Source of the DNA: Sphingomonas koreensis
Lineage (GTDB): Bacteria > Pseudomonadota > Alphaproteobacteria > Sphingomonadales > Sphingomonadaceae
DNA length: 64,000 nt
Assembly (NCBI GenBank): GCA_006438735.1
Contig: RCZF01000004.1
Span: 192,449 to 256,448 of the forward strand
Direction of reading: 5' to 3'
Of this stretch, positions 1 to 64,000 are shown piece after piece (positions within the stretch are counted from its first letter, which is position 1; the number at the start of each line of letters is the position of its first letter). A model generated the notes under the pieces. That model was not told the origin of the DNA, ran no database searches, and saw only the letters and a program-made list of their open reading frames with translations. A program made the position numbers and the translations under genes.

Positions 1-289
1 CGCCGGCGAGGTGCAGCAGCGCGTAGAGCAGCATCGAGGCATGGCCCACAGACAGCACGAAGCGGTCGCGATTGGGCCAATCGGGCTTGTCGGGATCGGT
101 GCGCAGGAATTTCGACCACAGCGTATAGCCGACCGGCGCCAGCGCCATCGGCGTGCCGGGATGCCCAGAATTGGCCTTTTGCACCGCGTCCATCGCCAAG
201 GTGCGAATCGTGTCGATCGCCAGCCGCTCGGGGCTGCCGTCCTCATGCACGTCGCTCGACGTCTCGGGTTTGGTCGCGGTGTCGGTCAT
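1..289 (-). CDS. tkt: Transketolase, N-terminal fragment cut by the window edge
   Basis: The reading frame is open from an ATG at 289 to the first bases of the window, so only about the first 96 residues are present. The fragment carries the transketolase N-terminus: [20 protein letters not shown], then SGHPGTPM, the conserved His/Gly loop that contacts thiamine diphosphate, and later [12 protein letters not shown]. Transketolase moves two-carbon ketol units between sugar phosphates in the cytoplasm as part of the non-oxidative pentose phosphate pathway. It is a codirectional neighbour of rpiA, whose product feeds the same pathway, with 57 bases between the rpiA stop and this start. The rest of the gene lies outside the window. 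Confidence 0.93.
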
Positions 290-346
290 CGGTGGTGTTT
301 CCCCAGCTATGATTGACCGAACGCCGGCGCGCCGGTCTTTGTTTCG

Positions 347-1021
347 TCAGTTTCGCTCCAGCCGCTCGATCCGGCCATCCTGCGCGACATAAGCGGCATC
401 GACTTCGCTCACGAACAGCCCGTGACCGAGCACCCCCGGAATCGCGGAGAGCGCCAGCGCGAGTCCGTCGGGATCGGCCAGATCGGCGAAGGCGCAATCG
501 ATCACGATGTTGTGCTGATCGGTCAGATAGGGATCACCGCCCGCCTTGCGCAACACCGGGTTTCCCCCGAGCGCCTTCAATCCCGCGGTGACGAAACTGC
601 GCGCGAACGGCAGCACTTCTAGCGGCACCGGCGCTCGGCCCAGTGCGGCGACGCGTTTCGATCCGTCGGCGATCACGATCATCCGCTTGGCCGCGCTCGC
701 GACGATCTTCTCGCGCAGCATCGCCCCGCCTGCGCCCTTGATCGCGCGGCAGCGCGGATCGATCTCGTCCGCCCCGTCGATCGCCAGATCGACCGCCGCG
801 ACATCCTCGAAATCGAGCAGCGAGATGCCGTATTTCTCGGCCAGCTTCTCACTGGCGCGCGATGTGGCGACGGCGTCGATCTCCAGCCCGCGCGCCACCA
901 GCGCGCCGATCGCCGCGATCGCAAAGGCCGCGGTCGAGCCCGTGCCGAGCCCGACCAGCATCCCCGGCCGCACCTCCGCCACCGCCGCCTCGGCGGCGAG
1001 TCGCTTGTCGTCATCGGTCAT
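347..1021 (-). CDS. rpiA: Ribose-5-phosphate isomerase A
   Basis: A 224-residue cytoplasmic enzyme that interconverts ribose 5-phosphate and ribulose 5-phosphate. Family motifs are clear: GLGTGSTA near residue 25 (phosphate loop), DGADEID near residue 82 with catalytic acidic residues, and KGAGGAMLREKI near residue 95. The length matches RpiA (about 220 residues). It precedes the transketolase gene on the same strand, so the two probably form a pentose phosphate operon. A 12-bp palindrome, CCGGCGCGCCGG, lies in the gap at 323-334. It has no clear T-tract, so I do not call it a terminator. Confidence 0.95.
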   Translation of the reverse strand: MTDDDKRLAAEAAVAEVRPGMLVGLGTGSTAAFAIAAIGALVARGLEIDAVATSRASEKLAEKYGISLLDFEDVAAVDLAIDGADEIDPRCRAIKGAGGAMLREKIVASAAKRMIVIADGSKRVAALGRAPVPLEVLPFARSFVTAGLKALGGNPVLRKAGGDPYLTDQHNIVIDCAFADLADPDGLALALSAIPGVLGHGLFVSEVDAAYVAQDGRIERLERN

Positions 1022-1144
1022 GGCTCGTCTCTAGGCTTCGGCCCGGGCAAAGCAACCGCGGGGGCCGGTTGCGTAACGAGTGCACTGCAACAAACTTTGC
1101 TGCGGGGGGTTCACCTCGTCATGCACAGCGTTAACAAGGTCGCC

Positions 1145-1885
1145 ATGGCCCACACCCGCGACCTTCCGCCGCCGCCGCGCGATCTGCTGCGCGATGCGAC
1201 CCTGTTCCTCGACTTCGACGGCACGCTGGTCGATCTCGCCGACACGCCCGACGCGGTGTCGGTCGATGACGCGCTGGCCGCGCTGCTGGCCGATCTCGGC
1301 GCGCGCCTCGACGGCCGCGTCGCTCTCGTCAGCGGCCGCTCGATCGCCAAGCTCGACGATCTGCTCGGCGATCGCGGGCTGCATATGGTCGGCAGCCACG
1401 GCGCCGAAACCCGCCTCGCCGGTGGCACGATCGAGCGCCCCGATCGCCCCGCCGCGCTCGACGATGCCGCCGCGCTGTTCGCCGATCGGCTGGGCGCGCA
1501 TGACGGCGTGGTGATCGAAACCAAGTCGCTCGGTGTCGGCGTTCATTACCGTTTGGCGCCGTCGGCCAAACAGGAAGCACATGCCCTGGTCGAGGCGTTC
1601 GCCCGCGCGCATCAACTCGAGGTCCAGCACGGCAAGATGATGGTCGAGCTGCGCCTGCCCGGCCACGACAAGGGATCGGCGATCGCCGCGCTGATGGCGC
1701 GCGCGCCTTTCGCCGGCCACGCCCCGGTGTTCTTGGGCGACGATCTCACCGACGAGCCCGGCTTCGCCGCCTGCGCTACGCGGGGCGGTGCCGGCATCCT
1801 CGTTGGCCCGGCGCGCGACAGCGCCGCCGGCTACCGCCTCGATGATGTCGCCGCGGTCCACGCCTTTCTGAAAGCTGCCGCATGA
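1145..1885 (+). CDS. otsB: Trehalose-6-phosphate phosphatase
   Basis: A HAD-superfamily phosphatase that removes phosphate from trehalose 6-phosphate, the last step of the OtsAB route. HAD motif I is FLDFDGTLVDL near residue 22 (nucleophile and acid aspartates), motif II is in VSGRS near residue 60, and motif IV is GDDLTDEPG near residue 198. I chose the ATG at 1145 because AAGG lies five bases upstream and the protein then begins just before the HAD core. An in-frame TTG at 1097 and ATG at 1121 would add 16 or 8 residues. The stop overlaps the next gene by four bases (ATGA), so otsB, the GH15 gene and otsA are translationally coupled. Confidence 0.93.
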   Translation: MAHTRDLPPPPRDLLRDATLFLDFDGTLVDLADTPDAVSVDDALAALLADLGARLDGRVALVSGRSIAKLDDLLGDRGLHMVGSHGAETRLAGGTIERPDRPAALDDAAALFADRLGAHDGVVIETKSLGVGVHYRLAPSAKQEAHALVEAFARAHQLEVQHGKMMVELRLPGHDKGSAIAALMARAPFAGHAPVFLGDDLTDEPGFAACATRGGAGILVGPARDSAAGYRLDDVAAVHAFLKAAA

Positions 1886-3678
1886 CCGCCACGCTCGATC
1901 TCTGGCCGATCGGCAATTGCCAGGTATCCGCGCTGGTCGATCGCTCGGGCCGCTACGTGTGGGGCTGCACGCCGCGCGTCGATGGCGATCCCGCCTTCTG
2001 CTCGCTGCTCGACGACAAGCCCGCCGCCGGTGAGGGCGCATACGGCTTCTGGGAAATCGATCTCGACGGCGTCGCCACCACCGAGCAACGCTATATCCGC
2101 AACACGCCGGTGCTCGTCACCCGCCATACCGATGGCGACGGCAACGCCATCGAGGTCACCGATTTCTGTCCGCGCTTCAAACGCGTCGGCCGCATGTACC
2201 GCCCCGTCGCCTTCGTCCGTATCGTCCGCCCGGTCGCTGGCAGCCCCCGCATCCGCGTCCGGCTGCGCCCGGCGCGGCAATGGGGCGCCTCGCCCGCGCA
2301 GCGCACGCGCGGATCGAACCATATCCGCTATCTGATCGACGAAAGCGTGCTGCGCCTGTCGACCACCGCGCCGATCGGCTGGATCGAGGACGAGCGGCTG
2401 TTCCGCGTCGAGCGCCCACTGCACTTCTTCCTCGGCCCCGACGAGAGCTTCGGCGCGGACATTGCCGAAGCGCTCGACAGCATGCTCGATCACACCGTTG
2501 CCGAGTGGCAGCATTGGGTGCGCGGCCTCGCCACGCCGGTCGAATGGCAGGAAGCGGTGATCCGGTCGGCGATCACGCTCAAACTCTGCCAGCATGAGGA
2601 GACCGGCGCGATCGTCGCCGCGCTGACCACCTCGATCCCCGAACATGCCGGATCGGGGCGCAACTGGGATTATCGCTACTGCTGGATCCGCGACGCTTAT
2701 TACACCGTTCAGGCGCTCAACCGGCTCGGCGCGCTCGACGTGCTCGAAGGCTATCTGGAATATCTGCGCAACATCGTGGACAATGCCGCCGGCGGCCATA
2801 TCCACCCGCTCTACGGCGTCGGCGGCGAGCAGACGCTGATCGAATATGAGGCAAAGGCGCTCAGCGGCTATCGCGGCATGGGGCCGGTGCGCGTCGGCAA
2901 CCAGGCCTATGAGCAGGTCCAGCACGACGCTTACGGCCAGATCATCCTTTCGAACGTCCAGGCTTTTTTCGATCACCGGCTGCTGCGCATGGCCGGGGTC
3001 GAGGATTTCGAGGCGCTCGAGCCGATCGGCGAGCGCGCCTGGCAAGTCTATGACCAACCCGACGCCGGGCTATGGGAATTGCGCACCAAGAGCCACGTCC
3101 ACACCTATTCGGCGGCGATGTGCTGGGCGGCGTGCGATCGGCTGGCCAACGCCGCAGCGACGCTCGGCCTCCCGGAACGCGCCGAATTCTGGCAGGACCG
3201 CGCCGATACGATGCGCCGGACGATCGAGGGCAAGGCGTGGCGCGGCGAGAGCAACCGCCTGTCCGCCACGTTCACCGGCGACGACCTCGACGCCAGCCTG
3301 ATCCAGCTGCTCGATCTGCGTTTCCTCGCCCCCGACGATCCCCGCTTCCGCGGCACGCTGGACGCGGTCGAGGCGGGGCTGCGCCGCGGCAGCCACATGC
3401 TGCGCTACGCCACCGAGGACGATTTCGGCCTGCCGCACACCGCGTTCAACGTCTGCACCTTCTGGCTGATCGAGGCGCTGCATTTCACCGGGCGGGACGC
3501 CGACGCGCGCATACTGCTCGAGGAAATGCTCGATCGCCGCACGCCCGCCGGCCTGCTCAGCGAGGACATCGATCCCGCCACCGGCGAGCTGTGGGGAAAC
3601 TATCCGCAGACCTATTCGCTTGTCGGGATGATCAATTGCGCCGTCCTTCTATCCAAACCGTGGAGTGCGATCCGCTGA
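1882..3678 (+). CDS. Glycoside hydrolase family 15 protein (glucoamylase/trehalase type)
   Basis: A 598-residue GH15 enzyme with an N-terminal beta-sandwich region (about 1-210) followed by an alpha/alpha-barrel. The barrel contains GRNWDYRYCWIRDA near residue 258 and the C-terminal segment GLLSEDIDP...GNYPQTYSL near 556-582, which holds the expected catalytic glutamate region. No signal peptide is visible, so it should act in the cytoplasm. GH15 includes glucoamylases and bacterial alpha,alpha-trehalases. Its position between otsB and otsA makes a trehalose or malto-oligosaccharide substrate likely, but the substrate is inferred. It overlaps otsB by 4 bases and probably otsA by 19. Confidence 0.9.
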   Translation: MTATLDLWPIGNCQVSALVDRSGRYVWGCTPRVDGDPAFCSLLDDKPAAGEGAYGFWEIDLDGVATTEQRYIRNTPVLVTRHTDGDGNAIEVTDFCPRFKRVGRMYRPVAFVRIVRPVAGSPRIRVRLRPARQWGASPAQRTRGSNHIRYLIDESVLRLSTTAPIGWIEDERLFRVERPLHFFLGPDESFGADIAEALDSMLDHTVAEWQHWVRGLATPVEWQEAVIRSAITLKLCQHEETGAIVAALTTSIPEHAGSGRNWDYRYCWIRDAYYTVQALNRLGALDVLEGYLEYLRNIVDNAAGGHIHPLYGVGGEQTLIEYEAKALSGYRGMGPVRVGNQAYEQVQHDAYGQIILSNVQAFFDHRLLRMAGVEDFEALEPIGERAWQVYDQPDAGLWELRTKSHVHTYSAAMCWAACDRLANAAATLGLPERAEFWQDRADTMRRTIEGKAWRGESNRLSATFTGDDLDASLIQLLDLRFLAPDDPRFRGTLDAVEAGLRRGSHMLRYATEDDFGLPHTAFNVCTFWLIEALHFTGRDADARILLEEMLDRRTPAGLLSEDIDPATGELWGNYPQTYSLVGMINCAVLLSKPWSAIR

Positions 3679-5016
3679 GCCGCCTAATCGTCATCTCGAA
3701 CCGCGTGTCGGCGCCGAAGGCCGATCAGCCCGCCGCGCAAGGCGGGCTCGCGGTCGCGCTGACCGCGGCGCTGAAGGAAAGCGGCGGGATCTGGTTCGGC
3801 TGGTCGGGCGAAACCGGCGCATCGCACGATCTGCGCTTCGAAACCTTCGACGGCGTCACCTCGGGAACGATCGATCTGTCGACGCAGGATATCGACGAAT
3901 ATTACAACGGCTACGCCAATCGCACCTTGTGGCCGCTGTTCCATTACCGGCTCGATCTCGCCGAATATGAGCGCGATTTCCAGGGCGGCTACGAACGCGT
4001 CAACCGTACCTTCGGCGAGATCATCGCCCCGCATATCGAGCCCGACGATCTCGTCTGGGTGCATGATTATCACATGATCCCGCTCGGCTGGGTGCTGCGT
4101 CAGCAGGGCCTGAAGAACCGCATGGGGTTTTTCCTTCACATCCCCTGGCCGCCGACCCGGCTGCTCGTCGCGCTGCCCGATCACCGCCGGCTGGCCGAGG
4201 CGCTGTTCGCGTACGACGTGATCGGCTTCCAGTCGGCCGAATCGCTCGAATCGTTTCGCCATTATGTCACGCACGAGATGGCCGGGACGCTCGGCGACGA
4301 CGGCCATGTCACCGTCGGCGGGCGCACGATCCGGGCGATCTGCTGCCCGATCGGCATCGACTCGGCGGAGTTCATCGCCAGCGCCGACAGCCGCGCCGCG
4401 CGCGACGTTCTTATGCGTGTGCTCGAAAGCGGCGTCGGCCGCAGCCTGATCGTCGGCGTCGATCGGCTCGATTATTCCAAGGGCCTGCCGGAGCGGTTTC
4501 TTGGTTACGAGCGCTTTCTCGACAAGCATCCCGATCGCCGCGCACTGGTCTATCTGTTGCAGATCGCGCCGCCCTCGCGCACCGATGTCGATACCTACCG
4601 TGACATTCGCGCGACGCTCGAAGGGCTGTCGGGCCGGATCAACGGCCAATATGCCGATATCGATTGGGTGCCGATCCGATACGTCAATCACGGCTTCCCG
4701 CGCGAAACGCTCGCCGGCATCTATCGCGCCGCGCGGATCGGGCTCGTCACGCCGCTACGCGACGGCATGAACCTGGTCGCCAAGGAATATGTCGCGGCGC
4801 AGGACCCGCGCGATCCCGGCGTGCTGATCCTGTCGCGCTTCGCCGGCGCGGCCGAGCAATTGACCGGCGCGCTGCTGATCAATCCCTATAGCGCGGAAGA
4901 CATCGCCGACGCGATCGACAAGGCGCTGTCGATGCCCAAGGCCGAGCGCATCGATCGCTGGCGCCCGATGTTTGACGACGTGCGTGATCGCGATGTCGTG
5001 TGGTGGCGCAAGCGCT

Positions 5017-5042
<26 letters not shown>
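3660..5042 (+). CDS. otsA: Trehalose-6-phosphate synthase
   Basis: A GT20, GT-B-fold enzyme that joins UDP- or other NDP-glucose to glucose 6-phosphate. It starts at a GTG inside the end of the GH15 gene, giving 460 residues, normal for OtsA. Visible motifs are LIVISNRVSAP near residue 9, the QGGLAVAL glycine loop, WVHDYHM, HIPWPPTRLL, VDRLDYSKGLPER (Arg and Lys of the donor phosphate site) and the RDGMNLVAKEY signature. A start at CTG 3675 is an alternative. Its last 26 bases overlap, on the opposite strand, the end of the osmoprotectant permease gene. Confidence 0.95.
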
Positions 5043-6579
<1,537 letters not shown>

Positions 6580-6613
6580 GATCTTGCCGTCATGGGAGCA
6601 ACGATGGCCAAAC

Positions 6614-6709
6614 CGTCATCCCCGCGCAGGCGGGGACCCATCTCCCACCCGCTGTCACGCCCGCAATGGGCGTTGGGAGCTGGGCCCCCGCTTTCGGGGG
6701 GGTGACGGC
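6614..6709. repeat. Palindromic repeat, type D, first copy
   Basis: An imperfect long inverted repeat with edges CGTCATCCCCGCG and a degenerate GTGACGG, and internal complementary blocks GCGGGGACCCATCTCCCA and TTGGGAGCTGGGCCCCCGC. A close relative lies at 52736-52846. It sits inside the osmoprotectant transporter operon, between the ATPase and permease genes, where it would fold in the mRNA and could set the ratio of the two products. Confidence 0.85.
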
Positions 6710-6724
6710 AAAAGCGGGGCGATC

Positions 6725-7510
6725 TCACGCCTCCCCCTCCAATGCCCGCAACCGTTCGGCTTGCGCCCGCGGCACGGCAACGAGCGCATCCGCCGCCGCC
6801 CCGCCCTCGCCCGCCAGCAGCCCATGCGGCGTCGCGTCGGCGACGATCCGGCCCGCCTGCATCACCAGCACGCGGTCGGCGAGCAACAGTGCCTCGGCCA
6901 TGTCGTGCGTCACCATGATCGTCGTCAGCCCCAGCCGGTCGTGCAGCCGGCGATACGCCCCGCCAAGCTGATCGCGCGTCACCGGATCGAGCGCGCCGAA
7001 CGGCTCGTCCATCAGCATCAGCCCCGGGGCGGTCGCCAGCGCGCGCGCCACGCCGACCCGCTGCTGCTGCCCGCCCGACAGCGCCGCGGGCATCCGCTGC
7101 GCCACCTCCAGCGGCAACTCGACCAGATCGAGCAACTCGGCGACGCGATCCGCGGTGTCGCGCACGCCCTCGAGCCGCAGCCCGATCGCGATATTCTCGC
7201 CCACCGTCATATGCGGAAACAAACCGATATTCTGGAACACGTAACCGATCCGACGCCGCAGCCGGTGTGGCTCGACCTCTCCGACGGGCGCATCGCCGAT
7301 CGTCACGCGGCCCGCGCTCGGCGCGATCAGCCGGTTGACCATCTTGAGCAGCGTCGACTTGCCCGACCCCGAGCTGCCGACCAGCGCGACGAACGTGCCG
7401 GCGTCGATCGTCGCTGACACGTCGTCCACAGCGAGCGCGCCGCCCGGATAGCGTTTGCTTAGCCCGTCGAAGGCAAGGCCCGGGCCGCTGTCGGAGGATT
7501 GCGCTGGCAT
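6725..7510 (-). CDS. Osmoprotectant ABC transporter ATP-binding protein
   Basis: A 261-residue ABC ATPase of the OpuCA/ProV type that powers the neighbouring permease/binding-protein fusion. Walker A is GSSGSGKST near residue 45, the signature is ALSGGQQQRVGVARAL near residue 143, Walker B is LMLMDEPFGALD near 165, and the switch His is in MVTHDMAEAL. The C-terminus lacks the CBS domains found in many OpuCA/ProV proteins, ending soon after the ABC core. It is the first gene of a two-gene operon on the minus strand. Its neighbour across the convergent border makes trehalose, so this region handles both uptake and synthesis of compatible solutes. Confidence 0.9.
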   Translation of the reverse strand: MPAQSSDSGPGLAFDGLSKRYPGGALAVDDVSATIDAGTFVALVGSSGSGKSTLLKMVNRLIAPSAGRVTIGDAPVGEVEPHRLRRRIGYVFQNIGLFPHMTVGENIAIGLRLEGVRDTADRVAELLDLVELPLEVAQRMPAALSGGQQQRVGVARALATAPGLMLMDEPFGALDPVTRDQLGGAYRRLHDRLGLTTIMVTHDMAEALLLADRVLVMQAGRIVADATPHGLLAGEGGAAADALVAVPRAQAERLRALEGEA

Positions 7511-7564
7511 CGCGAGAAGCTGTGGGCAATGTAACAGCGCAGGTCAAACGCGCGGGGAGATGGC

Positions 7565-8356
7565 ATGGCGGACGAACGGAAAGCGATCTTCATCACCGGC
7601 GGCGCGTCGGGCATCGGCCTGGCAACCGCCAAGCTGTTCGCGCACCGCGGCTGGACGGTCGGGATCGCCGACGTCAATGCCGGCGCGCTCGCCGCCGCCG
7701 GCGTCGCCCTGCCGAATTCGGTCACCTACGAGATAGACGTGCGCGATCGCGACGCCTGGACGCGCACGCTCGATAATTTCACCGGCCTGACGCGGCGACT
7801 CGACGTGCTGTTCAACAACGCCGGCATCGGCGTCGGCGGGCCGCTGGCCGAGGCCGACTTCGCCGATCTCGACCGCGTCGTCGCGATCAATTTCGTCGGC
7901 GCGCTCAACGGCGCGCGGATCGGCTATGCCTATCTCGCCCGGACGCCGGGATCGTGCCTGCTCAACACCGCCTCGGCCTCGGCGATCTACGGCTCGGCCG
8001 GGCTCGCCACCTATTCGGCGACCAAATTCGCGGTGCGCGCGCTGACCGAGGCGCTCGACGGCGAATGGGCCGCGGCCGGCGTCAAGGTCCGCGACATCAT
8101 CCCCGCCTTCATCGAGACGCCGCTGCTCGACGGCGGTGTCACCGGATCGAACCGCACGATCCGCGACACCGTGACCGAAGCCGGCCTCGAACTCACCCCG
8201 GTCGAGGCGGTCGCGGAAGCCGCCTGGCGCGCCGTCCACGGCGACACGCTTCACACCTATATCGGCAAGACCGCCGATCGCATGCGCTTCGCCGCGCGCT
8301 GGATGCCGGGGCAGCTCCGCAAGATGATGCGGCGCGGCGCAGTCGCGCGGGGTTGA
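7565..8356 (+). CDS. Short-chain dehydrogenase/reductase family protein
   Basis: A classical SDR of 263 residues. The NAD(P)-binding motif TGGASGIG is at about residues 11-18, the NNAG motif near residue 83, the catalytic Ser in NTASASAIYG, and the YSATK tetrad near residue 147. The substrate is not evident. A GGGGAG ribosome site precedes the ATG. It is divergent from the osmoprotectant transporter genes, with 54 bases between them, and ends three bases before the oppositely oriented pterin dehydratase gene. Confidence 0.9.
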   Translation: MADERKAIFITGGASGIGLATAKLFAHRGWTVGIADVNAGALAAAGVALPNSVTYEIDVRDRDAWTRTLDNFTGLTRRLDVLFNNAGIGVGGPLAEADFADLDRVVAINFVGALNGARIGYAYLARTPGSCLLNTASASAIYGSAGLATYSATKFAVRALTEALDGEWAAAGVKVRDIIPAFIETPLLDGGVTGSNRTIRDTVTEAGLELTPVEAVAEAAWRAVHGDTLHTYIGKTADRMRFAARWMPGQLRKMMRRGAVARG

Positions 8357-8359
8357 CGG

Positions 8360-8650
8360 CTAGTCGACCAGCGCCTCGATCGCCTCGGCCAGCTCGATAT
8401 CGCGCTCCGAAAGCCCGCCCGCATCGTGCGTCGTCAGCGTGATCTCCACGCGGTTCCACACGTTCGACCATTCGGGATGATGGTCGGCTTTCTCCGCGAT
8501 CAGCGCGACGCGCGTCATGAAGCCGAACGCCTCGCCGAAATCCTTGAACAGGAAACTGCGCGTGATCGCGTCGCGCGCATCGTCATAATCCCAATCGGGC
8601 AAGCCATCGAGCGCGTCGGCGCGCTCGGCATCGCTCAGTTGATCGACCAT
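8360..8650 (-). CDS. phhB: Pterin-4-alpha-carbinolamine dehydratase
   Basis: A 96-residue protein of the PCD/DCoH family, which dehydrates 4a-hydroxytetrahydropterin and so helps recycle the pterin cofactor of aromatic amino acid hydroxylases. The family core [20 protein letters not shown] followed by [11 protein letters not shown] and a [12 protein letters not shown] stretch is intact, including the paired catalytic histidines (DHHPEW). The length is normal. It is divergent from ccmA, with only 47 bases between starts. No phenylalanine hydroxylase gene is in the window. Confidence 0.94.
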
Positions 8651-8660
8651 CTCTCTCTCC

Positions 8661-8690
8661 TTGCCGCGCCCTCGCCGCCCGGCCTATGCA
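8661..8690 (+). promoter_or_regulatory. Probable promoter of ccmAB giving a near-leaderless mRNA
   Basis: TTGCCG at 8661-8666 and TATGCA at 8685-8690 are separated by 18 bases. The expected transcript start, about seven bases past the -10 box, falls on the ATG at 8698. No Shine-Dalgarno sequence precedes that ATG. The layout resembles the parE promoter at 60274-60303. Confidence 0.5.
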
Positions 8691-8697
8691 CGTCACC

Positions 8698-9309
8698 ATG
8701 ACGGGGCAAGGGCAAGCGCGCAACGCAGCAGGGGCGAGCCTCGCGTTCGACGCCGTGACGGCCGCGCGCGGCGGGCGCGTGTTGTTCGAAACCGTGAACT
8801 TTCGCCTCGGCGCCGGTGACGCCGCGCTCGTCACCGGCCCCAACGGCGCAGGCAAATCGAGCCTGATTCGCATCGCCGCCGGACTGCTCGCGCCGATCGC
8901 CGGCCACGTCGAGATGGACGGCGCGGCGACGCTGCTGACAGAGGCGACCGCGCTCGATCCCGAGTTGCCCCTCGCCCGCGCGGTCGGCTTCTGGGCGGCG
9001 ATCGATGGCGACCGCGCCGCCGCACCGACCGCGCTCGCCGCGCTCGGCCTCGCCGCGCTTGCCGAGGTGCCGGTGCGCTTACTCTCGACCGGCCAGCGTC
9101 GCCGCGCTGCGCTTGCCCGCATCGTCGCGAGCGGCGCGGCGATCTGGCTGCTCGACGAGCCCGCCAACGGGCTGGACGACGCCGCGGTCGCCACGCTCGA
9201 GGGGCTGATCGACGATCACCGCACCGTGGGCGGCATCGCGCTGGTCGCGACGCATCTGCCGATCACGCTGCCCGGCGCGCAGTCGGTCGCGCTAGGCGTG
9301 CCGCAATGA
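8698..9309 (+). CDS. ccmA: Haem exporter ATP-binding protein CcmA
   Basis: An ABC ATPase of about 203 residues for the CcmABCD system of cytochrome c maturation. Walker A is GPNGAGKSS, the signature region is LLSTGQRRRAALARI, and Walker B is IWLLDEPANGLDD. The LLSTGQ form of the signature and the short length separate CcmA from general ABC ATPases. An ATG at 8686 would add four residues but lies inside the apparent -10 box, so I prefer 8698. It overlaps ccmB by four bases (ATGA). ccmC and later ccm genes do not follow; the next gene is a glycosyltransferase. Confidence 0.9.
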   Translation: MTGQGQARNAAGASLAFDAVTAARGGRVLFETVNFRLGAGDAALVTGPNGAGKSSLIRIAAGLLAPIAGHVEMDGAATLLTEATALDPELPLARAVGFWAAIDGDRAAAPTALAALGLAALAEVPVRLLSTGQRRRAALARIVASGAAIWLLDEPANGLDDAAVATLEGLIDDHRTVGGIALVATHLPITLPGAQSVALGVPQ

Positions 9310-9950
9310 GCGTGTTCGCCGCTCTCATCGGGCGAGATCTGCGCCGCGCCTGGAGCGGCGGCGGCGCGGTGCTGCCGGTCGCCTTCTTCCTGCTCGCGAC
9401 GATCCTTTTCCCGTTCGCGGTCGGCCCCGATACCGCGCTGCTCGCGCGGATCGGCGGCGGCGTGATCTGGGCGGCGGCGCTACTCGCGGCGCTGTTGCCG
9501 GTCGAGCGATTGATCGCCCCCGATCTCGACGCCGGCGTGCTCGATCAGCTCGCCGCGCGCGGCGCGAGCATGGCCGCCGTCGCCGCCGCCAAGATGCTGG
9601 CGCACTGGCTCGCTTTCGCGCCCCCCTTGATGGCGGCCGCGGTGATCGCCGCCGGGCTGCTTGATCTGTCCGCCGCCACGCTCGGCCAGGTCGAGCTCGG
9701 CTTGCTGCTCGGCACGCCCGGCCTCGCCGCGCTGGCGGTGGCGACCGGCGCGCTGGTCGCCGGCCTGCGCGGCGCCAGCGCGGTCGCCGGGCTGGTGATG
9801 CTGCCGCTCGCCGTGCCGCTGCTGATCTTCGGCGCAGGATCGCTCGCCGGCGGCCCGGCCGCGCTCAAGCTGCTCGCCGCCGTCAGCCTGTTGCTCGTCG
9901 CCGGCGCGCCGTTCGTCGCCGGCGCGGCGATCCGCGCCGGCAACAGCTAG
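9306..9950 (+). CDS. ccmB: Haem exporter membrane protein CcmB
   Basis: A 214-residue integral membrane protein with about six hydrophobic spans. It opens with the CcmB-like cytoplasmic segment LIGRDLRRAWSGGGAVLPV and contains LLPVERLIAPDLDAGVLDQL, the family's conserved loop after span two. With CcmA it forms the ABC core that helps release holo-CcmE during cytochrome c assembly. It is translationally coupled to ccmA. The window's cytochrome c1 (petC) is one client of this pathway. Confidence 0.93.
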   Translation: MSVFAALIGRDLRRAWSGGGAVLPVAFFLLATILFPFAVGPDTALLARIGGGVIWAAALLAALLPVERLIAPDLDAGVLDQLAARGASMAAVAAAKMLAHWLAFAPPLMAAAVIAAGLLDLSAATLGQVELGLLLGTPGLAALAVATGALVAGLRGASAVAGLVMLPLAVPLLIFGAGSLAGGPAALKLLAAVSLLLVAGAPFVAGAAIRAGNS

Positions 9951-9959
9951 GCGCCGCGC

Positions 9960-11138
9960 ATGCTCCGCGTGCTGACGCTCTCGACGCTGTTTCCCGATGC
10001 GAGCCGCCCCAATTTCGGCGTGTTCGTCGAGCGCCAGACACTCGGCCTCGCTGCCGCGCCAGAGGTCGAGCTGAAGGTGATCGCCCCGATCGGCCTCCCG
10101 CCCACGCCGCTGCGCCGGCTCGATCGCTATCGCGCGCTTGCCGCGCAGCCCGAGCATGAGACGTGGAAAGGGCTCGACACCTATCGGCCGCGCTTCACTA
10201 CCCTCCCCGGCACCGGCGGCCGCTTCCATGTGGCTCCGCTGGTTCAGGTGCTCACGCCGCTGCTCGATCGACTGCGCGCGCGCTTCGCCTTCGATGTGAT
10301 CGACGCCGAATTCTTCTTTCCCGATGGCCCCGCCGCCGCCGCGCTGGGGCAGCGTTACGGCGTTCCCGTCTCGATCAAGGCGCGCGGGGCGGACATTCAT
10401 CATTGGGGCGTCGGCGCCACCGCCGCGCAAGTCCGCCGCGCCGGCCGCTTCGCCGACGGCATGCTCGCGGTCTCGGCGGCGATGAAGGCCGACATGATCG
10501 CGCTCGGCCTGCCGGGCGAGCGGATCGCGATCCACCACACCGGCGTCGATCTCGCCGCGTTCAAACCGGCCGATCGCGCCGCCGCCAAGGCCGCGCTCGG
10601 CGTCACCGGGCCGCTGATCGTCTCGATCGGCGCGCTGATCGAGCGCAAGGGGCACGGCGTCGTCGTGGATGCGGTGGCCGATCTGTCGGGCGTCACGCTG
10701 CTGATCGCCGGGGACGGCCCCGATCGCGCGCGGCTGGCGGCGCAGATCGACCGGCTCGGACTGGGCGAGCGCGTCCGCCTGCTCGGCGCGGTGCGGCATG
10801 AAGCGCTGCCCGATCTGATCGCCGCCGCGGATGTGATGGCGCTCGCCTCGGCCTCGGAAGGGCTCGCCAACGCCTGGATCGAGGCGCTGGCCTGCGGCAC
10901 GCCGATCGTCATCACCGCCGCCGGCGGCGCCCGCGAGCTGTCAAACGATACCGCGGTCGTGCGGATCGCCGATCGCACACCCACCGACTTCGCCGCCGCG
11001 ATCCGCGCCACGCTGGCGGCAGCGCCTGACCCGGCGGCCGCGCGCCGCATCGCCGAGCGGTTTACCTGGGCGGCAAATACTGCGGCGCTGCAGGCGCATC
11101 TGCGCGATCTTGTGGGACAGCGACGGCCAGCTTTGTGA
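9960..11138 (+). CDS. Glycosyltransferase family 4 protein
   Basis: A 392-residue GT-B glycosyltransferase. The N-terminal half has FPDASRPNFGVFVERQ and an acceptor-side Rossmann domain. The C-terminal half has IGALIERKGHGVVVDAV and the donor-site EX7E-type motif within EGLANAWIEALACGTPIV. No signal peptide or membrane span is evident. It likely adds a sugar to an exopolysaccharide, glycolipid or similar envelope glycan; the acceptor is unknown. It begins nine bases after ccmB and may share its transcript, although a functional link to haem export is not expected. Confidence 0.88.
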   Translation: MLRVLTLSTLFPDASRPNFGVFVERQTLGLAAAPEVELKVIAPIGLPPTPLRRLDRYRALAAQPEHETWKGLDTYRPRFTTLPGTGGRFHVAPLVQVLTPLLDRLRARFAFDVIDAEFFFPDGPAAAALGQRYGVPVSIKARGADIHHWGVGATAAQVRRAGRFADGMLAVSAAMKADMIALGLPGERIAIHHTGVDLAAFKPADRAAAKAALGVTGPLIVSIGALIERKGHGVVVDAVADLSGVTLLIAGDGPDRARLAAQIDRLGLGERVRLLGAVRHEALPDLIAAADVMALASASEGLANAWIEALACGTPIVITAAGGARELSNDTAVVRIADRTPTDFAAAIRATLAAAPDPAAARRIAERFTWAANTAALQAHLRDLVGQRRPAL

Positions 11139-11147
11139 TCTGCACAC

Positions 11148-11528
11148 CTAGAAAGCGTGCAGCCTCGCCAGCGCGATCCCGGCAAGATTCTGCGTGCGCT
11201 TCACATAGCGGATGCGGACGCGGCCGGGCGGTCGCGGGAGCGCGCGAAACGCCGCCATGTGGCCCGCAAAAGCTTGCGGACAGCGTGCCGTGCCGTTGGC
11301 CTGGGCGATCACCGCCGCCGCGTCGCCGAGCAGCACCGGATCGAGCAGGCAATGCTGATGGGCCAGCCGCATCGCCTCGATCAGCGCGAGCCATTCCGCT
11401 TCCATGCTGGCGCCCAAGCCGAGATCGCGCTTGATCGTGCTGTGACCGCCGATCACTACCGCCAGCTCCATGCCGAGCGGCGTGGGGCGGCTGCCGCCGT
11501 CGAAGAATACCTTCACCCTTCGCGCCAT
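11148..11528 (-). CDS. RNase H-like fold protein with an incomplete active site
   Basis: A 126-residue RNase H-superfamily protein. The ATG at 11528 overlaps the end of the pseudouridine synthase gene by 16 bases. It opens with KVFFDGGSRP (first catalytic Asp), then ASMEAEWLALIEAM (the Glu helix) and LLGDAAAVI (third acidic residue). The C-terminal motif, normally N-x-x-A-D-x-L-A, reads NLAGIALAR, so the fourth acidic residue is replaced by Gly (codon GGG). Related small RNase H proteins are encoded in many alphaproteobacteria. Whether this one still cleaves RNA:DNA hybrids is doubtful. It could act as a nucleic-acid-binding remnant. Confidence 0.8.
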   Translation of the reverse strand: MARRVKVFFDGGSRPTPLGMELAVVIGGHSTIKRDLGLGASMEAEWLALIEAMRLAHQHCLLDPVLLGDAAAVIAQANGTARCPQAFAGHMAAFRALPRPPGRVRIRYVKRTQNLAGIALARLHAF

Positions 11529-12055
11529 TCGCCCGGCGGGACATCGGCGACGCACCAGTCGCCGATCTGCCAGCGCACCAGCCGCAGCGTCGGATAGCCT
11601 ACCGCCGCGGTCATCCGCCGGACCTGGCGGTTGCGGCCTTCGCGAATGACCAGCTTGAGCCAGCGATCGGGAATCGCCGCGCGCACGCGGATCGGCGGAT
11701 CGCGCGGCCACAGCGCCGGCGCGGCGATCCGCTCGACCTCGGCAGGGCGCGTAAGGCCGTCCGTCAGCTTGACGCCCGCGCAAAGCCGATCGAGTGCGGC
11801 CTCGTCGGGTTCGCCCTCGATCTGGACGAGGTAGGTCTTGGGCAGCTTGAACTTGGGATCGGCGATCCGCGCCTGGAGCCGGCCATCATCGGTCAACAGC
11901 AGTAGGCCTTCGCTGTCGCGGTCGAGCCGACCGGCCGGGTAGAAGCCGGGCCGATCGATGAAATCGGATAGCGTGGCGCGCGCGGCCGGTGCGCCGCGAT
12001 CGGTGAACTGGCTGAGCACGCCGAAGGGTTTGTTGAAGAGGATCAGCCGCGTCAC
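11513..12055 (-). CDS. rluE: Ribosomal large-subunit pseudouridine synthase, RluE/RsuA family
   Basis: A 180-residue enzyme that isomerises uridine in 23S rRNA; the RluE assignment is based on its short form without an S4 domain. Motifs include LFNKPFGVLSQFTD, the catalytic-Asp motif PAGRLDRDSEGLLLLT, KTYLVQIEG, and LVIREGRNRQVRRMTAAVG. The start is a GTG at 12055 that overlaps the flavoprotein stop by four bases. Upstream, coupled to it, lies the flavoprotein; downstream, overlapping by 16 bases, lies the RNase H-like gene, so the three form one operon. Confidence 0.9.
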   Translation of the reverse strand: MTRLILFNKPFGVLSQFTDRGAPAARATLSDFIDRPGFYPAGRLDRDSEGLLLLTDDGRLQARIADPKFKLPKTYLVQIEGEPDEAALDRLCAGVKLTDGLTRPAEVERIAAPALWPRDPPIRVRAAIPDRWLKLVIREGRNRQVRRMTAAVGYPTLRLVRWQIGDWCVADVPPGEWREG

Positions 12056-13665
12056 GGCGCGAGGCTCAGCGCCACGGCTTCCGCCGCCTTGATCCCGTCG
12101 ACCGCGGCGGAGAGGATGCCGCCGGCATAGCCCGCACCCTCGCCGGCCGGGAACAGCCCGGCGGTGTTGAGGCTCTGCATGTCCTCACCGCGAGTGAAGC
12201 GCACCGGCGAGGACGTACGCGTCTCAACCCCGGTCATCACCGCGTCGGGATCGTCATAGCCTTTGATCTGCTTGCCGAACACGGGCAGCGCCTCGCGCAT
12301 CGCGGCGACGGCGAAATCGGGTAGACAGGTGGCGAGGTCGGTCGGCTGCACGCCGGGGCGGTAGGAGGGCACGACCGCGCCCAGCGTCGTCGAGGCGCGG
12401 CCGGCGAGGAAATCGCCCAGCCGCTGCGCCGGCGCCTTGTAGCTCGCGCCGCCAGCGACAAAGGCGCGCTCCTCCCAATGGCGCTGGAGCGCGATGCCGG
12501 CCAGCGGATCGCCGGGATAATCGCGCGCCGGATCGATCGCGACGACCAGCCCGGCATTGGCGTTACGCTCGTTGCGCGAATATTGGCTCATGCCGTTGGT
12601 CGCGACGCGGCCTTCTTCCGATGTCGCGGCGACGACGGTGCCGCCCGGGCACATGCAGAAGCTGTAGACCGTGCGCCCGTTCGAGCAGTGATGCGAGATG
12701 TGATATTCCGCCGCGCCCAGGATCGGGTTGCCGGCATCCTGACCGAAACGCGCGGCGTCGATCCAAGATTGCGGATGCTCGATGCGCACGCCGATCGAAA
12801 ACGGCTTGGCCTCGGCATGGACGCCGGCGGCGTGGAGCATCTGGAAGGTATCGCGCGCGCTGTGCCCGATCGCGAGGATCACGCGGTCCGCCGCCAGATA
12901 GCCTCCGTCGTGGAGATGCACCCCGCGGATACGGCGGCCGCCGGCGGCGTCGGTGACGATGTCGAGGCCATCGACGCGGCTGGCGAAGCGATATTCGCCG
13001 CCGAGCGCCTCGATCGTCTCGCGGATGCTCTCGACCATCGTCACCAGCCGGAAGGTGCCGATATGCGGATGCGCCTCGGTCAGGATCTCGGGCGGCGCGC
13101 CGGCCTTGACGAATTCGATCAGCACCTTGCGGTTGAGATGCCGCGGGTCCTTGATCCGGCTGTAGAGCTTGCCGTCGGAAAACGTGCCCGCGCCGCCTTC
13201 GCCGAATTGCGCATTGGATTCGGGATTGAGCACGCCGCGCCGCCACAGCCCCCAAGTGTCCTTGGTCCGCTCGCGCACCACCTTGCCGCGATCGAGCACG
13301 ATCGGCCGAAAGCCCATCTGCGCCAGCACCAGCGCGGCGAGCAGTCCGCAAGGGCCGGCGCCGATCACCACCGGGCGGGGAGCGCCGGCCGACGCGGTGG
13401 CGACCGGATGATAGCGGGTATCGGGCGTGAGCTGGACGTCGCGATCCTTGCGAAACCGGGCGAGCAGCGCCGCTTCGTTCTTCACCGCGACGTCGAGCGC
13501 ATAGACCAGGGCAATGCTGGTCCGGTCGCGCGCGTCGTGCCCGCGGCGCGCGATCGCATATCGGATCAGCTCGCGCGGCGTGATCCGCAGCCGTTTGCAG
13601 ATCGCCGCCGGCAACGCCTCCTCGGCATGGTGAAGCGGCAGCTTCAATTCGGTCACGCGGATCAT
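12052..13665 (-). CDS. FAD-dependent dehydrogenase (COG2509-type flavoprotein)
   Basis: A 537-residue flavoprotein with an N-terminal region of about 95 residues, then a Rossmann FAD motif in GAGPCGLLAALVLAQMGF, a conserved NPESNAQFGEGGAGTFSDGK segment (residues about 147-166), and late motifs HYHCSN-like ISHHCSNGRTVYSFCMCPGG and GEGAGYAGGI near the C-terminus. This matches the widely conserved but poorly characterised family of uncharacterised FAD-dependent dehydrogenases. No membrane span is seen. It leads an operon with rluE and the RNase H-like gene. The physiological substrate is not known for the family. Confidence 0.85.
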   Translation of the reverse strand: MIRVTELKLPLHHAEEALPAAICKRLRITPRELIRYAIARRGHDARDRTSIALVYALDVAVKNEAALLARFRKDRDVQLTPDTRYHPVATASAGAPRPVVIGAGPCGLLAALVLAQMGFRPIVLDRGKVVRERTKDTWGLWRRGVLNPESNAQFGEGGAGTFSDGKLYSRIKDPRHLNRKVLIEFVKAGAPPEILTEAHPHIGTFRLVTMVESIRETIEALGGEYRFASRVDGLDIVTDAAGGRRIRGVHLHDGGYLAADRVILAIGHSARDTFQMLHAAGVHAEAKPFSIGVRIEHPQSWIDAARFGQDAGNPILGAAEYHISHHCSNGRTVYSFCMCPGGTVVAATSEEGRVATNGMSQYSRNERNANAGLVVAIDPARDYPGDPLAGIALQRHWEERAFVAGGASYKAPAQRLGDFLAGRASTTLGAVVPSYRPGVQPTDLATCLPDFAVAAMREALPVFGKQIKGYDDPDAVMTGVETRTSSPVRFTRGEDMQSLNTAGLFPAGEGAGYAGGILSAAVDGIKAAEAVALSLAP

Positions 13666-13821
13666 TGCCGGCCCTTATCGCGCGACCGCGCGGCTGGCCA
13701 ACCTTCAGTGCGGTGCTGACGGCGACCGAGCTGCAATGGCATTCGTATTCCCATTTGCGCCGGTTGACGCTCTCGCGGCGAATGCGCAGGAAAGGCGGCA
13801 ACGGCGAACAAGGGGATGGTG

Positions 13822-16332
13822 ATGATCGGCAAGGCTGCGCTTTTCGGCGGGATTTCAACGCTGTTGCTGGCGACCGCTGCGCCTGCGGCAGCCGCCGCGC
13901 CGGTCGGTGCGGATCGAGCCCGCGTCGTTGCGCGCGCCGACGGGATCGAGCTGCACCGCGGCGCGCTAGCGCTGCGGGTAACGGCGCTCACCGACGCGAT
14001 CCTGCGCGTCCGCATCGCGCGCGACGGCGCGTTCGGCGAGGACGCCAGCTGGGCGGTGATGGCGGCGGCACGCGCGCAATCGGCCAAGGTGACGCCCACC
14101 GCCGACGGCTTCTCGACTGCGTCGATGATCGTCCACGTCGATCCCGAAACGCTGGCGCTTACCGTCACCGATCCCGCCGGCAAGGTGATCAGCGCCGATG
14201 CCGCGACGCCGGTCGACACTGACGGACGCGGCTTCACGCTCGCCAAGCAATTGCCGATCGACGAGCACATTTTCGGCATGGGCGACAAAACCGGCGGTGA
14301 TCTCGATCGCCGCGGCAATAGCTATGTCGATTGGAACACCGATGCGTTCGGCTTTTCGAGCAGCACCGATCCGATCTACAAATCGATCCCGTTCTTCATC
14401 GGCGTCGGCGGCGCCGGCGGCAGTTACGGCGTGCTGCTCGACAACAGCTGGCGCAGCTGGTTCGATTTCGGCCACAAGACCGCCGATCGGATCGCGTTCG
14501 GTGCGCCCGACGGGCCGATCGATTATTATCTGATCGCTGGACCGTCGACCGCCGAGGTCGTGCGTCGCTACACCGATCTGACCGGTAAGGCCCCGCTCGC
14601 ACCGAAATGGGCGCTCGGCTATCAACAGTCGCGGTACAGCTACATGTCGGCCGACGAGGTACGCCAGATCGCCGCGCGATTGCGCCAGGACAAGATCCCG
14701 ACCGACGTGATCTGGCTCGACATCGATTATCAGGATCGCAACCGGCCGTTCACCGTCAACCGGCAGACCTTTCCCGACATGAAGGGGCTGGTGAAGGAGA
14801 TGGGTGATCTGGGCATCAAGCTCGTCGCGATCACCGATCTCCACGTCGCCGATCTGCCGAACCAGGGCTATGCGCCTTATGACAGCGGCGCGGCGGGCAA
14901 CCATTTCGTCCATAATCCCGATGGCTCGGTCTATGTCGCGCCGGTTTGGCCCGGCCCGTCGGTATTCCCAGATTTCACCGACGCCAGCGCGCGGCAATGG
15001 TGGGGGACCAATTTCAAGCCGTTCGTCGATGACGGCATCGCCGGCTTCTGGAACGACATGAACGAGCCGGCGATTTTCGACACGCCGACCAAGACGATGC
15101 CGCTCGACACCGTCCACCACATCGCCAGCGACCAGTTCGCCGCACGCGACGCGAGCCATGCCGAGATCCACAACGTCTATGGCATGGAGAATACGCGCGC
15201 GACCTATGACGGGCTGAAGACGCTGCAGCCCGATGAGCGCGCCTTCGTGATGACGCGGGCGAGCTTCGCCGGCGGCCAGCGCTACGCCGTCACCTGGACG
15301 GGCGACAACAGTTCGACCTGGGATCATCTGCGGCTGTCGATTCACCAGATCATCAACCTTGGCCTGTCGGGCTTTTCCTACAGCGCGGCGGACGTCGGCG
15401 GGTTCGCCGGCGGGCCAAGCGCGGACTTGCTGACGCGCTGGTTCGAGATCGCGGCCTTCACGCCGGTCTTCCGCGATCACGCCGCCAAGGGCACGCCGCG
15501 CGCCGAGCCCTGGGTCGATGGTCCGGCTCAGCTGGCGATCCGCCGCCGCTTCGTCGACGAACGCTACAAATTGATGCCGTATCTCTACGCGCTGGCCGAG
15601 CTCAACGCCCGAACCGGCGATCCGATCATGCGGCCGCTGTTCTACGATTATCCCGATGCGATCCACGCCAGTTGCGATCAATCGACCAGCTTCACGCTGG
15701 GCAAGGCGCTGATGATCGCGCCGCCGCCGCGGATGGAATCGCCTGAAGCCTATGATGTCTGCCTGCCCAAGGGCGGCTGGTATGATTACTGGACCGGCCT
15801 GCCGGTCGCGGGCACCGCGGCGGCGGCGGCCGGGCCGGTGCAATCGGCGTCGCAGACCGTGCCGGGGCAGCAGGACGGCAGCAACCGGCTGACCGAGACG
15901 CCGCGGCTCGATACGTTGCCGGTGTTCGTCCGCGCCGGCACGATCCTGCCGCGCCAGCCGCTGGTGCAAAGCACCGCCGAGGTGCCCGACGGGCCGCTTC
16001 AGCTCGACGTCTATCCGGGCGACGATTGCGCGGGCACGCTTTATTCGGACGACGGCCACAGCATGGCCTTCGAACGCGGCGGCTTCCTGCGTCAGTCGGT
16101 GCGCTGCACGGTTACGCCGGCCGGGCTGACGCTGATCTTCGACCCGCGCGAGGGCAGCTACGCGCCGTGGTGGAAGGCGATCGCGGTGACGGTACACGGC
16201 TGGCAGGGCAGCGCGACGGTGTTACTTGGCGGCGCAAAGGTGGCGGCGAAGGCGGATGCGGCGCAGCAGACGCTGGCGTTCACGCTCGCCGATCAGCCAG
16301 GCGCGGCGACGATCCAACTGGCACGGCGGTGA
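13822..16332 (+). CDS. Secreted glycoside hydrolase family 31 alpha-glucosidase
   Basis: An 836-residue exported GH31 enzyme. The signal peptide (hydrophobic run GGISTLLLATAAPAAAAA) ends near residue 25. Next are an N-terminal beta-domain, then the TIM barrel with VIWLDIDYQDR, the nucleophile motif GFWNDMNEPAIF, the acid/base region TWTGDNSSTWDHL, and C-terminal beta-domains. I chose the ATG at 13822 because AGGGG lies six bases before it; the ATG at 13816 directly abuts that site. The enzyme should release glucose or a related sugar from alpha-linked oligosaccharides in the periplasm or outside. Fine specificity (alpha-glucosidase or alpha-xylosidase) is not decided. Confidence 0.93.
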   Translation: MIGKAALFGGISTLLLATAAPAAAAAPVGADRARVVARADGIELHRGALALRVTALTDAILRVRIARDGAFGEDASWAVMAAARAQSAKVTPTADGFSTASMIVHVDPETLALTVTDPAGKVISADAATPVDTDGRGFTLAKQLPIDEHIFGMGDKTGGDLDRRGNSYVDWNTDAFGFSSSTDPIYKSIPFFIGVGGAGGSYGVLLDNSWRSWFDFGHKTADRIAFGAPDGPIDYYLIAGPSTAEVVRRYTDLTGKAPLAPKWALGYQQSRYSYMSADEVRQIAARLRQDKIPTDVIWLDIDYQDRNRPFTVNRQTFPDMKGLVKEMGDLGIKLVAITDLHVADLPNQGYAPYDSGAAGNHFVHNPDGSVYVAPVWPGPSVFPDFTDASARQWWGTNFKPFVDDGIAGFWNDMNEPAIFDTPTKTMPLDTVHHIASDQFAARDASHAEIHNVYGMENTRATYDGLKTLQPDERAFVMTRASFAGGQRYAVTWTGDNSSTWDHLRLSIHQIINLGLSGFSYSAADVGGFAGGPSADLLTRWFEIAAFTPVFRDHAAKGTPRAEPWVDGPAQLAIRRRFVDERYKLMPYLYALAELNARTGDPIMRPLFYDYPDAIHASCDQSTSFTLGKALMIAPPPRMESPEAYDVCLPKGGWYDYWTGLPVAGTAAAAAGPVQSASQTVPGQQDGSNRLTETPRLDTLPVFVRAGTILPRQPLVQSTAEVPDGPLQLDVYPGDDCAGTLYSDDGHSMAFERGGFLRQSVRCTVTPAGLTLIFDPREGSYAPWWKAIAVTVHGWQGSATVLLGGAKVAAKADAAQQTLAFTLADQPGAATIQLARR

Positions 16333-16507
16333 GACCGTTGTCGTAGATGTCGGCAATCCGTCTCGTCGCCTGAGTCGCCCCGATCAAGCGACGGCGGCGC
16401 TCGTTGTCGCGCCGCTGGACTCTGTCGACGATCGATCGCAACGCGCGCCGCCATGTTAACGATGAAATCCAAGGGCGGCTTAACCCTTCGCCGCTACGTT
16501 GAGCGGT

Positions 16508-16726
16508 ATGTTTTCAGGAAAGATCTTCCGCAGCCGCTGGGCGGCGCTGCTTTGGGCGGCGGGGATTATCTGGACCGCTTATGACGTTGCCGAAGCCAAT
16601 GCGCCGCCCGCAAAATCCGCGGGCAATGCTGCGCATAAAGCGGAATCGACCAGCACCGACGCGACCGGCAGCGACGTCAGCAAGCAGGATCTCGCGATTC
16701 TCGCTCAATTTGCCGATGGCAAGTGA
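16508..16726 (+). CDS. Small single-span protein of unknown function
   Basis: A 72-residue protein beginning at the ATG at 16508 (a TTG at 16499 would add three residues). A hydrophobic segment WAALLWAAGIIWTAYDVA at about 11-28 suggests a membrane anchor or uncleaved signal. The rest is polar and Ala/Ser/Lys-rich. I do not recognise a family. It runs convergent with the MliC-like lipoprotein gene, ending three bases before that gene's stop. The 175 bases upstream, after the GH31 gene, hold nothing I can name. Confidence 0.5.
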   Translation: MFSGKIFRSRWAALLWAAGIIWTAYDVAEANAPPAKSAGNAAHKAESTSTDATGSDVSKQDLAILAQFADGK

Positions 16727-16729
16727 GAA

Positions 16730-17686
16730 TCAGCCAGCGGTGCAGGCAGTCGCCGCTACACCGGGGCGCGTGAAATCGGCCTGATTGCCTTTGCCGCGCA
16801 GGTCATAGCCGCCGCCCTTATACCAGATGCTTGATCCGGTTCGCTGCGCCGATAACGTCGACAGTTGACGGCCACCAGCGCTGATCGCGCCAGTCCCGGC
16901 GCGATTGTCGAACGCGATATGGAAAGTGAAGCCATCGTCGCAGCGATAATCGGCCGAGGCGGTGGCCGGCGTGACGTCGTCCGTTCCGGCATCGTTTGGA
17001 ACGGTCGCCTCTCCGGGCCGCGGCTTGATGTCGGCCGTGCTGATTCGCCAGCTCTTCTGCGCTGCGGTCGCGCCATCGATGTCGGCGGTGCGGTGTAAGG
17101 TAATGTCGCCGCGCATGTTGAATGGGCTGCCGCCGTCCTTGAGCCGGCCATAAACCTGGACCGGCACTGTGACATGGCGCTGCCCCGCGCCTGCGTCGAT
17201 CCGGCCGGGCGCGCCGATATTGGCATGATAGTCGCTATATTTGTCGAAGCTTGCGGCAAAGGCCGTCGCGCTCATCCCCGATGCCTTGCCGTCGTCGCCC
17301 CATAGCGCCCAGGCTTCGCGATAATGGCCCTCTTCGATCAGCGCATAATAAGTCTGCACGACGTTGGCCGCGCCTTGTGCGCTGTCGGCAGTGAACGGCG
17401 CTTCGGATATCGGCGTGCGATCGTCGGGTAAGCCGCCAGGCTCGCCTGGCCCGGGCGGGTTGAGCGGTTCCGGGGTCGAAACCGGTTCGGGCGGCGGCAA
17501 CGGCGCGCTTGCCGCCGCTTCGGTCGGCGTCTGCAACGCGTTCGACGCGTAGGTGTCGATATCGCCCTGCGCTTGTTCGGCGGCGCTATTTATATCGACG
17601 GCGCTCACGTTCTTGTCGATCACGCTGGCGCGCTGACAGGCGCCCGCGATCAGCGCCAACGGCAGCATGGCGAACGATGATCGCAC
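16730..17686 (-). CDS. Lipoprotein with C-terminal MliC-like lysozyme-inhibitor domain
   Basis: A 318-residue exported lipoprotein starting at GTG 17686 with a GGAGAG ribosome site. The lipobox is LIAGAC at about residues 12-17. A Pro-rich linker (about 60-95) leads to a middle domain (about 105-215) with NVVQTYYALIEEGHYREAWALW, typical of NTF2-like/DUF4440-type folds. The last 70 residues, YRCDDGFTFHIAFD...WYKGGGYDLRGKGNQADF...C, resemble MliC/PliC inhibitors of c-type lysozyme: paired cysteines, a W/Y-KGGGY core and a KGNQA strand. The inhibitor function is inferred from that pattern only. Confidence 0.65.
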   Translation of the reverse strand: MRSSFAMLPLALIAGACQRASVIDKNVSAVDINSAAEQAQGDIDTYASNALQTPTEAAASAPLPPPEPVSTPEPLNPPGPGEPGGLPDDRTPISEAPFTADSAQGAANVVQTYYALIEEGHYREAWALWGDDGKASGMSATAFAASFDKYSDYHANIGAPGRIDAGAGQRHVTVPVQVYGRLKDGGSPFNMRGDITLHRTADIDGATAAQKSWRISTADIKPRPGEATVPNDAGTDDVTPATASADYRCDDGFTFHIAFDNRAGTGAISAGGRQLSTLSAQRTGSSIWYKGGGYDLRGKGNQADFTRPGVAATACTAG

Positions 17687-17740
17687 GACAGTCTCTCCCC
17701 TACCGACCGAACAGGGCCGCGGTGTTTCGGCCCGACGCAG

Positions 17741-18082
17741 TTACGGATTGAGCGCCGCGTCGTCCTCATCATCAAGCTCGTCATCGTCAACGCTGCCGTC
17801 GTCGAATTCGTCCTGAACATCGTCTTCGTCGCCATCTTCTTCGGATTCTTCGCGATCCTCGGATTCGCCGGTGACTTCATCGTCGGTCATTTCGAGATCG
17901 TCGAGCGCGTCCTCCTCGACCGACTCGTCCTCGATGTCGGGATCGAGATCGGTCTGGATCGTGCCGTCGCTCGGCCCGACGCGTGTCGCTTCTAGGATTT
18001 CGGCGCGCTGGCTTTCGTCATAGCCGTCTTCGTCATAACCATCGTCGCCCGAGCCGTGGCCTGGCACCTGATAACCGCCCAT
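17741..18082 (-). CDS. Highly acidic protein of unknown function
   Basis: A 113-residue protein (ATG at 18082, preceded by GGAGA seven bases upstream; a GTG one codon earlier is possible). After a Gly/Tyr/Asp start (YDEDGYDESQRAEILEATR) the C-terminal half is almost entirely Asp and Glu, so the protein should be disordered and strongly negative at neutral pH. No enzyme motif is visible. A -35/-10 pair resembling a general-stress promoter lies upstream at 18125-18150. It could bind cations or basic proteins, but nothing in the sequence proves this. Confidence 0.6.
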   Translation of the reverse strand: MGGYQVPGHGSGDDGYDEDGYDESQRAEILEATRVGPSDGTIQTDLDPDIEDESVEEDALDDLEMTDDEVTGESEDREESEEDGDEDDVQDEFDDGSVDDDELDDEDDAALNP

Positions 18083-18124
18083 CACCTGTCTCCTGGTCGC
18101 ACGATGCGACTGTGTGAAGGAGCG

Positions 18125-18150
18125 AACAAAACAGCAGGCGCGCCGGTTCC
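18125..18150 (-). promoter_or_regulatory. Weak EcfG-like promoter before the acidic-protein gene
   Basis: On the minus strand GGAAC (18150-18146) is followed after 17 bases by TGTT (18128-18125). The EcfG consensus is GGAAC, 16-17 bases, then CGTT, so the -10 differs at one base. The gene start is about 43 bases downstream. Confidence 0.3.
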
Positions 18151-18173
18151 CGAGGCTTGCGACGAATCGTGCC

Positions 18174-19412
18174 TCAAGCGGCCATGTGCGGCCGAAACAG
18201 CCGGCCCTTTTCGGTCACCAGCACGGCGGCGAGCGCAACCAGCCCGGCACCGAAGAAGCCGGCGTAGAGCGGCACGGTCGTCCCCGAAAACGCCTGGCCG
18301 ATCACCGCGCCGATGCCGGCGCCGATGGTGATGCCGATAAACCCCTGCACGCTGGAGGCGGTGCCGGCGATATGCCCCATATTCTCCATCGCCATCGACG
18401 AGAAATTGGAGGTGGCGAGCCCGAAGCAGCCCATCGTCAGCGCCTGCAGCACGACGAAGGTGACGATCGTCTCATGTCCCGTCGCGGCGATGACGAGGTG
18501 AATGCCCGACAGCGCGATCTGCGTCAGCAGCGCTACGTGCGAGATCATCCGCGTGCCCAGCCGCATCACAATCCGCGAATTGAGGAAATTGGTCAGCGCC
18601 ATCGTCGAGGCGGTGATCGCAAACACCACCACCAGCAATTTTGGCAGATGGAAGGTGTCGAACATGATCTGCTGGATCGAATTGATGAAGCCGTAGAGCG
18701 CGCCGAGCAGCGCCGCCGACGCGATCGTATACCCCAGCGACCAACGATCGCTGAGCGTCAGCCACCAGCCCCGCGCCAGCCGGGCGGGCTCCAGCGAGCG
18801 GCGATCCTCGGGGCGCAACGTCTCGGGCATCCGCCAGACGAACCACACGCACACCAGGGCGGTGCCGAACGCGGTCATCGCAAAGATCAGCCGCCACGAT
18901 CCGAACAGCAGGATGCTCTGCCCGAAGGTCGGCGCCAGCACCGGCATGATCATGAAGACGATGAACGCGAGGCTCATCACCCGCGCCATCGCCCGGCCCG
19001 AATAGCAATCGCGCACGAACGCGATCGTCACGACGCGCGTCGCCGCCACCGCCGCGCCGCCGGCGACCCGTGCGATCAGCAGAAGCGTGAAGCTGCCCGA
19101 TACCGCCGCGACGACGTTGACCGCAAAATAGCATATCAGCGCGGCGATCATCACCGGCCGGCGCCCGAAACGATCGGCGAGCGGCCCGTGGATCAGCTGG
19201 CCGACGCCCATGCCGATCAGGAACGCGGTGACGATCAGCTGGCGCTCGTTCTCGGTAACCACGCCCAGGCTGCGCCCGATCGCGGGCAGCGCCGGCAGCA
19301 TCGAATCGATCCCGAGCGACCCCAGCGCCATCAGCGCGGCGACCAGCGTGATGAACTCGCGAAAGCCGAGCGGCGGGGTGTCGGCGGCGCGGATGGGGTT
19401 GAGATCGGTCAT
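18174..19412 (-). CDS. MFS multidrug-type efflux transporter (Bcr/CflA-like)
   Basis: A 12-span major facilitator of about 412 residues. The first loop motif is LADRFGRRPVMI, preceded by GVGQLIHGP, which is typical of Bcr/CflA drug-efflux pumps. The start ATG at 19412 lies 11 residues before the first hydrophobic span; in-frame starts at 19457 (ATG) and 19487 (GTG) would add a hydrophilic tail. It would export a small molecule across the inner membrane by proton antiport. It is divergent from the lipoprotein gene at 19526. The substrate is unknown. Confidence 0.87.
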   Translation of the reverse strand: MTDLNPIRAADTPPLGFREFITLVAALMALGSLGIDSMLPALPAIGRSLGVVTENERQLIVTAFLIGMGVGQLIHGPLADRFGRRPVMIAALICYFAVNVVAAVSGSFTLLLIARVAGGAAVAATRVVTIAFVRDCYSGRAMARVMSLAFIVFMIMPVLAPTFGQSILLFGSWRLIFAMTAFGTALVCVWFVWRMPETLRPEDRRSLEPARLARGWWLTLSDRWSLGYTIASAALLGALYGFINSIQQIMFDTFHLPKLLVVVFAITASTMALTNFLNSRIVMRLGTRMISHVALLTQIALSGIHLVIAATGHETIVTFVVLQALTMGCFGLATSNFSSMAMENMGHIAGTASSVQGFIGITIGAGIGAVIGQAFSGTTVPLYAGFFGAGLVALAAVLVTEKGRLFRPHMAA

Positions 19413-19525
19413 TGCGGGGGCGCCATGCCCGATGTGCGCGCGGACGTCACGACTCATCGAGCCGATTGACGCCGCTCGACGGATCACCTACTGTATTGTC
19501 GAAACAACACACTGGAGACGTCGTC

Positions 19526-20023
19526 ATGTCCCGCGCCCTGATCCTCGGCTTGCTGATCGCCGCCGCGCCGCTCGCCGCCTGCAACGACAAGGCCGGTACC
19601 AGCTTCACGCTCAACACCACCGACAGCGACGGCAACACGACCGTTTCGGCCGATGGCGCGACTGGCCAGGTGTCGCTCAACGTTCCCGGCTTCTCGGGCA
19701 AGCTCAACCTGCCCAAGATGCACCTCGACGGCAACGATTTCGACATGAACGGCGTGCACCTCTATCCCGGCTCGAAAATCACGACGATGAACATCGACGC
19801 CAAGGGCAATGATCAAGGCGTCGTCCATGTCGCCTTCGACAGCCCGGCCGATCCGAAAATCGTGCGCGACTGGTTCCAGCAGAAGCTGACCGCCGCCGGT
19901 TTCACGCTCCACGCCGACGGCGATGGCCTCGCCGGCACCACCGACGAAAACAAGCCCTTCTCGATGCAATTGACCCCCGATGGCGCCGGCCGAGCGAAGG
20001 GCGACCTCTCCGTCAGCGGCTGA
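19526..20023 (+). CDS. Small exported lipoprotein of unknown function
   Basis: A 165-residue protein with a signal peptide ending in a lipobox (PLAAC at about residues 17-21). GGAGA lies eight bases before the ATG. The mature part starts with a Thr/Asp/Gly-rich stretch, then LNVPGFSGKLNLPKMHLDGN, and a C-terminal domain with the pattern VRDWFQQKLTAAGFTLHADGDG that looks like a small alpha/beta fold. Similar lipoproteins are common in sphingomonads, but I know of no assigned role. Confidence 0.7.
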   Translation: MSRALILGLLIAAAPLAACNDKAGTSFTLNTTDSDGNTTVSADGATGQVSLNVPGFSGKLNLPKMHLDGNDFDMNGVHLYPGSKITTMNIDAKGNDQGVVHVAFDSPADPKIVRDWFQQKLTAAGFTLHADGDGLAGTTDENKPFSMQLTPDGAGRAKGDLSVSG

Positions 20024-20091
20024 TCGGGCTGTTCGCGCGCGGGTCGAGCGATTATACGGGGCGTTTCCGTTATTGGTTTGAGACGATTCCC

Positions 20092-21045
20092 ATGCTCGAT
20101 ACGCCGTCCGCCCAGGTTCCCACGCTCAGCCTCGCCGATCAGGCGCGCGATCCCGACGCCTTCGCCGCCGCGTTCGGCGGGTCGTTCGAGCGCTTTGGCT
20201 TCGCCATCGTCGCCGATCACGGCATCGACCACGCGCTGATCGAACGCGCGTGGAAGCTGACCGAAGAACTCTACAAGCTGCCCGACGCGGAAAAGCGCGG
20301 TTATCACACCCCCGGCGGCGGCGGCGCGCGCGGCTACACGCCGTTCAAGACCGAGATCGCCAAGGGCGCCAGCGTCGTCGATCTGAAGGAATTCTGGCAC
20401 GTCGGCCGCGAATTGCCCGAGGGGCATAAATATTCGGACAGGATGGCGCCCAATGTGTGGCCCGATCGCCCCGAAGGCTTCCGCGAGACCTTCATCGACC
20501 TGTTCAGCGCCTTCGACACCGCTGGCGATAAATTGCTCTCGGCGATCGCGCGCCACCTGGGCCTCGCACCCGACTGGTTCGACCATGCGGTCAAAGACGG
20601 CAATTCGGTGCTGCGGCTGCTCCATTACCCACCGATCCCCGCCGATGCCGAGGGCGTCCGCGCCGGCGCGCATGAGGATATCAACCTCATCACGCTGCTG
20701 CTCGGCGCCGAGGAAGCCGGGCTGGAACTGCGCGAAAAGGACGGCCGCTGGCTGGCGATCAAGCCACCCGAGGGCGCGCTGGTCGTCAATGTCGGCGACA
20801 TGCTGCAGCGGCTGACCAACAACGTCCTGCCCTCGACCACGCACCGCGTCGTCAATCCGCCGCCCGAGCGCCGCGGGCACTCGCGCTATTCGATGCCTTT
20901 CTTCCTCCACCCCGCCCCCGATTTCCTGATCGAGACGCTGCCGGGCTGCATCACGGCGGAGAACCCGAACCATTATCCCACCCCGATCACCGCGCACGAT
21001 TATCTCCACGAGCGGCTGGTCGAGATCGGGCTCGTGAAGAAATAA
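20092..21045 (+). CDS. 2-oxoglutarate/Fe(II)-dependent oxygenase, isopenicillin N synthase family
   Basis: A 317-residue non-haem iron oxygenase. The metal triad is visible as GAHEDIN (His and Asp, near residues 197-199) and STTHRV (distal His, near 253), followed by the RYSM motif whose Arg binds 2-oxoglutarate. The N-terminal DIOX_N domain includes RFGFAIVADHGI and DAEKRGY. In bacteria such proteins hydroxylate or desaturate small molecules; the substrate cannot be deduced here. No secondary-metabolite cluster surrounds it. Confidence 0.9.
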   Translation: MLDTPSAQVPTLSLADQARDPDAFAAAFGGSFERFGFAIVADHGIDHALIERAWKLTEELYKLPDAEKRGYHTPGGGGARGYTPFKTEIAKGASVVDLKEFWHVGRELPEGHKYSDRMAPNVWPDRPEGFRETFIDLFSAFDTAGDKLLSAIARHLGLAPDWFDHAVKDGNSVLRLLHYPPIPADAEGVRAGAHEDINLITLLLGAEEAGLELREKDGRWLAIKPPEGALVVNVGDMLQRLTNNVLPSTTHRVVNPPPERRGHSRYSMPFFLHPAPDFLIETLPGCITAENPNHYPTPITAHDYLHERLVEIGLVKK

Positions 21046-21051
21046 TTTCTC

Positions 21052-21137
21052 GTCATGCCGGGCTTGTTCCGGCATCCACCCCTCCTCTAACCAGCCGCCG
21101 GTTGTTTGGAGACGTGGATCCCGGAATACATCCGGGG
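21052..21137. repeat. Palindromic repeat, type F
   Basis: An imperfect inverted repeat with GCCGGGCTTGTTCCGGCATCCAC on one side, in two blocks, and GTGGATCCCGGAATACATCCGG on the other. It lies between the oxygenase gene and hom and ends about 17 bases before the hom start. Similar 'CGTCATGCCGGGCTTGTTCC'-type elements are common in alphaproteobacterial genomes. Confidence 0.65.
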
Positions 21138-21153
21138 CGACGAAAGGGACTGC

Positions 21154-22443
21154 ATGACCGAACCCTTGCGCATCGCCCTCGCCGGGCTCGGGACCGTCGG
21201 CGCCGGCGTGATCCGCCTGCTGGGCACCAATGGCGCGTTGATCGAACGTCGCGCCGGGCGGCCCATCGAGGTGGTCGCGGTATCGGCGCGCGATCGCTCG
21301 AAGAATCGCGGTGTCGATATCGCCGGCTTTGACTGGATCGACGATCCCACCGCGCTCGCGCATCACGACCGGGTCGATGTCGTCGTCGAGCTGATCGGCG
21401 GTTCGGACGGCCCCGCCTTGGCGCTCGCGCGCGAAACGCTGACGGCCGGCAAGGGCTTCGTCACCGCCAACAAGGCGATGATCGCGCACCACGGGCTGGC
21501 GCTTGCCGAGGCGGCGGAAGCCGCGGGCGTGCCGCTCAAGTTCGAAGCGGCGGTGGCCGGCGGCATCCCGGTCATCAAGGGTCTGCGCGAGGGCGCGGCG
21601 GCGAACGAGATCGGGCGCGTTTACGGCATCCTCAACGGCACCTGCAATTTCATCCTCACCAAGATGGAGGCCGAGGGCCGCGACTTTGCCGAGGTGCTCG
21701 CGGAAGCACAGGCGCTGGGCTTCGCCGAGAGCGATCCGAGCTTCGATATCGACGGCGTCGACGCCGCCCACAAGCTCTCGATCCTGGCGAGCCTGGCGTT
21801 CGGCACGCGGCCGGCGTTCGACCAGGTCGGCATCCACGGCATCCGCCACGTCATCGCCGCCGACATTGCCGAGGCGGCGTCGCTCGGCTACCGCATCCGC
21901 CTCGTCGGCATCGCCGAGGCGGGGGCGCACGGGCTGTTCCAGCGGGTGCATCCGCATCTGGTGCCGCTCGATCATCCGCTGGCGCATGTCACGGGATCGC
22001 TCAACGCGGTGGTGGCGGAGGGTAACTTCGTCGGACGGCTGTTCTTCGAAGGCGCGGGCGCGGGCGACGGGCCGACTGCAAGCGCGGTGGTGGCCGATTT
22101 GATCGACATCGCGCGCGGCGAGTTCGGGCCGGCGTTCGCGATGCCGGCAGCGAGTTTGACCGACGATGCCAAGGCCGACACCGGCGACCGTCGGGGCCGC
22201 GCCTATCTGCGCTTCACCGTGGCCGACAAGGTCGGCGTGCTCGCCGAGATCGCCGCTGCGATGCGCGACGCGGGCGTGTCGATCGAGAGCCTGATGCAGC
22301 GCGGCGCGACGACCGACGGCAGCGTGATCGTCGCGATCGTCACGCATGAGGGCCCCGAACGCAGCGTGGCGCAGGCGTTGGAGAAATTGCGCGGCTCGCC
22401 GAGTTTGACGGGCGAGCCGGTCTGGATGCATATTCTGGGATAG
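21154..22443 (+). CDS. hom: Homoserine dehydrogenase
   Basis: A 429-residue enzyme that reduces aspartate semialdehyde to homoserine, the branch point to threonine, methionine and isoleucine. The Rossmann motif GLGTVGAGV is near residue 11. The catalytic region has the NK of FVTANKAMIAHHG, then GGIPVIKGLREG and GILNGTCNFILTKM. The C-terminus (about 350-425) is an ACT domain for allosteric control, beginning YLRFTVADKVGVLAEIA. The ATG at 21154 has GAAAGGGA upstream. It converges on ppdK with a palindromic repeat between them. Confidence 0.95.
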   Translation: MTEPLRIALAGLGTVGAGVIRLLGTNGALIERRAGRPIEVVAVSARDRSKNRGVDIAGFDWIDDPTALAHHDRVDVVVELIGGSDGPALALARETLTAGKGFVTANKAMIAHHGLALAEAAEAAGVPLKFEAAVAGGIPVIKGLREGAAANEIGRVYGILNGTCNFILTKMEAEGRDFAEVLAEAQALGFAESDPSFDIDGVDAAHKLSILASLAFGTRPAFDQVGIHGIRHVIAADIAEAASLGYRIRLVGIAEAGAHGLFQRVHPHLVPLDHPLAHVTGSLNAVVAEGNFVGRLFFEGAGAGDGPTASAVVADLIDIARGEFGPAFAMPAASLTDDAKADTGDRRGRAYLRFTVADKVGVLAEIAAAMRDAGVSIESLMQRGATTDGSVIVAIVTHEGPERSVAQALEKLRGSPSLTGEPVWMHILG

Positions 22444-22453
22444 TTCCTTTGAT

Positions 22454-22536
22454 CGTCATTGCGAGCGGAGCGAAGCAATCCAGAGTCGCGCGGGACACCC
22501 TGGATTGCTTCGTCGCTCCGCTCCTCGCAATGACGA
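22454..22536. repeat. Palindromic repeat, type E
   Basis: A long inverted repeat, CGTCATTGCGAGCGGAGCG and AAGCAATCCAG on the left, mirrored by CTGGATTGCTTCG and CGCTCC...GCAATGACG on the right. This 'CGTCATTGCGAG...GAAGCAATCCAG' element is widespread in proteobacterial genomes. It fills the gap between the convergent hom and ppdK genes and could serve both as a terminator. Confidence 0.88.
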
Positions 22537-25197
22537 TTACTTTTTGAGCGCCGCCTGCGCTGCCGCCAGTCTCGCAATCGGCACGCGGTAGGGCGAGGCG
22601 CTGACGTAATCCAAGCCGACCTGTTCGCAGAAGCGAATCGAGGCGGGATCGCCGCCATGTTCGCCGCAGATCCCGAGCTTGATGTCGGGGCGCGTCGCCC
22701 TGCCCCTATCGGCAGCGATCTGGATCAGTTCGCCGACGCCTTCGACATCGATGCTGACGAACGGGTCGGTCGCGTAGATGCCCTTGTCGACATAGGTCGT
22801 CAGGAAGCGCCCGGCGTCGTCGCGGCTTACGCCCAGCGTAGTCTGCGTCAGGTCGTTGGTGCCGAACGAGAAGAACTCGCCGACCTCGGCGATCTCGCCG
22901 GCCTTGAGCGCGGCGCGGGGCAGCTCGATCATCGTGCCGACGAGGTAATCGAGCGTGCGGCCCTTTTCGGCGAACACGGCTTTCGCGGCCTTGTCGACCA
23001 CCGCCTTCATCAGCTCGAGCTCGCGCCGCGTCGCGACGAGGGGGATCATCACCTCGGGGACGACCGCCTCGCCCGATTTGGCGGCAACGTCGCACGCCGC
23101 CTCGAAGATCGCGCGCGCCTGCATCTCGTAGATTTCGGGATAGGTCACGCCCAGGCGGCACCCGCGGTGGCCAAGCATCGGGTTGAACTCGTGAAGCTCG
23201 GCGGCGCGGCGCTTGAGCGTTTCGACATCGACGCCGGCCGCCTCGGCGACTTCGGTGAACTCGTCCTCCTCGTGCGGCAGGAATTCGTGGAGCGGCGGAT
23301 CGAGCAGGCGGATGGTGACGGGCAAGCCGGCCATCACCTCGAAAATCTCGGTGAAATCCTTGCGCTGTTCGGGTAGCAATTTGTCGAGCGCGGCGCGCCG
23401 GCCCTTCTCGTCGGCCGCGAGGATCATCTGGCGGACCGCCGTGATGCGCGCCGAATCGAAGAACATATGCTCGGTGCGGCACAGCCCCACGCCTTCCGCG
23501 CCGAACTCGCGCGCGGTGCGGCAATCGTGCGGCGTTTCGGCATTGGCGCGGACCTTGAGGCGTCGGACCTTGTCGGCCCAGACCATCAGCGTGCCGAAAT
23601 CGCCCGACAATTCGGGCTGCACGGTCGGCACGTCGCCGGCCATCACCTCGCCGGTCGCGCCGTCGATGGTGATCGTGTCGCCCTCACGGATCTCGCGCCC
23701 GCCAACGCGCATCACCCGCGCCTTCATGTCGATCGACAGCGTGCCCGCGCCGGAGACGCACGGCCGCCCCATGCCGCGCGCGACCACCGCGGCGTGACTC
23801 GTCATCCCGCCGCGCGCGGTGAGGATGCCCTTCGCCGCATGCATGCCGTGAATGTCTTCGGGCGAGGTTTCGACGCGCACCAGGATCACCGCCTCGTCCT
23901 TCGCCGCGCGGCGTTCGGCGGTGTCGCTGTCGAACACTGCGGCGCCCGACGCGGCACCGGGGCTCGCAGGCAGGCCTTTGGTCAGCACGTCGCGCGCGGC
24001 GTCGGGATCGAGCGTCGGGTGGAGCAACTGATCGAGCGCGCCGGGATCGACGCGGGCGACGGCTTCCTCCTGCGAGATCAGCCCTTCGGTCGCCATATCG
24101 ACCGCGATCTTGAGCGCGGCCTTGGCGGTGCGTTTCCCCGTGCGCGTCTGCAGCATCCACAGATGCCCGCGCTCGACGGTGAACTCGATGTCCTGCATGT
24201 CGCGGTAATGATCTTCGAGCAGGCGGAAGACCTTGGCGAGCTCGCCATAGGTCTCGGGCATCGCCTCTTCCATCGACGCCGGTTTTGCCCCCGCTTCCTC
24301 GCGCGCGGCACGCGTCAGATATTGCGGCGTGCGGATGCCGGCGACGACATCCTCCCCTTGTGCGTTGATCAGGAACTCGCCGTAATGCGCGTTGTCGCCC
24401 TTCGACGGGTCGCGCGTGAACGCGACGCCCGTCGCCGAGGTGTCGCCCATGTTACCGAACACCATCGCCTGGACGTTGACCGCGGTGCCCCAATCACCCG
24501 GGATACCGTTCAACCGGCGATAGACCTTGGCGCGCTCGGCCTGCCATGAGCCGAACACCGCGGCGATCGCGCCCCATAACTGGTCCTGCACATCCTGCGG
24601 GAACGGCTTGTTCCACAGCTTTTCGACCAGCGCCTTATATTCGGCGACCAGCCCCTGCCAGTCCTCGGCGGTCATCTCGGTATCGAGATAATAGCCGCGG
24701 TCTTCCTTGGCGATCTCCAGCGCTTCCTCGAACGCGCCGTGATCGAGGCCGAGCACGACATCGGCATACATCTGGATGAAGCGGCGGTAACTATCCCAGG
24801 CGAAACGCGGATCGGCGGAGACGGTGGCGAGCCCCTCGACCGTTGCGTCGTTGAGGCCGAGATTGAGGACGGTATCCATCATCCCCGGCATCGACACGCG
24901 CGCGCCCGAGCGGACCGAGACGAGCAGCGGATCGGCCGCGTCGCCGAAGGCCTTGCCGGTCACCTGTTCGATATGCGCGATGCCGGTCGCGACTTCTTCG
25001 CGCAGGCTATCGGGGAAGGCCTCGCCCTCCTCATAATAGCGCGTGCACATTTCGGTGGTGATGGTGAAGCCCGGCGGAACGGGCAGCCCGATCGAGGCCA
25101 TTTCCGCCAGGTTCGCGCCCTTGCCGCCGAGCAGATTCTTGTCGCCCTGCCCGCCATCGGACACGCCGCCGCCGAAGCGGTACACGTACTGCGTCAT
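22537..25197 (-). CDS. ppdK: Pyruvate, phosphate dikinase
   Basis: An 886-residue cytoplasmic enzyme that interconverts pyruvate, ATP and phosphate with PEP, AMP and pyrophosphate. The N-terminal ATP-grasp domain has GGKGANLAEM; the central phosphohistidine domain has GGMTSHAAVVARGMGRPC; and the C-terminal PEP/pyruvate barrel has RTEHMFF and CGEHGGDPASI. The length is standard for bacterial PPDK. The start ATG at 25197 opens MTQYVYRFGGGV, the conserved beginning; upstream in-frame codons are poor. It supports gluconeogenesis or PEP supply. Confidence 0.96.
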   Translation of the reverse strand: MTQYVYRFGGGVSDGGQGDKNLLGGKGANLAEMASIGLPVPPGFTITTEMCTRYYEEGEAFPDSLREEVATGIAHIEQVTGKAFGDAADPLLVSVRSGARVSMPGMMDTVLNLGLNDATVEGLATVSADPRFAWDSYRRFIQMYADVVLGLDHGAFEEALEIAKEDRGYYLDTEMTAEDWQGLVAEYKALVEKLWNKPFPQDVQDQLWGAIAAVFGSWQAERAKVYRRLNGIPGDWGTAVNVQAMVFGNMGDTSATGVAFTRDPSKGDNAHYGEFLINAQGEDVVAGIRTPQYLTRAAREEAGAKPASMEEAMPETYGELAKVFRLLEDHYRDMQDIEFTVERGHLWMLQTRTGKRTAKAALKIAVDMATEGLISQEEAVARVDPGALDQLLHPTLDPDAARDVLTKGLPASPGAASGAAVFDSDTAERRAAKDEAVILVRVETSPEDIHGMHAAKGILTARGGMTSHAAVVARGMGRPCVSGAGTLSIDMKARVMRVGGREIREGDTITIDGATGEVMAGDVPTVQPELSGDFGTLMVWADKVRRLKVRANAETPHDCRTAREFGAEGVGLCRTEHMFFDSARITAVRQMILAADEKGRRAALDKLLPEQRKDFTEIFEVMAGLPVTIRLLDPPLHEFLPHEEDEFTEVAEAAGVDVETLKRRAAELHEFNPMLGHRGCRLGVTYPEIYEMQARAIFEAACDVAAKSGEAVVPEVMIPLVATRRELELMKAVVDKAAKAVFAEKGRTLDYLVGTMIELPRAALKAGEIAEVGEFFSFGTNDLTQTTLGVSRDDAGRFLTTYVDKGIYATDPFVSIDVEGVGELIQIAADRGRATRPDIKLGICGEHGGDPASIRFCEQVGLDYVSASPYRVPIARLAAAQAALKK

Positions 25198-25315
25198 TGT
25201 TCGCCTTCCCCAAGGTTGAATGCGCCGGCCGTATCGTTCGGCTCGTGCGCCCGTCTGATCGTCTCGTCGAGCTTTCGGTGAAGTGGACAAAGTGGAGAGT
25301 GTCGCGCGGTTTTGT

Positions 25316-27862
25316 TCAGCCCTCGATTTTCGAGAAATCAGCGACGCCGTGCACCGCGTCGCGAACGCGTGCGAGCAACGCGAGACGGGCGGTGCGCTTG
25401 GCGGGATCGGGATCGTTCACGGTCACCTTTTCAAAGAACGCATCGATAGGCGCGCGAAGGCTGGCGAGCGCCGCCATCGCAGCTTCGAAATCTTCGCGCT
25501 CGACCGCGTCGGCGGCGGCGGGCGCGGCCGAATCCAACGCGTCGATCAGCGCAGCTTCCTCAATTTCGGGCGTGTAGGAAAGTGCTTTCTTACCTCCCCT
25601 CCCTGGAAGGGAGGGGCTGGGGGTGGGTTGGTTCTTCGAGGCGCGGTCGTGAGTCTCATCACCCACCCCCGACCCCTCCCTTGCAGGGAGGGGGGCAGAT
25701 TGGGCGCCCCACCCTTCCTTCTTCAGGATGTTCGCGGCGCGCTTGTAGCCGGCGAGCAGGTTGGCGCCGTCTTCGGTGGTGACGAAGGATTGCAGCGCAC
25801 GGACGCGCGCGAGGAGGCGGACGAGATCGTCCTCCCCGCCCAATGCGAACACCGCGTCGATCAGATCGTGCCGGACGCCGGCCTCGCGCTGCTGGACCTT
25901 GAGGCGGTCAAGTAGGAAAGCAATGACTTCGATGAAACTCGCCGCCTGCTCTCTATGCCTTTGCTGGACAGGAAGCGGTGCGTCAGGATCGCTTGGTATC
26001 TCTGGCTTAGGCCAAATGTCTTCAAGCACCAATCTCGCGATGGTTGGATCAGTAATTTGTTGCAGAACTGGAGCCATTTGCGCCGCGATGGCATCTCTCT
26101 GACTATATATCTGCTGCTCGATGACATCGAACATCGCGATGGCAAGCACATGAACCAAATTAGCCCTGATGCCCTGTTCAACGATAATTCGATCAATCGC
26201 GATACCAGCTCTGCGGAGCGCAAAAGGATCCTTGGAACCCGTTGGCTTTTCCTGAATTAGGAAAAACGCCACTAATGTATCCAGCTTATCCGCCAAACTC
26301 ACCGCCACCGTAACCGGCGCGGTGGGCACCTCGTCGCCCTGGCCGACCGGCTTGTAGTGATCGCGGATCGCCGCGGCGACCGCCGGGTGCTCGCCTTGCG
26401 CGGCGGCGTAATAGCCGCCCATCAGGCCCTGCAGCTCGGGGAACTCGCCGACCATGCCGGTGACGAGATCGGCCTTGGCGAGACGCGCCGCGCGTTCGGC
26501 GAGGGCGGCGAGGCGCTCTCGATCCTCCCCTGGCAGGGGAGGGGGACCGTCAGCCGCAGGCTGGTGGTGGAGGGGTGTCCCGCTATCGTGGGGGGCATAC
26601 CCCTCCGTCGCGCTACGCGCGCCACCTCCCCTTGCAGGGGAGGATGGGATGATCCCCTCCTCGACCAGCCACCTGGCCAGCTTGGCGACACGATCGACCT
26701 TGTCCGCCACCGTGCCCAATTTCTCGTGGAAGACGATCTGGCCGAGCTTCTGGGCCTGCGCGTCGAGCGGCATTTTCAGATCGGTGTCGTAGAAGAATTT
26801 GGCGTCGGCGAGCCGCGCGGCCAGCACCTTGCGGTTGCCCTCGACGATCTTCGCGCCGCCGTCCGCCGCGGCGATATTGGCGGTGCAGATGAAGGCGTTG
26901 GCCAGCCCTCCCCTCCCTGACAGGGAGGGGCTGGGGGTGGGTTGGGCCTTCGAGGAACGGTCCTGAGCCTCAGGACCCACCCCCGGCCCCTCCCTTCCAG
27001 GGAGGGGAGCAGGTTCACGGCAGACGAAATATTTCTGGTTCACGCGTGCGGTGAGCTGGATCACCTCGGGCGGCACGTCGAGGAAGGCTTCGTCGAAGCG
27101 GCCGAGCAGCGGCACCGGCCATTCGGTGAGGCCGGCATTCTCGGCGACCAGGCCTTCGTCCTCGATCAGTTCTAGCCGCGCGTCGGCGGCGAGTTTGCTC
27201 GCGGCGTCGCGGATGATCGTGGCGCGCTCATCCTGATCGACGATGACGTGGCAGGCGCGCAGTTTCTCGACATAATCGGCGGCCGAGCCGATCGTGATCG
27301 CGCCCGGATGGTGGAAGCGGTGGCCGAGTGTCGCGGACCCGCTGGCGATGCCGGCGATTTCAAAGGGCACGACGCCTTCGCCGAGCAGGGCGACGATCCC
27401 TTGCAGCGGGCGGACCCAGCGCAGGCTTTCGGCGCTGGCGGACGCGTCGCCCCAGCGCATCGATTTGGGCCAGGGGAATTGGCGGACCATCGCCGGAATC
27501 ACCTCGGCGAGGACATCCGCCGTCTTACGGCCGGGCTTGTCGACCACCGCGAACCACACGCCGTCGCGGTCTTCGAGCTGGCCTTGGGTCAGGCCGGTCT
27601 TGCGCAGGAAGCCTTCGAGCGCCTGCGGTGGGGCCGAGCTACGCGGGCCTTTGGTTTCTTCCGACACGGCGGCGGTTTCGAGCGGCAGATCGCGCGCGAT
27701 CAGCGCGAGGCGGCGCGGGGTGGCGTAGGTGACGAGCGCGGCGGCCTTGAGCCCGGCCTTGCCGAGCTCGGTGGCGAACAGCCGCGCAAGATCCTCGCGC
27801 GCCTTCGCCTGCATCCGCGCGGGGATCTCCTCCGAGCGGAGTTCGAGGAGGAAATCGGTCAT
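25316..27862 (-). CDS. glyS: Glycyl-tRNA synthetase beta subunit carrying repeat insertions
   Basis: An 848-residue beta subunit, about 120-150 residues longer than I would expect for alphaproteobacterial relatives. It starts at ATG 27862 (MTDFLLELRSEEIP, conserved). Core motifs are intact: QKYF near residue 275, FHEKLGTVADKV, KADLVTGMVGEFPELQG, GSKDPFALRR near 535, FLLDRLKVQQREAGVRHDL, and the C-terminal anticodon-binding region FEKVTVNDPDPAKR. Extra length comes from three in-frame insertions of palindromic repeats (about residues 286-319, 406-447 and 723-757) and from a low-GC segment (about 528-650). With glyQ it forms the alpha2beta2 enzyme that charges tRNA-Gly. Confidence 0.94.
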   Translation of the reverse strand: MTDFLLELRSEEIPARMQAKAREDLARLFATELGKAGLKAAALVTYATPRRLALIARDLPLETAAVSEETKGPRSSAPPQALEGFLRKTGLTQGQLEDRDGVWFAVVDKPGRKTADVLAEVIPAMVRQFPWPKSMRWGDASASAESLRWVRPLQGIVALLGEGVVPFEIAGIASGSATLGHRFHHPGAITIGSAADYVEKLRACHVIVDQDERATIIRDAASKLAADARLELIEDEGLVAENAGLTEWPVPLLGRFDEAFLDVPPEVIQLTARVNQKYFVCREPAPLPGREGPGVGPEAQDRSSKAQPTPSPSLSGRGGLANAFICTANIAAADGGAKIVEGNRKVLAARLADAKFFYDTDLKMPLDAQAQKLGQIVFHEKLGTVADKVDRVAKLARWLVEEGIIPSSPARGGGARSATEGYAPHDSGTPLHHQPAADGPPPLPGEDRERLAALAERAARLAKADLVTGMVGEFPELQGLMGGYYAAAQGEHPAVAAAIRDHYKPVGQGDEVPTAPVTVAVSLADKLDTLVAFFLIQEKPTGSKDPFALRRAGIAIDRIIVEQGIRANLVHVLAIAMFDVIEQQIYSQRDAIAAQMAPVLQQITDPTIARLVLEDIWPKPEIPSDPDAPLPVQQRHREQAASFIEVIAFLLDRLKVQQREAGVRHDLIDAVFALGGEDDLVRLLARVRALQSFVTTEDGANLLAGYKRAANILKKEGWGAQSAPLPAREGSGVGDETHDRASKNQPTPSPSLPGRGGKKALSYTPEIEEAALIDALDSAAPAAADAVEREDFEAAMAALASLRAPIDAFFEKVTVNDPDPAKRTARLALLARVRDAVHGVADFSKIEG
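25593..25695. repeat. Type B palindromic repeat inside glyS (third insertion)
   Basis: An inverted repeat with outer stems CCCTCCCTGGAAGGGAGGGG and CCCTCCCTTGCAGGGAGGGG and an inner pair GGGGGTGGGTT / ACCCACCCCC. It lies within the glyS frame and is translated as APLPAREGSGVGDETHD... up to SLPGRGGKK, between the ILKKEGWG helix end and ALSYTPEIEE. It contains no stop in the glyS frame. Confidence 0.9.
25915..26285. other. Low-GC, probably recombinant segment inside glyS
   Basis: GC content falls to roughly 45-50% across this stretch by direct count of two 60-base blocks, against about two thirds in the flanks. Codon choice also changes (many A/T-ending codons). The glyS frame stays open throughout. 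It encodes the segment from GSKDPFALRR through an unusually long region (VIEQQIYSQRDAIAAQMAP..., WPKPEIPSDPD) to SFIEVIAFLLDRLKVQQ. Confidence 0.7.
26523..26645. repeat. Type A palindromic repeat inside glyS (second insertion)
   Basis: Outer stems TCCTCCCCTGGCAGGGGAGG and CCTCCCCTTGCAGGGGAGGA enclose GGAGGGGTGTCCC...CATACCCCTCC. It is translated in glyS as [19 protein letters not shown]...PPPLPGEDRE, between KLARWLVEEG and RLAALAERAARLAK. Relatives of the same type are intergenic at 27868-27986 and 53799-53914. Confidence 0.9.
26906..27008. repeat. Type B palindromic repeat inside glyS (first insertion)
   Basis: Outer stems CCCTCCCTGACAGGGAGGGG and CCCTCCCTTCCAGGGAGGGG with inner GGGGGTGGGTTG / CCCACCCCCGG. 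It is translated in glyS as APLPGREGPGVGPEAQDRSS...SLSGRGGLAN, between QKYFVCREP and AFICTANIAAADGG. It resembles the copy at 25593-25695. Confidence 0.9.
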
Positions 27863-27867
27863 TTTGC

Positions 27868-27986
27868 ATCCTCCCCTGCAAGGGGAGGTGTCAGCCGGCA
27901 CGGCTGACGGAGGGGTGTCGCGCTATCGAGGCGGTGACACCCCTCCACCATGCTGCGCATGGTCCCCTTCCCCTTGCAGGGGAGGA
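27868..27986. repeat. Type A palindromic repeat between glyQ and glyS
   Basis: Stems TCCTCCCCTGCAAGGGGAGG and CCCCTTGCAGGGGAGGA with an inner GGAGGGGTGTCGC...GACACCCCTCC pair. It lies in the 139-base gap between the glyQ stop and the glyS start, starting six bases upstream of the glyS ATG. It may affect glyS translation or differential mRNA stability in the operon. Confidence 0.88.
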
Positions 27987-28001
27987 TTTGGAAGCCGAAA
28001 A

Positions 28002-28868
28002 TCACGCCGCCCACCCGTTCTTTTCCATCCACGCCTGGCAGCTGCCCTTCGCGAGATCGCGCACCCGGCCCATATAGGCCTGGCGCTCGGCGACCGAGAT
28101 CACGCCCCGCGCCTGGAGCAGGTTGAAGACGTGGCTCGCCTTGATCGCCTGTTCGCAAGCGGGAATCGGGAGTTGCGCCGCGAGGCTGTTTTCGCATTCG
28201 GCGACGTGCTTGCGGAAGGCATCGAACAGGCTGTCGGTGTCCGCCACCTCGAAATTCCAGGTGCTCATCTCGACTTCGTTCTCGAGGAACACGTCGCCGT
28301 AGCTCACGCCGGCGTCGTTGAAGGCGAGATCGTAGACGCTGTCTTTGTTCTGGATATACATCGCCAGCCGCTCGAGCCCGTAGGTCAGCTCGCCCGCGAC
28401 GGGCTTCATGTCGAAGCCGCCCATCTGCTGGAAATAGGTGAACTGCGTCACCTCCATGCCGTCGCACCACACCTCCCAGCCGAGCCCCCAGGCGCCGAGC
28501 GTGGGCGATTCCCAATCGTCCTCGACGAAACGGATGTCGTGGTGGAGGAAATCGATCCCGATCGCCGCGAGGCTGCCGAGATAGAGTTCCTGCAGGTCGG
28601 CGGGGCTCGGTTTCAGGATCACCTGATATTGATAATAATGCTGCAGCCGGTTGGGATTCTTGCCGTAGCGGCCATCCGTGGGCCGGCGGCACGGCTGGAC
28701 GAAGGCGGCGTTCCACGGGTTCGGCCCCAGCGCGCGCAGCGTCGTCGCCGGGTGGAAGGTGCCCGCGCCCATTTCCATGTCGTAGGGCTGCAGGATCAGG
28801 CAGCCGCGATCGCTCCAATAATTATGGAGCGTCAGGATCATGCGCTGGAAGCTGAGCGGCTTGGTCAA
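28002..28868 (-). CDS. glyQ: Glycyl-tRNA synthetase alpha subunit
   Basis: About 288 residues from a probable TTG start at 28868 (reads [18 protein letters not shown], matching the family N-terminus). The open frame extends to another TTG at 28934, which would add 22 residues. No ATG is available at the normal start. Motifs for this class II synthetase are [44 protein letters not shown] (broken here for length) and [12 protein letters not shown]. It catalyses glycine activation together with GlyS. A palindromic repeat separates it from glyS downstream. Confidence 0.95.
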
Positions 28869-28947
28869 GGGAGGAGCCTGTTGCGGTGCGGTAATCTCGC
28901 GGGTGGCCTTGCCGGAAGGGAGGCGCGGAATCAAGCAAACCGCCTTA

Positions 28948-29026
28948 TGTCAGCCGTCACTGATAAAATGTCAGGCGTTATTGACATAGTCACGACTCGC
29001 TGTCATTTAGTCATGGTCACCTGACA
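28948..29026. promoter_or_regulatory. TGTCA/TGACA operator-like array before the XRE regulator gene
   Basis: Between glyQ and the XRE gene, TGTCA occurs at 28948, 28969 and 29001 and its complement TGACA at 28982 and 29022. TGTCA at 28969 and TGACA at 28982 form an inverted repeat with an 8-base spacer. Steps of 21 and 32 bases between sites match two and three helical turns. TTGACA at 28981-28986 could also serve as a -35 box. This looks like a multi-site operator, probably for the XRE protein itself. Confidence 0.55.
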
Positions 29027-29068
29027 TTGAGCCGGGCGACGCCGGGGAGCGACGAGGTGTATGTCGAC

Positions 29069-29272
29069 ATGAAGAACCGGCTCAAGGTGCTGCGCGCCGA
29101 ACGCGACTGGAGCCAGGCGGAGCTCGCCGGGCGGCTCGATGTCTCGCGCCAGGCGGTCAACGCGATCGAGACGGGGAAATATGATCCGTCGCTGCCGCTG
29201 GCATTCCGGATCGCGCGGCTGTTCGACCAGCATATCGAGGAGATTTTCGATGACGAGCATGGCGATGACTGA
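29069..29272 (+). CDS. Small XRE-family helix-turn-helix regulator
   Basis: A 67-residue protein that is almost only a helix-turn-helix: LRAERDWSQAELAGRLDVSRQAVNAIETGKYDPSLPLAFRIA, in which WSQAELAGRL and VSRQAVNAIE are the two HTH helices. The ending LFDQHIEEIFDDE is the usual end of this YozG/Cro-like type, which is typically autoregulatory and encoded beside membrane proteins. Start at ATG 29069; a GTG at 29057 with GGGGAG upstream is an alternative. The gene overlaps the next one by 23 bases, so the two are coupled. Confidence 0.88.
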   Translation: MKNRLKVLRAERDWSQAELAGRLDVSRQAVNAIETGKYDPSLPLAFRIARLFDQHIEEIFDDEHGDD

Positions 29273-29660
29273 AGCCGATTGGGGCGCGCAGCGCGAAGCG
29301 GCTCGACGCCGGCTGCGCTGGATGGCGGGCGGCGTGATGGCCGTGGCGGCAGGGTTTTTCATCTGGCTTGTGCCGGATGATGCCAGCCCCGCTTCCGACA
29401 CCACGCGGCTGCTGAGCGCGGCCGCGTTCCTCGCGTTCGTTTTGCTGGGCGCATTCATGGCGAGGCGCTGGAGTGACGAAATCGAGCGGCGGCGATTGAT
29501 CAGCACCCTCGCAGTGATTGGCTTCGCCTCGTTTTTGCTCACGCCGCTCGCCGGCATGCTGGCGCCCGTCGTCCCGATTGCCAACCCGGTCCTGGTGGCC
29601 TGGACCGTATCGCTCGCCGCCGGCCTGGCGATGCGGATCGGCCAGCGCGTGCGCGCCTGA
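29250..29660 (+). CDS. Four-span membrane protein in the XRE cassette
   Basis: A 136-residue protein. The ATG at 29250 is preceded by GAGGAGATTTTCG, which gives a strong ribosome site inside the end of the XRE gene. After a charged N-terminus (REAARRRLRW) there are four hydrophobic spans, around GGVMAVAAGFFIWLV, LLSAAAFLAFVLLGAF, ISTLAVIGFASFLLTPL and VLVAWTVSLAAGLAM. No family is recognised. XRE regulators of this small type are often paired with DUF2178-like membrane proteins, which would fit the size, but I cannot confirm it. Confidence 0.7.
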   Translation: MTSMAMTEADWGAQREAARRRLRWMAGGVMAVAAGFFIWLVPDDASPASDTTRLLSAAAFLAFVLLGAFMARRWSDEIERRRLISTLAVIGFASFLLTPLAGMLAPVVPIANPVLVAWTVSLAAGLAMRIGQRVRA

Positions 29661-29693
29661 CAGATCACAGACAGCATTCCGAGGAGATTTTCG

Positions 29694-30122
29694 ATGATGC
29701 GCATGACAATGGAGGACCGCTCGGGCGTCGAACGGCTGCGCGCGCGGGAGCGGCGGCGGTGGATGATCGTCGCGGGCGCGGTACTACTGATCGTCTTCGA
29801 CCTGATCTTCATGTGGACGACCGGCAATCTACCGCGCGACCTGGGCCATCTCCCGCCCGACCTCGCCAACGGCTTGGCGACGGGGATGCTGACCGGCGCG
29901 GCGATTTGCCTGTTCCGCATCCTGCGCACGGAATGCGACGAGCATGAAATTCGGGCGCGGATGTTCGGCGCGCAGATGGCGTTCACGACATTTGCGATCG
30001 CGTATCCCGTGTGGGCGCTGTTCGCGCTCGGGGGCGTGCTGCCGCCGGTCAACGGTTTCGTGTTGTGGGCGGGCGCGATCGTCCTTTATCTTGGCGGCTT
30101 CCTCTGGCGAAAATATCGCTGA
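29694..30122 (+). CDS. Second membrane protein in the XRE cassette
   Basis: A 142-residue membrane protein with spans around MIVAGAVLLIVFDLIFMW, LATGMLTGAAICLFRIL, AQMAFTTFAIAYPVWALFAL and VLWAGAIVLYLGGFLW. The order of charged N-terminus followed by four spans resembles the protein before it. The initiation region GAGGAGATTTTCGATGA is also nearly identical to that of the upstream gene, which suggests duplication or gene conversion. The function is unknown. It ends 28 bases before the first TraB/GumN gene. Confidence 0.7.
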   Translation: MMRMTMEDRSGVERLRARERRRWMIVAGAVLLIVFDLIFMWTTGNLPRDLGHLPPDLANGLATGMLTGAAICLFRILRTECDEHEIRARMFGAQMAFTTFAIAYPVWALFALGGVLPPVNGFVLWAGAIVLYLGGFLWRKYR

Positions 30123-30150
30123 GCGCGCGACCGAAAAAAGGACATCCGGG

Positions 30151-31077
30151 ATGATCAAACACCTCTCCTCGCTGCTCGCCGGCGCCGCGCTGTTCGTCGG
30201 CGCCGCTGCGACCGCACAGACCGCGCCACCCTCTCCTGCCGCTGCCGCTCCCTCCTCCGCCGCGACGCAAGACGCCGATCCGGCGCTATGGGTGGTCAAG
30301 GACAAGGACACGACGATCTATCTGTTCGGCACCGTCCATGTGCTCAAGCCGGGGATGACATGGTTCGACGAGGCGGTGAAGAGCGCGTTCGACGCATCGG
30401 ACACGTTGGTGCTCGAGATGGTGATGCCCGACATGGCGGCGATGCAGGCGCTGGTCACCAAATTCGCGGTCAACAGCGATTCGAAGACGCTGACCGACAA
30501 GCTGCCCGCCGCCGATCGCGCCGCCTTCACCAGCGCGCTGACCGATCTCGGCGCGCCGGCCGGGGCGCTCGATCATTACGATCCGTGGTTCGCGGCGACC
30601 GAGCTGGCGCTGCTGCCGATCATGAAGCTCGGCTACAATCCCGCCAACGGCCCCGAGGCGGTGTTGACCGCGGCGGCCAAGGCGGCGGGCAAGCCGGTGG
30701 CCGGGCTGGAAACCCCCGAACAGCAGCTCGGCTATCTCGACGGCTTGCCCGAAGACGCGCAGATCACCTTCCTCGACCAGACGGTGAAGGACATTCCCAA
30801 GGCAAGCGCCGAGATCGACGCGATGGTCGCGGACTGGGCGAAGGGCGATCCCGACGCGCTGGCCAAGATCATGAACGACGATCTGACGATGTCGGCTGCG
30901 CTCAAGAAAACGCTGCTGACCGATCGCAACGCGCGCTGGGCCGACTGGATCGCGACGCGGATGAAGACCCCGGGCACGGTGTTCATCGCGGTCGGCGCGG
31001 GGCATCTGGCGGGCGCGGGCAGCGTGCAGAACGATCTCGCCAAACAGCATCTCAAGGCGACGCGGATCGCTTATTGA
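30151..31077 (+). CDS. TraB/GumN family protein, first of a tandem pair
   Basis: A 308-residue exported protein (signal peptide HLSSLLAGAALFVGAAATAQT). It has the family's conserved points: ALWVVKDKDTTIYLFGTVHVLKPG (the G-x-x-H motif), LVLEM, LLTDRNARWADWI near the C-terminus and IAVGAGHLAG. TraB/GumN/Tiki proteins form an EreA/ChaN-like metalloprotease-type fold, and some cut peptides. The substrate of bacterial GumN-like proteins is mostly unknown. AAAAGGA lies upstream of the ATG, and the stop overlaps the next start (TGATG). Confidence 0.88.
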   Translation: MIKHLSSLLAGAALFVGAAATAQTAPPSPAAAAPSSAATQDADPALWVVKDKDTTIYLFGTVHVLKPGMTWFDEAVKSAFDASDTLVLEMVMPDMAAMQALVTKFAVNSDSKTLTDKLPAADRAAFTSALTDLGAPAGALDHYDPWFAATELALLPIMKLGYNPANGPEAVLTAAAKAAGKPVAGLETPEQQLGYLDGLPEDAQITFLDQTVKDIPKASAEIDAMVADWAKGDPDALAKIMNDDLTMSAALKKTLLTDRNARWADWIATRMKTPGTVFIAVGAGHLAGAGSVQNDLAKQHLKATRIAY

Positions 31078-31952
31078 TGGCGCGCTGGCTGGCGCTGGCG
31101 CTGGCCGCAATCGGCGTGCTGAGCGCGTCGGCCTGCCACCGCGCGCCGACGATCGCCGCGCATCCGGCGCTGTGGCGCGTGCAGGACGGCGACACGACGA
31201 TCTGGCTGTTCGGCACGATCCACCTGTTGCCGGCGCGGGTCGCTTGGCAAACGCCGGCGGTGAAGCGCGCGATCGCGACAACGGACACGCTCGTCACGGA
31301 GATTCCCGATGGCAACCTCGCCAGCCAGGCGGCGACGTTCCTCAAGATCGCACGGGCGCCGGGCCTTTCTCCGGTGGTCACGCGCGTCCCCGCGGCGGCG
31401 CAATCGACGCTGCGCGCCGCGGCGGCGGCATCAGGGGTGCCCTTGGCGACGCTCGACGGGATGAAAAGCTGGGCGGCGGCGGTGGCGATCGCGGTGGGAT
31501 CGAGCCGCGCCGCCGACGCCTCGGTCGAAAACGGCGTCGAGACGCGGCTGTTCGCGGCCTTTGCCGGGCGACGGCAATTGGCGTTCGAGACGCTGGCCGG
31601 CCAGCTCGCGCTGTTCGATGCCCTACGCGAGGATCAGCAAAGGCTGCTGCTGGCGCGCAGCGCGTCTGAGGCGCTCTCGGCGAAGGCGAGCTATGCCGCG
31701 ACGCTCGACGCCTGGGCGGCCGGCAACGAGCGCCGCATCGCCGCCAGCTTCGATCCGACCTTTCGCGGCGCCCCGGCGCTCGAAGCGGCGTTGCTGACGA
31801 ATCGCAATGCGCATTTCGCGGGCTGGATCGCACGACGAATGGACACGCCGGGGAGCGTGCTGGTGGCCGTCGGCGCCGGCCATCTCGTCGGCCCGAAATC
31901 GGTGGTGGCGATGCTGCGCGTCAGGGGGCTGCGCGTCGAGCGCGTCGAATAA
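31077..31952 (+). CDS. TraB/GumN family lipoprotein, second of a tandem pair
   Basis: A 291-residue paralogue of the preceding protein. The N-terminus is a signal with a lipobox-like SASAC at about residues 16-20, so it is probably a lipoprotein whereas its partner is periplasmic. The conserved points are ALWRVQDGDTTIWLFGTIHLLP, LVTEIPDG, LLTNRNAHFAGWI and VAVGAGHLVG. The match to its neighbour is strongest at both ends and weak in the middle. The one-base TGA/ATG overlap suggests coupled translation and joint function. Confidence 0.87.
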   Translation: MARWLALALAAIGVLSASACHRAPTIAAHPALWRVQDGDTTIWLFGTIHLLPARVAWQTPAVKRAIATTDTLVTEIPDGNLASQAATFLKIARAPGLSPVVTRVPAAAQSTLRAAAAASGVPLATLDGMKSWAAAVAIAVGSSRAADASVENGVETRLFAAFAGRRQLAFETLAGQLALFDALREDQQRLLLARSASEALSAKASYAATLDAWAAGNERRIAASFDPTFRGAPALEAALLTNRNAHFAGWIARRMDTPGSVLVAVGAGHLVGPKSVVAMLRVRGLRVERVE

Positions 31953-31983
31953 CCGTTGCGTTGTTGATCCGCAGTCCCGAGCC

Positions 31984-32012
31984 TTGCCTCACGCGCACGC
32001 TTCACCTATAGC
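31984..32012 (+). promoter_or_regulatory. Probable promoter of rplY
   Basis: TTGCCT at 31984-31989 and TATAGC at 32007-32012 with a 17-base spacer. The gene start at 32084 leaves a leader of about 65 bases. No binding-protein motif is obvious in the leader. Confidence 0.4.
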
Positions 32013-32083
32013 GCCGCGCTTCCGGTCATGGTCATCCCTGGAGGCGTGGCCGGAGACGAACCAACGCTTTTCGGAGATAGAGC

Positions 32084-32746
32084 ATGAGCGATCAACTGAC
32101 GCTCGCTGCCGAGACGCGTGATCGGGTTGGCAAGGGAGCCTCCCGTTCGCTGCGTCGCCAAGGCCGCGTGCCCGCCGTCATTTACGGCAACAACGAAGAC
32201 CCCACGTCCGTTCACGTCGAGGAAAAGGCGCTCATCAAGCTGTTGATGACCGGCCATTTCACCAACTCGGTGGTGATGGTCGATGTCGGCGGCAAGCCCG
32301 CCCGCACGCTGCCCAAGGACGTCGCCTTCGATCCCGTGAGCGACCGGCCGGTGCATGTCGATTTCCTGCGCATCTCCGAACACGCCAAGGTGCACGTCAA
32401 CGTGCCAGTCCACTTCACCAATGAGGACAAGGCGCCCGGCATCAAGCGCGGCGGCGTGCTCAACGTCGTTCGCCACGAGCTCGAGCTGGTGGTCGATGCG
32501 GCGCAGATCCCGGACGAGATCGAAGTCTCGCTCGAGGGCCTCGAAGTCGGCGATTCGGTCCACATTTCCAACGTGACGCTGCCGAAGGGCGCCGAATCGG
32601 CGATCGACGACCGCGACTTCACCATCGCGACGATCGTCGCCCCGTCGGCGCTCAAGTCGAGCGAAGGCGATAGCGATACCGAGGCTGCGGCAGAACCCGC
32701 CGCTGACGAGGTTCCGGCGAGCGAACAGTCGGACGACGACGCCTGA
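32084..32746 (+). CDS. rplY: 50S ribosomal protein L25/Ctc family
   Basis: A 220-residue protein of the long Ctc type: an L25 domain that binds 5S rRNA (about 1-95; [29 protein letters not shown]) followed by a beta-rich C-terminal domain and a disordered acidic tail (about 190-220). CGGAG lies upstream of the ATG. It is followed by a palindromic repeat and pth, the usual rplY-pth order in proteobacteria. Confidence 0.95.
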
Positions 32747-32756
32747 CAGTAAAAGC

Positions 32757-32854
32757 CCTCTCTCCCTCGGGGAGAGGGTTGGGAGAGGGGGAATAAACGG
32801 GCGGCGGTGCTTCACTGCCCCTCTCCCCAACCCTCTCCCCTGAAGGGGAGAGGG
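32757..32854. repeat. Palindromic repeat, type C, between rplY and pth
   Basis: An inverted repeat with stems CCCTCTCTCCCTCGGGGAGA and CTCTCCCCTGAAGGGGAGAG and an inner pair GGGTTGGGAGAGGGG / CCCCTCTCCCCAACCC. It ends about ten bases before the pth start and so provides part of the pth ribosome-binding region (GGGAG). It can fold into one long hairpin or two short ones. Confidence 0.85.
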
Positions 32855-32863
32855 AGATTGGTG

Positions 32864-33433
32864 ATGCAGATCTGGGCTGGCCTCGGCAATCCGGGTCCGC
32901 GTTATGCGATGAACCGGCACAATGTCGGCTTCATGGCGATCGACGCGATCGCCGAGCTTCACGGCTTCGACGCGCCGAAGAAGCGCTTTCTCGGCTGGGC
33001 GATCGAGGCGCGGCTGGGCGCCGAAAAGCTGCTGCTGCTCAAGCCCGCCACCTTCATGAACGACAGCGGCCAGGCGATCGGCGAAGCGATGCGCTTCTAC
33101 CGGCTGGAGCCTGGCGACGTCACCGTTTTCCACGACGAACTCGATCTCGACCCGTTCCGCGTCAAGGTGAAGACCGGCGGCGGCACAGCCGGGCATAACG
33201 GCCTGCGATCGACCGAGGCGCATATCGGCGCCGATTTCAGGCGCGTGCGGCTGGGCATCGGCCATCCCGGCCACAAGGAACGCGTGCACAATTACGTGCT
33301 CGGCAATTACGCCAAGGCCGAGATCGATCCGCTCGCCGACATGCTCGGCGCGGTCGCCGCCGAAGCGCCCCGGCTGGCGGCGGGCGACGATGCGCGGTTC
33401 ATGAACGACGTGGCGTTGAGGCAACAGGGCTGA
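32864..33433 (+). CDS. pth: Peptidyl-tRNA hydrolase
   Basis: A 189-residue enzyme that frees tRNA from stalled peptidyl-tRNA. It starts at ATG 32864 (MQIWAGLGNPGPRY). The catalytic His is in MNRHNVGF, with Asn in FMNDSGQAIG and FHDELDLDP, GGGTAGHNGLRS and RVRLGIGHPG following. The length is normal. The stop and the next start overlap by one base (TGATG), so it is cotranslated with the TIGR02466-type gene. Confidence 0.96.
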   Translation: MQIWAGLGNPGPRYAMNRHNVGFMAIDAIAELHGFDAPKKRFLGWAIEARLGAEKLLLLKPATFMNDSGQAIGEAMRFYRLEPGDVTVFHDELDLDPFRVKVKTGGGTAGHNGLRSTEAHIGADFRRVRLGIGHPGHKERVHNYVLGNYAKAEIDPLADMLGAVAAEAPRLAAGDDARFMNDVALRQQG

Positions 33434-34038
33434 TGCCGACCCGCCTGCTCTTTGCCACCCGCTTCTACGAAGCCGCGCTCGACGACGACGCGCTGCTTGC
33501 CGAGCTCGACGACGCCTGCCGCGACGTCGCCGATGAGGATCAGGCCGGGCAAGGCTGGTCCGAGGCGCACGGTTATGCCGGCTACACCAGTTATGCGTCG
33601 CTCAACGATCTGCCGCTACGCGATCCGCGGTTCGGCGATCTCGTCCGCCGTCTCGACAAGCATGTTGCCACTTTCGGCAAGGCGTGCGCCTTCGATCTCG
33701 GCAAGAAGCGATTGAAGCTCGACAGCTTGTGGATCAACATCCTCGAGCCCGGCGGCGCGCATTCCGGCCACATCCATCCGCACAGCGTGGTTTCGGGCAC
33801 GATCTACATCGCGGTGCCGCCGGGATCGGGGCCGCTCAAGCTCGAAGACCCGCGGCTGCCGCTGATGATGGCCGCCCCGCCCCGCCTCCCCGACACTGGC
33901 GACGATCACGCGACCTTCGTCTATGCGACGCCGCAGCCGGGCGCTATCTTCCTGTGGGAAAGCTGGCTGCGCCATGAAGTGCCCGCCAACGCTGCCGACG
34001 AAGAACGGATCAGCATCAGCTTCAATTATCGGTGGTAA
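33433..34038 (+). CDS. TIGR02466-family putative 2OG-Fe(II) oxygenase
   Basis: A 201-residue protein. The cupin-type oxygenase core is visible: LWINILEPGGAHSGHIHPHS with the metal histidines, SGTIYIAVPPGSGPLKLEDPR, a distal His in ESWLRHEVPAN, and the final RISISFNY where Arg should contact 2-oxoglutarate. This family is widespread in alphaproteobacteria and marine phages, but its substrate is not established. Its coupling to pth may be only positional. Confidence 0.82.
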   Translation: MPTRLLFATRFYEAALDDDALLAELDDACRDVADEDQAGQGWSEAHGYAGYTSYASLNDLPLRDPRFGDLVRRLDKHVATFGKACAFDLGKKRLKLDSLWINILEPGGAHSGHIHPHSVVSGTIYIAVPPGSGPLKLEDPRLPLMMAAPPRLPDTGDDHATFVYATPQPGAIFLWESWLRHEVPANAADEERISISFNYRW

Positions 34039-34075
34039 GCATTAACCACGATAACATTTGTCTTCGAGGAATTTG

Positions 34076-34100
34076 GGAACATCGATCAGCTTTCGGCGTT
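34076..34100 (+). promoter_or_regulatory. EcfG-type general stress promoter
   Basis: GGAAC at 34076-34080, then 16 bases, then CGTT at 34097-34100. This exactly matches the alphaproteobacterial general-stress sigma factor consensus, GGAAC-N16/17-CGTT. The next start codon (34185) is 85 bases downstream and oriented correctly. Confidence 0.72.
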
Positions 34101-34184
34101 TGATCAGGTTACCGTCGTTGACGCGTTTTCCAGGCTCCCGACGGGGCGAGTAGCTGTCACGCTCCCGCCTGTCGGAGAAGGCAA

Positions 34185-34463
34185 ATGCCGCACTTCCACT
34201 TGCATCTTATCGAGCGATCGGGCGTCTATCACGACAGTGAGGGATGCGAACTGGCCGATGACGACGCCGCCGTGCTCAGCGCCATCCGGCAGGTGCGTGC
34301 GCTCGTTTCGCACGAATTGCGCGAAACCGGCGGGATCGCGCTGGACCGAGCGATCGACATCGTCGCTTCGGATGGCCGTCGGGTGCGACGGCTGGCGTTT
34401 CCCGACGCGGTTTTCATCACTCCTGAGCGAAAAACGGATCCGGCGCTAACATATGTTAGCTAA
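34185..34463 (+). CDS. DUF6894-like small protein
   Basis: A 92-residue protein beginning MPHFHLHLIERSGVYHDSEGCELADDDAAVLSAI (quoted in part). The pattern of an aromatic/His-rich strand, then D-x-E-G-x-E-L and an Ala-rich helix is typical of a small family common in rhizobia and sphingomonads, often with many copies per genome. No biochemical function is known. GGAGAAGG precedes the ATG. An EcfG-type promoter at 34076-34100 suggests control by the general stress response. Confidence 0.75.
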   Translation: MPHFHLHLIERSGVYHDSEGCELADDDAAVLSAIRQVRALVSHELRETGGIALDRAIDIVASDGRRVRRLAFPDAVFITPERKTDPALTYVS

Positions 34464-34585
34464 CGGCAATGATGCGCAAATCAAAGACCGAGCGGATGCC
34501 GTCGATTAAGGTCATCACGCTACCGGAATTGTCCGGCTCCTCTTAAGCAGGAGCCAGCCGCCTCTTCCGCTATGGAAGGAAGAGC

Positions 34586-35347
34586 ATGGCTGACAAACCA
34601 ACGGCGCAATGGCTCGGCGAGCGTCTCGCCGATCGTCGCGACCTCACCGCTGCGGCGCGCGATGCGATCGCCGCACTGCCGTTTTCGGTTCGCAGCTTTG
34701 AGCCTGGGCAATATTTGCTGCGCGAGGGAGATCGACCTCGCGTCTGCTCATTCCTGATCGACGGCGTGCTCTATCGTCACAAGATTGTCGGCAATGGCGG
34801 GCGGCAGATCGTCTCTATTCATATCGCGCGCGACTTTGTCGATGGTCAGAATATCCTGCTGACCGAGGCCGATCACAACATCCAAGCGCTGACCGAGGCG
34901 ACCATCCTCGCGGTCGATTCCGAGGCGCTGCTGGCGGTCGCGCTGGAGCATCCGCCGATTGCCAAGGCGTTGTGGCACGAATCGCTCGTCGAGGCGTCGA
35001 TCGTGCGCGAATGGGTCGCCAATATCGGCCGGCGCGACGCGCGCGCCCGCACCGCGCATATGCTGTGCGAGCTTGCCGTGCGGCGCGAGGCGGCCGGGCT
35101 TGGCTCGCGTGAAAGCTATGAGCTGCCGATGACGCAGGAGCAGCTCGGCGACGCGCTGGGGCTGACATCGGTACACGTCAATCGCACGCTAAAGGCGTTG
35201 CAGGCGGAAGGCGCGATCCGCCGCAACAAGCGGTCGGTCGGCATCGCCGATTGGCGCACGCTTCAGCAGATCGGCGACTTTACCTCCAATTATCTGCATC
35301 TGCGCGAAAGCGGGATCGACTTCGCCCACGTCCTGCTGAACAGCTGA
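34586..35347 (+). CDS. Crp/Fnr-family transcriptional regulator, first copy
   Basis: A 253-residue regulator. The cyclic-nucleotide-binding-like beta-roll (about 30-150) contains SFEPGQYLLREGDRPR and GRQIVSIHIARDFVDGQN. The winged HTH (about 180-235) has PMTQEQLGDALGLTSVHVNRTLK as recognition region (quoted over its key part). The N-terminal Cys cluster of true Fnr is missing, so it should not bind an oxygen-labile iron-sulfur cluster. AAGGAAG precedes the ATG. A hairpin, GGCTCCT-(7 bases)-AGGAGCC at 34535-34555, lies just upstream. The next gene is a close paralogue. Confidence 0.9.
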   Translation: MADKPTAQWLGERLADRRDLTAAARDAIAALPFSVRSFEPGQYLLREGDRPRVCSFLIDGVLYRHKIVGNGGRQIVSIHIARDFVDGQNILLTEADHNIQALTEATILAVDSEALLAVALEHPPIAKALWHESLVEASIVREWVANIGRRDARARTAHMLCELAVRREAAGLGSRESYELPMTQEQLGDALGLTSVHVNRTLKALQAEGAIRRNKRSVGIADWRTLQQIGDFTSNYLHLRESGIDFAHVLLNS

Positions 35348-35471
35348 GGCGGATGCGAGATTTCCTCCGCCGGGCGCGGCATGCTAAGGATGATCGCGGC
35401 AGTTTCGGGGGGGTGGAGCATGGCGTTTTTACAGAGGATCGCGTCGTTGCAAAACGAGAGGAATCGTCTGG

Positions 35472-36254
35472 GTGCTTGATCCCGGCGACAGCCCGATGGG
35501 TGTCATCGCGCGTCGTCTCGATGCACGAATCGCGCTGGAGGACGAAGCGGTGCGCGCGATCGTCGCGTTGCCGCACACCATCCGCCGGCTGCGGCCCAAC
35601 GAATATTTCCTGCGCGAAGGCGAACAGCCGACCAATTCGACGATCGTCGTCGATGGCTATATCTATCGCCACAAGCTGGTCCAGGACGGCGGCCGCCAGA
35701 TCGTCGCGGTGCATATTCCCGGCGATTTCGTCGATCTGCAGAACATCCTGCTCGACGAATCCGATCACAATATCCAGGCGCTGACAACGGCGACGGTCGC
35801 CGAATTTCCCCATGCCGAAATGCTCGCCCTGGCGTTTCGCCATCCCAATATCGGCAAGGCGCTGTGGCGCGAGTCGCTCGTCGAGGCATCGCTGTTCCGC
35901 GAATGGATTGCCAATATCGGCCGGCGCGATGCCCGAGCGCGGGTGGCGCATCTGCTGTGCGAGATGGCGGTGCGGCGCGAGGCCGCGGGGCTGGGGTCGC
36001 GCGCGCATTTCGAATTGCCGATGACGCAGGAGCAACTGGGCGACGCGCTCGCGCTCACCGCGGTCCACGTCAACCGCACGCTACGCGTGCTCGAAGCCGA
36101 CGGGCTGATCGAACGATCGAAGCGCGCCGTGACGGTGGCCGATTGGTCGCGGCTGCGCGCGGTCGCCGATTTCAACGAGAATTATCTCCACGTCCGCGAG
36201 ATGGCGGAGCCGGAGGAGCTGCGTGACATGGCGCGCGCCGCGGCGCGGCGCTGA
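35472..36254 (+). CDS. Crp/Fnr-family transcriptional regulator, second copy
   Basis: A 260-residue paralogue of the preceding regulator starting at GTG 35472 (ATG 35496 would shorten it by eight residues). The beta-roll has RLRPNEYFLREGEQPTN and GRQIVAVHIPGDFVDLQNIL, and the HTH has MTQEQLGDALALTAVHVNRT. Between the copies the stretch from the dimer helix to the HTH is close to three-quarters identical (shared NIGRRDARAR and VRREAAGLGSR). It lacks Fnr cysteines. The 124 bases between the two genes hold no gene I can see. Confidence 0.9.
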   Translation: MLDPGDSPMGVIARRLDARIALEDEAVRAIVALPHTIRRLRPNEYFLREGEQPTNSTIVVDGYIYRHKLVQDGGRQIVAVHIPGDFVDLQNILLDESDHNIQALTTATVAEFPHAEMLALAFRHPNIGKALWRESLVEASLFREWIANIGRRDARARVAHLLCEMAVRREAAGLGSRAHFELPMTQEQLGDALALTAVHVNRTLRVLEADGLIERSKRAVTVADWSRLRAVADFNENYLHVREMAEPEELRDMARAAARR

Positions 36255-36354
36255 GGGCCGCGGTCTGGCGGCTGGCGTCGCGCCGCGGTTGGCTGTATCG
36301 AGCGGCGGTCTCGCCGGCTTACCGGCGCTCCATCTCGCAAGGTAGCATTTCTTC

Positions 36355-37455
36355 ATGGGCTTTCGCTGTGGCATCGTCGGCCTGCCGAACGTCGGCAAAT
36401 CGACGCTTTTCAACGCGCTGACGCAAACCGCCGCGGCGCAGGCGGCGAACTATCCGTTCTGCACGATCGAACCCAATGTCGGCAATGTCGCGGTGCCCGA
36501 TCCGCGGCTCGATGCGCTCGCCGGGATCGCGCATTCGGCGAAGATCATCGAAACGCAATTGGGCTTCGTCGACATCGCCGGGCTGGTGCGCGGCGCCAGC
36601 AAGGGCGAAGGATTGGGCAATCAGTTCCTCGGCAACATCCGCGAGGTCGACGCGATCGTCCATGTGCTGCGCTGCTTCGAGGATGGCGACGTGACGCATG
36701 TCGAGGGCAAGGTCGATCCGATCGCCGACGCCGAGACGGTCGAGACCGAGCTGATGCTCGCCGATCTCGAAAGCCTCGAAAAGCGCGTGCCCAATTTCGC
36801 CAAGAAGGCCGCGCAGGGCGACAAGGAAGCCAAGATCGCCGCCAGCGTGCTCGGCCAGGCGCTCGACCTGCTGCGCGAGGGCAAGCCGGCGCGGTTGACC
36901 GAGCCGAAGGACGAGGAAGAGGCCCGCGTGTTCGCGCAGGCGCAATTGCTCACCGCAAAGCCCGTGCTCTACGTCTGCAATGTCGATGAGGGCGACGCCG
37001 CGAACGGCAATGCGCTGTCGGCGCGGGTGTTCGCCAAGGCGGCGGCCGAGGGTGCCGAAGCGGTGGTCGTCTCGGCCGCGATCGAGGCGGAGATCGCGAC
37101 GATGGCGCCGGCCGATCGCTCGGAATTCCTCGCCGACCTGGGCCTCGACGAAACCGGCCTCGCGCGCGTGATCCGCGCCGGCTACAAATTGCTCCATCTG
37201 CTGACGTTCTTCACCGTCGGCCCCAAGGAAGCGCGCGCCTGGACGGTCGAGGCGGGCGCCAAGGCCCCGCAGGCGGCGGGCGCGATCCACACCGATTTCG
37301 AACGCGGCTTCATCCGCGCCGAAACGATCGCCTATGACGATTATATCGCGCTGGGCGGCGAAAGCGGCGCGCGCGACGCCGGCAAGCTGCGCCAGGAAGG
37401 CAAGGAGTATGTCGTCCATGACGGCGACGTGATGCTGTTCCGCTTCAACGTGTGA
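36355..37455 (+). CDS. ychF: Ribosome-associated OBG-family ATPase YchF
   Basis: A 366-residue P-loop protein that binds ATP rather than GTP. G1 is GLPNVGKSTLFNAL at about residues 8-21, G3 is DIAGLVRGASKGEGLGNQFL, and the G4 position reads YVCNVDE in place of NKxD, which explains its ATP preference. A coiled-coil follows G3, and a TGS domain closes the protein (about 280-363, FFTVGPKEARAW to VHDGDVMLFRFNV). It is a conserved, redox-responsive, ribosome-associated factor. Confidence 0.96.
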   Translation: MGFRCGIVGLPNVGKSTLFNALTQTAAAQAANYPFCTIEPNVGNVAVPDPRLDALAGIAHSAKIIETQLGFVDIAGLVRGASKGEGLGNQFLGNIREVDAIVHVLRCFEDGDVTHVEGKVDPIADAETVETELMLADLESLEKRVPNFAKKAAQGDKEAKIAASVLGQALDLLREGKPARLTEPKDEEEARVFAQAQLLTAKPVLYVCNVDEGDAANGNALSARVFAKAAAEGAEAVVVSAAIEAEIATMAPADRSEFLADLGLDETGLARVIRAGYKLLHLLTFFTVGPKEARAWTVEAGAKAPQAAGAIHTDFERGFIRAETIAYDDYIALGGESGARDAGKLRQEGKEYVVHDGDVMLFRFNV

Positions 37456-37495
37456 CGATTGCCGCAGGGCGGTGCGCGGCCTAGGATTCGCGGCG

Positions 37496-37798
37496 ATGAT
37501 CGTTCGCTTGCTCCTTGGCCTGCTGCTCGCCTGTCTCGCCTTGCCGGCGACGGCGGCGATGCCGTGCCATGACGGCGGCGCAGCGATGGCCATGCCGATG
37601 CCGGCGGCGTCGCACCACGGCGACAAGGCGGCCGCGCCGCATCTGTGCGTCGGCTGTGTGCCGCCGTCGAGCTGGCGCGGCGCGGTGGTGAGCGCGCCGC
37701 TGGCCCCGGCGGCGTTGCCGCCCGCGCACACGCTCGGGCGGTTCACGGTCGGCCGCTCGGCCCCGCCGGCGACGCCGCCGCCGCGCTTCGAGGCGTGA
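37496..37798 (+). CDS. Small secreted Met/His/Cys protein, probably copper-related
   Basis: A 100-residue protein with a signal peptide (LLLGLLLACLALPATAA). The mature part has AMPCHDGGAAMAMPMP, SHHGDKAA and HLCVGCVPP, so it has clustered Met, His and a CxxC. These are typical soft-metal ligands, and the following gene also has Met-rich repeats. I infer periplasmic copper binding; no named family is certain. Start at ATG 37496; an upstream GTG would add eight residues. Confidence 0.6.
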   Translation: MIVRLLLGLLLACLALPATAAMPCHDGGAAMAMPMPAASHHGDKAAAPHLCVGCVPPSSWRGAVVSAPLAPAALPPAHTLGRFTVGRSAPPATPPPRFEA

Positions 37799-37849
37799 TC
37801 GCCGGGGCCGCCGCGCCTCGCTGACACCCGCTTTTCCAAGGATAACACC

Positions 37850-39190
37850 ATGACACGAGCGATCCGGCTCGCCGCAACCTGTGCGGCGGCCCTGCTGCCG
37901 CTATCGGCGGCGGCGCAGTCGATGCCCGGCATGACGATGCCCGCACCGACGCCTTCCCCTGCCCCCTCGGCGACATCAATGCCGGGGATGACGATGCCTG
38001 CCCCAGCGCCGAAACCCGCGTCGTCGCTGCCGATGGAGGGTATGACGATGACGAGCGATGCCTTCGCCACCGGATCGGGCACTACGCGCCTGCCCGCCAA
38101 CGAAGGCATGATGAGCGGGCTGCACGTCGATACCGGCGGCTGGATGCTGATGGCGCACGGCTATCTCTGGGGCGCTTACACCGACCAGAGCGGGCCGCGC
38201 GGCGACAGCGATGCGTTCGTCGAATCGATGGCGATGCTCGGCGGCGACCGCGATCTCGGCGATGGCCTCCATCTGTCGCTGCGATCGATGCTCAGTCTCG
38301 AGCCGCTGATGGGCGCGCGAGGCTATCCCAATCTGTTCGCGACCGGCGAGACCGCGAACGGCGCGCCGCTGGTCGATCGCCAGCATCCGCACGATCTGTT
38401 CATGGAGCTGTCGGCCCGGCTCGATGTGGACGTCGGCGCGGATGCGAGCCTGTTCCTTTATGGCGGTCCGGTCGGCGAGCCCGCGCTGGGGCCGTCGGCG
38501 TTCATGCACCGCGGTTCGGCGGCGTACGAGCCGCTCGCGCCGATCAGCCACCATTGGTTCGACAGCACGCACATCACCTATGGCGTCGTCACCGCGGGCT
38601 GGTCCGAGCCCAAATGGCAGCTCGAAGCCTCGGCCTTCCGCGGCCGCGAGCCCGACGAATATCGCTGGAACATCGAGACCCCCAAGCTCGATTCGTGGAG
38701 CGTGCGCGCGACGTGGACGCCGTCGCCCGCCTGGGCGATCGAACTCAGCCACGGCTTCCTCAAGAGCCCCGAAGCGCAACACCCGGAGGCTGACGAATCG
38801 CGCACGATCGGCAGCGTGCAATTCGCGAATGGCGCGCTGACGACGACGCTCGCCGCGTCGATCAAGCATCCGCTGCCCGGCCGTGCGCTGAGCGCGTTCC
38901 TTGCCGAGGCGAATTGGGACGTGACGACGCATCACACGATGTTCGGCCGGATCGAGAATGTCGCCAATGACGAGCTGTTTCCGAACCCCGCCGATCCGCT
39001 GCATGATCGCCGCTTCCGCGTGACGCGATTCGAGGCCGGCTATGCCTATCGCCTGCCGCTCGCCGGGCCGATCGGGCTCGCGCTGGGCGGGGCGATCGAC
39101 GCTTACTCCAAGCCCGCGGGGCTCGATGCGGCTTATGGTCGCGCGCCGATCGGCTACACCCTGTTCGCCAAGCTGTCGCTCGGGCATTAG
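37850..39190 (+). CDS. Outer-membrane-like protein with Met-rich N-terminal repeats, probably copper-related
   Basis: A 446-residue exported protein. After the signal peptide, the repeats MPGMTMPAP (twice) and MEGMTM make a methionine-rich copper-ligand segment (about 24-70). The remainder is rich in alternating aromatic/Gly patterns (GWMLMAHGYLWGAY, HLSLRSMLSLEP, RVTRFEAGYAYRLPL) and ends with F-x-KLSLGH, suggesting a beta-barrel. A DRQHPHDLFMEL motif is characteristic of proteins seen near copper-resistance genes. AAGGA precedes the ATG. Function is inferred from the Met repeats and its partner. Confidence 0.65.
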   Translation: MTRAIRLAATCAAALLPLSAAAQSMPGMTMPAPTPSPAPSATSMPGMTMPAPAPKPASSLPMEGMTMTSDAFATGSGTTRLPANEGMMSGLHVDTGGWMLMAHGYLWGAYTDQSGPRGDSDAFVESMAMLGGDRDLGDGLHLSLRSMLSLEPLMGARGYPNLFATGETANGAPLVDRQHPHDLFMELSARLDVDVGADASLFLYGGPVGEPALGPSAFMHRGSAAYEPLAPISHHWFDSTHITYGVVTAGWSEPKWQLEASAFRGREPDEYRWNIETPKLDSWSVRATWTPSPAWAIELSHGFLKSPEAQHPEADESRTIGSVQFANGALTTTLAASIKHPLPGRALSAFLAEANWDVTTHHTMFGRIENVANDELFPNPADPLHDRRFRVTRFEAGYAYRLPLAGPIGLALGGAIDAYSKPAGLDAAYGRAPIGYTLFAKLSLGH

Positions 39191-39216
39191 GGCGGCCCTA
39201 TAACGAGGAGTCGCAC

Positions 39217-40500
39217 ATGAGTCGTTGGGGTCTGGGTGTCGCTGTACTGGCGGCGATCGGCGTTTCCGGATGTGCGGCGACGCCGCCGCCCGCCCGGCCA
39301 AGCGAAACCATGGCGGCCGAGCAGAAGCCGCCGGTCACGATCCTCGTCTCGATCGACGGGTTTCGCGCCGATTATCTCGATCGCGGCGTGACCCCCGCGC
39401 TGTCGGCGCTGGCTGCGACGGGCGTGTCGGCGGCGATGGAGCCATCGTTCCCGTCGAAGACCTTTCCCAATCACTGGGCGATCGTCACCGGCGATTATCC
39501 CGATCACACCGGCATCACCGCCAACAAGATCGAGGACGCGGCGCGGCCGGGCGAAACCTTCACCATGGCGACCGACGATCCATTCTGGTGGAACGAGGCG
39601 TCGCCGATCTGGGTCGATGCCGAGAAGGCCGGCATCCGCACCGCGACGATGTTCTGGCCCGGCGCCAACGTCGCCTGGGGCGGCCAGCAAGCGGCGGCGT
39701 GGCCGCACGACATTACCGGCGGCACGCGACCCGAGGACTGGCAGCAATTCAACCAGGCGGTGACCGGCGAGCAGCGCGTGAACGCGGTGCTCGATTGGCT
39801 GCGGCGGCCGGCGGCGATCCGGCCGAAGTTCGTGACGCTCTATTTCGATACGGTCGATACCGCGGGGCATGCCTATGGCCCGGACGATGCGCGCACCACC
39901 GCGGCGGTCGCCGATGTCGATGGCAAGATCGCGATGCTGGTCGACGGGCTGAAGGCGCTCGGCCAGCCGGCCAATCTCGTCATCCTCGCCGATCACGGTA
40001 TGGCGCCGATCAGCAGCGACCGAGTCGTCGCGCTCGATACGATCGCACCGCCGGCGGATTACCGGATCGTCGAAAGCGGGCCGTATGCGAGCCTCGAGCC
40101 GACGCCGGGGCACGAGGCCGAGGTCGCACGGCTGATCCCGGGCCAGCACGGCCACGCGACCTGCTGGCGCAAGCAGGACATTCCGGCACGCTTTCATTAC
40201 GGGACGAACCCGCGCATCCCGCCGTATTTCTGCCTCGCCGATATCGGCTGGCAAGTGCTGCCGACCAAGCCGACCAAGGCCGAGAGCGGCGGCAATCACG
40301 GTTATGACAATATGGCGCCGGAGATGCGCGCGTTGTTCGTCGCCAACGGGCCGGCATTCGCGCGGGGGCAGACGATTGCGAGTTTCGTCAATGTCGATGT
40401 CGAGCCGTTGCTGCGCGATCTGATCGGTTTGCCGGCACCGCATGGCATCGACGGCAGCGATGCGCCGTTCAAGGATGTGCTGCGAAGGCCAGGAGCATGA
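39217..40500 (+). CDS. Ectonucleotide pyrophosphatase/phosphodiesterase-type lipoprotein
   Basis: A 427-residue alkaline-phosphatase-superfamily enzyme. The signal ends in a lipobox (GVSGC near residues 15-19). The two-zinc site is complete: Asp in VSIDGFRADYL, nucleophile Thr in FPSKTFPNH, Asp/His in FDTVDTAGHAYG, Asp-His in LADHGM and His in GGNHGYDN. NPP-type enzymes cut phosphodiester or pyrophosphate bonds in nucleotides or lipids; the substrate here is unknown. GAGGAG precedes the ATG. The stop overlaps the MaoC start by four bases. Confidence 0.92.
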   Translation: MSRWGLGVAVLAAIGVSGCAATPPPARPSETMAAEQKPPVTILVSIDGFRADYLDRGVTPALSALAATGVSAAMEPSFPSKTFPNHWAIVTGDYPDHTGITANKIEDAARPGETFTMATDDPFWWNEASPIWVDAEKAGIRTATMFWPGANVAWGGQQAAAWPHDITGGTRPEDWQQFNQAVTGEQRVNAVLDWLRRPAAIRPKFVTLYFDTVDTAGHAYGPDDARTTAAVADVDGKIAMLVDGLKALGQPANLVILADHGMAPISSDRVVALDTIAPPADYRIVESGPYASLEPTPGHEAEVARLIPGQHGHATCWRKQDIPARFHYGTNPRIPPYFCLADIGWQVLPTKPTKAESGGNHGYDNMAPEMRALFVANGPAFARGQTIASFVNVDVEPLLRDLIGLPAPHGIDGSDAPFKDVLRRPGA

Positions 40501-40955
40501 GTGACATGCAATATTTCGAGGATATCGAGGTCGGCGCCACCGCCAGCTTCGGCGGCTATGAGGTCACCAGCGACGAAGTGATCGCCTTTGCGCGGGCCTA
40601 TGATCCGCAGCCGTTCCATCTGTCAGACGAAGCGGCGGCGGCGACTCATTTCGGGCGGCTCTCCGCAAGCGGTTGGCACACCTGCGCGATGACCATGTCG
40701 ATGGTGGTGGCCAACCTTCAAGAGCACAAGCAGGCCGGGCTTGGCTCTCCCGGGATCGACGAGTTGCGCTGGCTCAAGCCGGTCTATCCAGGTGACACTT
40801 TGCGCTGCGAAACCGAGATTATCGACAAGCGTCCGTCGCGTAGCCGCCCTGAAATGGGCAGTTACCGCAGCCGAATGACCGTCCTCAATCAGCATGACGA
40901 ACTGGTAATGACATTCCTGTCGACCGGGCTGATCGCGACGCGCCCGCGCGGTTAA
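40497..40955 (+). CDS. MaoC-like hotdog dehydratase
   Basis: A 152-residue hotdog-fold protein. The R-specific hydratase motif appears as FARAYDPQPFHLSDEAA...HFGRLSASGWHT, with the catalytic Asp/His pair expected in this stretch. The C-terminal hotdog half has PVYPGDTLRCETEI. Such enzymes hydrate or dehydrate enoyl-CoA thioesters, or related acids in side pathways. It is translationally coupled to the phosphodiesterase gene, although no metabolic link is obvious. Confidence 0.88.
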   Translation: MSDMQYFEDIEVGATASFGGYEVTSDEVIAFARAYDPQPFHLSDEAAAATHFGRLSASGWHTCAMTMSMVVANLQEHKQAGLGSPGIDELRWLKPVYPGDTLRCETEIIDKRPSRSRPEMGSYRSRMTVLNQHDELVMTFLSTGLIATRPRG

Positions 40956-40969
40956 GTCCCGCGCGGGCG
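40941..40969. terminator. Hairpin shared by two convergent genes
   Basis: A perfect 11-bp inverted repeat, CGCCCGCGCGG and CCGCGCGGGCG, with a 7-base loop that contains the MaoC stop codon (TAA). It sits between convergent genes and could end transcription from both sides, although T-tracts are weak. Confidence 0.5.
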
Positions 40970-40983
40970 TTCGCTATACGGGC

Positions 40984-41493
40984 TCAATGGTGGCCGCGAT
41001 GGCCGCCGCCGTTATTGCCGCCGCTGCTATGACCGCCGTTGCTGCCGCCACTGCTGTGGTAGCCGCCGTTGCCGTGATAGCCGCCATTGCCGTGATAGCC
41101 GCCATTGCCGTGATTTCCGCCATTGTTGCCGCCCTGATGGGCGCTCGGGCGGTGGCCATAACGATCCCAGTTGCCGCCGTTTGAGCGCTGCCCCTGATAG
41201 GAGTGGCCGCGGTTCTGCCAATAATGCTGCTGCTGGCCGTTCCAGCGATGACGGTTGTGGTTGCGATCATAAACGTAATAGCCGCTGCCGGGATAATAAT
41301 AATCCCCGTACCAGCCATAGTATGACGGGTCGTAATAGGCGCCGCCGCCGTCATAATAGCCGCCGTTGTAATCGTAATAATCGCCGTAGCCGCCATAAGC
41401 GCCGCCATAGCCATACCCATCGGTGGCGCAGGCGCTGAGGCTGCCGCCGGCGGCGAAGAGCAGGCCGGCAAGAACGATGCGTGATTTCGACAT
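40984..41493 (-). CDS. Gly/Asn/His/Tyr-rich repeat lipoprotein
   Basis: A 169-residue protein with a signal peptide and lipobox (GSLSAC at about residues 17-22). The mature protein is low-complexity: Tyr/Gly/Asp-rich at first (YGGYGDYYDYNGGYYD), then a basic QHYWQNRGHSYQGQRS region, then tandem NHGNGGYHGNGGYH units and a His/Gly-rich tail. The tandem part is encoded by 18-bp DNA repeats. No catalytic domain is present. A GGGAG ribosome site precedes the ATG, and an EcfG-type promoter lies about 90 bases upstream, which suggests a stress-induced envelope protein. Confidence 0.75.
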   Translation of the reverse strand: MSKSRIVLAGLLFAAGGSLSACATDGYGYGGAYGGYGDYYDYNGGYYDGGGAYYDPSYYGWYGDYYYPGSGYYVYDRNHNRHRWNGQQQHYWQNRGHSYQGQRSNGGNWDRYGHRPSAHQGGNNGGNHGNGGYHGNGGYHGNGGYHSSGGSNGGHSSGGNNGGGHRGHH

Positions 41494-41584
41494 GATGCTA
41501 GTCTCCCGGATACGCGGAGGGTTGATGCGGCTCTTATTACACAGGCGTACTGACTATTGCCTGAACCGCATTGACACCATTGAG

Positions 41585-41610
41585 AACGCGCGCATCGGTC
41601 GCGCGGTTCC
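41585..41610 (-). promoter_or_regulatory. EcfG-type general stress promoter
   Basis: On the minus strand GGAAC (41610-41606), then 17 bases, then CGTT (41588-41585), an exact match to GGAAC-N16/17-CGTT. The next minus-strand start is at 41493, giving a leader of about 80 bases. Confidence 0.7.
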
Positions 41611-41648
41611 GTTTGCGTCAACGGGGGAGGACGCGCTCTTGAAGCAAG

Positions 41649-41686
41649 AAAAACGCCCGCTCACCTGATCGGCGGCGGGCGTTTCT
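41649..41686 (-). terminator. Rho-independent terminator after petC
   Basis: AAACGCCCGC at 41651-41660 pairs with GCGGGCGTTT at 41675-41684. On the minus strand the hairpin is followed by a T-run and lies 33 bases past the petC stop. Confidence 0.8.
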
Positions 41687-41718
41687 TGTTCGATCGGATC
41701 AGGCGTCGCCGCCTGCCC

Positions 41719-42561
41719 TCAATGCTTCACGTCGCGCCAGATGTTCCGATAGGCGCCAAACGCGAGCAGGCAGAAGATGCCCAGGAAGATCACCACCGCG
41801 AAGCCCGCGGCGTGGCGCGCCTCGAGCTTGGGCTCGGCGGTCCATACCAGGAACGCGGATACGTCCTTGGCCATCTGGTCGATCGTCGGCTTGGTGCCGT
41901 CCTGATACTGGACCTGCCCATCGCTGTTGATCTGTTGCGCCATCGCGATGTTGAGACTGGCGAAATACGGATTGTAGTTGAGCCCCGGCAGCGGCTGCGA
42001 ATCGGGGAAATTCTTGATCAGCGACGGCGGCACCGGGCGGTAGCCGGTCAGGATCGAATAGATGTACGGCGCGCCCCCTTCGCGCGCCTTGGCGATCAGC
42101 GACAGATCGGGCGGCAACGCATTGTTGTTCGCGGCGCGCGCGGCGATGTCGTTGGCGAACGGCGGCGGGATGTGATCCGACGGGATGTTCTTGCGCGTCG
42201 CGGGCTCGCCGGTGTCGGGGTTGATCGTCGGCTGTTCGGCCGCCCATTGGTTGGCGATCGCCTTGATCTCGGCGTCGTTATAGCCGATTCCGGAAAGATC
42301 GCGGAACGCCACCAGCTTCAGCGAGTGGCAGTTCGAGCAGATTTCCTTGAATACCTGGAAGCCGCGCTGGAGCTGGCGCTGATCGAACTTGCCGAACGGG
42401 CCGTCCGAGGCAAGCTTCAGCTCCTTCGGCTCGAGGTGATAAATCTGCGCCGCGGTCGGCTTGGCCGGATCGGAAATCACCCCGCTGATGCTGCCGAACA
42501 AGGCGAACAGCAGCGCGGCGACGAAGCCGAGACCGACGAGCATTGCGATATTGCGAACCAT
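41719..42561 (-). CDS. petC: Cytochrome c1 of the bc1 complex
   Basis: A 280-residue haem protein. An N-terminal hydrophobic segment (LVGLGFVAALLFALFG) is followed by haem-binding CSNCH at residues 75-79 and the axial Met region in NIAMAQQ near residue 198. A C-terminal span (AGFAVVIFLGIFCLLAFGAY) anchors it in the inner membrane with the haem on the periplasmic side. It carries electrons from the Rieske protein to cytochrome c. It is the last gene of petABC, 15 bases after petB, and is followed by a terminator. Its maturation needs the Ccm system (ccmAB at 8698). Confidence 0.96.
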   Translation of the reverse strand: MVRNIAMLVGLGFVAALLFALFGSISGVISDPAKPTAAQIYHLEPKELKLASDGPFGKFDQRQLQRGFQVFKEICSNCHSLKLVAFRDLSGIGYNDAEIKAIANQWAAEQPTINPDTGEPATRKNIPSDHIPPPFANDIAARAANNNALPPDLSLIAKAREGGAPYIYSILTGYRPVPPSLIKNFPDSQPLPGLNYNPYFASLNIAMAQQINSDGQVQYQDGTKPTIDQMAKDVSAFLVWTAEPKLEARHAAGFAVVIFLGIFCLLAFGAYRNIWRDVKH

Positions 42562-42576
42562 TGCCGTTCTTGCCCC

Positions 42577-43884
42577 TTATTCGGCCGGAATCGCGTGACC
42601 GCTCATCGCGGACTCGCTCGGTTTCGTGCCACCCTTTTTCGCCAGCACCGCTTCGGTGATCGAATGCGGCAACGGCCGCGGCCGTTCGCTTCGCGAGATG
42701 ATCGGCAGGATGATCAGGAAATGCGCGAAATAATAAGCCGCGGCGAACTGGCCGACGATGATGTAGGTCGGCGTGGCGCCCGATCCGCCGCACCAGCCGA
42801 GCACCAGGATGTCCACCAGCCAAATCCAGAAGAACATCCGGTAGACCGGCCGGTAATTGGCCGAGCGCACCGGCGAGGCGTCAATCCACGGCAGGAAGAA
42901 CAGCAGCAGGATCGACGAGAACATCGCCAGCACGCCCCACAGCTTCGCCGGAATCCACAGGAAATTGGCGGTGAAGGCGCGCAGAATCGCGTAGAATGGC
43001 CAGAAATACCATTCGGGCACGATCTCCGCCGGGGTCGAAAGCGGGTTGGCCGGGATATAATTGTCGGCATGGCCGAGATAATTCGGCGCGAAGAACACGA
43101 TCACCGCGAACACCAGCAGGAAGACGCCGAGCCCGAAGCCATCCTTGGCGGTGTAATAAGGATGGAACGGCACGGTATCCTGCTCGCCCTTCACGTCGAC
43201 GCCGGTCGGGTTGTTCGAGCCGGGGATGTGCAGCGCCCAAATATGCAGGATGATCACGCCGGCGATCACGAACGGCAGCAAATAGTGTAGCGAGAAGAAG
43301 CGATTGAGCGAGGCGTCGCCCGGCGCATAGCCGCCGAGCAGCCAGATCCGGATATTCTCCCCGACCACCGGGATCGCCGAGAAGAAGCCGGTGATCACCT
43401 GCGCGCCCCAGAAGCTCATCTGCCCCCACGGCAGCACATAACCCATGAACGCGGTGGCCATCATCAGCAGGAAGATGACGACGCCGAGCAGCCACACCAT
43501 CTCGCGCGGCGCCTTGTACGAGCCGTAATAGAGGCCGCGGAAGATATGCGTATAGACGACGATGAAGAACATGCTCGCGCCGGTCGCATGGGCATAGCGC
43601 AGCAGCCAGCCGGCGTTGACGTCGCGCATGATATGCTCGACCGAGTTGAACGCGATATCGCCATTGGCGGCGTAATGCATCGCCAGCACGACGCCGGTGA
43701 TGATCTGGATCGCCAGCGCGGCGCCGGCAAGAACGCCGAAATTCCAGAAATAATTGAGGTTGCGCGGCACCGGATAGCCGGCCCCGACAGCGTCATAAAC
43801 GAGCCGCGGAAACGGCAGCCGCTCGTCGAGCCAGCGCGTTACCGGGTGCTTTGGCGCATAATGCTTTGCCCAGGGAAAGCTCAT
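42577..43884 (-). CDS. petB: Cytochrome b of the bc1 complex
   Basis: A 435-residue membrane protein of eight spans. The two haem-b ligand pairs lie in spans B and D, with [20 protein letters not shown] around the first region and [22 protein letters not shown] (quoted in two parts for length) near the second. The Qo-site signature PEWYFWPFY is present. It oxidises ubiquinol and builds the proton-motive force. It starts one base after the petA stop. The tail [19 protein letters not shown] is typical of alphaproteobacteria. Confidence 0.97.
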
Positions 43885-43885
43885 C

Positions 43886-44473
43886 TCAGGTCCCCACCGT
43901 TACCGTCGTCGGCGATGTGAATTTGTAATCGGGCACCGCCAGGTTGCGCGGCGCCGGGCCCTTGCGGATGCGCGCCGCGGTATCGTATTGCGAGCCGTGG
44001 CAGGGGCAGAAATAACCGCCGAATTCGCCGCGCGGCTCGCCTTCCTTGTTGCCCAGCGGCACGCAGCCGAGGTGCGTGCACACGCCGATCACGATCAGCC
44101 AGTTGGTGTGACCTTCCTTGGTCCGCTCGGCGAGCGTCTGCGGATCGCGCAAATCGCCAAGCGCCACGGCATTGGCCTCGGAAATTTCCTTCGGCGTCAA
44201 GCTGCGGACGAACAGCGGTTGCGAGCGATAGGTGGTCGTTACCGCCTGGCCGGTCGCGATCTTGGACAGATCGACATCGGTGGAGGACAGCGCGAGCACA
44301 TCGGCCGACGGGCTCATCTGGTTGATCAGCGGCAGAACCGCCACGACCACGCCGACGCCGGCGAAAGCGACGGTGGCTGTATTCAGAAAGTCCCGCCGTC
44401 GCGGATCGTGAGCGTCTTCGTGATGATGTCCCGGCGCCTGGCCGGGCGGGATCGCGTCGTCAACGGTTGCCAT
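43886..44473 (-). CDS. petA: Ubiquinol-cytochrome c reductase iron-sulfur (Rieske) subunit
   Basis: A 195-residue Rieske protein. A twin-arginine-type start ([19 protein letters not shown]) serves as membrane anchor. The [2Fe-2S] ligands are in [10 protein letters not shown] and CPCHGSQYD, complete with both His and all four Cys. It takes electrons from ubiquinol and passes them to cytochrome c1. It is the first gene of the petABC operon and lies divergent from the tRNA methylase gene, with 186 bases between. Confidence 0.97.
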
Positions 44474-44659
44474 TCACTTGCCCTTGCACGTCGAAAGGGG
44501 CGAACGCCCCCCGGACGGACCCGAGATGAACACCCTGCCCGCCGTATAAAGCGCCCGTTCCCGCGAGCGCTGCGACCTGATAGCCTCGCCAAAGCCGATT
44601 TGCCAATGGCTTTTGTCGCGTCTTGTGATTGCGGCCGTCCTCCGCGTAAGTCGGCGGCG

Positions 44660-45109
44660 ATGCGCATCGCCCTCCACCAGCCGGACATCGCCGGCAATGT
44701 CGGCACGATCCTGCGGCTGGCGGCCTGCCTTGGCGTCGGCGTCGATCTGATCGAGCCGATGGGCTTCGCCTGGGGCGACCGCGCGCTCGCCCGCGCCGGC
44801 ATGGACTATGCCGACAAGGCGGCGGTGACGCGCCACGCCGATTGGGCGGCATTCGAACAACGGGCCCGCGGCCGGCTGGTGCTGCTGACGACCAAAGGCG
44901 CGACCCGGCTCGACCAAACTCGTTTCGCGGCGGACGACGTGCTGCTGTTCGGATCGGAAAGCGCCGGCGCGCCGGGTGCGGTGCATTACCGCGCCGATCT
45001 GCGCGTGCGGATTCCGATGCGGACGGGCTATCGGTCCTTGAATGTCGCGGTTTCCGCAGCGATCGTGCTCGGCGAAGCGATGCGCCAAACCGGAGAATGG
45101 CCCGAATGA
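44660..45109 (+). CDS. trmL: SPOUT-family tRNA (cytidine/uridine-2'-O-)-methyltransferase, TrmL-like
   Basis: A 149-residue deep-knot methylase. The start MRIALHQPDIAGNVGTILR is the TrmL signature. The knot motifs are VLLFGSESAGAP (SAM binding) and RIPM...RSLNVAVSAAIVLGEA. TrmL methylates the wobble nucleotide of leucine tRNAs. The length is close to the E. coli protein. The stop overlaps hemF by four bases (ATGA). Confidence 0.92.
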   Translation: MRIALHQPDIAGNVGTILRLAACLGVGVDLIEPMGFAWGDRALARAGMDYADKAAVTRHADWAAFEQRARGRLVLLTTKGATRLDQTRFAADDVLLFGSESAGAPGAVHYRADLRVRIPMRTGYRSLNVAVSAAIVLGEAMRQTGEWPE

Positions 45110-45948
45110 TCGATCTCGACGACCAACAAGCCGCCGCACGCGCGTGGTTCGAGCAGTTGCGCGACCTGATCTGCGCCGACTTCGAGGCGATCGAAGGCGA
45201 GGCCGGCTCCGACGCGCGGTTCGAACGGACCGCCTGGGATCGCACCGATCCGGCCGGCGAACCGGGCGGCGGCGGCGTGCGCGGAGTGATGAAGGGCAAG
45301 GTGTTCGAAAAGGTCGGCGTCAACGTCTCCACCGTCGGCGGCGCCTTCGAAGGCGAGTTCGCCAAGTCGATCCACGGCGCGGGCGATGATCCGCGGTTCT
45401 TCGCCACCGGCATCAGTCTCGTCGCGCATATGGCCAATCCGCATGTGCCGGCGGTGCACATGAACATGCGCTTCCTGGTGACGACCAAGCGCTGGTTCGG
45501 CGGCGGCGCCGATCTCAACCCGCCGCTGCCGATTGCCGAGGATACCGCCGATTTCCACGCCGCGCTGAAAGGCGCCTGCGACGCGCACGATGCGGCCTAT
45601 CACCCGCGCTTCCGGAAATGGGCGGAGGAGTATTTCTATATCCCCCACCGCGGCGTCCACCGCGGCGTCGGCGGCATCTTCTACGATCATCTCGAGGGCG
45701 ATTTCGACGCCAATTTCGCCTTTACCCAGGATGTCGGCCGAGCCTTTCTCGCCAGCTATCCGGCGATCGTGCGGCGGCGGATGGCGACACCCTTCACCGA
45801 TGCGGACATCGCGCGTCGCAATGCCTGGCGCGGGCTCTATGCCGAGTTCAACCTCGTCTATGACCGCGGCACGCTGTTCGGCCTCAAGACCGGCGGCAAC
45901 ATCGACGCGATCCTGATGAGCCTGCCGCCCGTCGCGACATGGGACTAA
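45106..45948 (+). CDS. hemF: Oxygen-dependent coproporphyrinogen III oxidase
   Basis: A 280-residue enzyme that oxidatively decarboxylates coproporphyrinogen III to protoporphyrinogen IX in haem synthesis. Motifs are GVNVSTVGGAF, AVHMNMRFLVT, WFGGGADLNP, EYFYIPHRG and the C-terminal FNLVYDRGTLFGLKTGGN, with PP motif after NIDAILMSLPP. It is coupled to trmL upstream and its last ten bases overlap the GNAT gene. The link to respiration genes nearby (petABC) fits an aerobic lifestyle. Confidence 0.96.
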   Translation: MIDLDDQQAAARAWFEQLRDLICADFEAIEGEAGSDARFERTAWDRTDPAGEPGGGGVRGVMKGKVFEKVGVNVSTVGGAFEGEFAKSIHGAGDDPRFFATGISLVAHMANPHVPAVHMNMRFLVTTKRWFGGGADLNPPLPIAEDTADFHAALKGACDAHDAAYHPRFRKWAEEYFYIPHRGVHRGVGGIFYDHLEGDFDANFAFTQDVGRAFLASYPAIVRRRMATPFTDADIARRNAWRGLYAEFNLVYDRGTLFGLKTGGNIDAILMSLPPVATWD

Positions 45949-46538
45949 GGGCGGTTCCGGCCGACGACGTCGCGACGATCGTCACCACGCTGGAAATGAC
46001 CGCGCGGCCGCTGCCCCGGCCGCTGCCTGAATCGCCGCTGCGGCTGGTTCGCTGGCCGGCGCCCGATCCGATCCGGTATCGCGCGCTGTTCCGGCGCGTC
46101 GGCGAGCCGTGGCTGTGGTTCTCGCGGCTGGTGATCGACGAGGCGGCGCTGGTGGCGATCATCCACGATCCCGCTGTCGAGATATTCGCGGCGCTCGATC
46201 GCGACGGCATCGAGGTCGGCATGATCGAACTCGATTTCCGCCAGCCGCGCGCTTGCGAGATCGCCTATTTCGCCTTGATCCCAGAGCTGGCCGGCAAGCA
46301 GCAAGGCCGCTGGCTGATGGCGCAGGCGCTGGCGCTCGGCTGGCGCGCCGGCGTCACGCGGGTCTGGCTGCACACCTGCACGCTCGATCATCCCGGTGCG
46401 CTGGGCTTTTACCGGCGCCAGGGTTTCACGCCGATCGACCGGACGATCGAAACCTTCGCCGATCCGCGGCTGACGGGCATTCTGCCGCGCGCGGCGGCGC
46501 CTCACATCCCGTTGCTTGAGCCCGACAAGCGCCGATAG
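45939..46538 (+). CDS. GNAT-family N-acetyltransferase
   Basis: A 199-residue acetyltransferase. The acetyl-CoA binding loop is degenerate (ELAGKQQGRWLMAQAL) where Q/R-x-x-G-x-G/A is expected: GKQQGR-W. The beta4-beta5 core is IAYFALIPEL and the C-terminal part HPGALGFYRRQGF is typical. The substrate is unknown. Its last 37 bases overlap, antisense, the end of the membrane-protein gene at 46502. Confidence 0.88.
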   Translation: MGLRAVPADDVATIVTTLEMTARPLPRPLPESPLRLVRWPAPDPIRYRALFRRVGEPWLWFSRLVIDEAALVAIIHDPAVEIFAALDRDGIEVGMIELDFRQPRACEIAYFALIPELAGKQQGRWLMAQALALGWRAGVTRVWLHTCTLDHPGALGFYRRQGFTPIDRTIETFADPRLTGILPRAAAPHIPLLEPDKRR

Positions 46539-47266
46539 AGCGCGATCTCGACCAGCACTACGCCGAGCGCGACGGCGGCGGCCAATCCCGATCCGATCGC
46601 CTCGACGATCGCCACCGCCACCGGGTTGACCATCTGCGCGGCCTGCAGCGAATCGCGCACCAGCCGGAACGGCGCCGGTGCCAGCATCCCGGCGACCAGC
46701 GCGAGCGCGGCGAAGCCCATCATCATCAGCCCGCGCCCCTTGGTCAGCGCGAAACTGCGCGTGATCGCGCCGCCGACGCCGATCGGCGCTTCGGCGACGA
46801 TCGCCGGGCCGACCAGCATCAACCGGCCGAGCACATAGAGACAGGGGATCGCCAGGATCAGCATGCCGAGCTGGACCGGCGCGCTCGGCACGCCGGCGAC
46901 GATCGCTGCGAGCAGATAGCGCGGGAACAGGCCCATCGCGCGGCGCAGCGCGACGCCGATCGTCGGCCGCTCACCCCCCAGATAGACGATCAGCACCGCC
47001 AGCGCGCCGAACGCCATCAGCAGCACGGTGGCGAGCATCCCCGGCGCGTTGCGCGTCATCCACTCGACCAGCGGCGAGCCCGGCGCGAGCAACGCGCCGG
47101 CGTCGGCCGCCGCATCCGCCGGCAACTTGGGCAGCGGCTGCGCAAGCAGATAGAAAGCGAATTGCGGCAGGAACAGGAACAGCCCGGCCAGCGGCAACAA
47201 CATCTGGCGATCGCGCCTGAAGCGCTGCCAGGCATCGGCGAAGACGCCCGCCCAATCGAGTTTCAT
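46502..47266 (-). CDS. Hydrophobic membrane protein, distant relative of glycerophosphodiesterase membrane domains
   Basis: A 254-residue protein with about six hydrophobic spans (LLPLAGLFLFLPQFAFYLL, MLATVLLMAFGALAVLIVYL, LGMLILAIPCLYVLGRLMLV and others). The stretch GRLMLVGPAIVAEAPIGVGGAITRSFALTKGRG recurs in a related form in the gene upstream ([28 protein letters not shown]), so the two are paralogues of one fold. The pattern 'R-x-x-x-x-P-x-x-x-x-E-x-x-G...A-x-x-R-S/A-x-x-L-T' is typical of this membrane family. Function is unknown. It overlaps the upstream gene by four bases. Confidence 0.7.
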   Translation of the reverse strand: MKLDWAGVFADAWQRFRRDRQMLLPLAGLFLFLPQFAFYLLAQPLPKLPADAAADAGALLAPGSPLVEWMTRNAPGMLATVLLMAFGALAVLIVYLGGERPTIGVALRRAMGLFPRYLLAAIVAGVPSAPVQLGMLILAIPCLYVLGRLMLVGPAIVAEAPIGVGGAITRSFALTKGRGLMMMGFAALALVAGMLAPAPFRLVRDSLQAAQMVNPVAVAIVEAIGSGLAAAVALGVVLVEIALYRRLSGSSNGM

Positions 47267-48114
47267 GACGGTTCGGCGAGCCCTTCGACGCGGTCGACGG
47301 CGGCGAGATGCAAATCGCTGACGGCGCGGTAGAGCATCGCCACGAACACCGCGGCGAGCACCTTGAAGCCCGTCGAGATCGCACCGACGACGATCGCCGT
47401 GATCACGCTGGCGATGCCGATGTCGCCGTCATCGGGCGCGATCAGTCGCAACACCGATCCGAACACGGTCTGCGCGGCGAGCACCGCGATCGTCGAGACG
47501 ATGGCGTAGAGCAGGAGCACGCCGATGATCCGCCATGTCAGCTTGCGGGTAAGCGCGACGGCGCGGACGATCGCGCCGATTCCGCGGCGTTCGGCGAGCA
47601 CCACCGGCTCGATCACCAGCAGCCGCGCCGTCGCCCACATCATCACGACGATATAGGCGAGGCCATAGAGCAACAGGAACAACGCGAGCCCGGGCGACAG
47701 GCCCGATGCCGCCGCGGCGTCCGGATCGGTCTGCAACGCGGCGAAATCGATGCCCGATGCGTGCGCGCCGAGCCCCATCGGCGCGGCGAGCACGCCGGCG
47801 ATGATCGCCAGCACCGCGAAGATGCCGATCGTCGGCAGCCAGCGCGCCAGCGCCGCGCGGCACGCTTCGCCCGGCCGGTTGGTCGCACCGAGCGCGAGCA
47901 CGATGATCGCGAGCGTGCCGAGCAGCTCGATCGCCCAGAACGCCGCCAGCAGCTCGATCCGCGTCCCGATCGTAGCCTTTACGATAATCGGCTGGAGCGC
48001 GATCTGCACCGACACCGGCAGGAAGATCAGCAGGATCGCGATCGGCAGGATCGCCGCCATCGCCTGGGCGACGAACGCGGTCGTGCGATCCCACACGGTT
48101 CCCATCTGCACCAT
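47263..48114 (-). CDS. Paralogous membrane protein, upstream partner
   Basis: A 283-residue membrane protein. ATG 48114 is preceded by GGAAAGGGG. It has about six hydrophobic spans and shares with its downstream neighbour the loop [16 protein letters not shown]...[10 protein letters not shown]. Both may arise from duplication. The two genes overlap by four bases (ATGA), so they are probably made in equal amounts and may form a heteromeric complex in the inner membrane. The transported or bound ligand is unknown. Confidence 0.7.
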
Positions 48115-48229
48115 CGTCGCGCCCCTTTCCGCCCCGCGGCGGCCATGTCCATCGGCCGGCGTGTTAAACGATCGCGGCGCGGCTTGCCAGCGCTTGCGCC
48201 ACACGCCGCGCTGGCGCATCGAGGCGGGC

Positions 48230-48883
48230 GTGAATGGCATTCCCGACGAGATCGAGTGGCGCGTGGCCACGGCCCCCGTCCCCTATCCGCAAGCGCTGTC
48301 CGAAATGGAGGCGCGCGCGGCCGACGTCGCGGCCGGCCGCGCGCGCGAGTTGATCTGGCTGCTCGAGCATCCGCCGGTCTATACCGCGGGCACCAGTGCC
48401 GATCCGGCCGAGCTGCTCGATCCCCGCTTCCCGGTTTACGCCACCGGGCGCGGCGGCCGATACACCTATCATGGTCCCGGCCAGCGGATCGGCTATGTCA
48501 TGCTCGATCTCAACAAGCGCGGGCGCGACGTGCGCGGCTATGTCCACGCGCTGGAGGGCTGGGTGATCGCGGCCTTGTCCCGGATCGGGATCGCCGCGCA
48601 CCGCGCACCGGGGCGGATCGGCATCTGGACCGGCGAAGGCGCCGAGGAAGCAAAAATCGGCGCAATCGGCGTGCGTGTGCGCAAATGGGTGACGCTGCAC
48701 GGCTTTTCCGTGAACCTGTCGCCCGATCTCGCCGATTTCGGCGGCATCGTGCCGTGCGGCCTTGCCGATTATGCCGTCACCAGCGCCGAAGCGCTCGGCC
48801 GGCCGACCGATCTTGCAACCTTTGATGCCGCGCTAGCGTTTGAAATCACCATGTTTCTCAATTCGCTTGCCGACTTGCGGTAA
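48230..48883 (+). CDS. lipB: Octanoyl-[acyl carrier protein]:protein transferase
   Basis: A 217-residue enzyme that moves octanoyl from ACP to lipoyl domains, the first step of lipoate synthesis. Motifs are [20 protein letters not shown], the catalytic Lys in [20 protein letters not shown] and the catalytic Cys in [13 protein letters not shown]. Start is a GTG at 48230 with GAGGCGGG upstream; no ATG fits. The length is normal. It is divergent from the membrane-protein pair, with 115 bases between. Confidence 0.95.
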
Positions 48884-48984
48884 AACGAGGCTTGAGGGGC
48901 AGCACATATCCGACTAATGTCCACGTCGGTTTGGGTTATTAAGGGCGGGTCCGCCGACCAAATCCGCTAATTAGGGAGCTTCAA

Positions 48985-49263
48985 ATGCGTGCACTCATTG
49001 CCAAAGTGGTAACCGGCTCGATGATCGCCGGCGCCGCGCTGATGGTTTCGGCCTGTGGTCCGAAAGCCGACACGACGACCGACAACACCATGGTCACCGA
49101 CATGAATTCCACGGATGACATGGGCACCATGGACGACAACATGACCGCGGTTGACGGCACCATGGGCAACGACGCCATGATGGCCAACGACGGCATGATG
49201 TCCAACGACACGATGATGTCGAACGACGCCACGATGTCGAACGACACCGCCAACGCGATGTAA
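48985..49263 (+). CDS. Met/Asp/Asn-repeat lipoprotein of unknown function
   Basis: A 92-residue protein with a signal and lipobox (LMVSAC at about residues 19-24). The mature part is low-complexity and made from short units such as SNDTMMSNDATMSNDT and NDGMM, with about a fifth of all residues methionine. No Cys beyond the lipidated one. The composition (Met with acidic and amide residues) could bind metals such as copper, or act as an oxidant-scavenging sink, but neither is shown. AGGGAGC lies before the ATG, and a strong terminator follows. Confidence 0.7.
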   Translation: MRALIAKVVTGSMIAGAALMVSACGPKADTTTDNTMVTDMNSTDDMGTMDDNMTAVDGTMGNDAMMANDGMMSNDTMMSNDATMSNDTANAM

Positions 49264-49298
49264 ATCGCGTCGCACGCCGCCCGCGGGCGGCGCGTGAT

Positions 49299-49334
49299 CG
49301 AAAGAGCCGTCCGGGCGACCGGGCGGCTCTTTTC
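49299..49334 (+). terminator. Rho-independent terminator
   Basis: AAAGAGCCG at 49301-49309 pairs with CGGCTCTTT at 49324-49332, with an inner CC/GG pair, followed by TTTTC. An 18-base perfect palindrome, CGCCGCCCGCGGGCGGCG, lies just before it at 49275-49292. It ends the Met-rich lipoprotein transcript. Confidence 0.88.
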
Positions 49335-49493
49335 GTTTGTGCGGGCGGGAGAGGCAGGCAGACTCGACTCGTGCCGAAAAACGATTCGGTTCGTCGCAAG
49401 CGGTGGCCAAGCCCGGCGAAAGCGCGCAAAAGAGCTTGGGCGCTGGCGGCAAAGACCTTAACCATGCGCCGATGGGTGGATCCGAAAAGGGTA

Positions 49494-50180
49494 ATGACCG
49501 TGTTGCGTAAGATTTTCCTGCTGACGGCTTCGCTGGGGCTGTTCGCCGCTGCCAGCCCCGCGTCCGCACAATTCTACTTCAAGACCCGCGATCTGACGGC
49601 GACGCCCGTCGTCGGCAGCGAGCCGGGCATGATCCCGCCGATGCCCGGCGCAACCCCCGACGAATTGACCGCCGGCCTGGTGTGGACGATGCGATCGGGG
49701 CTCAACCTCGCGGCGCTGCAATGCCAGTTCGAGCCGACGCTGCTGACGGTTTCCAATTATAATGCGATGCTGCGCGATCACACCAAGGAACTCGCCGCGG
49801 CGATGGCGACGCTAGACGCCTATTTCAAGCGCGTGAACAAGACCACGAAGGCCGGCCAGGCGGCGTTCGATCATTTCAATGAAGTCGTTTCGTCGGACTT
49901 TTCGACCGTGGCTGCGCAGTTCAGCTTCTGCCAGACCGCCGCGTCGGTCGGCCGCGACGTGCTTTATGCACCGCCCGGCGGTCTCGGCCAGATCGCGCAT
50001 GCCCGGATGCGCGAAATGCGCGCCAGCCTGGTGCCGTGGGGCGAGCAGATGTTCGCCGGTTCAGTGGCGGTCTACAACGTCCGCGTCCCCCGGCTCGACA
50101 AGGATTGCTGGAAGAAGGACAGCTGGAACGCCCGCAAGTGCGGCGCCGATCCCTACGGCACGGCAGTCGCCTCGCGCTGA
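49494..50180 (+). CDS. Exported protein of unknown function
   Basis: A 228-residue protein with a signal peptide cleaved near residue 26 (LLTASLGLFAAASPASAQF). The mature protein has cysteines in ALQCQFEPTL, FSFCQTA and near the end DCWKKDSWNARKCGADP; those might form disulfides in the periplasm. The central part (TKELAAAMATLDAYFKRVNK) is helical. I know of no named family. Start at ATG 49494 with AAAAGGG upstream; the frame extends 41 codons farther without better starts. A perfect 35-bp hairpin follows the stop. Confidence 0.7.
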   Translation: MTVLRKIFLLTASLGLFAAASPASAQFYFKTRDLTATPVVGSEPGMIPPMPGATPDELTAGLVWTMRSGLNLAALQCQFEPTLLTVSNYNAMLRDHTKELAAAMATLDAYFKRVNKTTKAGQAAFDHFNEVVSSDFSTVAAQFSFCQTAASVGRDVLYAPPGGLGQIAHARMREMRASLVPWGEQMFAGSVAVYNVRVPRLDKDCWKKDSWNARKCGADPYGTAVASR

Positions 50181-50202
50181 GGGCAGAGTCTGTTTTGATT
50201 AG

Positions 50203-50284
50203 GTCGGCGCCGGCCCGCTCCCCCGCCCGACCACCCAATGATTATCCTATGGGTGGTCGGGCGGGGGAGCGGGCCGGCGCCGAC
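50203..50284. repeat. Perfect 35-bp inverted repeat between convergent genes
   Basis: Arms at 50203-50237 and 50250-50284 are exact reverse complements over all 35 bases, GC-rich, with a 12-base A/T-rich loop (ATGATTATCCTA). It lies 22 bases past the stop of the exported-protein gene and 23 bases before the queE stop. I see no second copy in the window. It would make an extremely stable RNA hairpin and might extrude as a cruciform in DNA. Confidence 0.93.
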
Positions 50285-50307
50285 TTCCACGAAAAGCCGA
50301 ACACCGA

Positions 50308-50940
50308 CTAACGCAAGCCGAGTAACTTGTGCGCTTGGATCGATAAACGCCATTTCGGGCGGTCGAGCACCAGCGCGACCGCCGCGGCCTGATTGGCCTC
50401 GGCGGCGACGCTGTCGAGCGGCTGGATCAAGAAATGCGCAAAGTCCCAGCTTTCCATCGCGGCGGCATCGCTGCCCGGTTGCGGCCAAACGAGCTTGAGC
50501 TCGTCGCCTGAGCGCTGAACGACGTCGCTGCCCGCCTTGGGGCTGATGCACACCCAGTCCAACCCGGGATGCGCCGGCAGCGTGCCGTTGCTCTCGATCG
50601 CGATGGTGAAGCCGCGGGCGTGAAGCGCATCGATCAGCGCGTCATCGACCTGCAACATCGGCTCGCCCCCGGTCAGGACGACGAACCGCCCCGCCTCGGC
50701 CACGCCCCAATGACCAAGCGCGGCGTCGGCCAGTGCCTCTGCATCGGCGAACTTGCCGCCGCCGAGCCCATCGGTGCCGACGAAATCGGTGTCGCAAAAG
50801 CGGCAGATCGCACTCGCGCGGTCCTGCTCGCGGCCCGACCACAGGTTGCAGCCGGCAAAACGCACGAACACCGCGCGCCGGCCCGCCTGCACCCCTTCGC
50901 CTTGCAGCGTGAGGAACATTTCCTTGACCGCATAGCTCAT
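50308..50940 (-). CDS. queE: 7-carboxy-7-deazaguanine synthase
   Basis: A 210-residue radical SAM enzyme that makes CDG from 6-carboxytetrahydropterin in queuosine synthesis. The cluster-binding motif is CNLWSGREQDRASAICRFC, i.e. C-x14-C-x2-C, the form found in one QueE class rather than the usual C-x3-C-x2-C. TGGEPML is the SAM-binding GGE motif. The start ATG 50940 follows the queC stop with one base between. It acts in sequence after QueD and before QueC. Confidence 0.94.
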   Translation of the reverse strand: MSYAVKEMFLTLQGEGVQAGRRAVFVRFAGCNLWSGREQDRASAICRFCDTDFVGTDGLGGGKFADAEALADAALGHWGVAEAGRFVVLTGGEPMLQVDDALIDALHARGFTIAIESNGTLPAHPGLDWVCISPKAGSDVVQRSGDELKLVWPQPGSDAAAMESWDFAHFLIQPLDSVAAEANQAAAVALVLDRPKWRLSIQAHKLLGLR

Positions 50941-50941
50941 G

Positions 50942-51631
50942 TCAGGCGCGCGTGGCGTAAACCGTGGGATCGGGCAAGCCGGCTTCCTCGAAACCCTTGG
51001 TGCGCAGCCGGCAACTGTCGCACAGCCCGCAGTGCAGCCCGCCCGGCGCCGGATCGTAACACGACCAGCTGATCCCCGCATCGAGCCCGAGCCGCGCCGC
51101 CTCGCGGACGATGTCGGCCTTGGTCATATGCTGGAGCGGCGCATGGATTCGGAACGGCTCGCCTTCGACGCCGGCCTTGGTGGCCAGCTCGGCGAGCCGT
51201 TCGAACGCCGCGATGAATTCGGGCCGGCAATCGGGATAGCCCGAATAATCGAGCGCGTTGACCCCGATGAACAGATCGCGCGCGCCCCCCGCCTCGGCCC
51301 AGCCGAGCGCGAGGCTGAGGAAGATCGTGTTGCGTGCCGGCACATAGGTCACCGGAATGTCGCTGCCCACGCCGCTTTTGGGCACGTCGATATCGGCGGT
51401 CAGCGCCGAACCGCCGAACGCGGAAAGATCGAGCGGGAGCACGATATGCTGCTGCGCGCCAAGCATCGCGGCGATGCGGCGCGCGGCGGCGAGCTCGAGC
51501 CGGTGGCGCTGGTTGTAGTCGATCGACAGCGCCAGCAGCGGATGGCCCGCCTCCCGGGCGAGCGCCGCCGACACCATCGAATCGAGGCCGCCCGAGACGA
51601 GGGCGACCGCTGGAGTCCTGATCTCTGTCAT
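50942..51631 (-). CDS. queC: 7-cyano-7-deazaguanine synthase
   Basis: A 229-residue ATP-dependent enzyme that turns CDG and ammonia into preQ0. The PP-loop is VSGGLDSMV at about residue 13, and the zinc-binding cysteines are in [17 protein letters not shown] near the C-terminus. The length is standard. It is first in a queC-queE operon; the preceding terminator (51697-51723) isolates it from hslO. No preQ1-type riboswitch is visible in its leader. Confidence 0.96.
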
Positions 51632-51696
51632 GATCGCGCGGGGCTAGGCGTGTCGCGGCGGAAGCGCAATCCCCCGACGGCGGGCGGCGCACACAC

Positions 51697-51723
51697 AAAA
51701 AAAAGGCCGCCTCGTGGGCGGCC
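51697..51723 (-). terminator. Rho-independent terminator after hslO
   Basis: GGCCGCC at 51705-51711 and GGCGGCC at 51717-51723 form the stem. On the minus strand the hairpin is followed by eight T residues (A-run 51697-51704). It lies 107 bases past the hslO stop. Confidence 0.9.
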
Positions 51724-51829
51724 CAGGAAGACTCTTGCGAGCCCGCTAGGGAGGAAAGCGTGCTAAAGAAGCACAGCCGAAGGATTAGCAGATCAGGGTA
51801 AACGACGACTTAACGCCACCGCGGCTCCG

Positions 51830-52741
51830 TCAAGCCGTGACCGGCACCGGGAATTTGCGCGCGCAGAACGCACAATCGACGCTGATCATGCCGCTCTCGT
51901 CGGCCATCTCGCGCTGCTCCTCGGGCGGGAATTTGCCGAGCACCTGCGCGATGTAATCGGGGGTGCAGCGGCAGCCGCGCGACAGCGGCGTCTCGCCGAG
52001 CACGCGCACTTCCGATTCCTCGTTGAACAACCGCCAGACGATCGTCTCCAGTGAGATCATCGGATTGGCGAGCTCGTCGATGCCGATCGTCGCGCCCAGC
52101 GTGGCGACATGCTCCCACTCGGGATGATCGAGCCGCGTGTGCAGCCGCTCGCGCCCCTCCTCGCCCTCGGGCAGATGCTGGAGGAACAGGCCGCCGGCAA
52201 GGTGTCGGCCGTTTTCGTCGCGCGCGCGGCCGACGCGGACGAGGCTTGGGATTTGCTCGGACTGGACGAAATAGCTTTCCGCCGCTTGCGCCAGCGTGTC
52301 GCCGTCGAGCGGCACGATCCCCTGATAGCGTTCGCCGCTCGTCGCCTGATCGAAGGTGATCGCTAGATAGGCTTGGCCGAACAGCGCGAACAGCGTCGGA
52401 TCTGCCGGCCCCGCCGCCAGCGCGTCGGCGTCATACTGGACGTATCCGCGCAGCTCGCCGCCCTTGTAATCGCACACCAGCAGCGTGACGACGCCGGTCT
52501 GCGACTGCGTCTGCAGCGTCAACTGACCGCCGGCATCCTTGAGCGTCGATCCGATCAGCGCGGTCAGCGTCAGCGCCTCGGCAAGCAACGCCTCGATCGG
52601 CGGCGGATAGGCATGCGCGGCGAGGATCGTGTCGAGCGCCGGCCCGAGCCGCACCAGCCGCCCGCGCGCGTGCCGCTCGGGGATGGTGAAACCCAAGGCG
52701 CGGTCGAGATCGTTAGGATATTCGGTAGTCAAAGACGTCAT
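51830..52741 (-). CDS. hslO: Redox-regulated chaperone Hsp33
   Basis: A 303-residue holdase that is switched on by oxidation. The zinc/redox switch is C-terminal: CRCTPDY (C-x-C) and CAFCARKF (C-x2-C), complete. The N-terminal domain ends in GIVPLDGDTLAQAAESYFVQSEQIPS, a family signature (quoted in part). Start ATG at 52741 lies at the very edge of a palindromic repeat. It follows argD and argF on the same strand, a common sphingomonad order. Confidence 0.95.
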   Translation of the reverse strand: MTSLTTEYPNDLDRALGFTIPERHARGRLVRLGPALDTILAAHAYPPPIEALLAEALTLTALIGSTLKDAGGQLTLQTQSQTGVVTLLVCDYKGGELRGYVQYDADALAAGPADPTLFALFGQAYLAITFDQATSGERYQGIVPLDGDTLAQAAESYFVQSEQIPSLVRVGRARDENGRHLAGGLFLQHLPEGEEGRERLHTRLDHPEWEHVATLGATIGIDELANPMISLETIVWRLFNEESEVRVLGETPLSRGCRCTPDYIAQVLGKFPPEEQREMADESGMISVDCAFCARKFPVPVTA

Positions 52742-52846
52742 CCCCGCGAAAGCGGGGACCCATCTCCCACGCTCAGTCGCTCATTGGTGCCGACGCGTTC
52801 GTGGCAGACCATCGGAGCTGGGTCCCCGCGTTCGCGGGGATGACGG
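52736..52846. repeat. Palindromic repeat, type D, second copy
   Basis: Outer arms GTCATCCCCGCGAAAGCGGGGACCCA and its mirror TGGGTCCCCGCGTTCGCGGGGATGAC, each containing its own small hairpin, around a variable centre. It overlaps the hslO start codon, which is part of the edge GGGGATGAC. It is related to 6614-6709. Confidence 0.92.
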
Positions 52847-52875
52847 AAGATAGGACCGCGAACCCGAGAAACAAC

Positions 52876-53793
<918 letters not shown>

Positions 53794-53798
53794 CTTAA

Positions 53799-53914
53799 AT
53801 CCTCCCCTGCAAGGGGAGGGGGACCAGCGACGCTGGTGGTGGGGTGTCCCCAGTTACGATGGGAGACACCCCTCCGTCGCGCTGCGCGCGCCACCTCCCC
53901 TTGCAGGGGAGGAT
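53799..53914. repeat. Type A palindromic repeat between argD and argF
   Basis: Outer stems CCTCCCCTGCAAGGGGAGG and CCTCCCCTTGCAGGGGAGG, inner GGTGGGGTGTCCC and GGGAGACACCCCTCC. It belongs to the same type as 27868-27986 and the glyS insertion at 26523-26645. Confidence 0.9.
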
Positions 53915-53924
53915 GGATTGCCCC

Positions 53925-55115
53925 TCAATCATCGCTGGGCGGCACGAAGGTCCGCGCGCCTTCGCTGAGCTTTTCCATCGCCTCGGCGATATGCTTTTCC
54001 TCGATGATCAGCGGCGGCAGCATCCGCACCGTGTTGTCGCCGGCAGCAACCGTCAGCAGGCCGTGGTTGTCGCGCAGATGCGCCACGAAATCGCGGCTCG
54101 GGTGCTTGAGCTTGAGCCCCTGCATCAGCCCCTTGCCGCGGACCAGCTCGAACAGATGGTCATGGTTGGGGATCAACTGCTCGAGGCTGGCGCGCAGCCG
54201 CTCGCCCATCGCCTCGACATGTTCGAGGAACCCCTCCTCGAGGATGACGTCGAGCACCGCCTCGCCCGCCGCGCAGGCCAGCGGGTTGCCGCCATAGGTC
54301 GATCCGTGCGTGCCGAACACCATGCCCTTGGCCGCTTCCTCGGTGGCGAGGCAGGCGCCGAGCGGGAAACCGCCGCCGATGCCCTTGGCCACCGCCATGA
54401 TGTCGGGCGTGATGCCGTAAAGTTCGTGCGCGAACAGCTTGCCGGTGCGGCCGTAACCGGCCTGGACCTCGTCGAGCACCAGCAGCAGGCCGTGCTCGTC
54501 GCACGCCTTGCGCAGCCCGTGGAGGAATTCGTCGGTTGCGGGCCGAATGCCGCCCTCGCCCTGGATCGGCTCGACCAGAAAGCCCGCGGTATTGTCGTCG
54601 ATCAGCGCCAGCGCGCCGTCGAGATCGTTGAACTCGGCATAGTTGAAGCCCGGCAGCAACGGTTCGAACCCGTCGCGCAGCTTGGCCTGGTTGGTCGCCG
54701 AGATCGTGCCGATCGTGCGGCCGTGGAACGCCATCGAGAAAGTGATGAGATCGTGCCGCTCGGGATTGCCGTTGGCATAATGATAGCGCCGCGCGGTCTT
54801 GATCGCGCATTCCACCGCCTCGGCGCCCGAATTGGTCAGGAACACGGTATCGGCGAACGTATTGTCGACCAGCCGTTGCGCGAACTTCTCGCCCTGTGGG
54901 CTGCCGTACATGTTGGAGACGTGCATCAGCGTCTCGGCCTGGTCCTGGATCGCCTCGATCAGATGCGGATGACTGTGGCCGAGCGCGTTGACGGCGATGC
55001 CGGCGGCGAAATCGAGATAGCGCTGGCCGTCCTCGCCGATCAGATAGCAGCCCTCGCCGCGCACCGGCCGCACGTCGCACCGTGGATAAACGGGCATCAG
55101 GGCGGGGATGGTCAT
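53925..55115 (-). CDS. argD: Acetylornithine/succinyldiaminopimelate-type aminotransferase
   Basis: A 396-residue class III PLP aminotransferase. The PLP lysine is in MAVAKGIGGGFPLGA near residue 245, GSTYGGNPLACAAG follows, and FLTNSGAEAVECAIK holds the phosphate-binding Ser/Gly pair. It converts N-acetylglutamate semialdehyde to N-acetylornithine and may also act on the lysine precursor. With argF next to it, arginine biosynthesis is the likely main role. Confidence 0.95.
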   Translation of the reverse strand: MTIPALMPVYPRCDVRPVRGEGCYLIGEDGQRYLDFAAGIAVNALGHSHPHLIEAIQDQAETLMHVSNMYGSPQGEKFAQRLVDNTFADTVFLTNSGAEAVECAIKTARRYHYANGNPERHDLITFSMAFHGRTIGTISATNQAKLRDGFEPLLPGFNYAEFNDLDGALALIDDNTAGFLVEPIQGEGGIRPATDEFLHGLRKACDEHGLLLVLDEVQAGYGRTGKLFAHELYGITPDIMAVAKGIGGGFPLGACLATEEAAKGMVFGTHGSTYGGNPLACAAGEAVLDVILEEGFLEHVEAMGERLRASLEQLIPNHDHLFELVRGKGLMQGLKLKHPSRDFVAHLRDNHGLLTVAAGDNTVRMLPPLIIEEKHIAEAMEKLSEGARTFVPPSDD

Positions 55116-55142
55116 GCTGGGCTCCTATCGGGTCGGAAACGG

Positions 55143-55167
55143 AAAAAGGCAGCCCGTGCGGCTGCCC
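55143..55167 (-). terminator. Rho-independent terminator between the ABC-2 permease gene and argD
   Basis: GGCAGCC at 55148-55154 pairs with GGCTGCC at 55160-55166. On the minus strand five T residues follow. It ends the ABC-2 permease transcript before argD begins at 55115. Confidence 0.85.
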
Positions 55168-55246
55168 GTGTCTCCTCTACCGGCCGCGCCGAAGCGACGC
55201 AACACCGCGCGCTATCGATTGAGACGGCGCCGGCGCCGCGACCAAC

Positions 55247-56092
55247 TCAGCTCTTCAGCTTCCAGCCCGTGCGCAGCAGCGTGTAGCATAGCAGGCCGAG
55301 CGCGACGACGATCGCCAGCACGATGACGCTGCCGATCCACACCGGCGAATCGGACACGCCGAGGAAGCCGTAGCGAAAGCCCGAAATGATATAGAAGAAC
55401 GGATTGGCGTGGCTCACCGCGCGGAACGTCGGCGCGAGCTTTTCCACCGAATAGAAGGTGCCCGACAGCAGTGACAGCGGCGCGATGACGAAATTGGTGA
55501 CGGCGGCGGCGTGATCGAACTTCTCGGCCCAGATCGAGGTCAGCACGCCGAGCAGCGCCAGAAAGGTCGATCCCATCAGCCCGAACCACAGAATCGCCAG
55601 CGGATGGTGCGGCGTCACGTCGATGCCGGGCCACAGCAGCATCGCCAGCCACACTGCGCCGCCGACGCAGATCGATCGCGTCACCGCGCCGCCGACGATC
55701 CCGGCAAGCAATTCGGCGGTCGACAGCGGCGGCTGGAGATAATCGACGATCGTGCCCTGGATTTTGCCGACCAGCAGCGAGAAGCTCGCGTTGGCAAAGG
55801 CGTTGGTCAGCATCCCCATGATGATCAGCCCCGGCGCGATGAAATCGGCGAACGGCACGCCCATCACCGCGGCGCGGCCGCGACCGCCAAGAGCGACGGT
55901 GAAAATGATCAGATACAGGAGCGTGGTGATCGCCGGCGCCCAGACCGTCTGGAGCTGGACCTTGAAGAACCGCCGCACCTCCTTGATATAAAGCGTGCGA
56001 AGCCCGCCCCAATTGACGTTCCTGATGACGGGAACGCCCGGGGCGTTGACGATCGCGGACTGGATTTGGCCGATTTCGGGCTGGCTGCTCAT
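55247..56092 (-). CDS. ABC-2 type transporter permease
   Basis: A 281-residue inner membrane protein with six spans. NWGGLRTLYIKEVRRFFKVQLQT opens the ABC2 domain, and GGRGRAAVMGVPFADFIAPGLIIMGMLTNAF is the family loop before span three. It resembles the YadH/NodJ group of export permeases. The matching ATPase is not in the window. ATG 56092 (MSSQPEIGQ) was chosen; an upstream frame extension lacks a good site. It is divergent from gcrA across 68 bases. Confidence 0.9.
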   Translation of the reverse strand: MSSQPEIGQIQSAIVNAPGVPVIRNVNWGGLRTLYIKEVRRFFKVQLQTVWAPAITTLLYLIIFTVALGGRGRAAVMGVPFADFIAPGLIIMGMLTNAFANASFSLLVGKIQGTIVDYLQPPLSTAELLAGIVGGAVTRSICVGGAVWLAMLLWPGIDVTPHHPLAILWFGLMGSTFLALLGVLTSIWAEKFDHAAAVTNFVIAPLSLLSGTFYSVEKLAPTFRAVSHANPFFYIISGFRYGFLGVSDSPVWIGSVIVLAIVVALGLLCYTLLRTGWKLKS

Positions 56093-56160
56093 GCTGCGAT
56101 CGCGTAATCGCTGCCGGCATCGCCCGCAAGGCGGCAATGAGATTTGAGGAAAGAACACCG

Positions 56161-56862
56161 ATGGCCTGGACCGACGAACGCATCGATACGCTGAAGACGA
56201 TGTGGGAAAAGGGCATGACGGCGAGCCAGATCGCCGAGCAGCTCGGCGGGGTGAGCCGCAACGCCGTGATCGGCAAGGCGCACCGCCTGGGGCTGCAATC
56301 GCGCCCCTCGCCGGTCAAGCCCAACGAGCCCGCCGCCAGGCCCGCGCCCAAGGCCGCCGAGCCAACTGCGCCGCCGCCCGCCAAGGCCGCGCCGGCCAAA
56401 GCGCCCGAGCCGAAGCCCGTCGCCCAAGTCGCCACGCCCAAGCCGGCGGCCGAGCCAGAACCGGCAATCGACGTGGCCGATGACGACGCCGACGCCGCCG
56501 AGCCGGTCAAGGAAGCCGCGCCCAAGGTCGTGCTCCGCTCGGTCGGCCCCGGTGGATTCCTGCGTCAGGCCCCCGGCGAGCAGCAGGCGCCGATCACGCC
56601 CGCGCCCCCGCGCCGGCTGGTGCCCGCGCGCCCGAGCCCGGAAATGGCCGACAAGACCACCTTGCTCGATCTCAACGATCGGATCTGCAAATGGCCGATC
56701 GGGCATCCCGGCGAGCCCGATTTCCATTTCTGCGGCGATGCGGTCAATCCCGGCTTTCCGTATTGCGTCAGCCACTGCGGCCATGCCTATCAGGCGCAGC
56801 TGCCACGGCGTGATCGTCGCGCGCCGCCGCCGATGCCGTTCGGCGGCCCGCGCGCACGCTGA
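56161..56862 (+). CDS. gcrA: Cell-cycle transcriptional regulator GcrA
   Basis: A 233-residue regulator. The N-terminal HTH is WTDERIDTLKTMWEKGMTASQ then QLGGVSRNAVIGKAHRLGL (about 3-46). A long Ala/Pro/Lys-rich linker (about 55-140) follows, and the C-terminal domain has ICKWPIGHPGEPDFHFCG and PYCVSHCGHAY, a possible metal site. GcrA binds GANTC sites methylated by CcrM and works with sigma-70 RNA polymerase. The linker is longer than in Caulobacter. Confidence 0.96.
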   Translation: MAWTDERIDTLKTMWEKGMTASQIAEQLGGVSRNAVIGKAHRLGLQSRPSPVKPNEPAARPAPKAAEPTAPPPAKAAPAKAPEPKPVAQVATPKPAAEPEPAIDVADDDADAAEPVKEAAPKVVLRSVGPGGFLRQAPGEQQAPITPAPPRRLVPARPSPEMADKTTLLDLNDRICKWPIGHPGEPDFHFCGDAVNPGFPYCVSHCGHAYQAQLPRRDRRAPPPMPFGGPRAR

Positions 56863-56992
56863 TCGCGCGGATTTGCGCCGGATCGGATACACCATCCGGT
56901 CCGTCGCGCCGCGCCGCATGAAAAACGCGACGCCAATCGCGTAGTCCGCCCGGCCGCCGGCTTGCCCCCGTGCTAACGCGGCGCAGCGCATC

Positions 56993-57015
56993 TTTCGTCC
57001 ATCGAAAGGACGAAA
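56993..57015 (+). promoter_or_regulatory. Hairpin overlapping the tadE ribosome-binding site
   Basis: TTTCGTCC at 56993-57000 is the exact complement of GGACGAAA at 57008-57015, with a 7-base loop. The AAAGGA ribosome site (57005-57010) is partly in the stem, and the ATG is at 57019. The hairpin could hold down translation. Confidence 0.5.
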
Positions 57016-57018
57016 AAG

Positions 57019-57435
57019 ATGGCCGGTGCCCGATCCCTGATTGCCGAACACAGCGGCGCCACGATCGTCGAATTCGCGATCGTGCTGCCGCTGCTGATTT
57101 GCCTGTTGCTGGGCATCCTCGGTTACGGCCAATATTTCCTGCTTGCCCATAATGTGCAGCAGATCGCCAACGACGCGGCCCGCGCGACGGTCGCCGGCAT
57201 GAGCGTGGACGAACGCAAGCAACTGGCCCAGCAAAGCGTCACCGACGATGTCCACGCGCTCGGCGAATTCAGCGCCGCAAAGGTCCACCCCAAGGTCGCC
57301 GAAACCGGCGACACGATCGCCGTCGACGTGACGCTCGACGCCACCGACATGGCGCTGTTCCACACCGCGATCGTGCCGATGCCCGATCCGTTGATCGTGC
57401 GCCGTGCAGTGATCCGCCGTGGCGGGCTGACATGA
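57019..57435 (+). CDS. TadE-like pilus/secretion pseudopilin
   Basis: A 138-residue protein with a TadE-type N-terminus: HSGATIVEFAIVLPLLICLLLGI, where E follows the pre-span SGAT-V pattern. A single span is followed by a periplasmic domain. TadE proteins are minor pseudopilins of the Flp/Tad pilus or serve in related export. No other tad genes are nearby, only the TadG-like gene that overlaps it by four bases (ATGA). Confidence 0.85.
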   Translation: MAGARSLIAEHSGATIVEFAIVLPLLICLLLGILGYGQYFLLAHNVQQIANDAARATVAGMSVDERKQLAQQSVTDDVHALGEFSAAKVHPKVAETGDTIAVDVTLDATDMALFHTAIVPMPDPLIVRRAVIRRGGLT

Positions 57436-59090
57436 TCCGGCGGCTCGCCGGCTCGCGGCGCGGTGGCGCCGGCCTGATCGTCGCGGCGGCGATGCCGGTG
57501 CTGATCGGCGCCACCGCGCTCGCCGTCGATCTCGGCGCGGCGCAGCTCCAGACGCGTCGGTTGCAGGGCGCCGCGGATGCCGCGGCAATGGCCGCCGCCG
57601 CCGATCCCTCGCAGGCGCAGGCGCTGGCGCAGGCCTCGGTCGCGACCGCGGCCTGGCCAGCGAGCGTCACAGCGCAGGCGACGCCCGGCACCTATACGAG
57701 CGACGCCGCGATCAGCCCGGCGGCGCGCTTCAGCACCGGAAGCGGCGCGCCGGCCAATGCCGTCCGCGTGACATTGTCGTCCGACACGCCTACCTACTTC
57801 GCGCGCATCTTCGGCTATCGCTCGATCCCGATCGCGCGCACCGCGACGGCGGCGCAGATCAACCTCGCCAGCTTCTCGCTCGGCAGCCGGCTCGCGGCGG
57901 TCAACGGCGGCCTGGTCAACGGCCTGCTCGGCGGACTCACCGGCAGCACGATCTCGCTCAGCGTGATGGATTACAACGCGCTGGCCGGCGCCAATGTGGA
58001 TCTGTTCGGCTTCATCGATGCGCTGCGCACCACCGGGTCGCTCAGTGCCGGCAGCTATGACAGCGCGCTGGATGCGACGGTGACGACCGGGCAGATTCTC
58101 CAGGCCGCCGCGTCCGCCGCGCAAGCGAACGGCCAGCTCGGCGCCGCCACCGCGCTCAAGCTGTTGGCGGCGCAGGGCGGCAATCGCAGCCTCAAGCTCG
58201 GCGCGCTGATCGATCCCGGGCTGTTGGGCAGCGAGAGCCAGGACGCGCACGGCGGCTTCCAACTCAACGCGATGGATCTGGTGACTGCCGCACTGGAAAC
58301 CGCCTCGCCCACCCGTCAGGTCTCGCTCGACATGGGCGCGGGCATTCCCGGGTTAGCGCAGACCAAGGTGACGGTGGCGATCGGCGAGCGCCCGAACCAA
58401 TCGCCCTGGCTGGCGGTGACGAATACCGGCGAACCGGTGATCCGCACCGCGCAGGCGCGCATCTACCTGGAGACATCGGTGCTCGGTTCGGGGCTGCCCG
58501 GGATCGGCGGACTCGTCTCGATCAAGCTGCCGCTCTACATCGAAATGGCCAGCGCCGAGGCGCGCCTGAGGACGATCGACTGCTCGACCGGGGCGAGCCG
58601 CGGCGTCACCGTCGAAGCCAGGACCGGGCCGAGCACGATCGCGATCGGATCGATCGACCCGACGAAATTGCAGGATTTCAAGACGCCGCTGACGATCAAC
58701 CGCGCACCGCTGCTTCACGCATTGCTGGTCGACGTCGTCGGCCGCGCGACGATCGATCTTGGCGCCGCGGAGGACTGGCAACCGGTGTTCTTCGATGCCG
58801 ATCAGGTCAAGGCCGGCGCGGTCCAGACGGTGTCGAGCCGGGCCGCGGTCGCCAGCGTCGCGCAATCCCTGATCACCGGGCTCGATTTCACCGGATCGAA
58901 GGCGCTCGGCGGCATCATCCCGTTGCCGCTCGATCCGGTGCTGAACGCGGTCGGCGCGTTGCTGAAGCCGATCGCCCCGCTGCTCGACGGGCTGATCGAC
59001 ACGATCACCGATACGCTCGGCGTGCATGTCGGCCAGGCCGACGTCCGCGTCACCGGCATGCGCTGCGGCACGCCCGCGCTGGTCGGGTAA
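57432..59090 (+). CDS. TadG-like protein with N-terminal Flp-assembly domain
   Basis: A 552-residue protein. The N-terminus RRGGAGLIVAAAMPVLIGATALAVDLG is the TadE/G-like domain (a single span plus AALQTRRLQGAADAAAMA coil). The remaining 480 residues are a periplasmic region rich in Ala/Gly/Leu with no von Willebrand motif (no MIDAS DxSxS seen). It has two cysteine-containing segments near residues 381 and 546. TadG anchors or assembles Flp pili; here it forms a two-gene unit with TadE. Confidence 0.8.
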   Translation: MIRRLAGSRRGGAGLIVAAAMPVLIGATALAVDLGAAQLQTRRLQGAADAAAMAAAADPSQAQALAQASVATAAWPASVTAQATPGTYTSDAAISPAARFSTGSGAPANAVRVTLSSDTPTYFARIFGYRSIPIARTATAAQINLASFSLGSRLAAVNGGLVNGLLGGLTGSTISLSVMDYNALAGANVDLFGFIDALRTTGSLSAGSYDSALDATVTTGQILQAAASAAQANGQLGAATALKLLAAQGGNRSLKLGALIDPGLLGSESQDAHGGFQLNAMDLVTAALETASPTRQVSLDMGAGIPGLAQTKVTVAIGERPNQSPWLAVTNTGEPVIRTAQARIYLETSVLGSGLPGIGGLVSIKLPLYIEMASAEARLRTIDCSTGASRGVTVEARTGPSTIAIGSIDPTKLQDFKTPLTINRAPLLHALLVDVVGRATIDLGAAEDWQPVFFDADQVKAGAVQTVSSRAAVASVAQSLITGLDFTGSKALGGIIPLPLDPVLNAVGALLKPIAPLLDGLIDTITDTLGVHVGQADVRVTGMRCGTPALVG

Positions 59091-59093
59091 GCG

Positions 59094-60221
59094 TCAGCCG
59101 GCGCGGCGCGCGCGATCGGCGGCTATCCGCCCGGCGGACAACCGCCCGCCGCTCAGCAGCCCCGCCGCCGCCGGGGACAGCCACACCAGCAACCGCCCGA
59201 TCGCCAGCGTCGCGCCCAGCACCATCGCGGGCTGGAGCAACAGATAGACCGGATAGAGCGGCGCACCGATCGGGCCGGTAAACCAGCCGACCGCCGGACC
59301 GCCGAGCCAGATGACGATCAGCTGCGTGCAGAACAGCAGGAACGCATAGGGCTCGAGCTTGAGGATGACCTCGCCGATCCGGATCGCCGCCAGCCGCCAC
59401 ACCAGCGCCCAGAAGAACATCGCCGTCGCCAGCCGCATCGCCAGATCGATCGCGGCGAGCAGCTGCGGACGATCGACCGCCGCGCCGCCGATCTGCAGCC
59501 AAATCTCCACCCCCGCGAACAGCGCGTAGCCCGCCCCGGTCAGCCACAGCGGCCGCTCGGCGACGCGGCGCGCCCAATCGTGTCGACGCGCAAGGATGCC
59601 CAGACAGAAGAATATGAGGATCGCCGGGCGCAACAGCACATACAGGTCGAGCGCGGTGATCGACCAGACCAGCGACGCGGCGATCACCACCCCGATCGCC
59701 CAGCCCGGCGCGCGCGCCAGCAGCGGCGCGGCGAGCATGCAGACGAACAGATCTCGCAGGAACGGCATCTGCACGTCGATCTCATTGGTCCGGGTGATCG
59801 CGGCCAGCTCGTTGATCACCCAGCCCCAACTCGACGGCGATGGCGCGGCGAGCCAGCCGAGCCAGCCCGGCAACGCCACCAGCAACAGCGCGATCGCGTT
59901 CCAGATCAGCATCGGCGCCAGGATCGTCCGCGCCTTGCCGCCGTAGAAGTCGCCGAGCCCGCGCCGCGCCAGCGACGGCGCGACCAGCCAGCCCGAAATG
60001 ACGCTGAGCAATGGCACCGCGCTTAAGCCGAACAGCTCGGCCACGGCCCAGCGCAGCACGCCCTGCGGCGTCTTCGCCGCGGCGCGCAGCGCATCGCCGC
60101 TCAGCCCGGTCCAAGCGTGGACATAGACGATGCCGAGAATGCAGACGACGCGGGCGATGCCGATTGCGGCGAACTGGCGGGGGTTCGGTCGGGGCACCGG
60201 GTGGGGATCGGCGGTCGGCAT
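59094..60221 (-). CDS. Acyltransferase family 3 membrane protein
   Basis: A 375-residue integral membrane protein with about ten spans. It opens GIARVVCILGIVYVHAW, the Acyl_transf_3 (OatA/NodX type) pattern with a catalytic His in the first span, and has RDLFVCMLAAPLLA and RPAILIFFCLGILARRHDW later. It would move acyl groups (often acetyl) to envelope sugars from the cytoplasmic side. The ATG at 60221 follows a Pro-rich cytoplasmic tail. Substrate unknown. Confidence 0.87.
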   Translation of the reverse strand: MPTADPHPVPRPNPRQFAAIGIARVVCILGIVYVHAWTGLSGDALRAAAKTPQGVLRWAVAELFGLSAVPLLSVISGWLVAPSLARRGLGDFYGGKARTILAPMLIWNAIALLLVALPGWLGWLAAPSPSSWGWVINELAAITRTNEIDVQMPFLRDLFVCMLAAPLLARAPGWAIGVVIAASLVWSITALDLYVLLRPAILIFFCLGILARRHDWARRVAERPLWLTGAGYALFAGVEIWLQIGGAAVDRPQLLAAIDLAMRLATAMFFWALVWRLAAIRIGEVILKLEPYAFLLFCTQLIVIWLGGPAVGWFTGPIGAPLYPVYLLLQPAMVLGATLAIGRLLVWLSPAAAGLLSGGRLSAGRIAADRARRAG

Positions 60222-60273
60222 GCCCGCGGCTCCTGACCGAGCACGCCGCCGGGGGCAACCCCGCATGCGGCGC

Positions 60274-60303
60274 TTGCCTGCCCGACTCCCGCCCTCCTAT
60301 ACC
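60274..60303 (+). promoter_or_regulatory. Probable promoter of parE giving a leaderless mRNA
   Basis: TTGCCT at 60274-60279 and TATACC at 60298-60303 with an 18-base spacer. The parE ATG at 60310 lies seven bases past the -10 box, where transcription should start. No Shine-Dalgarno is visible in the bases between. Confidence 0.55.
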
Positions 60304-60309
60304 GATGCG

Positions 60310-62286
60310 ATGTCCGATCTGTTCGCGTCCAACGCCAAAACCACGACCGATTACGACGCTTCGTCGATCGAGGTGCTCGAAGGGCTCGAGCCCGTTCGCC
60401 GCCGCCCCGGCATGTATGTCGGCGGCACCGACGAGCGCGCGCTGCACCATCTTGCCGCCGAAGTGCTCGACAATGCGATGGACGAGGCGGTTGCCGGCCA
60501 CGCCAGCCGCATCGAGGTGACGCTGGAGCCGGGCAACCGCCTGACGATCGTCGACAACGGCCGCGGCATTCCGGTCGATCCGCACCCGAAATTCCCCGGC
60601 AAATCGGCGCTGGAGGTGATCCTCTCGACGCTCCATTCGGGCGGCAAGTTCGACGGCAAGGCGTACGCAACCTCGGGCGGCCTGCACGGCGTCGGCGTCA
60701 GCGTCGTCAACGCGCTGTCGTCCGAGACGGTGGTCGAGGTCGCGCGCAACCGCGAGCTCTATCGCCAGCGTTTTTCGCGCGGGCAGACGCTCGGGCCGAT
60801 CGAACTGCTCGGGCCGACGCCCAATCGCCGCGGCACCTCGGTCAGCTTCGTGCCGGACACAGAGATTTTCGGCCCCGAACTTCATTTCAAGCCAGCGCGG
60901 CTTTACAAGCTCGCGCGCTCCAAGGCGTATCTGTTCGCCGGCGTCGAAATCCGCTGGAAATGCGCGCCCGAGCTGATTGCGGATGAAACGCCGCCGGAAG
61001 CCGTGTTCCAATTCCCCGGCGGGCTCGCCGATCATCTGCGCGAGCAGATCGGCGGCCGCGAATGCGCGACCAGCGATTTTTTCGCCGGCAGCCAGGACTT
61101 CGCCGACAGCCAGGGCCGGGTCGAATGGGCGGTCGCCTGGCCGCTGTGGAGCGACGGCAGCTATTCCTGGTATTGCAACACCATCCCGACACCCGACGGC
61201 GGCACGCACGAAGCCGGCCTGCGCGCCGCGCTGGTCCGCGGCCTGCGCGCATTCGGTGAGCTGACGGGCCAGAAGAAAGCGAAAGACCTCACCGCCGACG
61301 ACGTGATGACCGGCAGCGAGCTGATGCTGAGCGTGTTCATCCGCGATCCGCAATTCCAGAGCCAGACTAAGGACCGGCTCACCTCGCCCGAAGCCACCGG
61401 CCTCGTTGAAAAGGCGGTGCGCGATCATTTCGATCATTTCCTCACCGACAATATGGAGCGCGGCAAGGCGCTGCTCGGCTACGTGCTCGAGCGAATGGAC
61501 GAACGCCTGCGCCGCAAGCAGGAGCGCGAGGTCAAGCGCAAGACCGCCACCTCGTCGCGCAAGCTCCGCCTCCCCGGCAAGCTCACCGATTGCTCGGCGG
61601 ACGATCCCAAGGGCACCGAGATCTTCATCGTCGAGGGCGATTCGGCCGGCGGCTCGGCCAAACAGGCGCGCGACCGCAAGACGCAGGCGATCCTGCCCAT
61701 TCGCGGCAAGATATTGAACGTCGCCAGCGCGACCTCGGCGAAGATCTTCGCCAATCAGGAGATCGCCGATCTGATCCAGGCATTGGGCTGCGGCACGCGC
61801 AAGGACTGCGTGCCCGATAATCTGCGCTACGAACGTATCGTCATCATGACCGACGCCGATGTCGACGGCGCGCATATCGCCACGCTGCTGATGACCTTCT
61901 TCTTTCAGGAAATGCCCGAATTGGTGCGCCGCGGGCATCTCTATCTGGCGCAGCCGCCACTCTACCGGCTGACCGCAGGCGGCAAGAGCCTCTACGCCCG
62001 CGACGACGCCCACCGCGCCGAGATCGAGGCGGGGCCCTTCAAGGGCAAGAAGGTCGAAGTCGCGCGCTTCAAGGGGCTCGGCGAAATGAACCCGATCCAG
62101 CTACGCGAAACGACGATGGACCCGAAGACGCGGGGCATGATCCGCATCACGCTGCCACAGGAATATGAGGAGCGCGCGGTGGTGAAGGATCTGGTCGATC
62201 GGCTGATGGGCAACAACCCGGCGCACCGCTTCGCCTTCATCCAGGAAAACGCCGCGCGATTGGACGAAGAAGCGATCGATGCGTGA
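60310..62286 (+). CDS. parE: DNA topoisomerase IV subunit B
   Basis: A 658-residue type IIA subunit that binds ATP and helps separate daughter chromosomes. The GHKL site has EVLDNAMDEAV, DNGRGIPVDPHP and GLHGVGVSVVNAL. The TOPRIM domain has IVEGDSAGGSAKQARDRKTQ and MTDADVDGAHI. The Glu/Asp metal ligands are intact. At 658 residues it is ParE-length rather than GyrB-length. The start lies directly after a strong promoter; the first stop overlaps the next gene by eight bases. Confidence 0.96.
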   Translation: MSDLFASNAKTTTDYDASSIEVLEGLEPVRRRPGMYVGGTDERALHHLAAEVLDNAMDEAVAGHASRIEVTLEPGNRLTIVDNGRGIPVDPHPKFPGKSALEVILSTLHSGGKFDGKAYATSGGLHGVGVSVVNALSSETVVEVARNRELYRQRFSRGQTLGPIELLGPTPNRRGTSVSFVPDTEIFGPELHFKPARLYKLARSKAYLFAGVEIRWKCAPELIADETPPEAVFQFPGGLADHLREQIGGRECATSDFFAGSQDFADSQGRVEWAVAWPLWSDGSYSWYCNTIPTPDGGTHEAGLRAALVRGLRAFGELTGQKKAKDLTADDVMTGSELMLSVFIRDPQFQSQTKDRLTSPEATGLVEKAVRDHFDHFLTDNMERGKALLGYVLERMDERLRRKQEREVKRKTATSSRKLRLPGKLTDCSADDPKGTEIFIVEGDSAGGSAKQARDRKTQAILPIRGKILNVASATSAKIFANQEIADLIQALGCGTRKDCVPDNLRYERIVIMTDADVDGAHIATLLMTFFFQEMPELVRRGHLYLAQPPLYRLTAGGKSLYARDDAHRAEIEAGPFKGKKVEVARFKGLGEMNPIQLRETTMDPKTRGMIRITLPQEYEERAVVKDLVDRLMGNNPAHRFAFIQENAARLDEEAIDA

Positions 62287-63589
62287 AGCGCTCGCCGCGC
62301 TCGCTCTCCTCGCAGCGGCGCCGGCACTGGCGCAGGCCGCACCCCCGCCCGCCACGGCCGTTCCTGCGTCGATGCTCAAGACCCGGCTCGATCAGCTCGT
62401 CGCGCTGCTGAACGGCAAGGCGGGCTACGACACGCTCTTCTCGCCCAGCTTTCGACACGCGGTGCCACGCGCGCAGCTGCAAAGCTTCGTCGCCGGGCTC
62501 AAAGCGCAAGGCGGCCTGGCGACCGGCGTCGCGTCGATCGACGCCGTCACGCCGTGGCAGGCGACGGTGAAGATCGCCTATCAGCGCGTCGTCGCGACCT
62601 TCCAGATCGCCATCGATCCCGCCGCACCGCACCTGATCACCGGGCTGCGCAGCACCGGCACCGCGCCGCAAGGCGATTCGCTCGCGAAGCTCGACGCCGA
62701 TTTCCGCAAACTCCCCGGCGCGAGCGGTTTCGGCATCTATGCGCTGTCCGATCAGGGCGTCACGCCCGTCGCGCAGCTCAACGGCGAGACGGCCGCCCCG
62801 CTGGCTTCGGGATTCAAGCTGTGGGTGCTGGCCGAGGCGGTGCGGCAGATCAATGCCGGCGAGCGCCATTGGGACGATGTCGTGCGCGTCGGCCGCCATT
62901 CGCTGCCCTCGGGCATCCTGCAGACCTGGCCGGGCGGCGCGCCGGTGACGCTGCAGACGCTGGCGACGCTGATGATCTCGATCAGCGACAACACCGCCGC
63001 CGATACGCTGCTGACGACGCTCGGCCGAGACAATGTCGATAAGGTGGTCAAGACGCTCGGCGTCGCCGATCCCGCGCGCACGCTGCCGGTGCTGACCACC
63101 GGCGAAGCGTTCGCGCTGAAGACGACCGCCAATGCGGCCCTCGCCGGCCGCTGGGCGACCGCCACGCCCGAGGCGCGGCTGGCGCTGCTCAAGGATAATA
63201 CGGACAAGCTTACGAGCCAGCCGCTCGATCCCGCGATGTTCGGCGCCAAGCCGTTGGCGATCGACAGCGTCGAATGGTTCGCCAGCCCCGCCGATATGGC
63301 GCGCACGCTCAATTGGCTGCGGCAGCACGGCGACGCCACGATGCGCGATATTCTTTCGGTCACGCCGAAAACCGATCCGGCGAACGCCCGGCAATTCGGC
63401 TATATCGGCTTCAAGGGGGGATCGGAGCCGGGTGTCATCACGATGAGCTTCTTGATCGAGACGAAGACCGGCGCGTGGTTCGCGGTGACCGGCAACTGGC
63501 ACAATGCTGCCGCCGCGGTCGGCGAAGCGGCGTTCGGCGCGCTGATGAACCGCGCGCTGGCGCTGGCCACGCGCGAAAATCGGGAATGA
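62279..63589 (+). CDS. Secreted serine hydrolase of the class A beta-lactamase fold
   Basis: A 436-residue exported protein (signal LAALALLAAAPALAQA). An N-terminal domain of about 130 residues resembles a DUF-type Cpe/NTF2-like extension. The beta-lactamase-like domain has the catalytic SGFK (S-x-x-K) near residue 179, SDN in MISISDNTAADTL near residue 236, and FKGGSEPG in the KTG position near residue 379. The Glu166-type omega loop is not obvious. It may be a PBP-like esterase or peptidase rather than a true beta-lactamase. Confidence 0.85.
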   Translation: MREALAALALLAAAPALAQAAPPPATAVPASMLKTRLDQLVALLNGKAGYDTLFSPSFRHAVPRAQLQSFVAGLKAQGGLATGVASIDAVTPWQATVKIAYQRVVATFQIAIDPAAPHLITGLRSTGTAPQGDSLAKLDADFRKLPGASGFGIYALSDQGVTPVAQLNGETAAPLASGFKLWVLAEAVRQINAGERHWDDVVRVGRHSLPSGILQTWPGGAPVTLQTLATLMISISDNTAADTLLTTLGRDNVDKVVKTLGVADPARTLPVLTTGEAFALKTTANAALAGRWATATPEARLALLKDNTDKLTSQPLDPAMFGAKPLAIDSVEWFASPADMARTLNWLRQHGDATMRDILSVTPKTDPANARQFGYIGFKGGSEPGVITMSFLIETKTGAWFAVTGNWHNAAAAVGEAAFGALMNRALALATRENRE

Positions 63590-63690
63590 GGTAACCTTCC
63601 TGTCCGGTCCGCGCATCGCCGAGCGGCGTCGCTTCAGCGAGCCGCCCGACGATGATAGGGAATGACGCGTTGCCCCGCTTCGCTCCCGCT

Positions 63691-64000
63691 TCAATGCTGC
63701 TCGGTGATCGGCCGTGTGTCGGCTTGCGCGAGCATCCGCGAACGGTCGGTAAGCGCCGCGATCTGGGTGTCGGCGCTGTGAACGGCGGCATGGCGGCAAC
63801 GAGCATTGGCCATTACCTCGCCCATGCTGCCATCCTTGGGCCAGCCGCAGACTTTGTTGATCGCGATCGATACGCGATGCTGGAGGACCTTCATCGCCGC
63901 GGGCCGCGACAGGTCGAGATCATATGAATGAACGCGCACGGTCGGCGCTTGGTCGATCGCGGTCTGCGCGACGGCAGGCATCGGGGTGAAGGCGGCGCTG
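63691..64000 (-). CDS. UrcA family protein, N-terminus cut by the window edge
   Basis: A reading frame from the window end to a TGA at 63691-63693, about 103 residues. The UrcA pattern is present: VRVHSYDLDLSRPAAMKVLQHRVS, then KVCGWPKDG, and RCRHAAVHSADTQIAAL, with two Cys that could be a disulfide. The first visible residues (SAAFTPMPAVAQTA) look like the end of a signal peptide, so the true start lies beyond 64000. UrcA proteins are small periplasmic proteins of unknown role, common in sphingomonads and Caulobacter. Between this gene and the hydrolase, 63590-63690 shows nothing I can name. Confidence 0.82.
   Translation of the reverse strand, partial: SAAFTPMPAVAQTAIDQAPTVRVHSYDLDLSRPAAMKVLQHRVSIAINKVCGWPKDGSMGEVMANARCRHAAVHSADTQIAALTDRSRMLAQADTRPITEQH

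Follow-up and report, generated by a model that had tools for sequence, protein, structure and literature searches.

Does the exact GGAAC-N16-CGTT sequence ahead of a small DUF6894 gene in Sphingomonas koreensis act as a promoter for the general stress sigma factor EcfG and, if it does, what might this tell us about a protein family whose function is not named? The window analysed is a 64,000-nucleotide stretch of contig RCZF01000004.1, and its relevant features are collected in Table 1. An earlier note on this DNA had described GGAAC, 16 bases and CGTT facing toward a small gene 85 bases downstream, and the position, strand and spacer were all reproduced: CGTT ends in a T that stands 85 bases ahead of the A of the ATG, leaving 84 bases between them, in a gap of 146 bases that runs from the oxygenase stop at 34038 to the ATG. 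The gene, which had been called DUF6894-like, is a true family member as judged by its PF21834 score. The site is intergenic and on the same strand as the gene. It is borderline on distance, its first base lying 109 bases from the ATG, compared with 44–72 for the −35 elements of related genes in another genus, g27, and 51–65 on plasmids (see below). From the sequence, a transcript start would be expected near 34107–34109.

Table 1. Features of the window around the EcfG-type site
Feature	Position	Strand	Evidence
2OG-Fe(II) oxygenase gene, TIGR02466 (upstream neighbour)	33433–34038	+	PF13759 115.5 bits; TIGR02466 224.9 bits, cut-off 62.5
EcfG-type site GGAACATCGATCAGCTTTCGGCGTT (GGAAC-N16-CGTT)	34076–34100	+	Motif match, intergenic
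−35 element GGAAC	34076–34080	+	Agrees with the −35 element of EcfG-dependent promoters
−10 element CGTT after a 16-base spacer	34097–34100	+	Agrees with EcfG-dependent promoters (spacer 16–17, CGTT)
GGAGAAGG, likely ribosome-binding site of DUF6894 gene	34174–34181	+	Sequence
DUF6894 gene, 92 aa	34185–34463	+	PF21834 40 bits, cut-off 24.1, profile positions 1–68 of 69
Palindrome GCTAACATATGTTAGC of 16 bases, perfect, with core AACATATGTT; upstream of Crp1, candidate operator	34445–34460		Putative function
Hairpin-forming leader of Crp1; its last hairpin pairs with the ribosome-binding site	34515–34600	+	Fold z-score −2.55
Crp1, Crp/Fnr-family regulator	34586–35347	+	HTH_Crp_2 (PF13545) 61.5 bits; cNMP_binding (PF00027) 41.4 bits
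Crp2, tandem paralogue of Crp1	35472–36254	+	64% identity over 211 residues
ychF	36355–37455	+	Directly 3′ of the 2OG gene in L134 and L137 among 29 relatives' 2OG loci

The bare match is unremarkable, because with spacers of 15–18 bases the window contains two matches against 1.41 expected. A second exact match, GGAAC-N17-CGTT, lies at 41585–41610 on the reverse strand. Genome-wide enrichment of the motif was not found; with a spacer of 16–17 bases, there are 36 exact matches (14 forward and 22 reverse) in the whole genome, compared with 75 for the reversed control pattern. At the genome rate, the chance of a right-strand match in the 146-base gap is about 7e-4, which is small for one gene and not small across all the genes of a genome. 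By a crude codon-composition test, 19 of the 30 sites fetched from among the 36 are outside open reading frames, and six of ten open reading frames scanned downstream of genome sites have Pfam matches, including Ferritin_2, DUF3072, DUF2171 and DUF6582. Neither of the genome's two further DUF6894 genes has the site, and a crude scan of 33900–36500 found no sigma-70-like promoter.

The machinery to use such a site is encoded in the same genome. The identification of the motif as the consensus of the PhyR–NepR–EcfG regulon stands in print: GGAAC-N16-CGTT and its general stress role are described in PMC3892343, and the Sphingomonas melonis motif is given as GGAAC-N17-20-GTT, enriched within 100 bp of starts, in PMC6599016, where some 40% of the EcfG-dependent genes of that species are without an assigned function. 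Genes for NepR, PhyR and an ECF sigma factor are mutually adjacent in the window genome. PhyR scores 379.5 bits with NF006623 (cut-off 240), and the EcfG-like sigma factor scores 61.7 bits with TIGR02937 (cut-off 42.9) and is 41% identical to a Rhizobium etli ECF sigma factor; none of the EcfG-specific models in the profile libraries searched gave a score above its cut-off for this protein. Upstream of the genome's own nepR is GGAACCAACGAGACCATCTTTGGTT (GGAAC-N16-GGTT), which resembles the site printed for gene 1444 of S. melonis Fr1 (PMC6599016). NepR was detected in 24 of the 25 genomes asked, and in the sole NepR-less genome, G603, the DUF6894 gene (L289) is without the site. The DUF6894 gene on p42f of R. 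etli CFN42 also lacks a site; some 9 kb away from it is an ECF sigma factor gene 41% identical to the EcfG of the window genome, which from its position would be EcfG2/PF00052.

In relatives, the cassette was not seen at most of the corresponding 2OG loci. The 2OG-Fe(II) oxygenase gene is present in 239 of 250 genomes of the genus and, in a tblastn search with the window protein, DUF6894 was found behind it in the window only among the best 30 of the 239 loci. Relatives of Crp1 adjoin the oxygenase gene at 12 loci, with DUF6894 lying between the two only in the window, G107 and G077. Eight of the 12 loci are without a site. The exact site precedes the DUF6894–Crp unit in the window and in G107; it also stands before Crp alone in G244, at 82 bp, and G242 has a GGTT version in that position, at 41 bp. 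Thus, of the two syntenic DUF6894 orthologues, G107 retains the exact site, spacer length included, and G077 is without it. The leaders of the window and G107 align with a score of 81.5 (highest score among 300 shuffles, 55.5), and because they align so far above the shuffles the G107 site is partly a matter of inheritance; with the leaders alike throughout, it may be plain inheritance. Two tandem DUF6894 genes are found ahead of Crp1 in G107 (L140) and G077 (L139), the first seemingly of another subfamily. The genus has one more exact case, G135 (L087); its neighbourhood is different, with no oxygenase gene, and the order is still site, DUF6894, Crp. At all three exact genus sites (L078, L079 and L087), the gene that follows is DUF6894, and a Crp/Fnr gene lies downstream of it on the same strand.

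We then asked how often DUF6894 genes are preceded by the pattern GGAAC-N16-17-[CGT]GTT, within 150 bp in the genus and within 100 bp in g27, an alphaproteobacterial genus of another family, and in a plasmid set mostly from Rhizobiaceae. Expected counts were taken from the density of the motif elsewhere in the same loci. The site precedes 4 of 79 genes in the genus (three exact; 0.46 expected), 16 of 51 in g27 (11 exact; 0.38 expected) and 9 of 30 on plasmids (0.33 expected), the two exact plasmid cases being pAt of Agrobacterium fabrum C58 and Rhizobium sp. T1473. A further g27 gene, L297, carries the site but fell under the E-value limit and is outside the 16 of 51. Controls gave 1 (opposite strand), 0 (reversed), 0 (permuted) and a shuffle mean of 0.14 in g27, and 1 (opposite strand), 0 (reversed) and 0.05 (shuffle) on plasmids. 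The Poisson tails, 6e-21 for g27, 1e-10 for the plasmids and 1e-3 for the genus, exaggerate the evidence, since homologues cannot be counted as independent. Sites were found at 1 of 53 loci fetched through Crp1, at none of 14 in the remaining sample of the class ('class-other') and at neither of two from the same family. When the 29 labelled rows are mapped onto a tree of 221 short proteins, 15 changes are required (mean of shuffles 27.5; 0 of 500 shuffles as low), and only four of these are forced by starred branches. The trait is clustered on the tree, and the number of separate origins is unsure.

The clue to the family that the earlier note saw in the site is borne out by the g27 and plasmid counts, but it is narrower than was supposed, as the two genome paralogues lack the site. 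EcfG control of the family as a whole was rejected, there being no site before 75 of the 79 genus genes and all 14 class-other genes. Three plasmid loci, L342–L344, are near-misses, with GGAAA for GGAAC followed by AGTT or GGTT at the usual distance, at −51/−52; they were left uncounted. The EcfG-preceded DUF6894 proteins of g27 (L249–L306) seem to divide into two types, and one of these has a conserved tail resembling RSYSDDVTQSAP.

The neighbours of DUF6894 genes show an association absent from the earlier note. Of the 44 genus DUF6894 genes with enough flank, 33 have a Crp-family gene no more than 1000 bp away, with all four orientations represented. This total is made up of three loci fetched via Crp1, 22 of 30 found by likeness to the window protein, 6 of 8 found by Pfam only and 2 of 3 from the window's own genome; the 53 genes fetched through Crp1 (the named-Crp set) were left out of the adjacency counts. 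Control loci gave 0 of 57, a set without L108 (the window) and L109, the latter holding a Crp gene, or 1 of 58 once L109 is counted. Adjacency is rarer elsewhere, at 4 of 46 in g27 and 4 of 14 in class-other. On plasmids, 12 of 28 loci have a Crp/Fnr neighbour, ten by annotation (L346, L349, L355, L357, L358, L359, L361, L365, L366 and L367) and two by HMM (L348 and L352); the six annotated neighbours that were checked all have HTH_Crp_2. Several plasmid DUF6894 loci (L342–L345, L358, L363, L364 and L369) are set amid katE, PRC-barrel, DUF3597, DUF2934, DUF1206 and CsbD genes. Neighbours such as katE, DUF2934, DUF1206 and CsbD make a typical stress neighbourhood, and DUF3597 and PRC-barrel appear in the S. 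melonis EcfG table (PMC6599016).

Crp1 is a Crp/Fnr-family protein, with its cNMP-binding domain and Crp-type HTH both above cut-off. Oxygen sensors of the FNR type have an N-terminal cysteine cluster for an iron–sulphur centre; neither Crp1, with cysteines only at 54 and 161, nor Crp2, with one at 163, has such a cluster. The core of the palindrome upstream of Crp1 is aligned at the same place in seven species. As AACAWATGTT, it occurs once in the window (0.02 expected), and AACANNTGTT precedes 13 of 150 Crp genes compared with a fraction of 0.0058 of random windows. The palindrome is a candidate autoregulatory operator of Crp1. The Crp1 leader, also aligned in seven species, has a fold matched by 2 of 200 shuffles; no significant fold was found in the DUF6894 leader (z 0.02), and no RNA family in Rfam matched 33900–35500 up to an E-value of 5. 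Palindrome and hairpin over the ribosome site together suggest that Crp1 probably has its own control.

The AlphaFold2 model of the DUF6894 protein is a β-β-α-β-β arrangement with a mean pLDDT of 91.7, and the conserved Asp17 and Gly20 are in keeping with PF21834. A search of the PDB with the model gave no structural relative at an E-value of 0.001 or better; the best VIA-align match, to AcrIF9 (Z 7.2 over 61 residues, 2.6 Å), scores no higher than common arrangements usually do, and the best E-value of the sequence profile against the PDB was 0.36. The predicted fold and the absence of an informative PDB match fit a small binding protein, which we consider more likely than an enzyme. In the literature library searched, no paper on DUF6894 or PF21834 was found.

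Overall, we read 34076–34100 as the EcfG promoter of the DUF6894 gene in a DUF6894–Crp cassette, so that the known EcfG regulon would gain a member, and we put the probability of this at about three in four. The membership of the general stress response that had been claimed for the gene is likely in view of the exact consensus, the encoded PhyR, NepR and EcfG-like proteins and the site kept in G107; the G077 orthologue weighs on the other side. Under stress, phosphorylated PhyR would remove NepR from EcfG, as in the pathway established elsewhere, EcfG–RNA polymerase would start near 34107 and DUF6894 protein would be made. Read-through could put the Crp1 gene under the general stress response too; co-transcription is not certain, because Crp1 probably has an autoregulated promoter of its own at the palindrome. 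Repeated adjacency suggests that the DUF6894 product probably acts with Crp/Fnr-family regulators. We offer more tentatively, as less likely than not, the wider proposal that DUF6894 proteins are small partners of these regulators in Alphaproteobacteria and that in some lineages the two form a stress-induced pair, with EcfG making the partner, and perhaps the regulator, and thus relaying the stress signal to a second regulatory layer.

It is unlikely that the site fell in the gap by coincidence and that the DUF6894 gene is transcribed from a different promoter, possibly one to which Crp1 binds. The genome-wide excess of the reversed pattern and the siteless paralogues and G077 orthologue would be in keeping with this, but the low rate per gap, the retention of the exact site in G107, the sites far above expectation in g27 and on plasmids and the crude scan for sigma-70-like promoters all argue against it. 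We are doubtful, too, that the promoter serves Crp1, with DUF6894 carried along as a passenger, the first gene of a stress-induced operon for the regulator. None of the 16 EcfG-preceded g27 genes has a Crp gene in its fetched stretch (that of L272 ends at the gene), and Crp1 seems to own a palindrome and a leader; on the other hand, EcfG-like sites stand directly before Crp1-clade genes in G244 and G242, where DUF6894 is absent, and gene #0072 of S. melonis Fr1, a member of the Crp family, is EcfG-dependent (log2 −3.5) and has its site 10 bases from the start (PMC6599016, Table 1). The identical 26-base #0072 site occurs in G122, G170 and G207, each time before a Crp-family gene 33–39% identical to Crp1 or Crp2, and DUF6894 was not found in those 3-kb loci. 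Somewhat easier to entertain, if still short of an even chance, is that DUF6894 proteins, as general stress proteins, have their own separate task, and that their Crp adjacency reflects mobile regulatory cassettes and not shared function. The stand-alone EcfG-preceded genes of g27, the plasmid neighbours from katE to CsbD and the failure to find the cassette at most relatives' 2OG loci agree with this; adjacency in all four orientations and in several genera does not. In our preferred reading, the EcfG sites and Crp/Fnr neighbours give DUF6894 a first testable role, and both parts of the window arrangement, the stress-sigma site before DUF6894 and the Crp-type gene after it, recur in relatives from other bacteria.

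Set beside PF21834 proteins at large, for which no function is named, the window protein has a C-terminal tail longer than most. In the texts consulted on the EcfG (ECF15) regulon, a DUF6894 gene is not mentioned by name. Compared with that regulon in S. melonis Fr1 and R. etli CFN42, the window site stands at a greater distance from its start codon than is usual among relatives; it is alike in its −35 GGAAC, spacer of 16 and −10 CGTT, and PhyR, NepR and EcfG-like genes are present in the window genome as well. The #0072 locus likewise has an EcfG site ahead of a Crp-family regulator gene; it differs in that the regulator is of another Crp subfamily, its 33–39% identity excluding it as an orthologue of Crp1, and that no DUF6894 gene lies between site and regulator. 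The closest parallel from the plasmids is pR132502 of Rhizobium leguminosarum bv. trifolii WSM1325 (L361). Its −10 element is GGTT, its other neighbours are different and its Crp protein, which has HTH_Crp_2, gave no match to the sphingomonad Crp profile; nevertheless, as in the window, an EcfG-like site, DUF6894 and, 110 bases beyond it, a Crp/Fnr gene follow one another on one strand.
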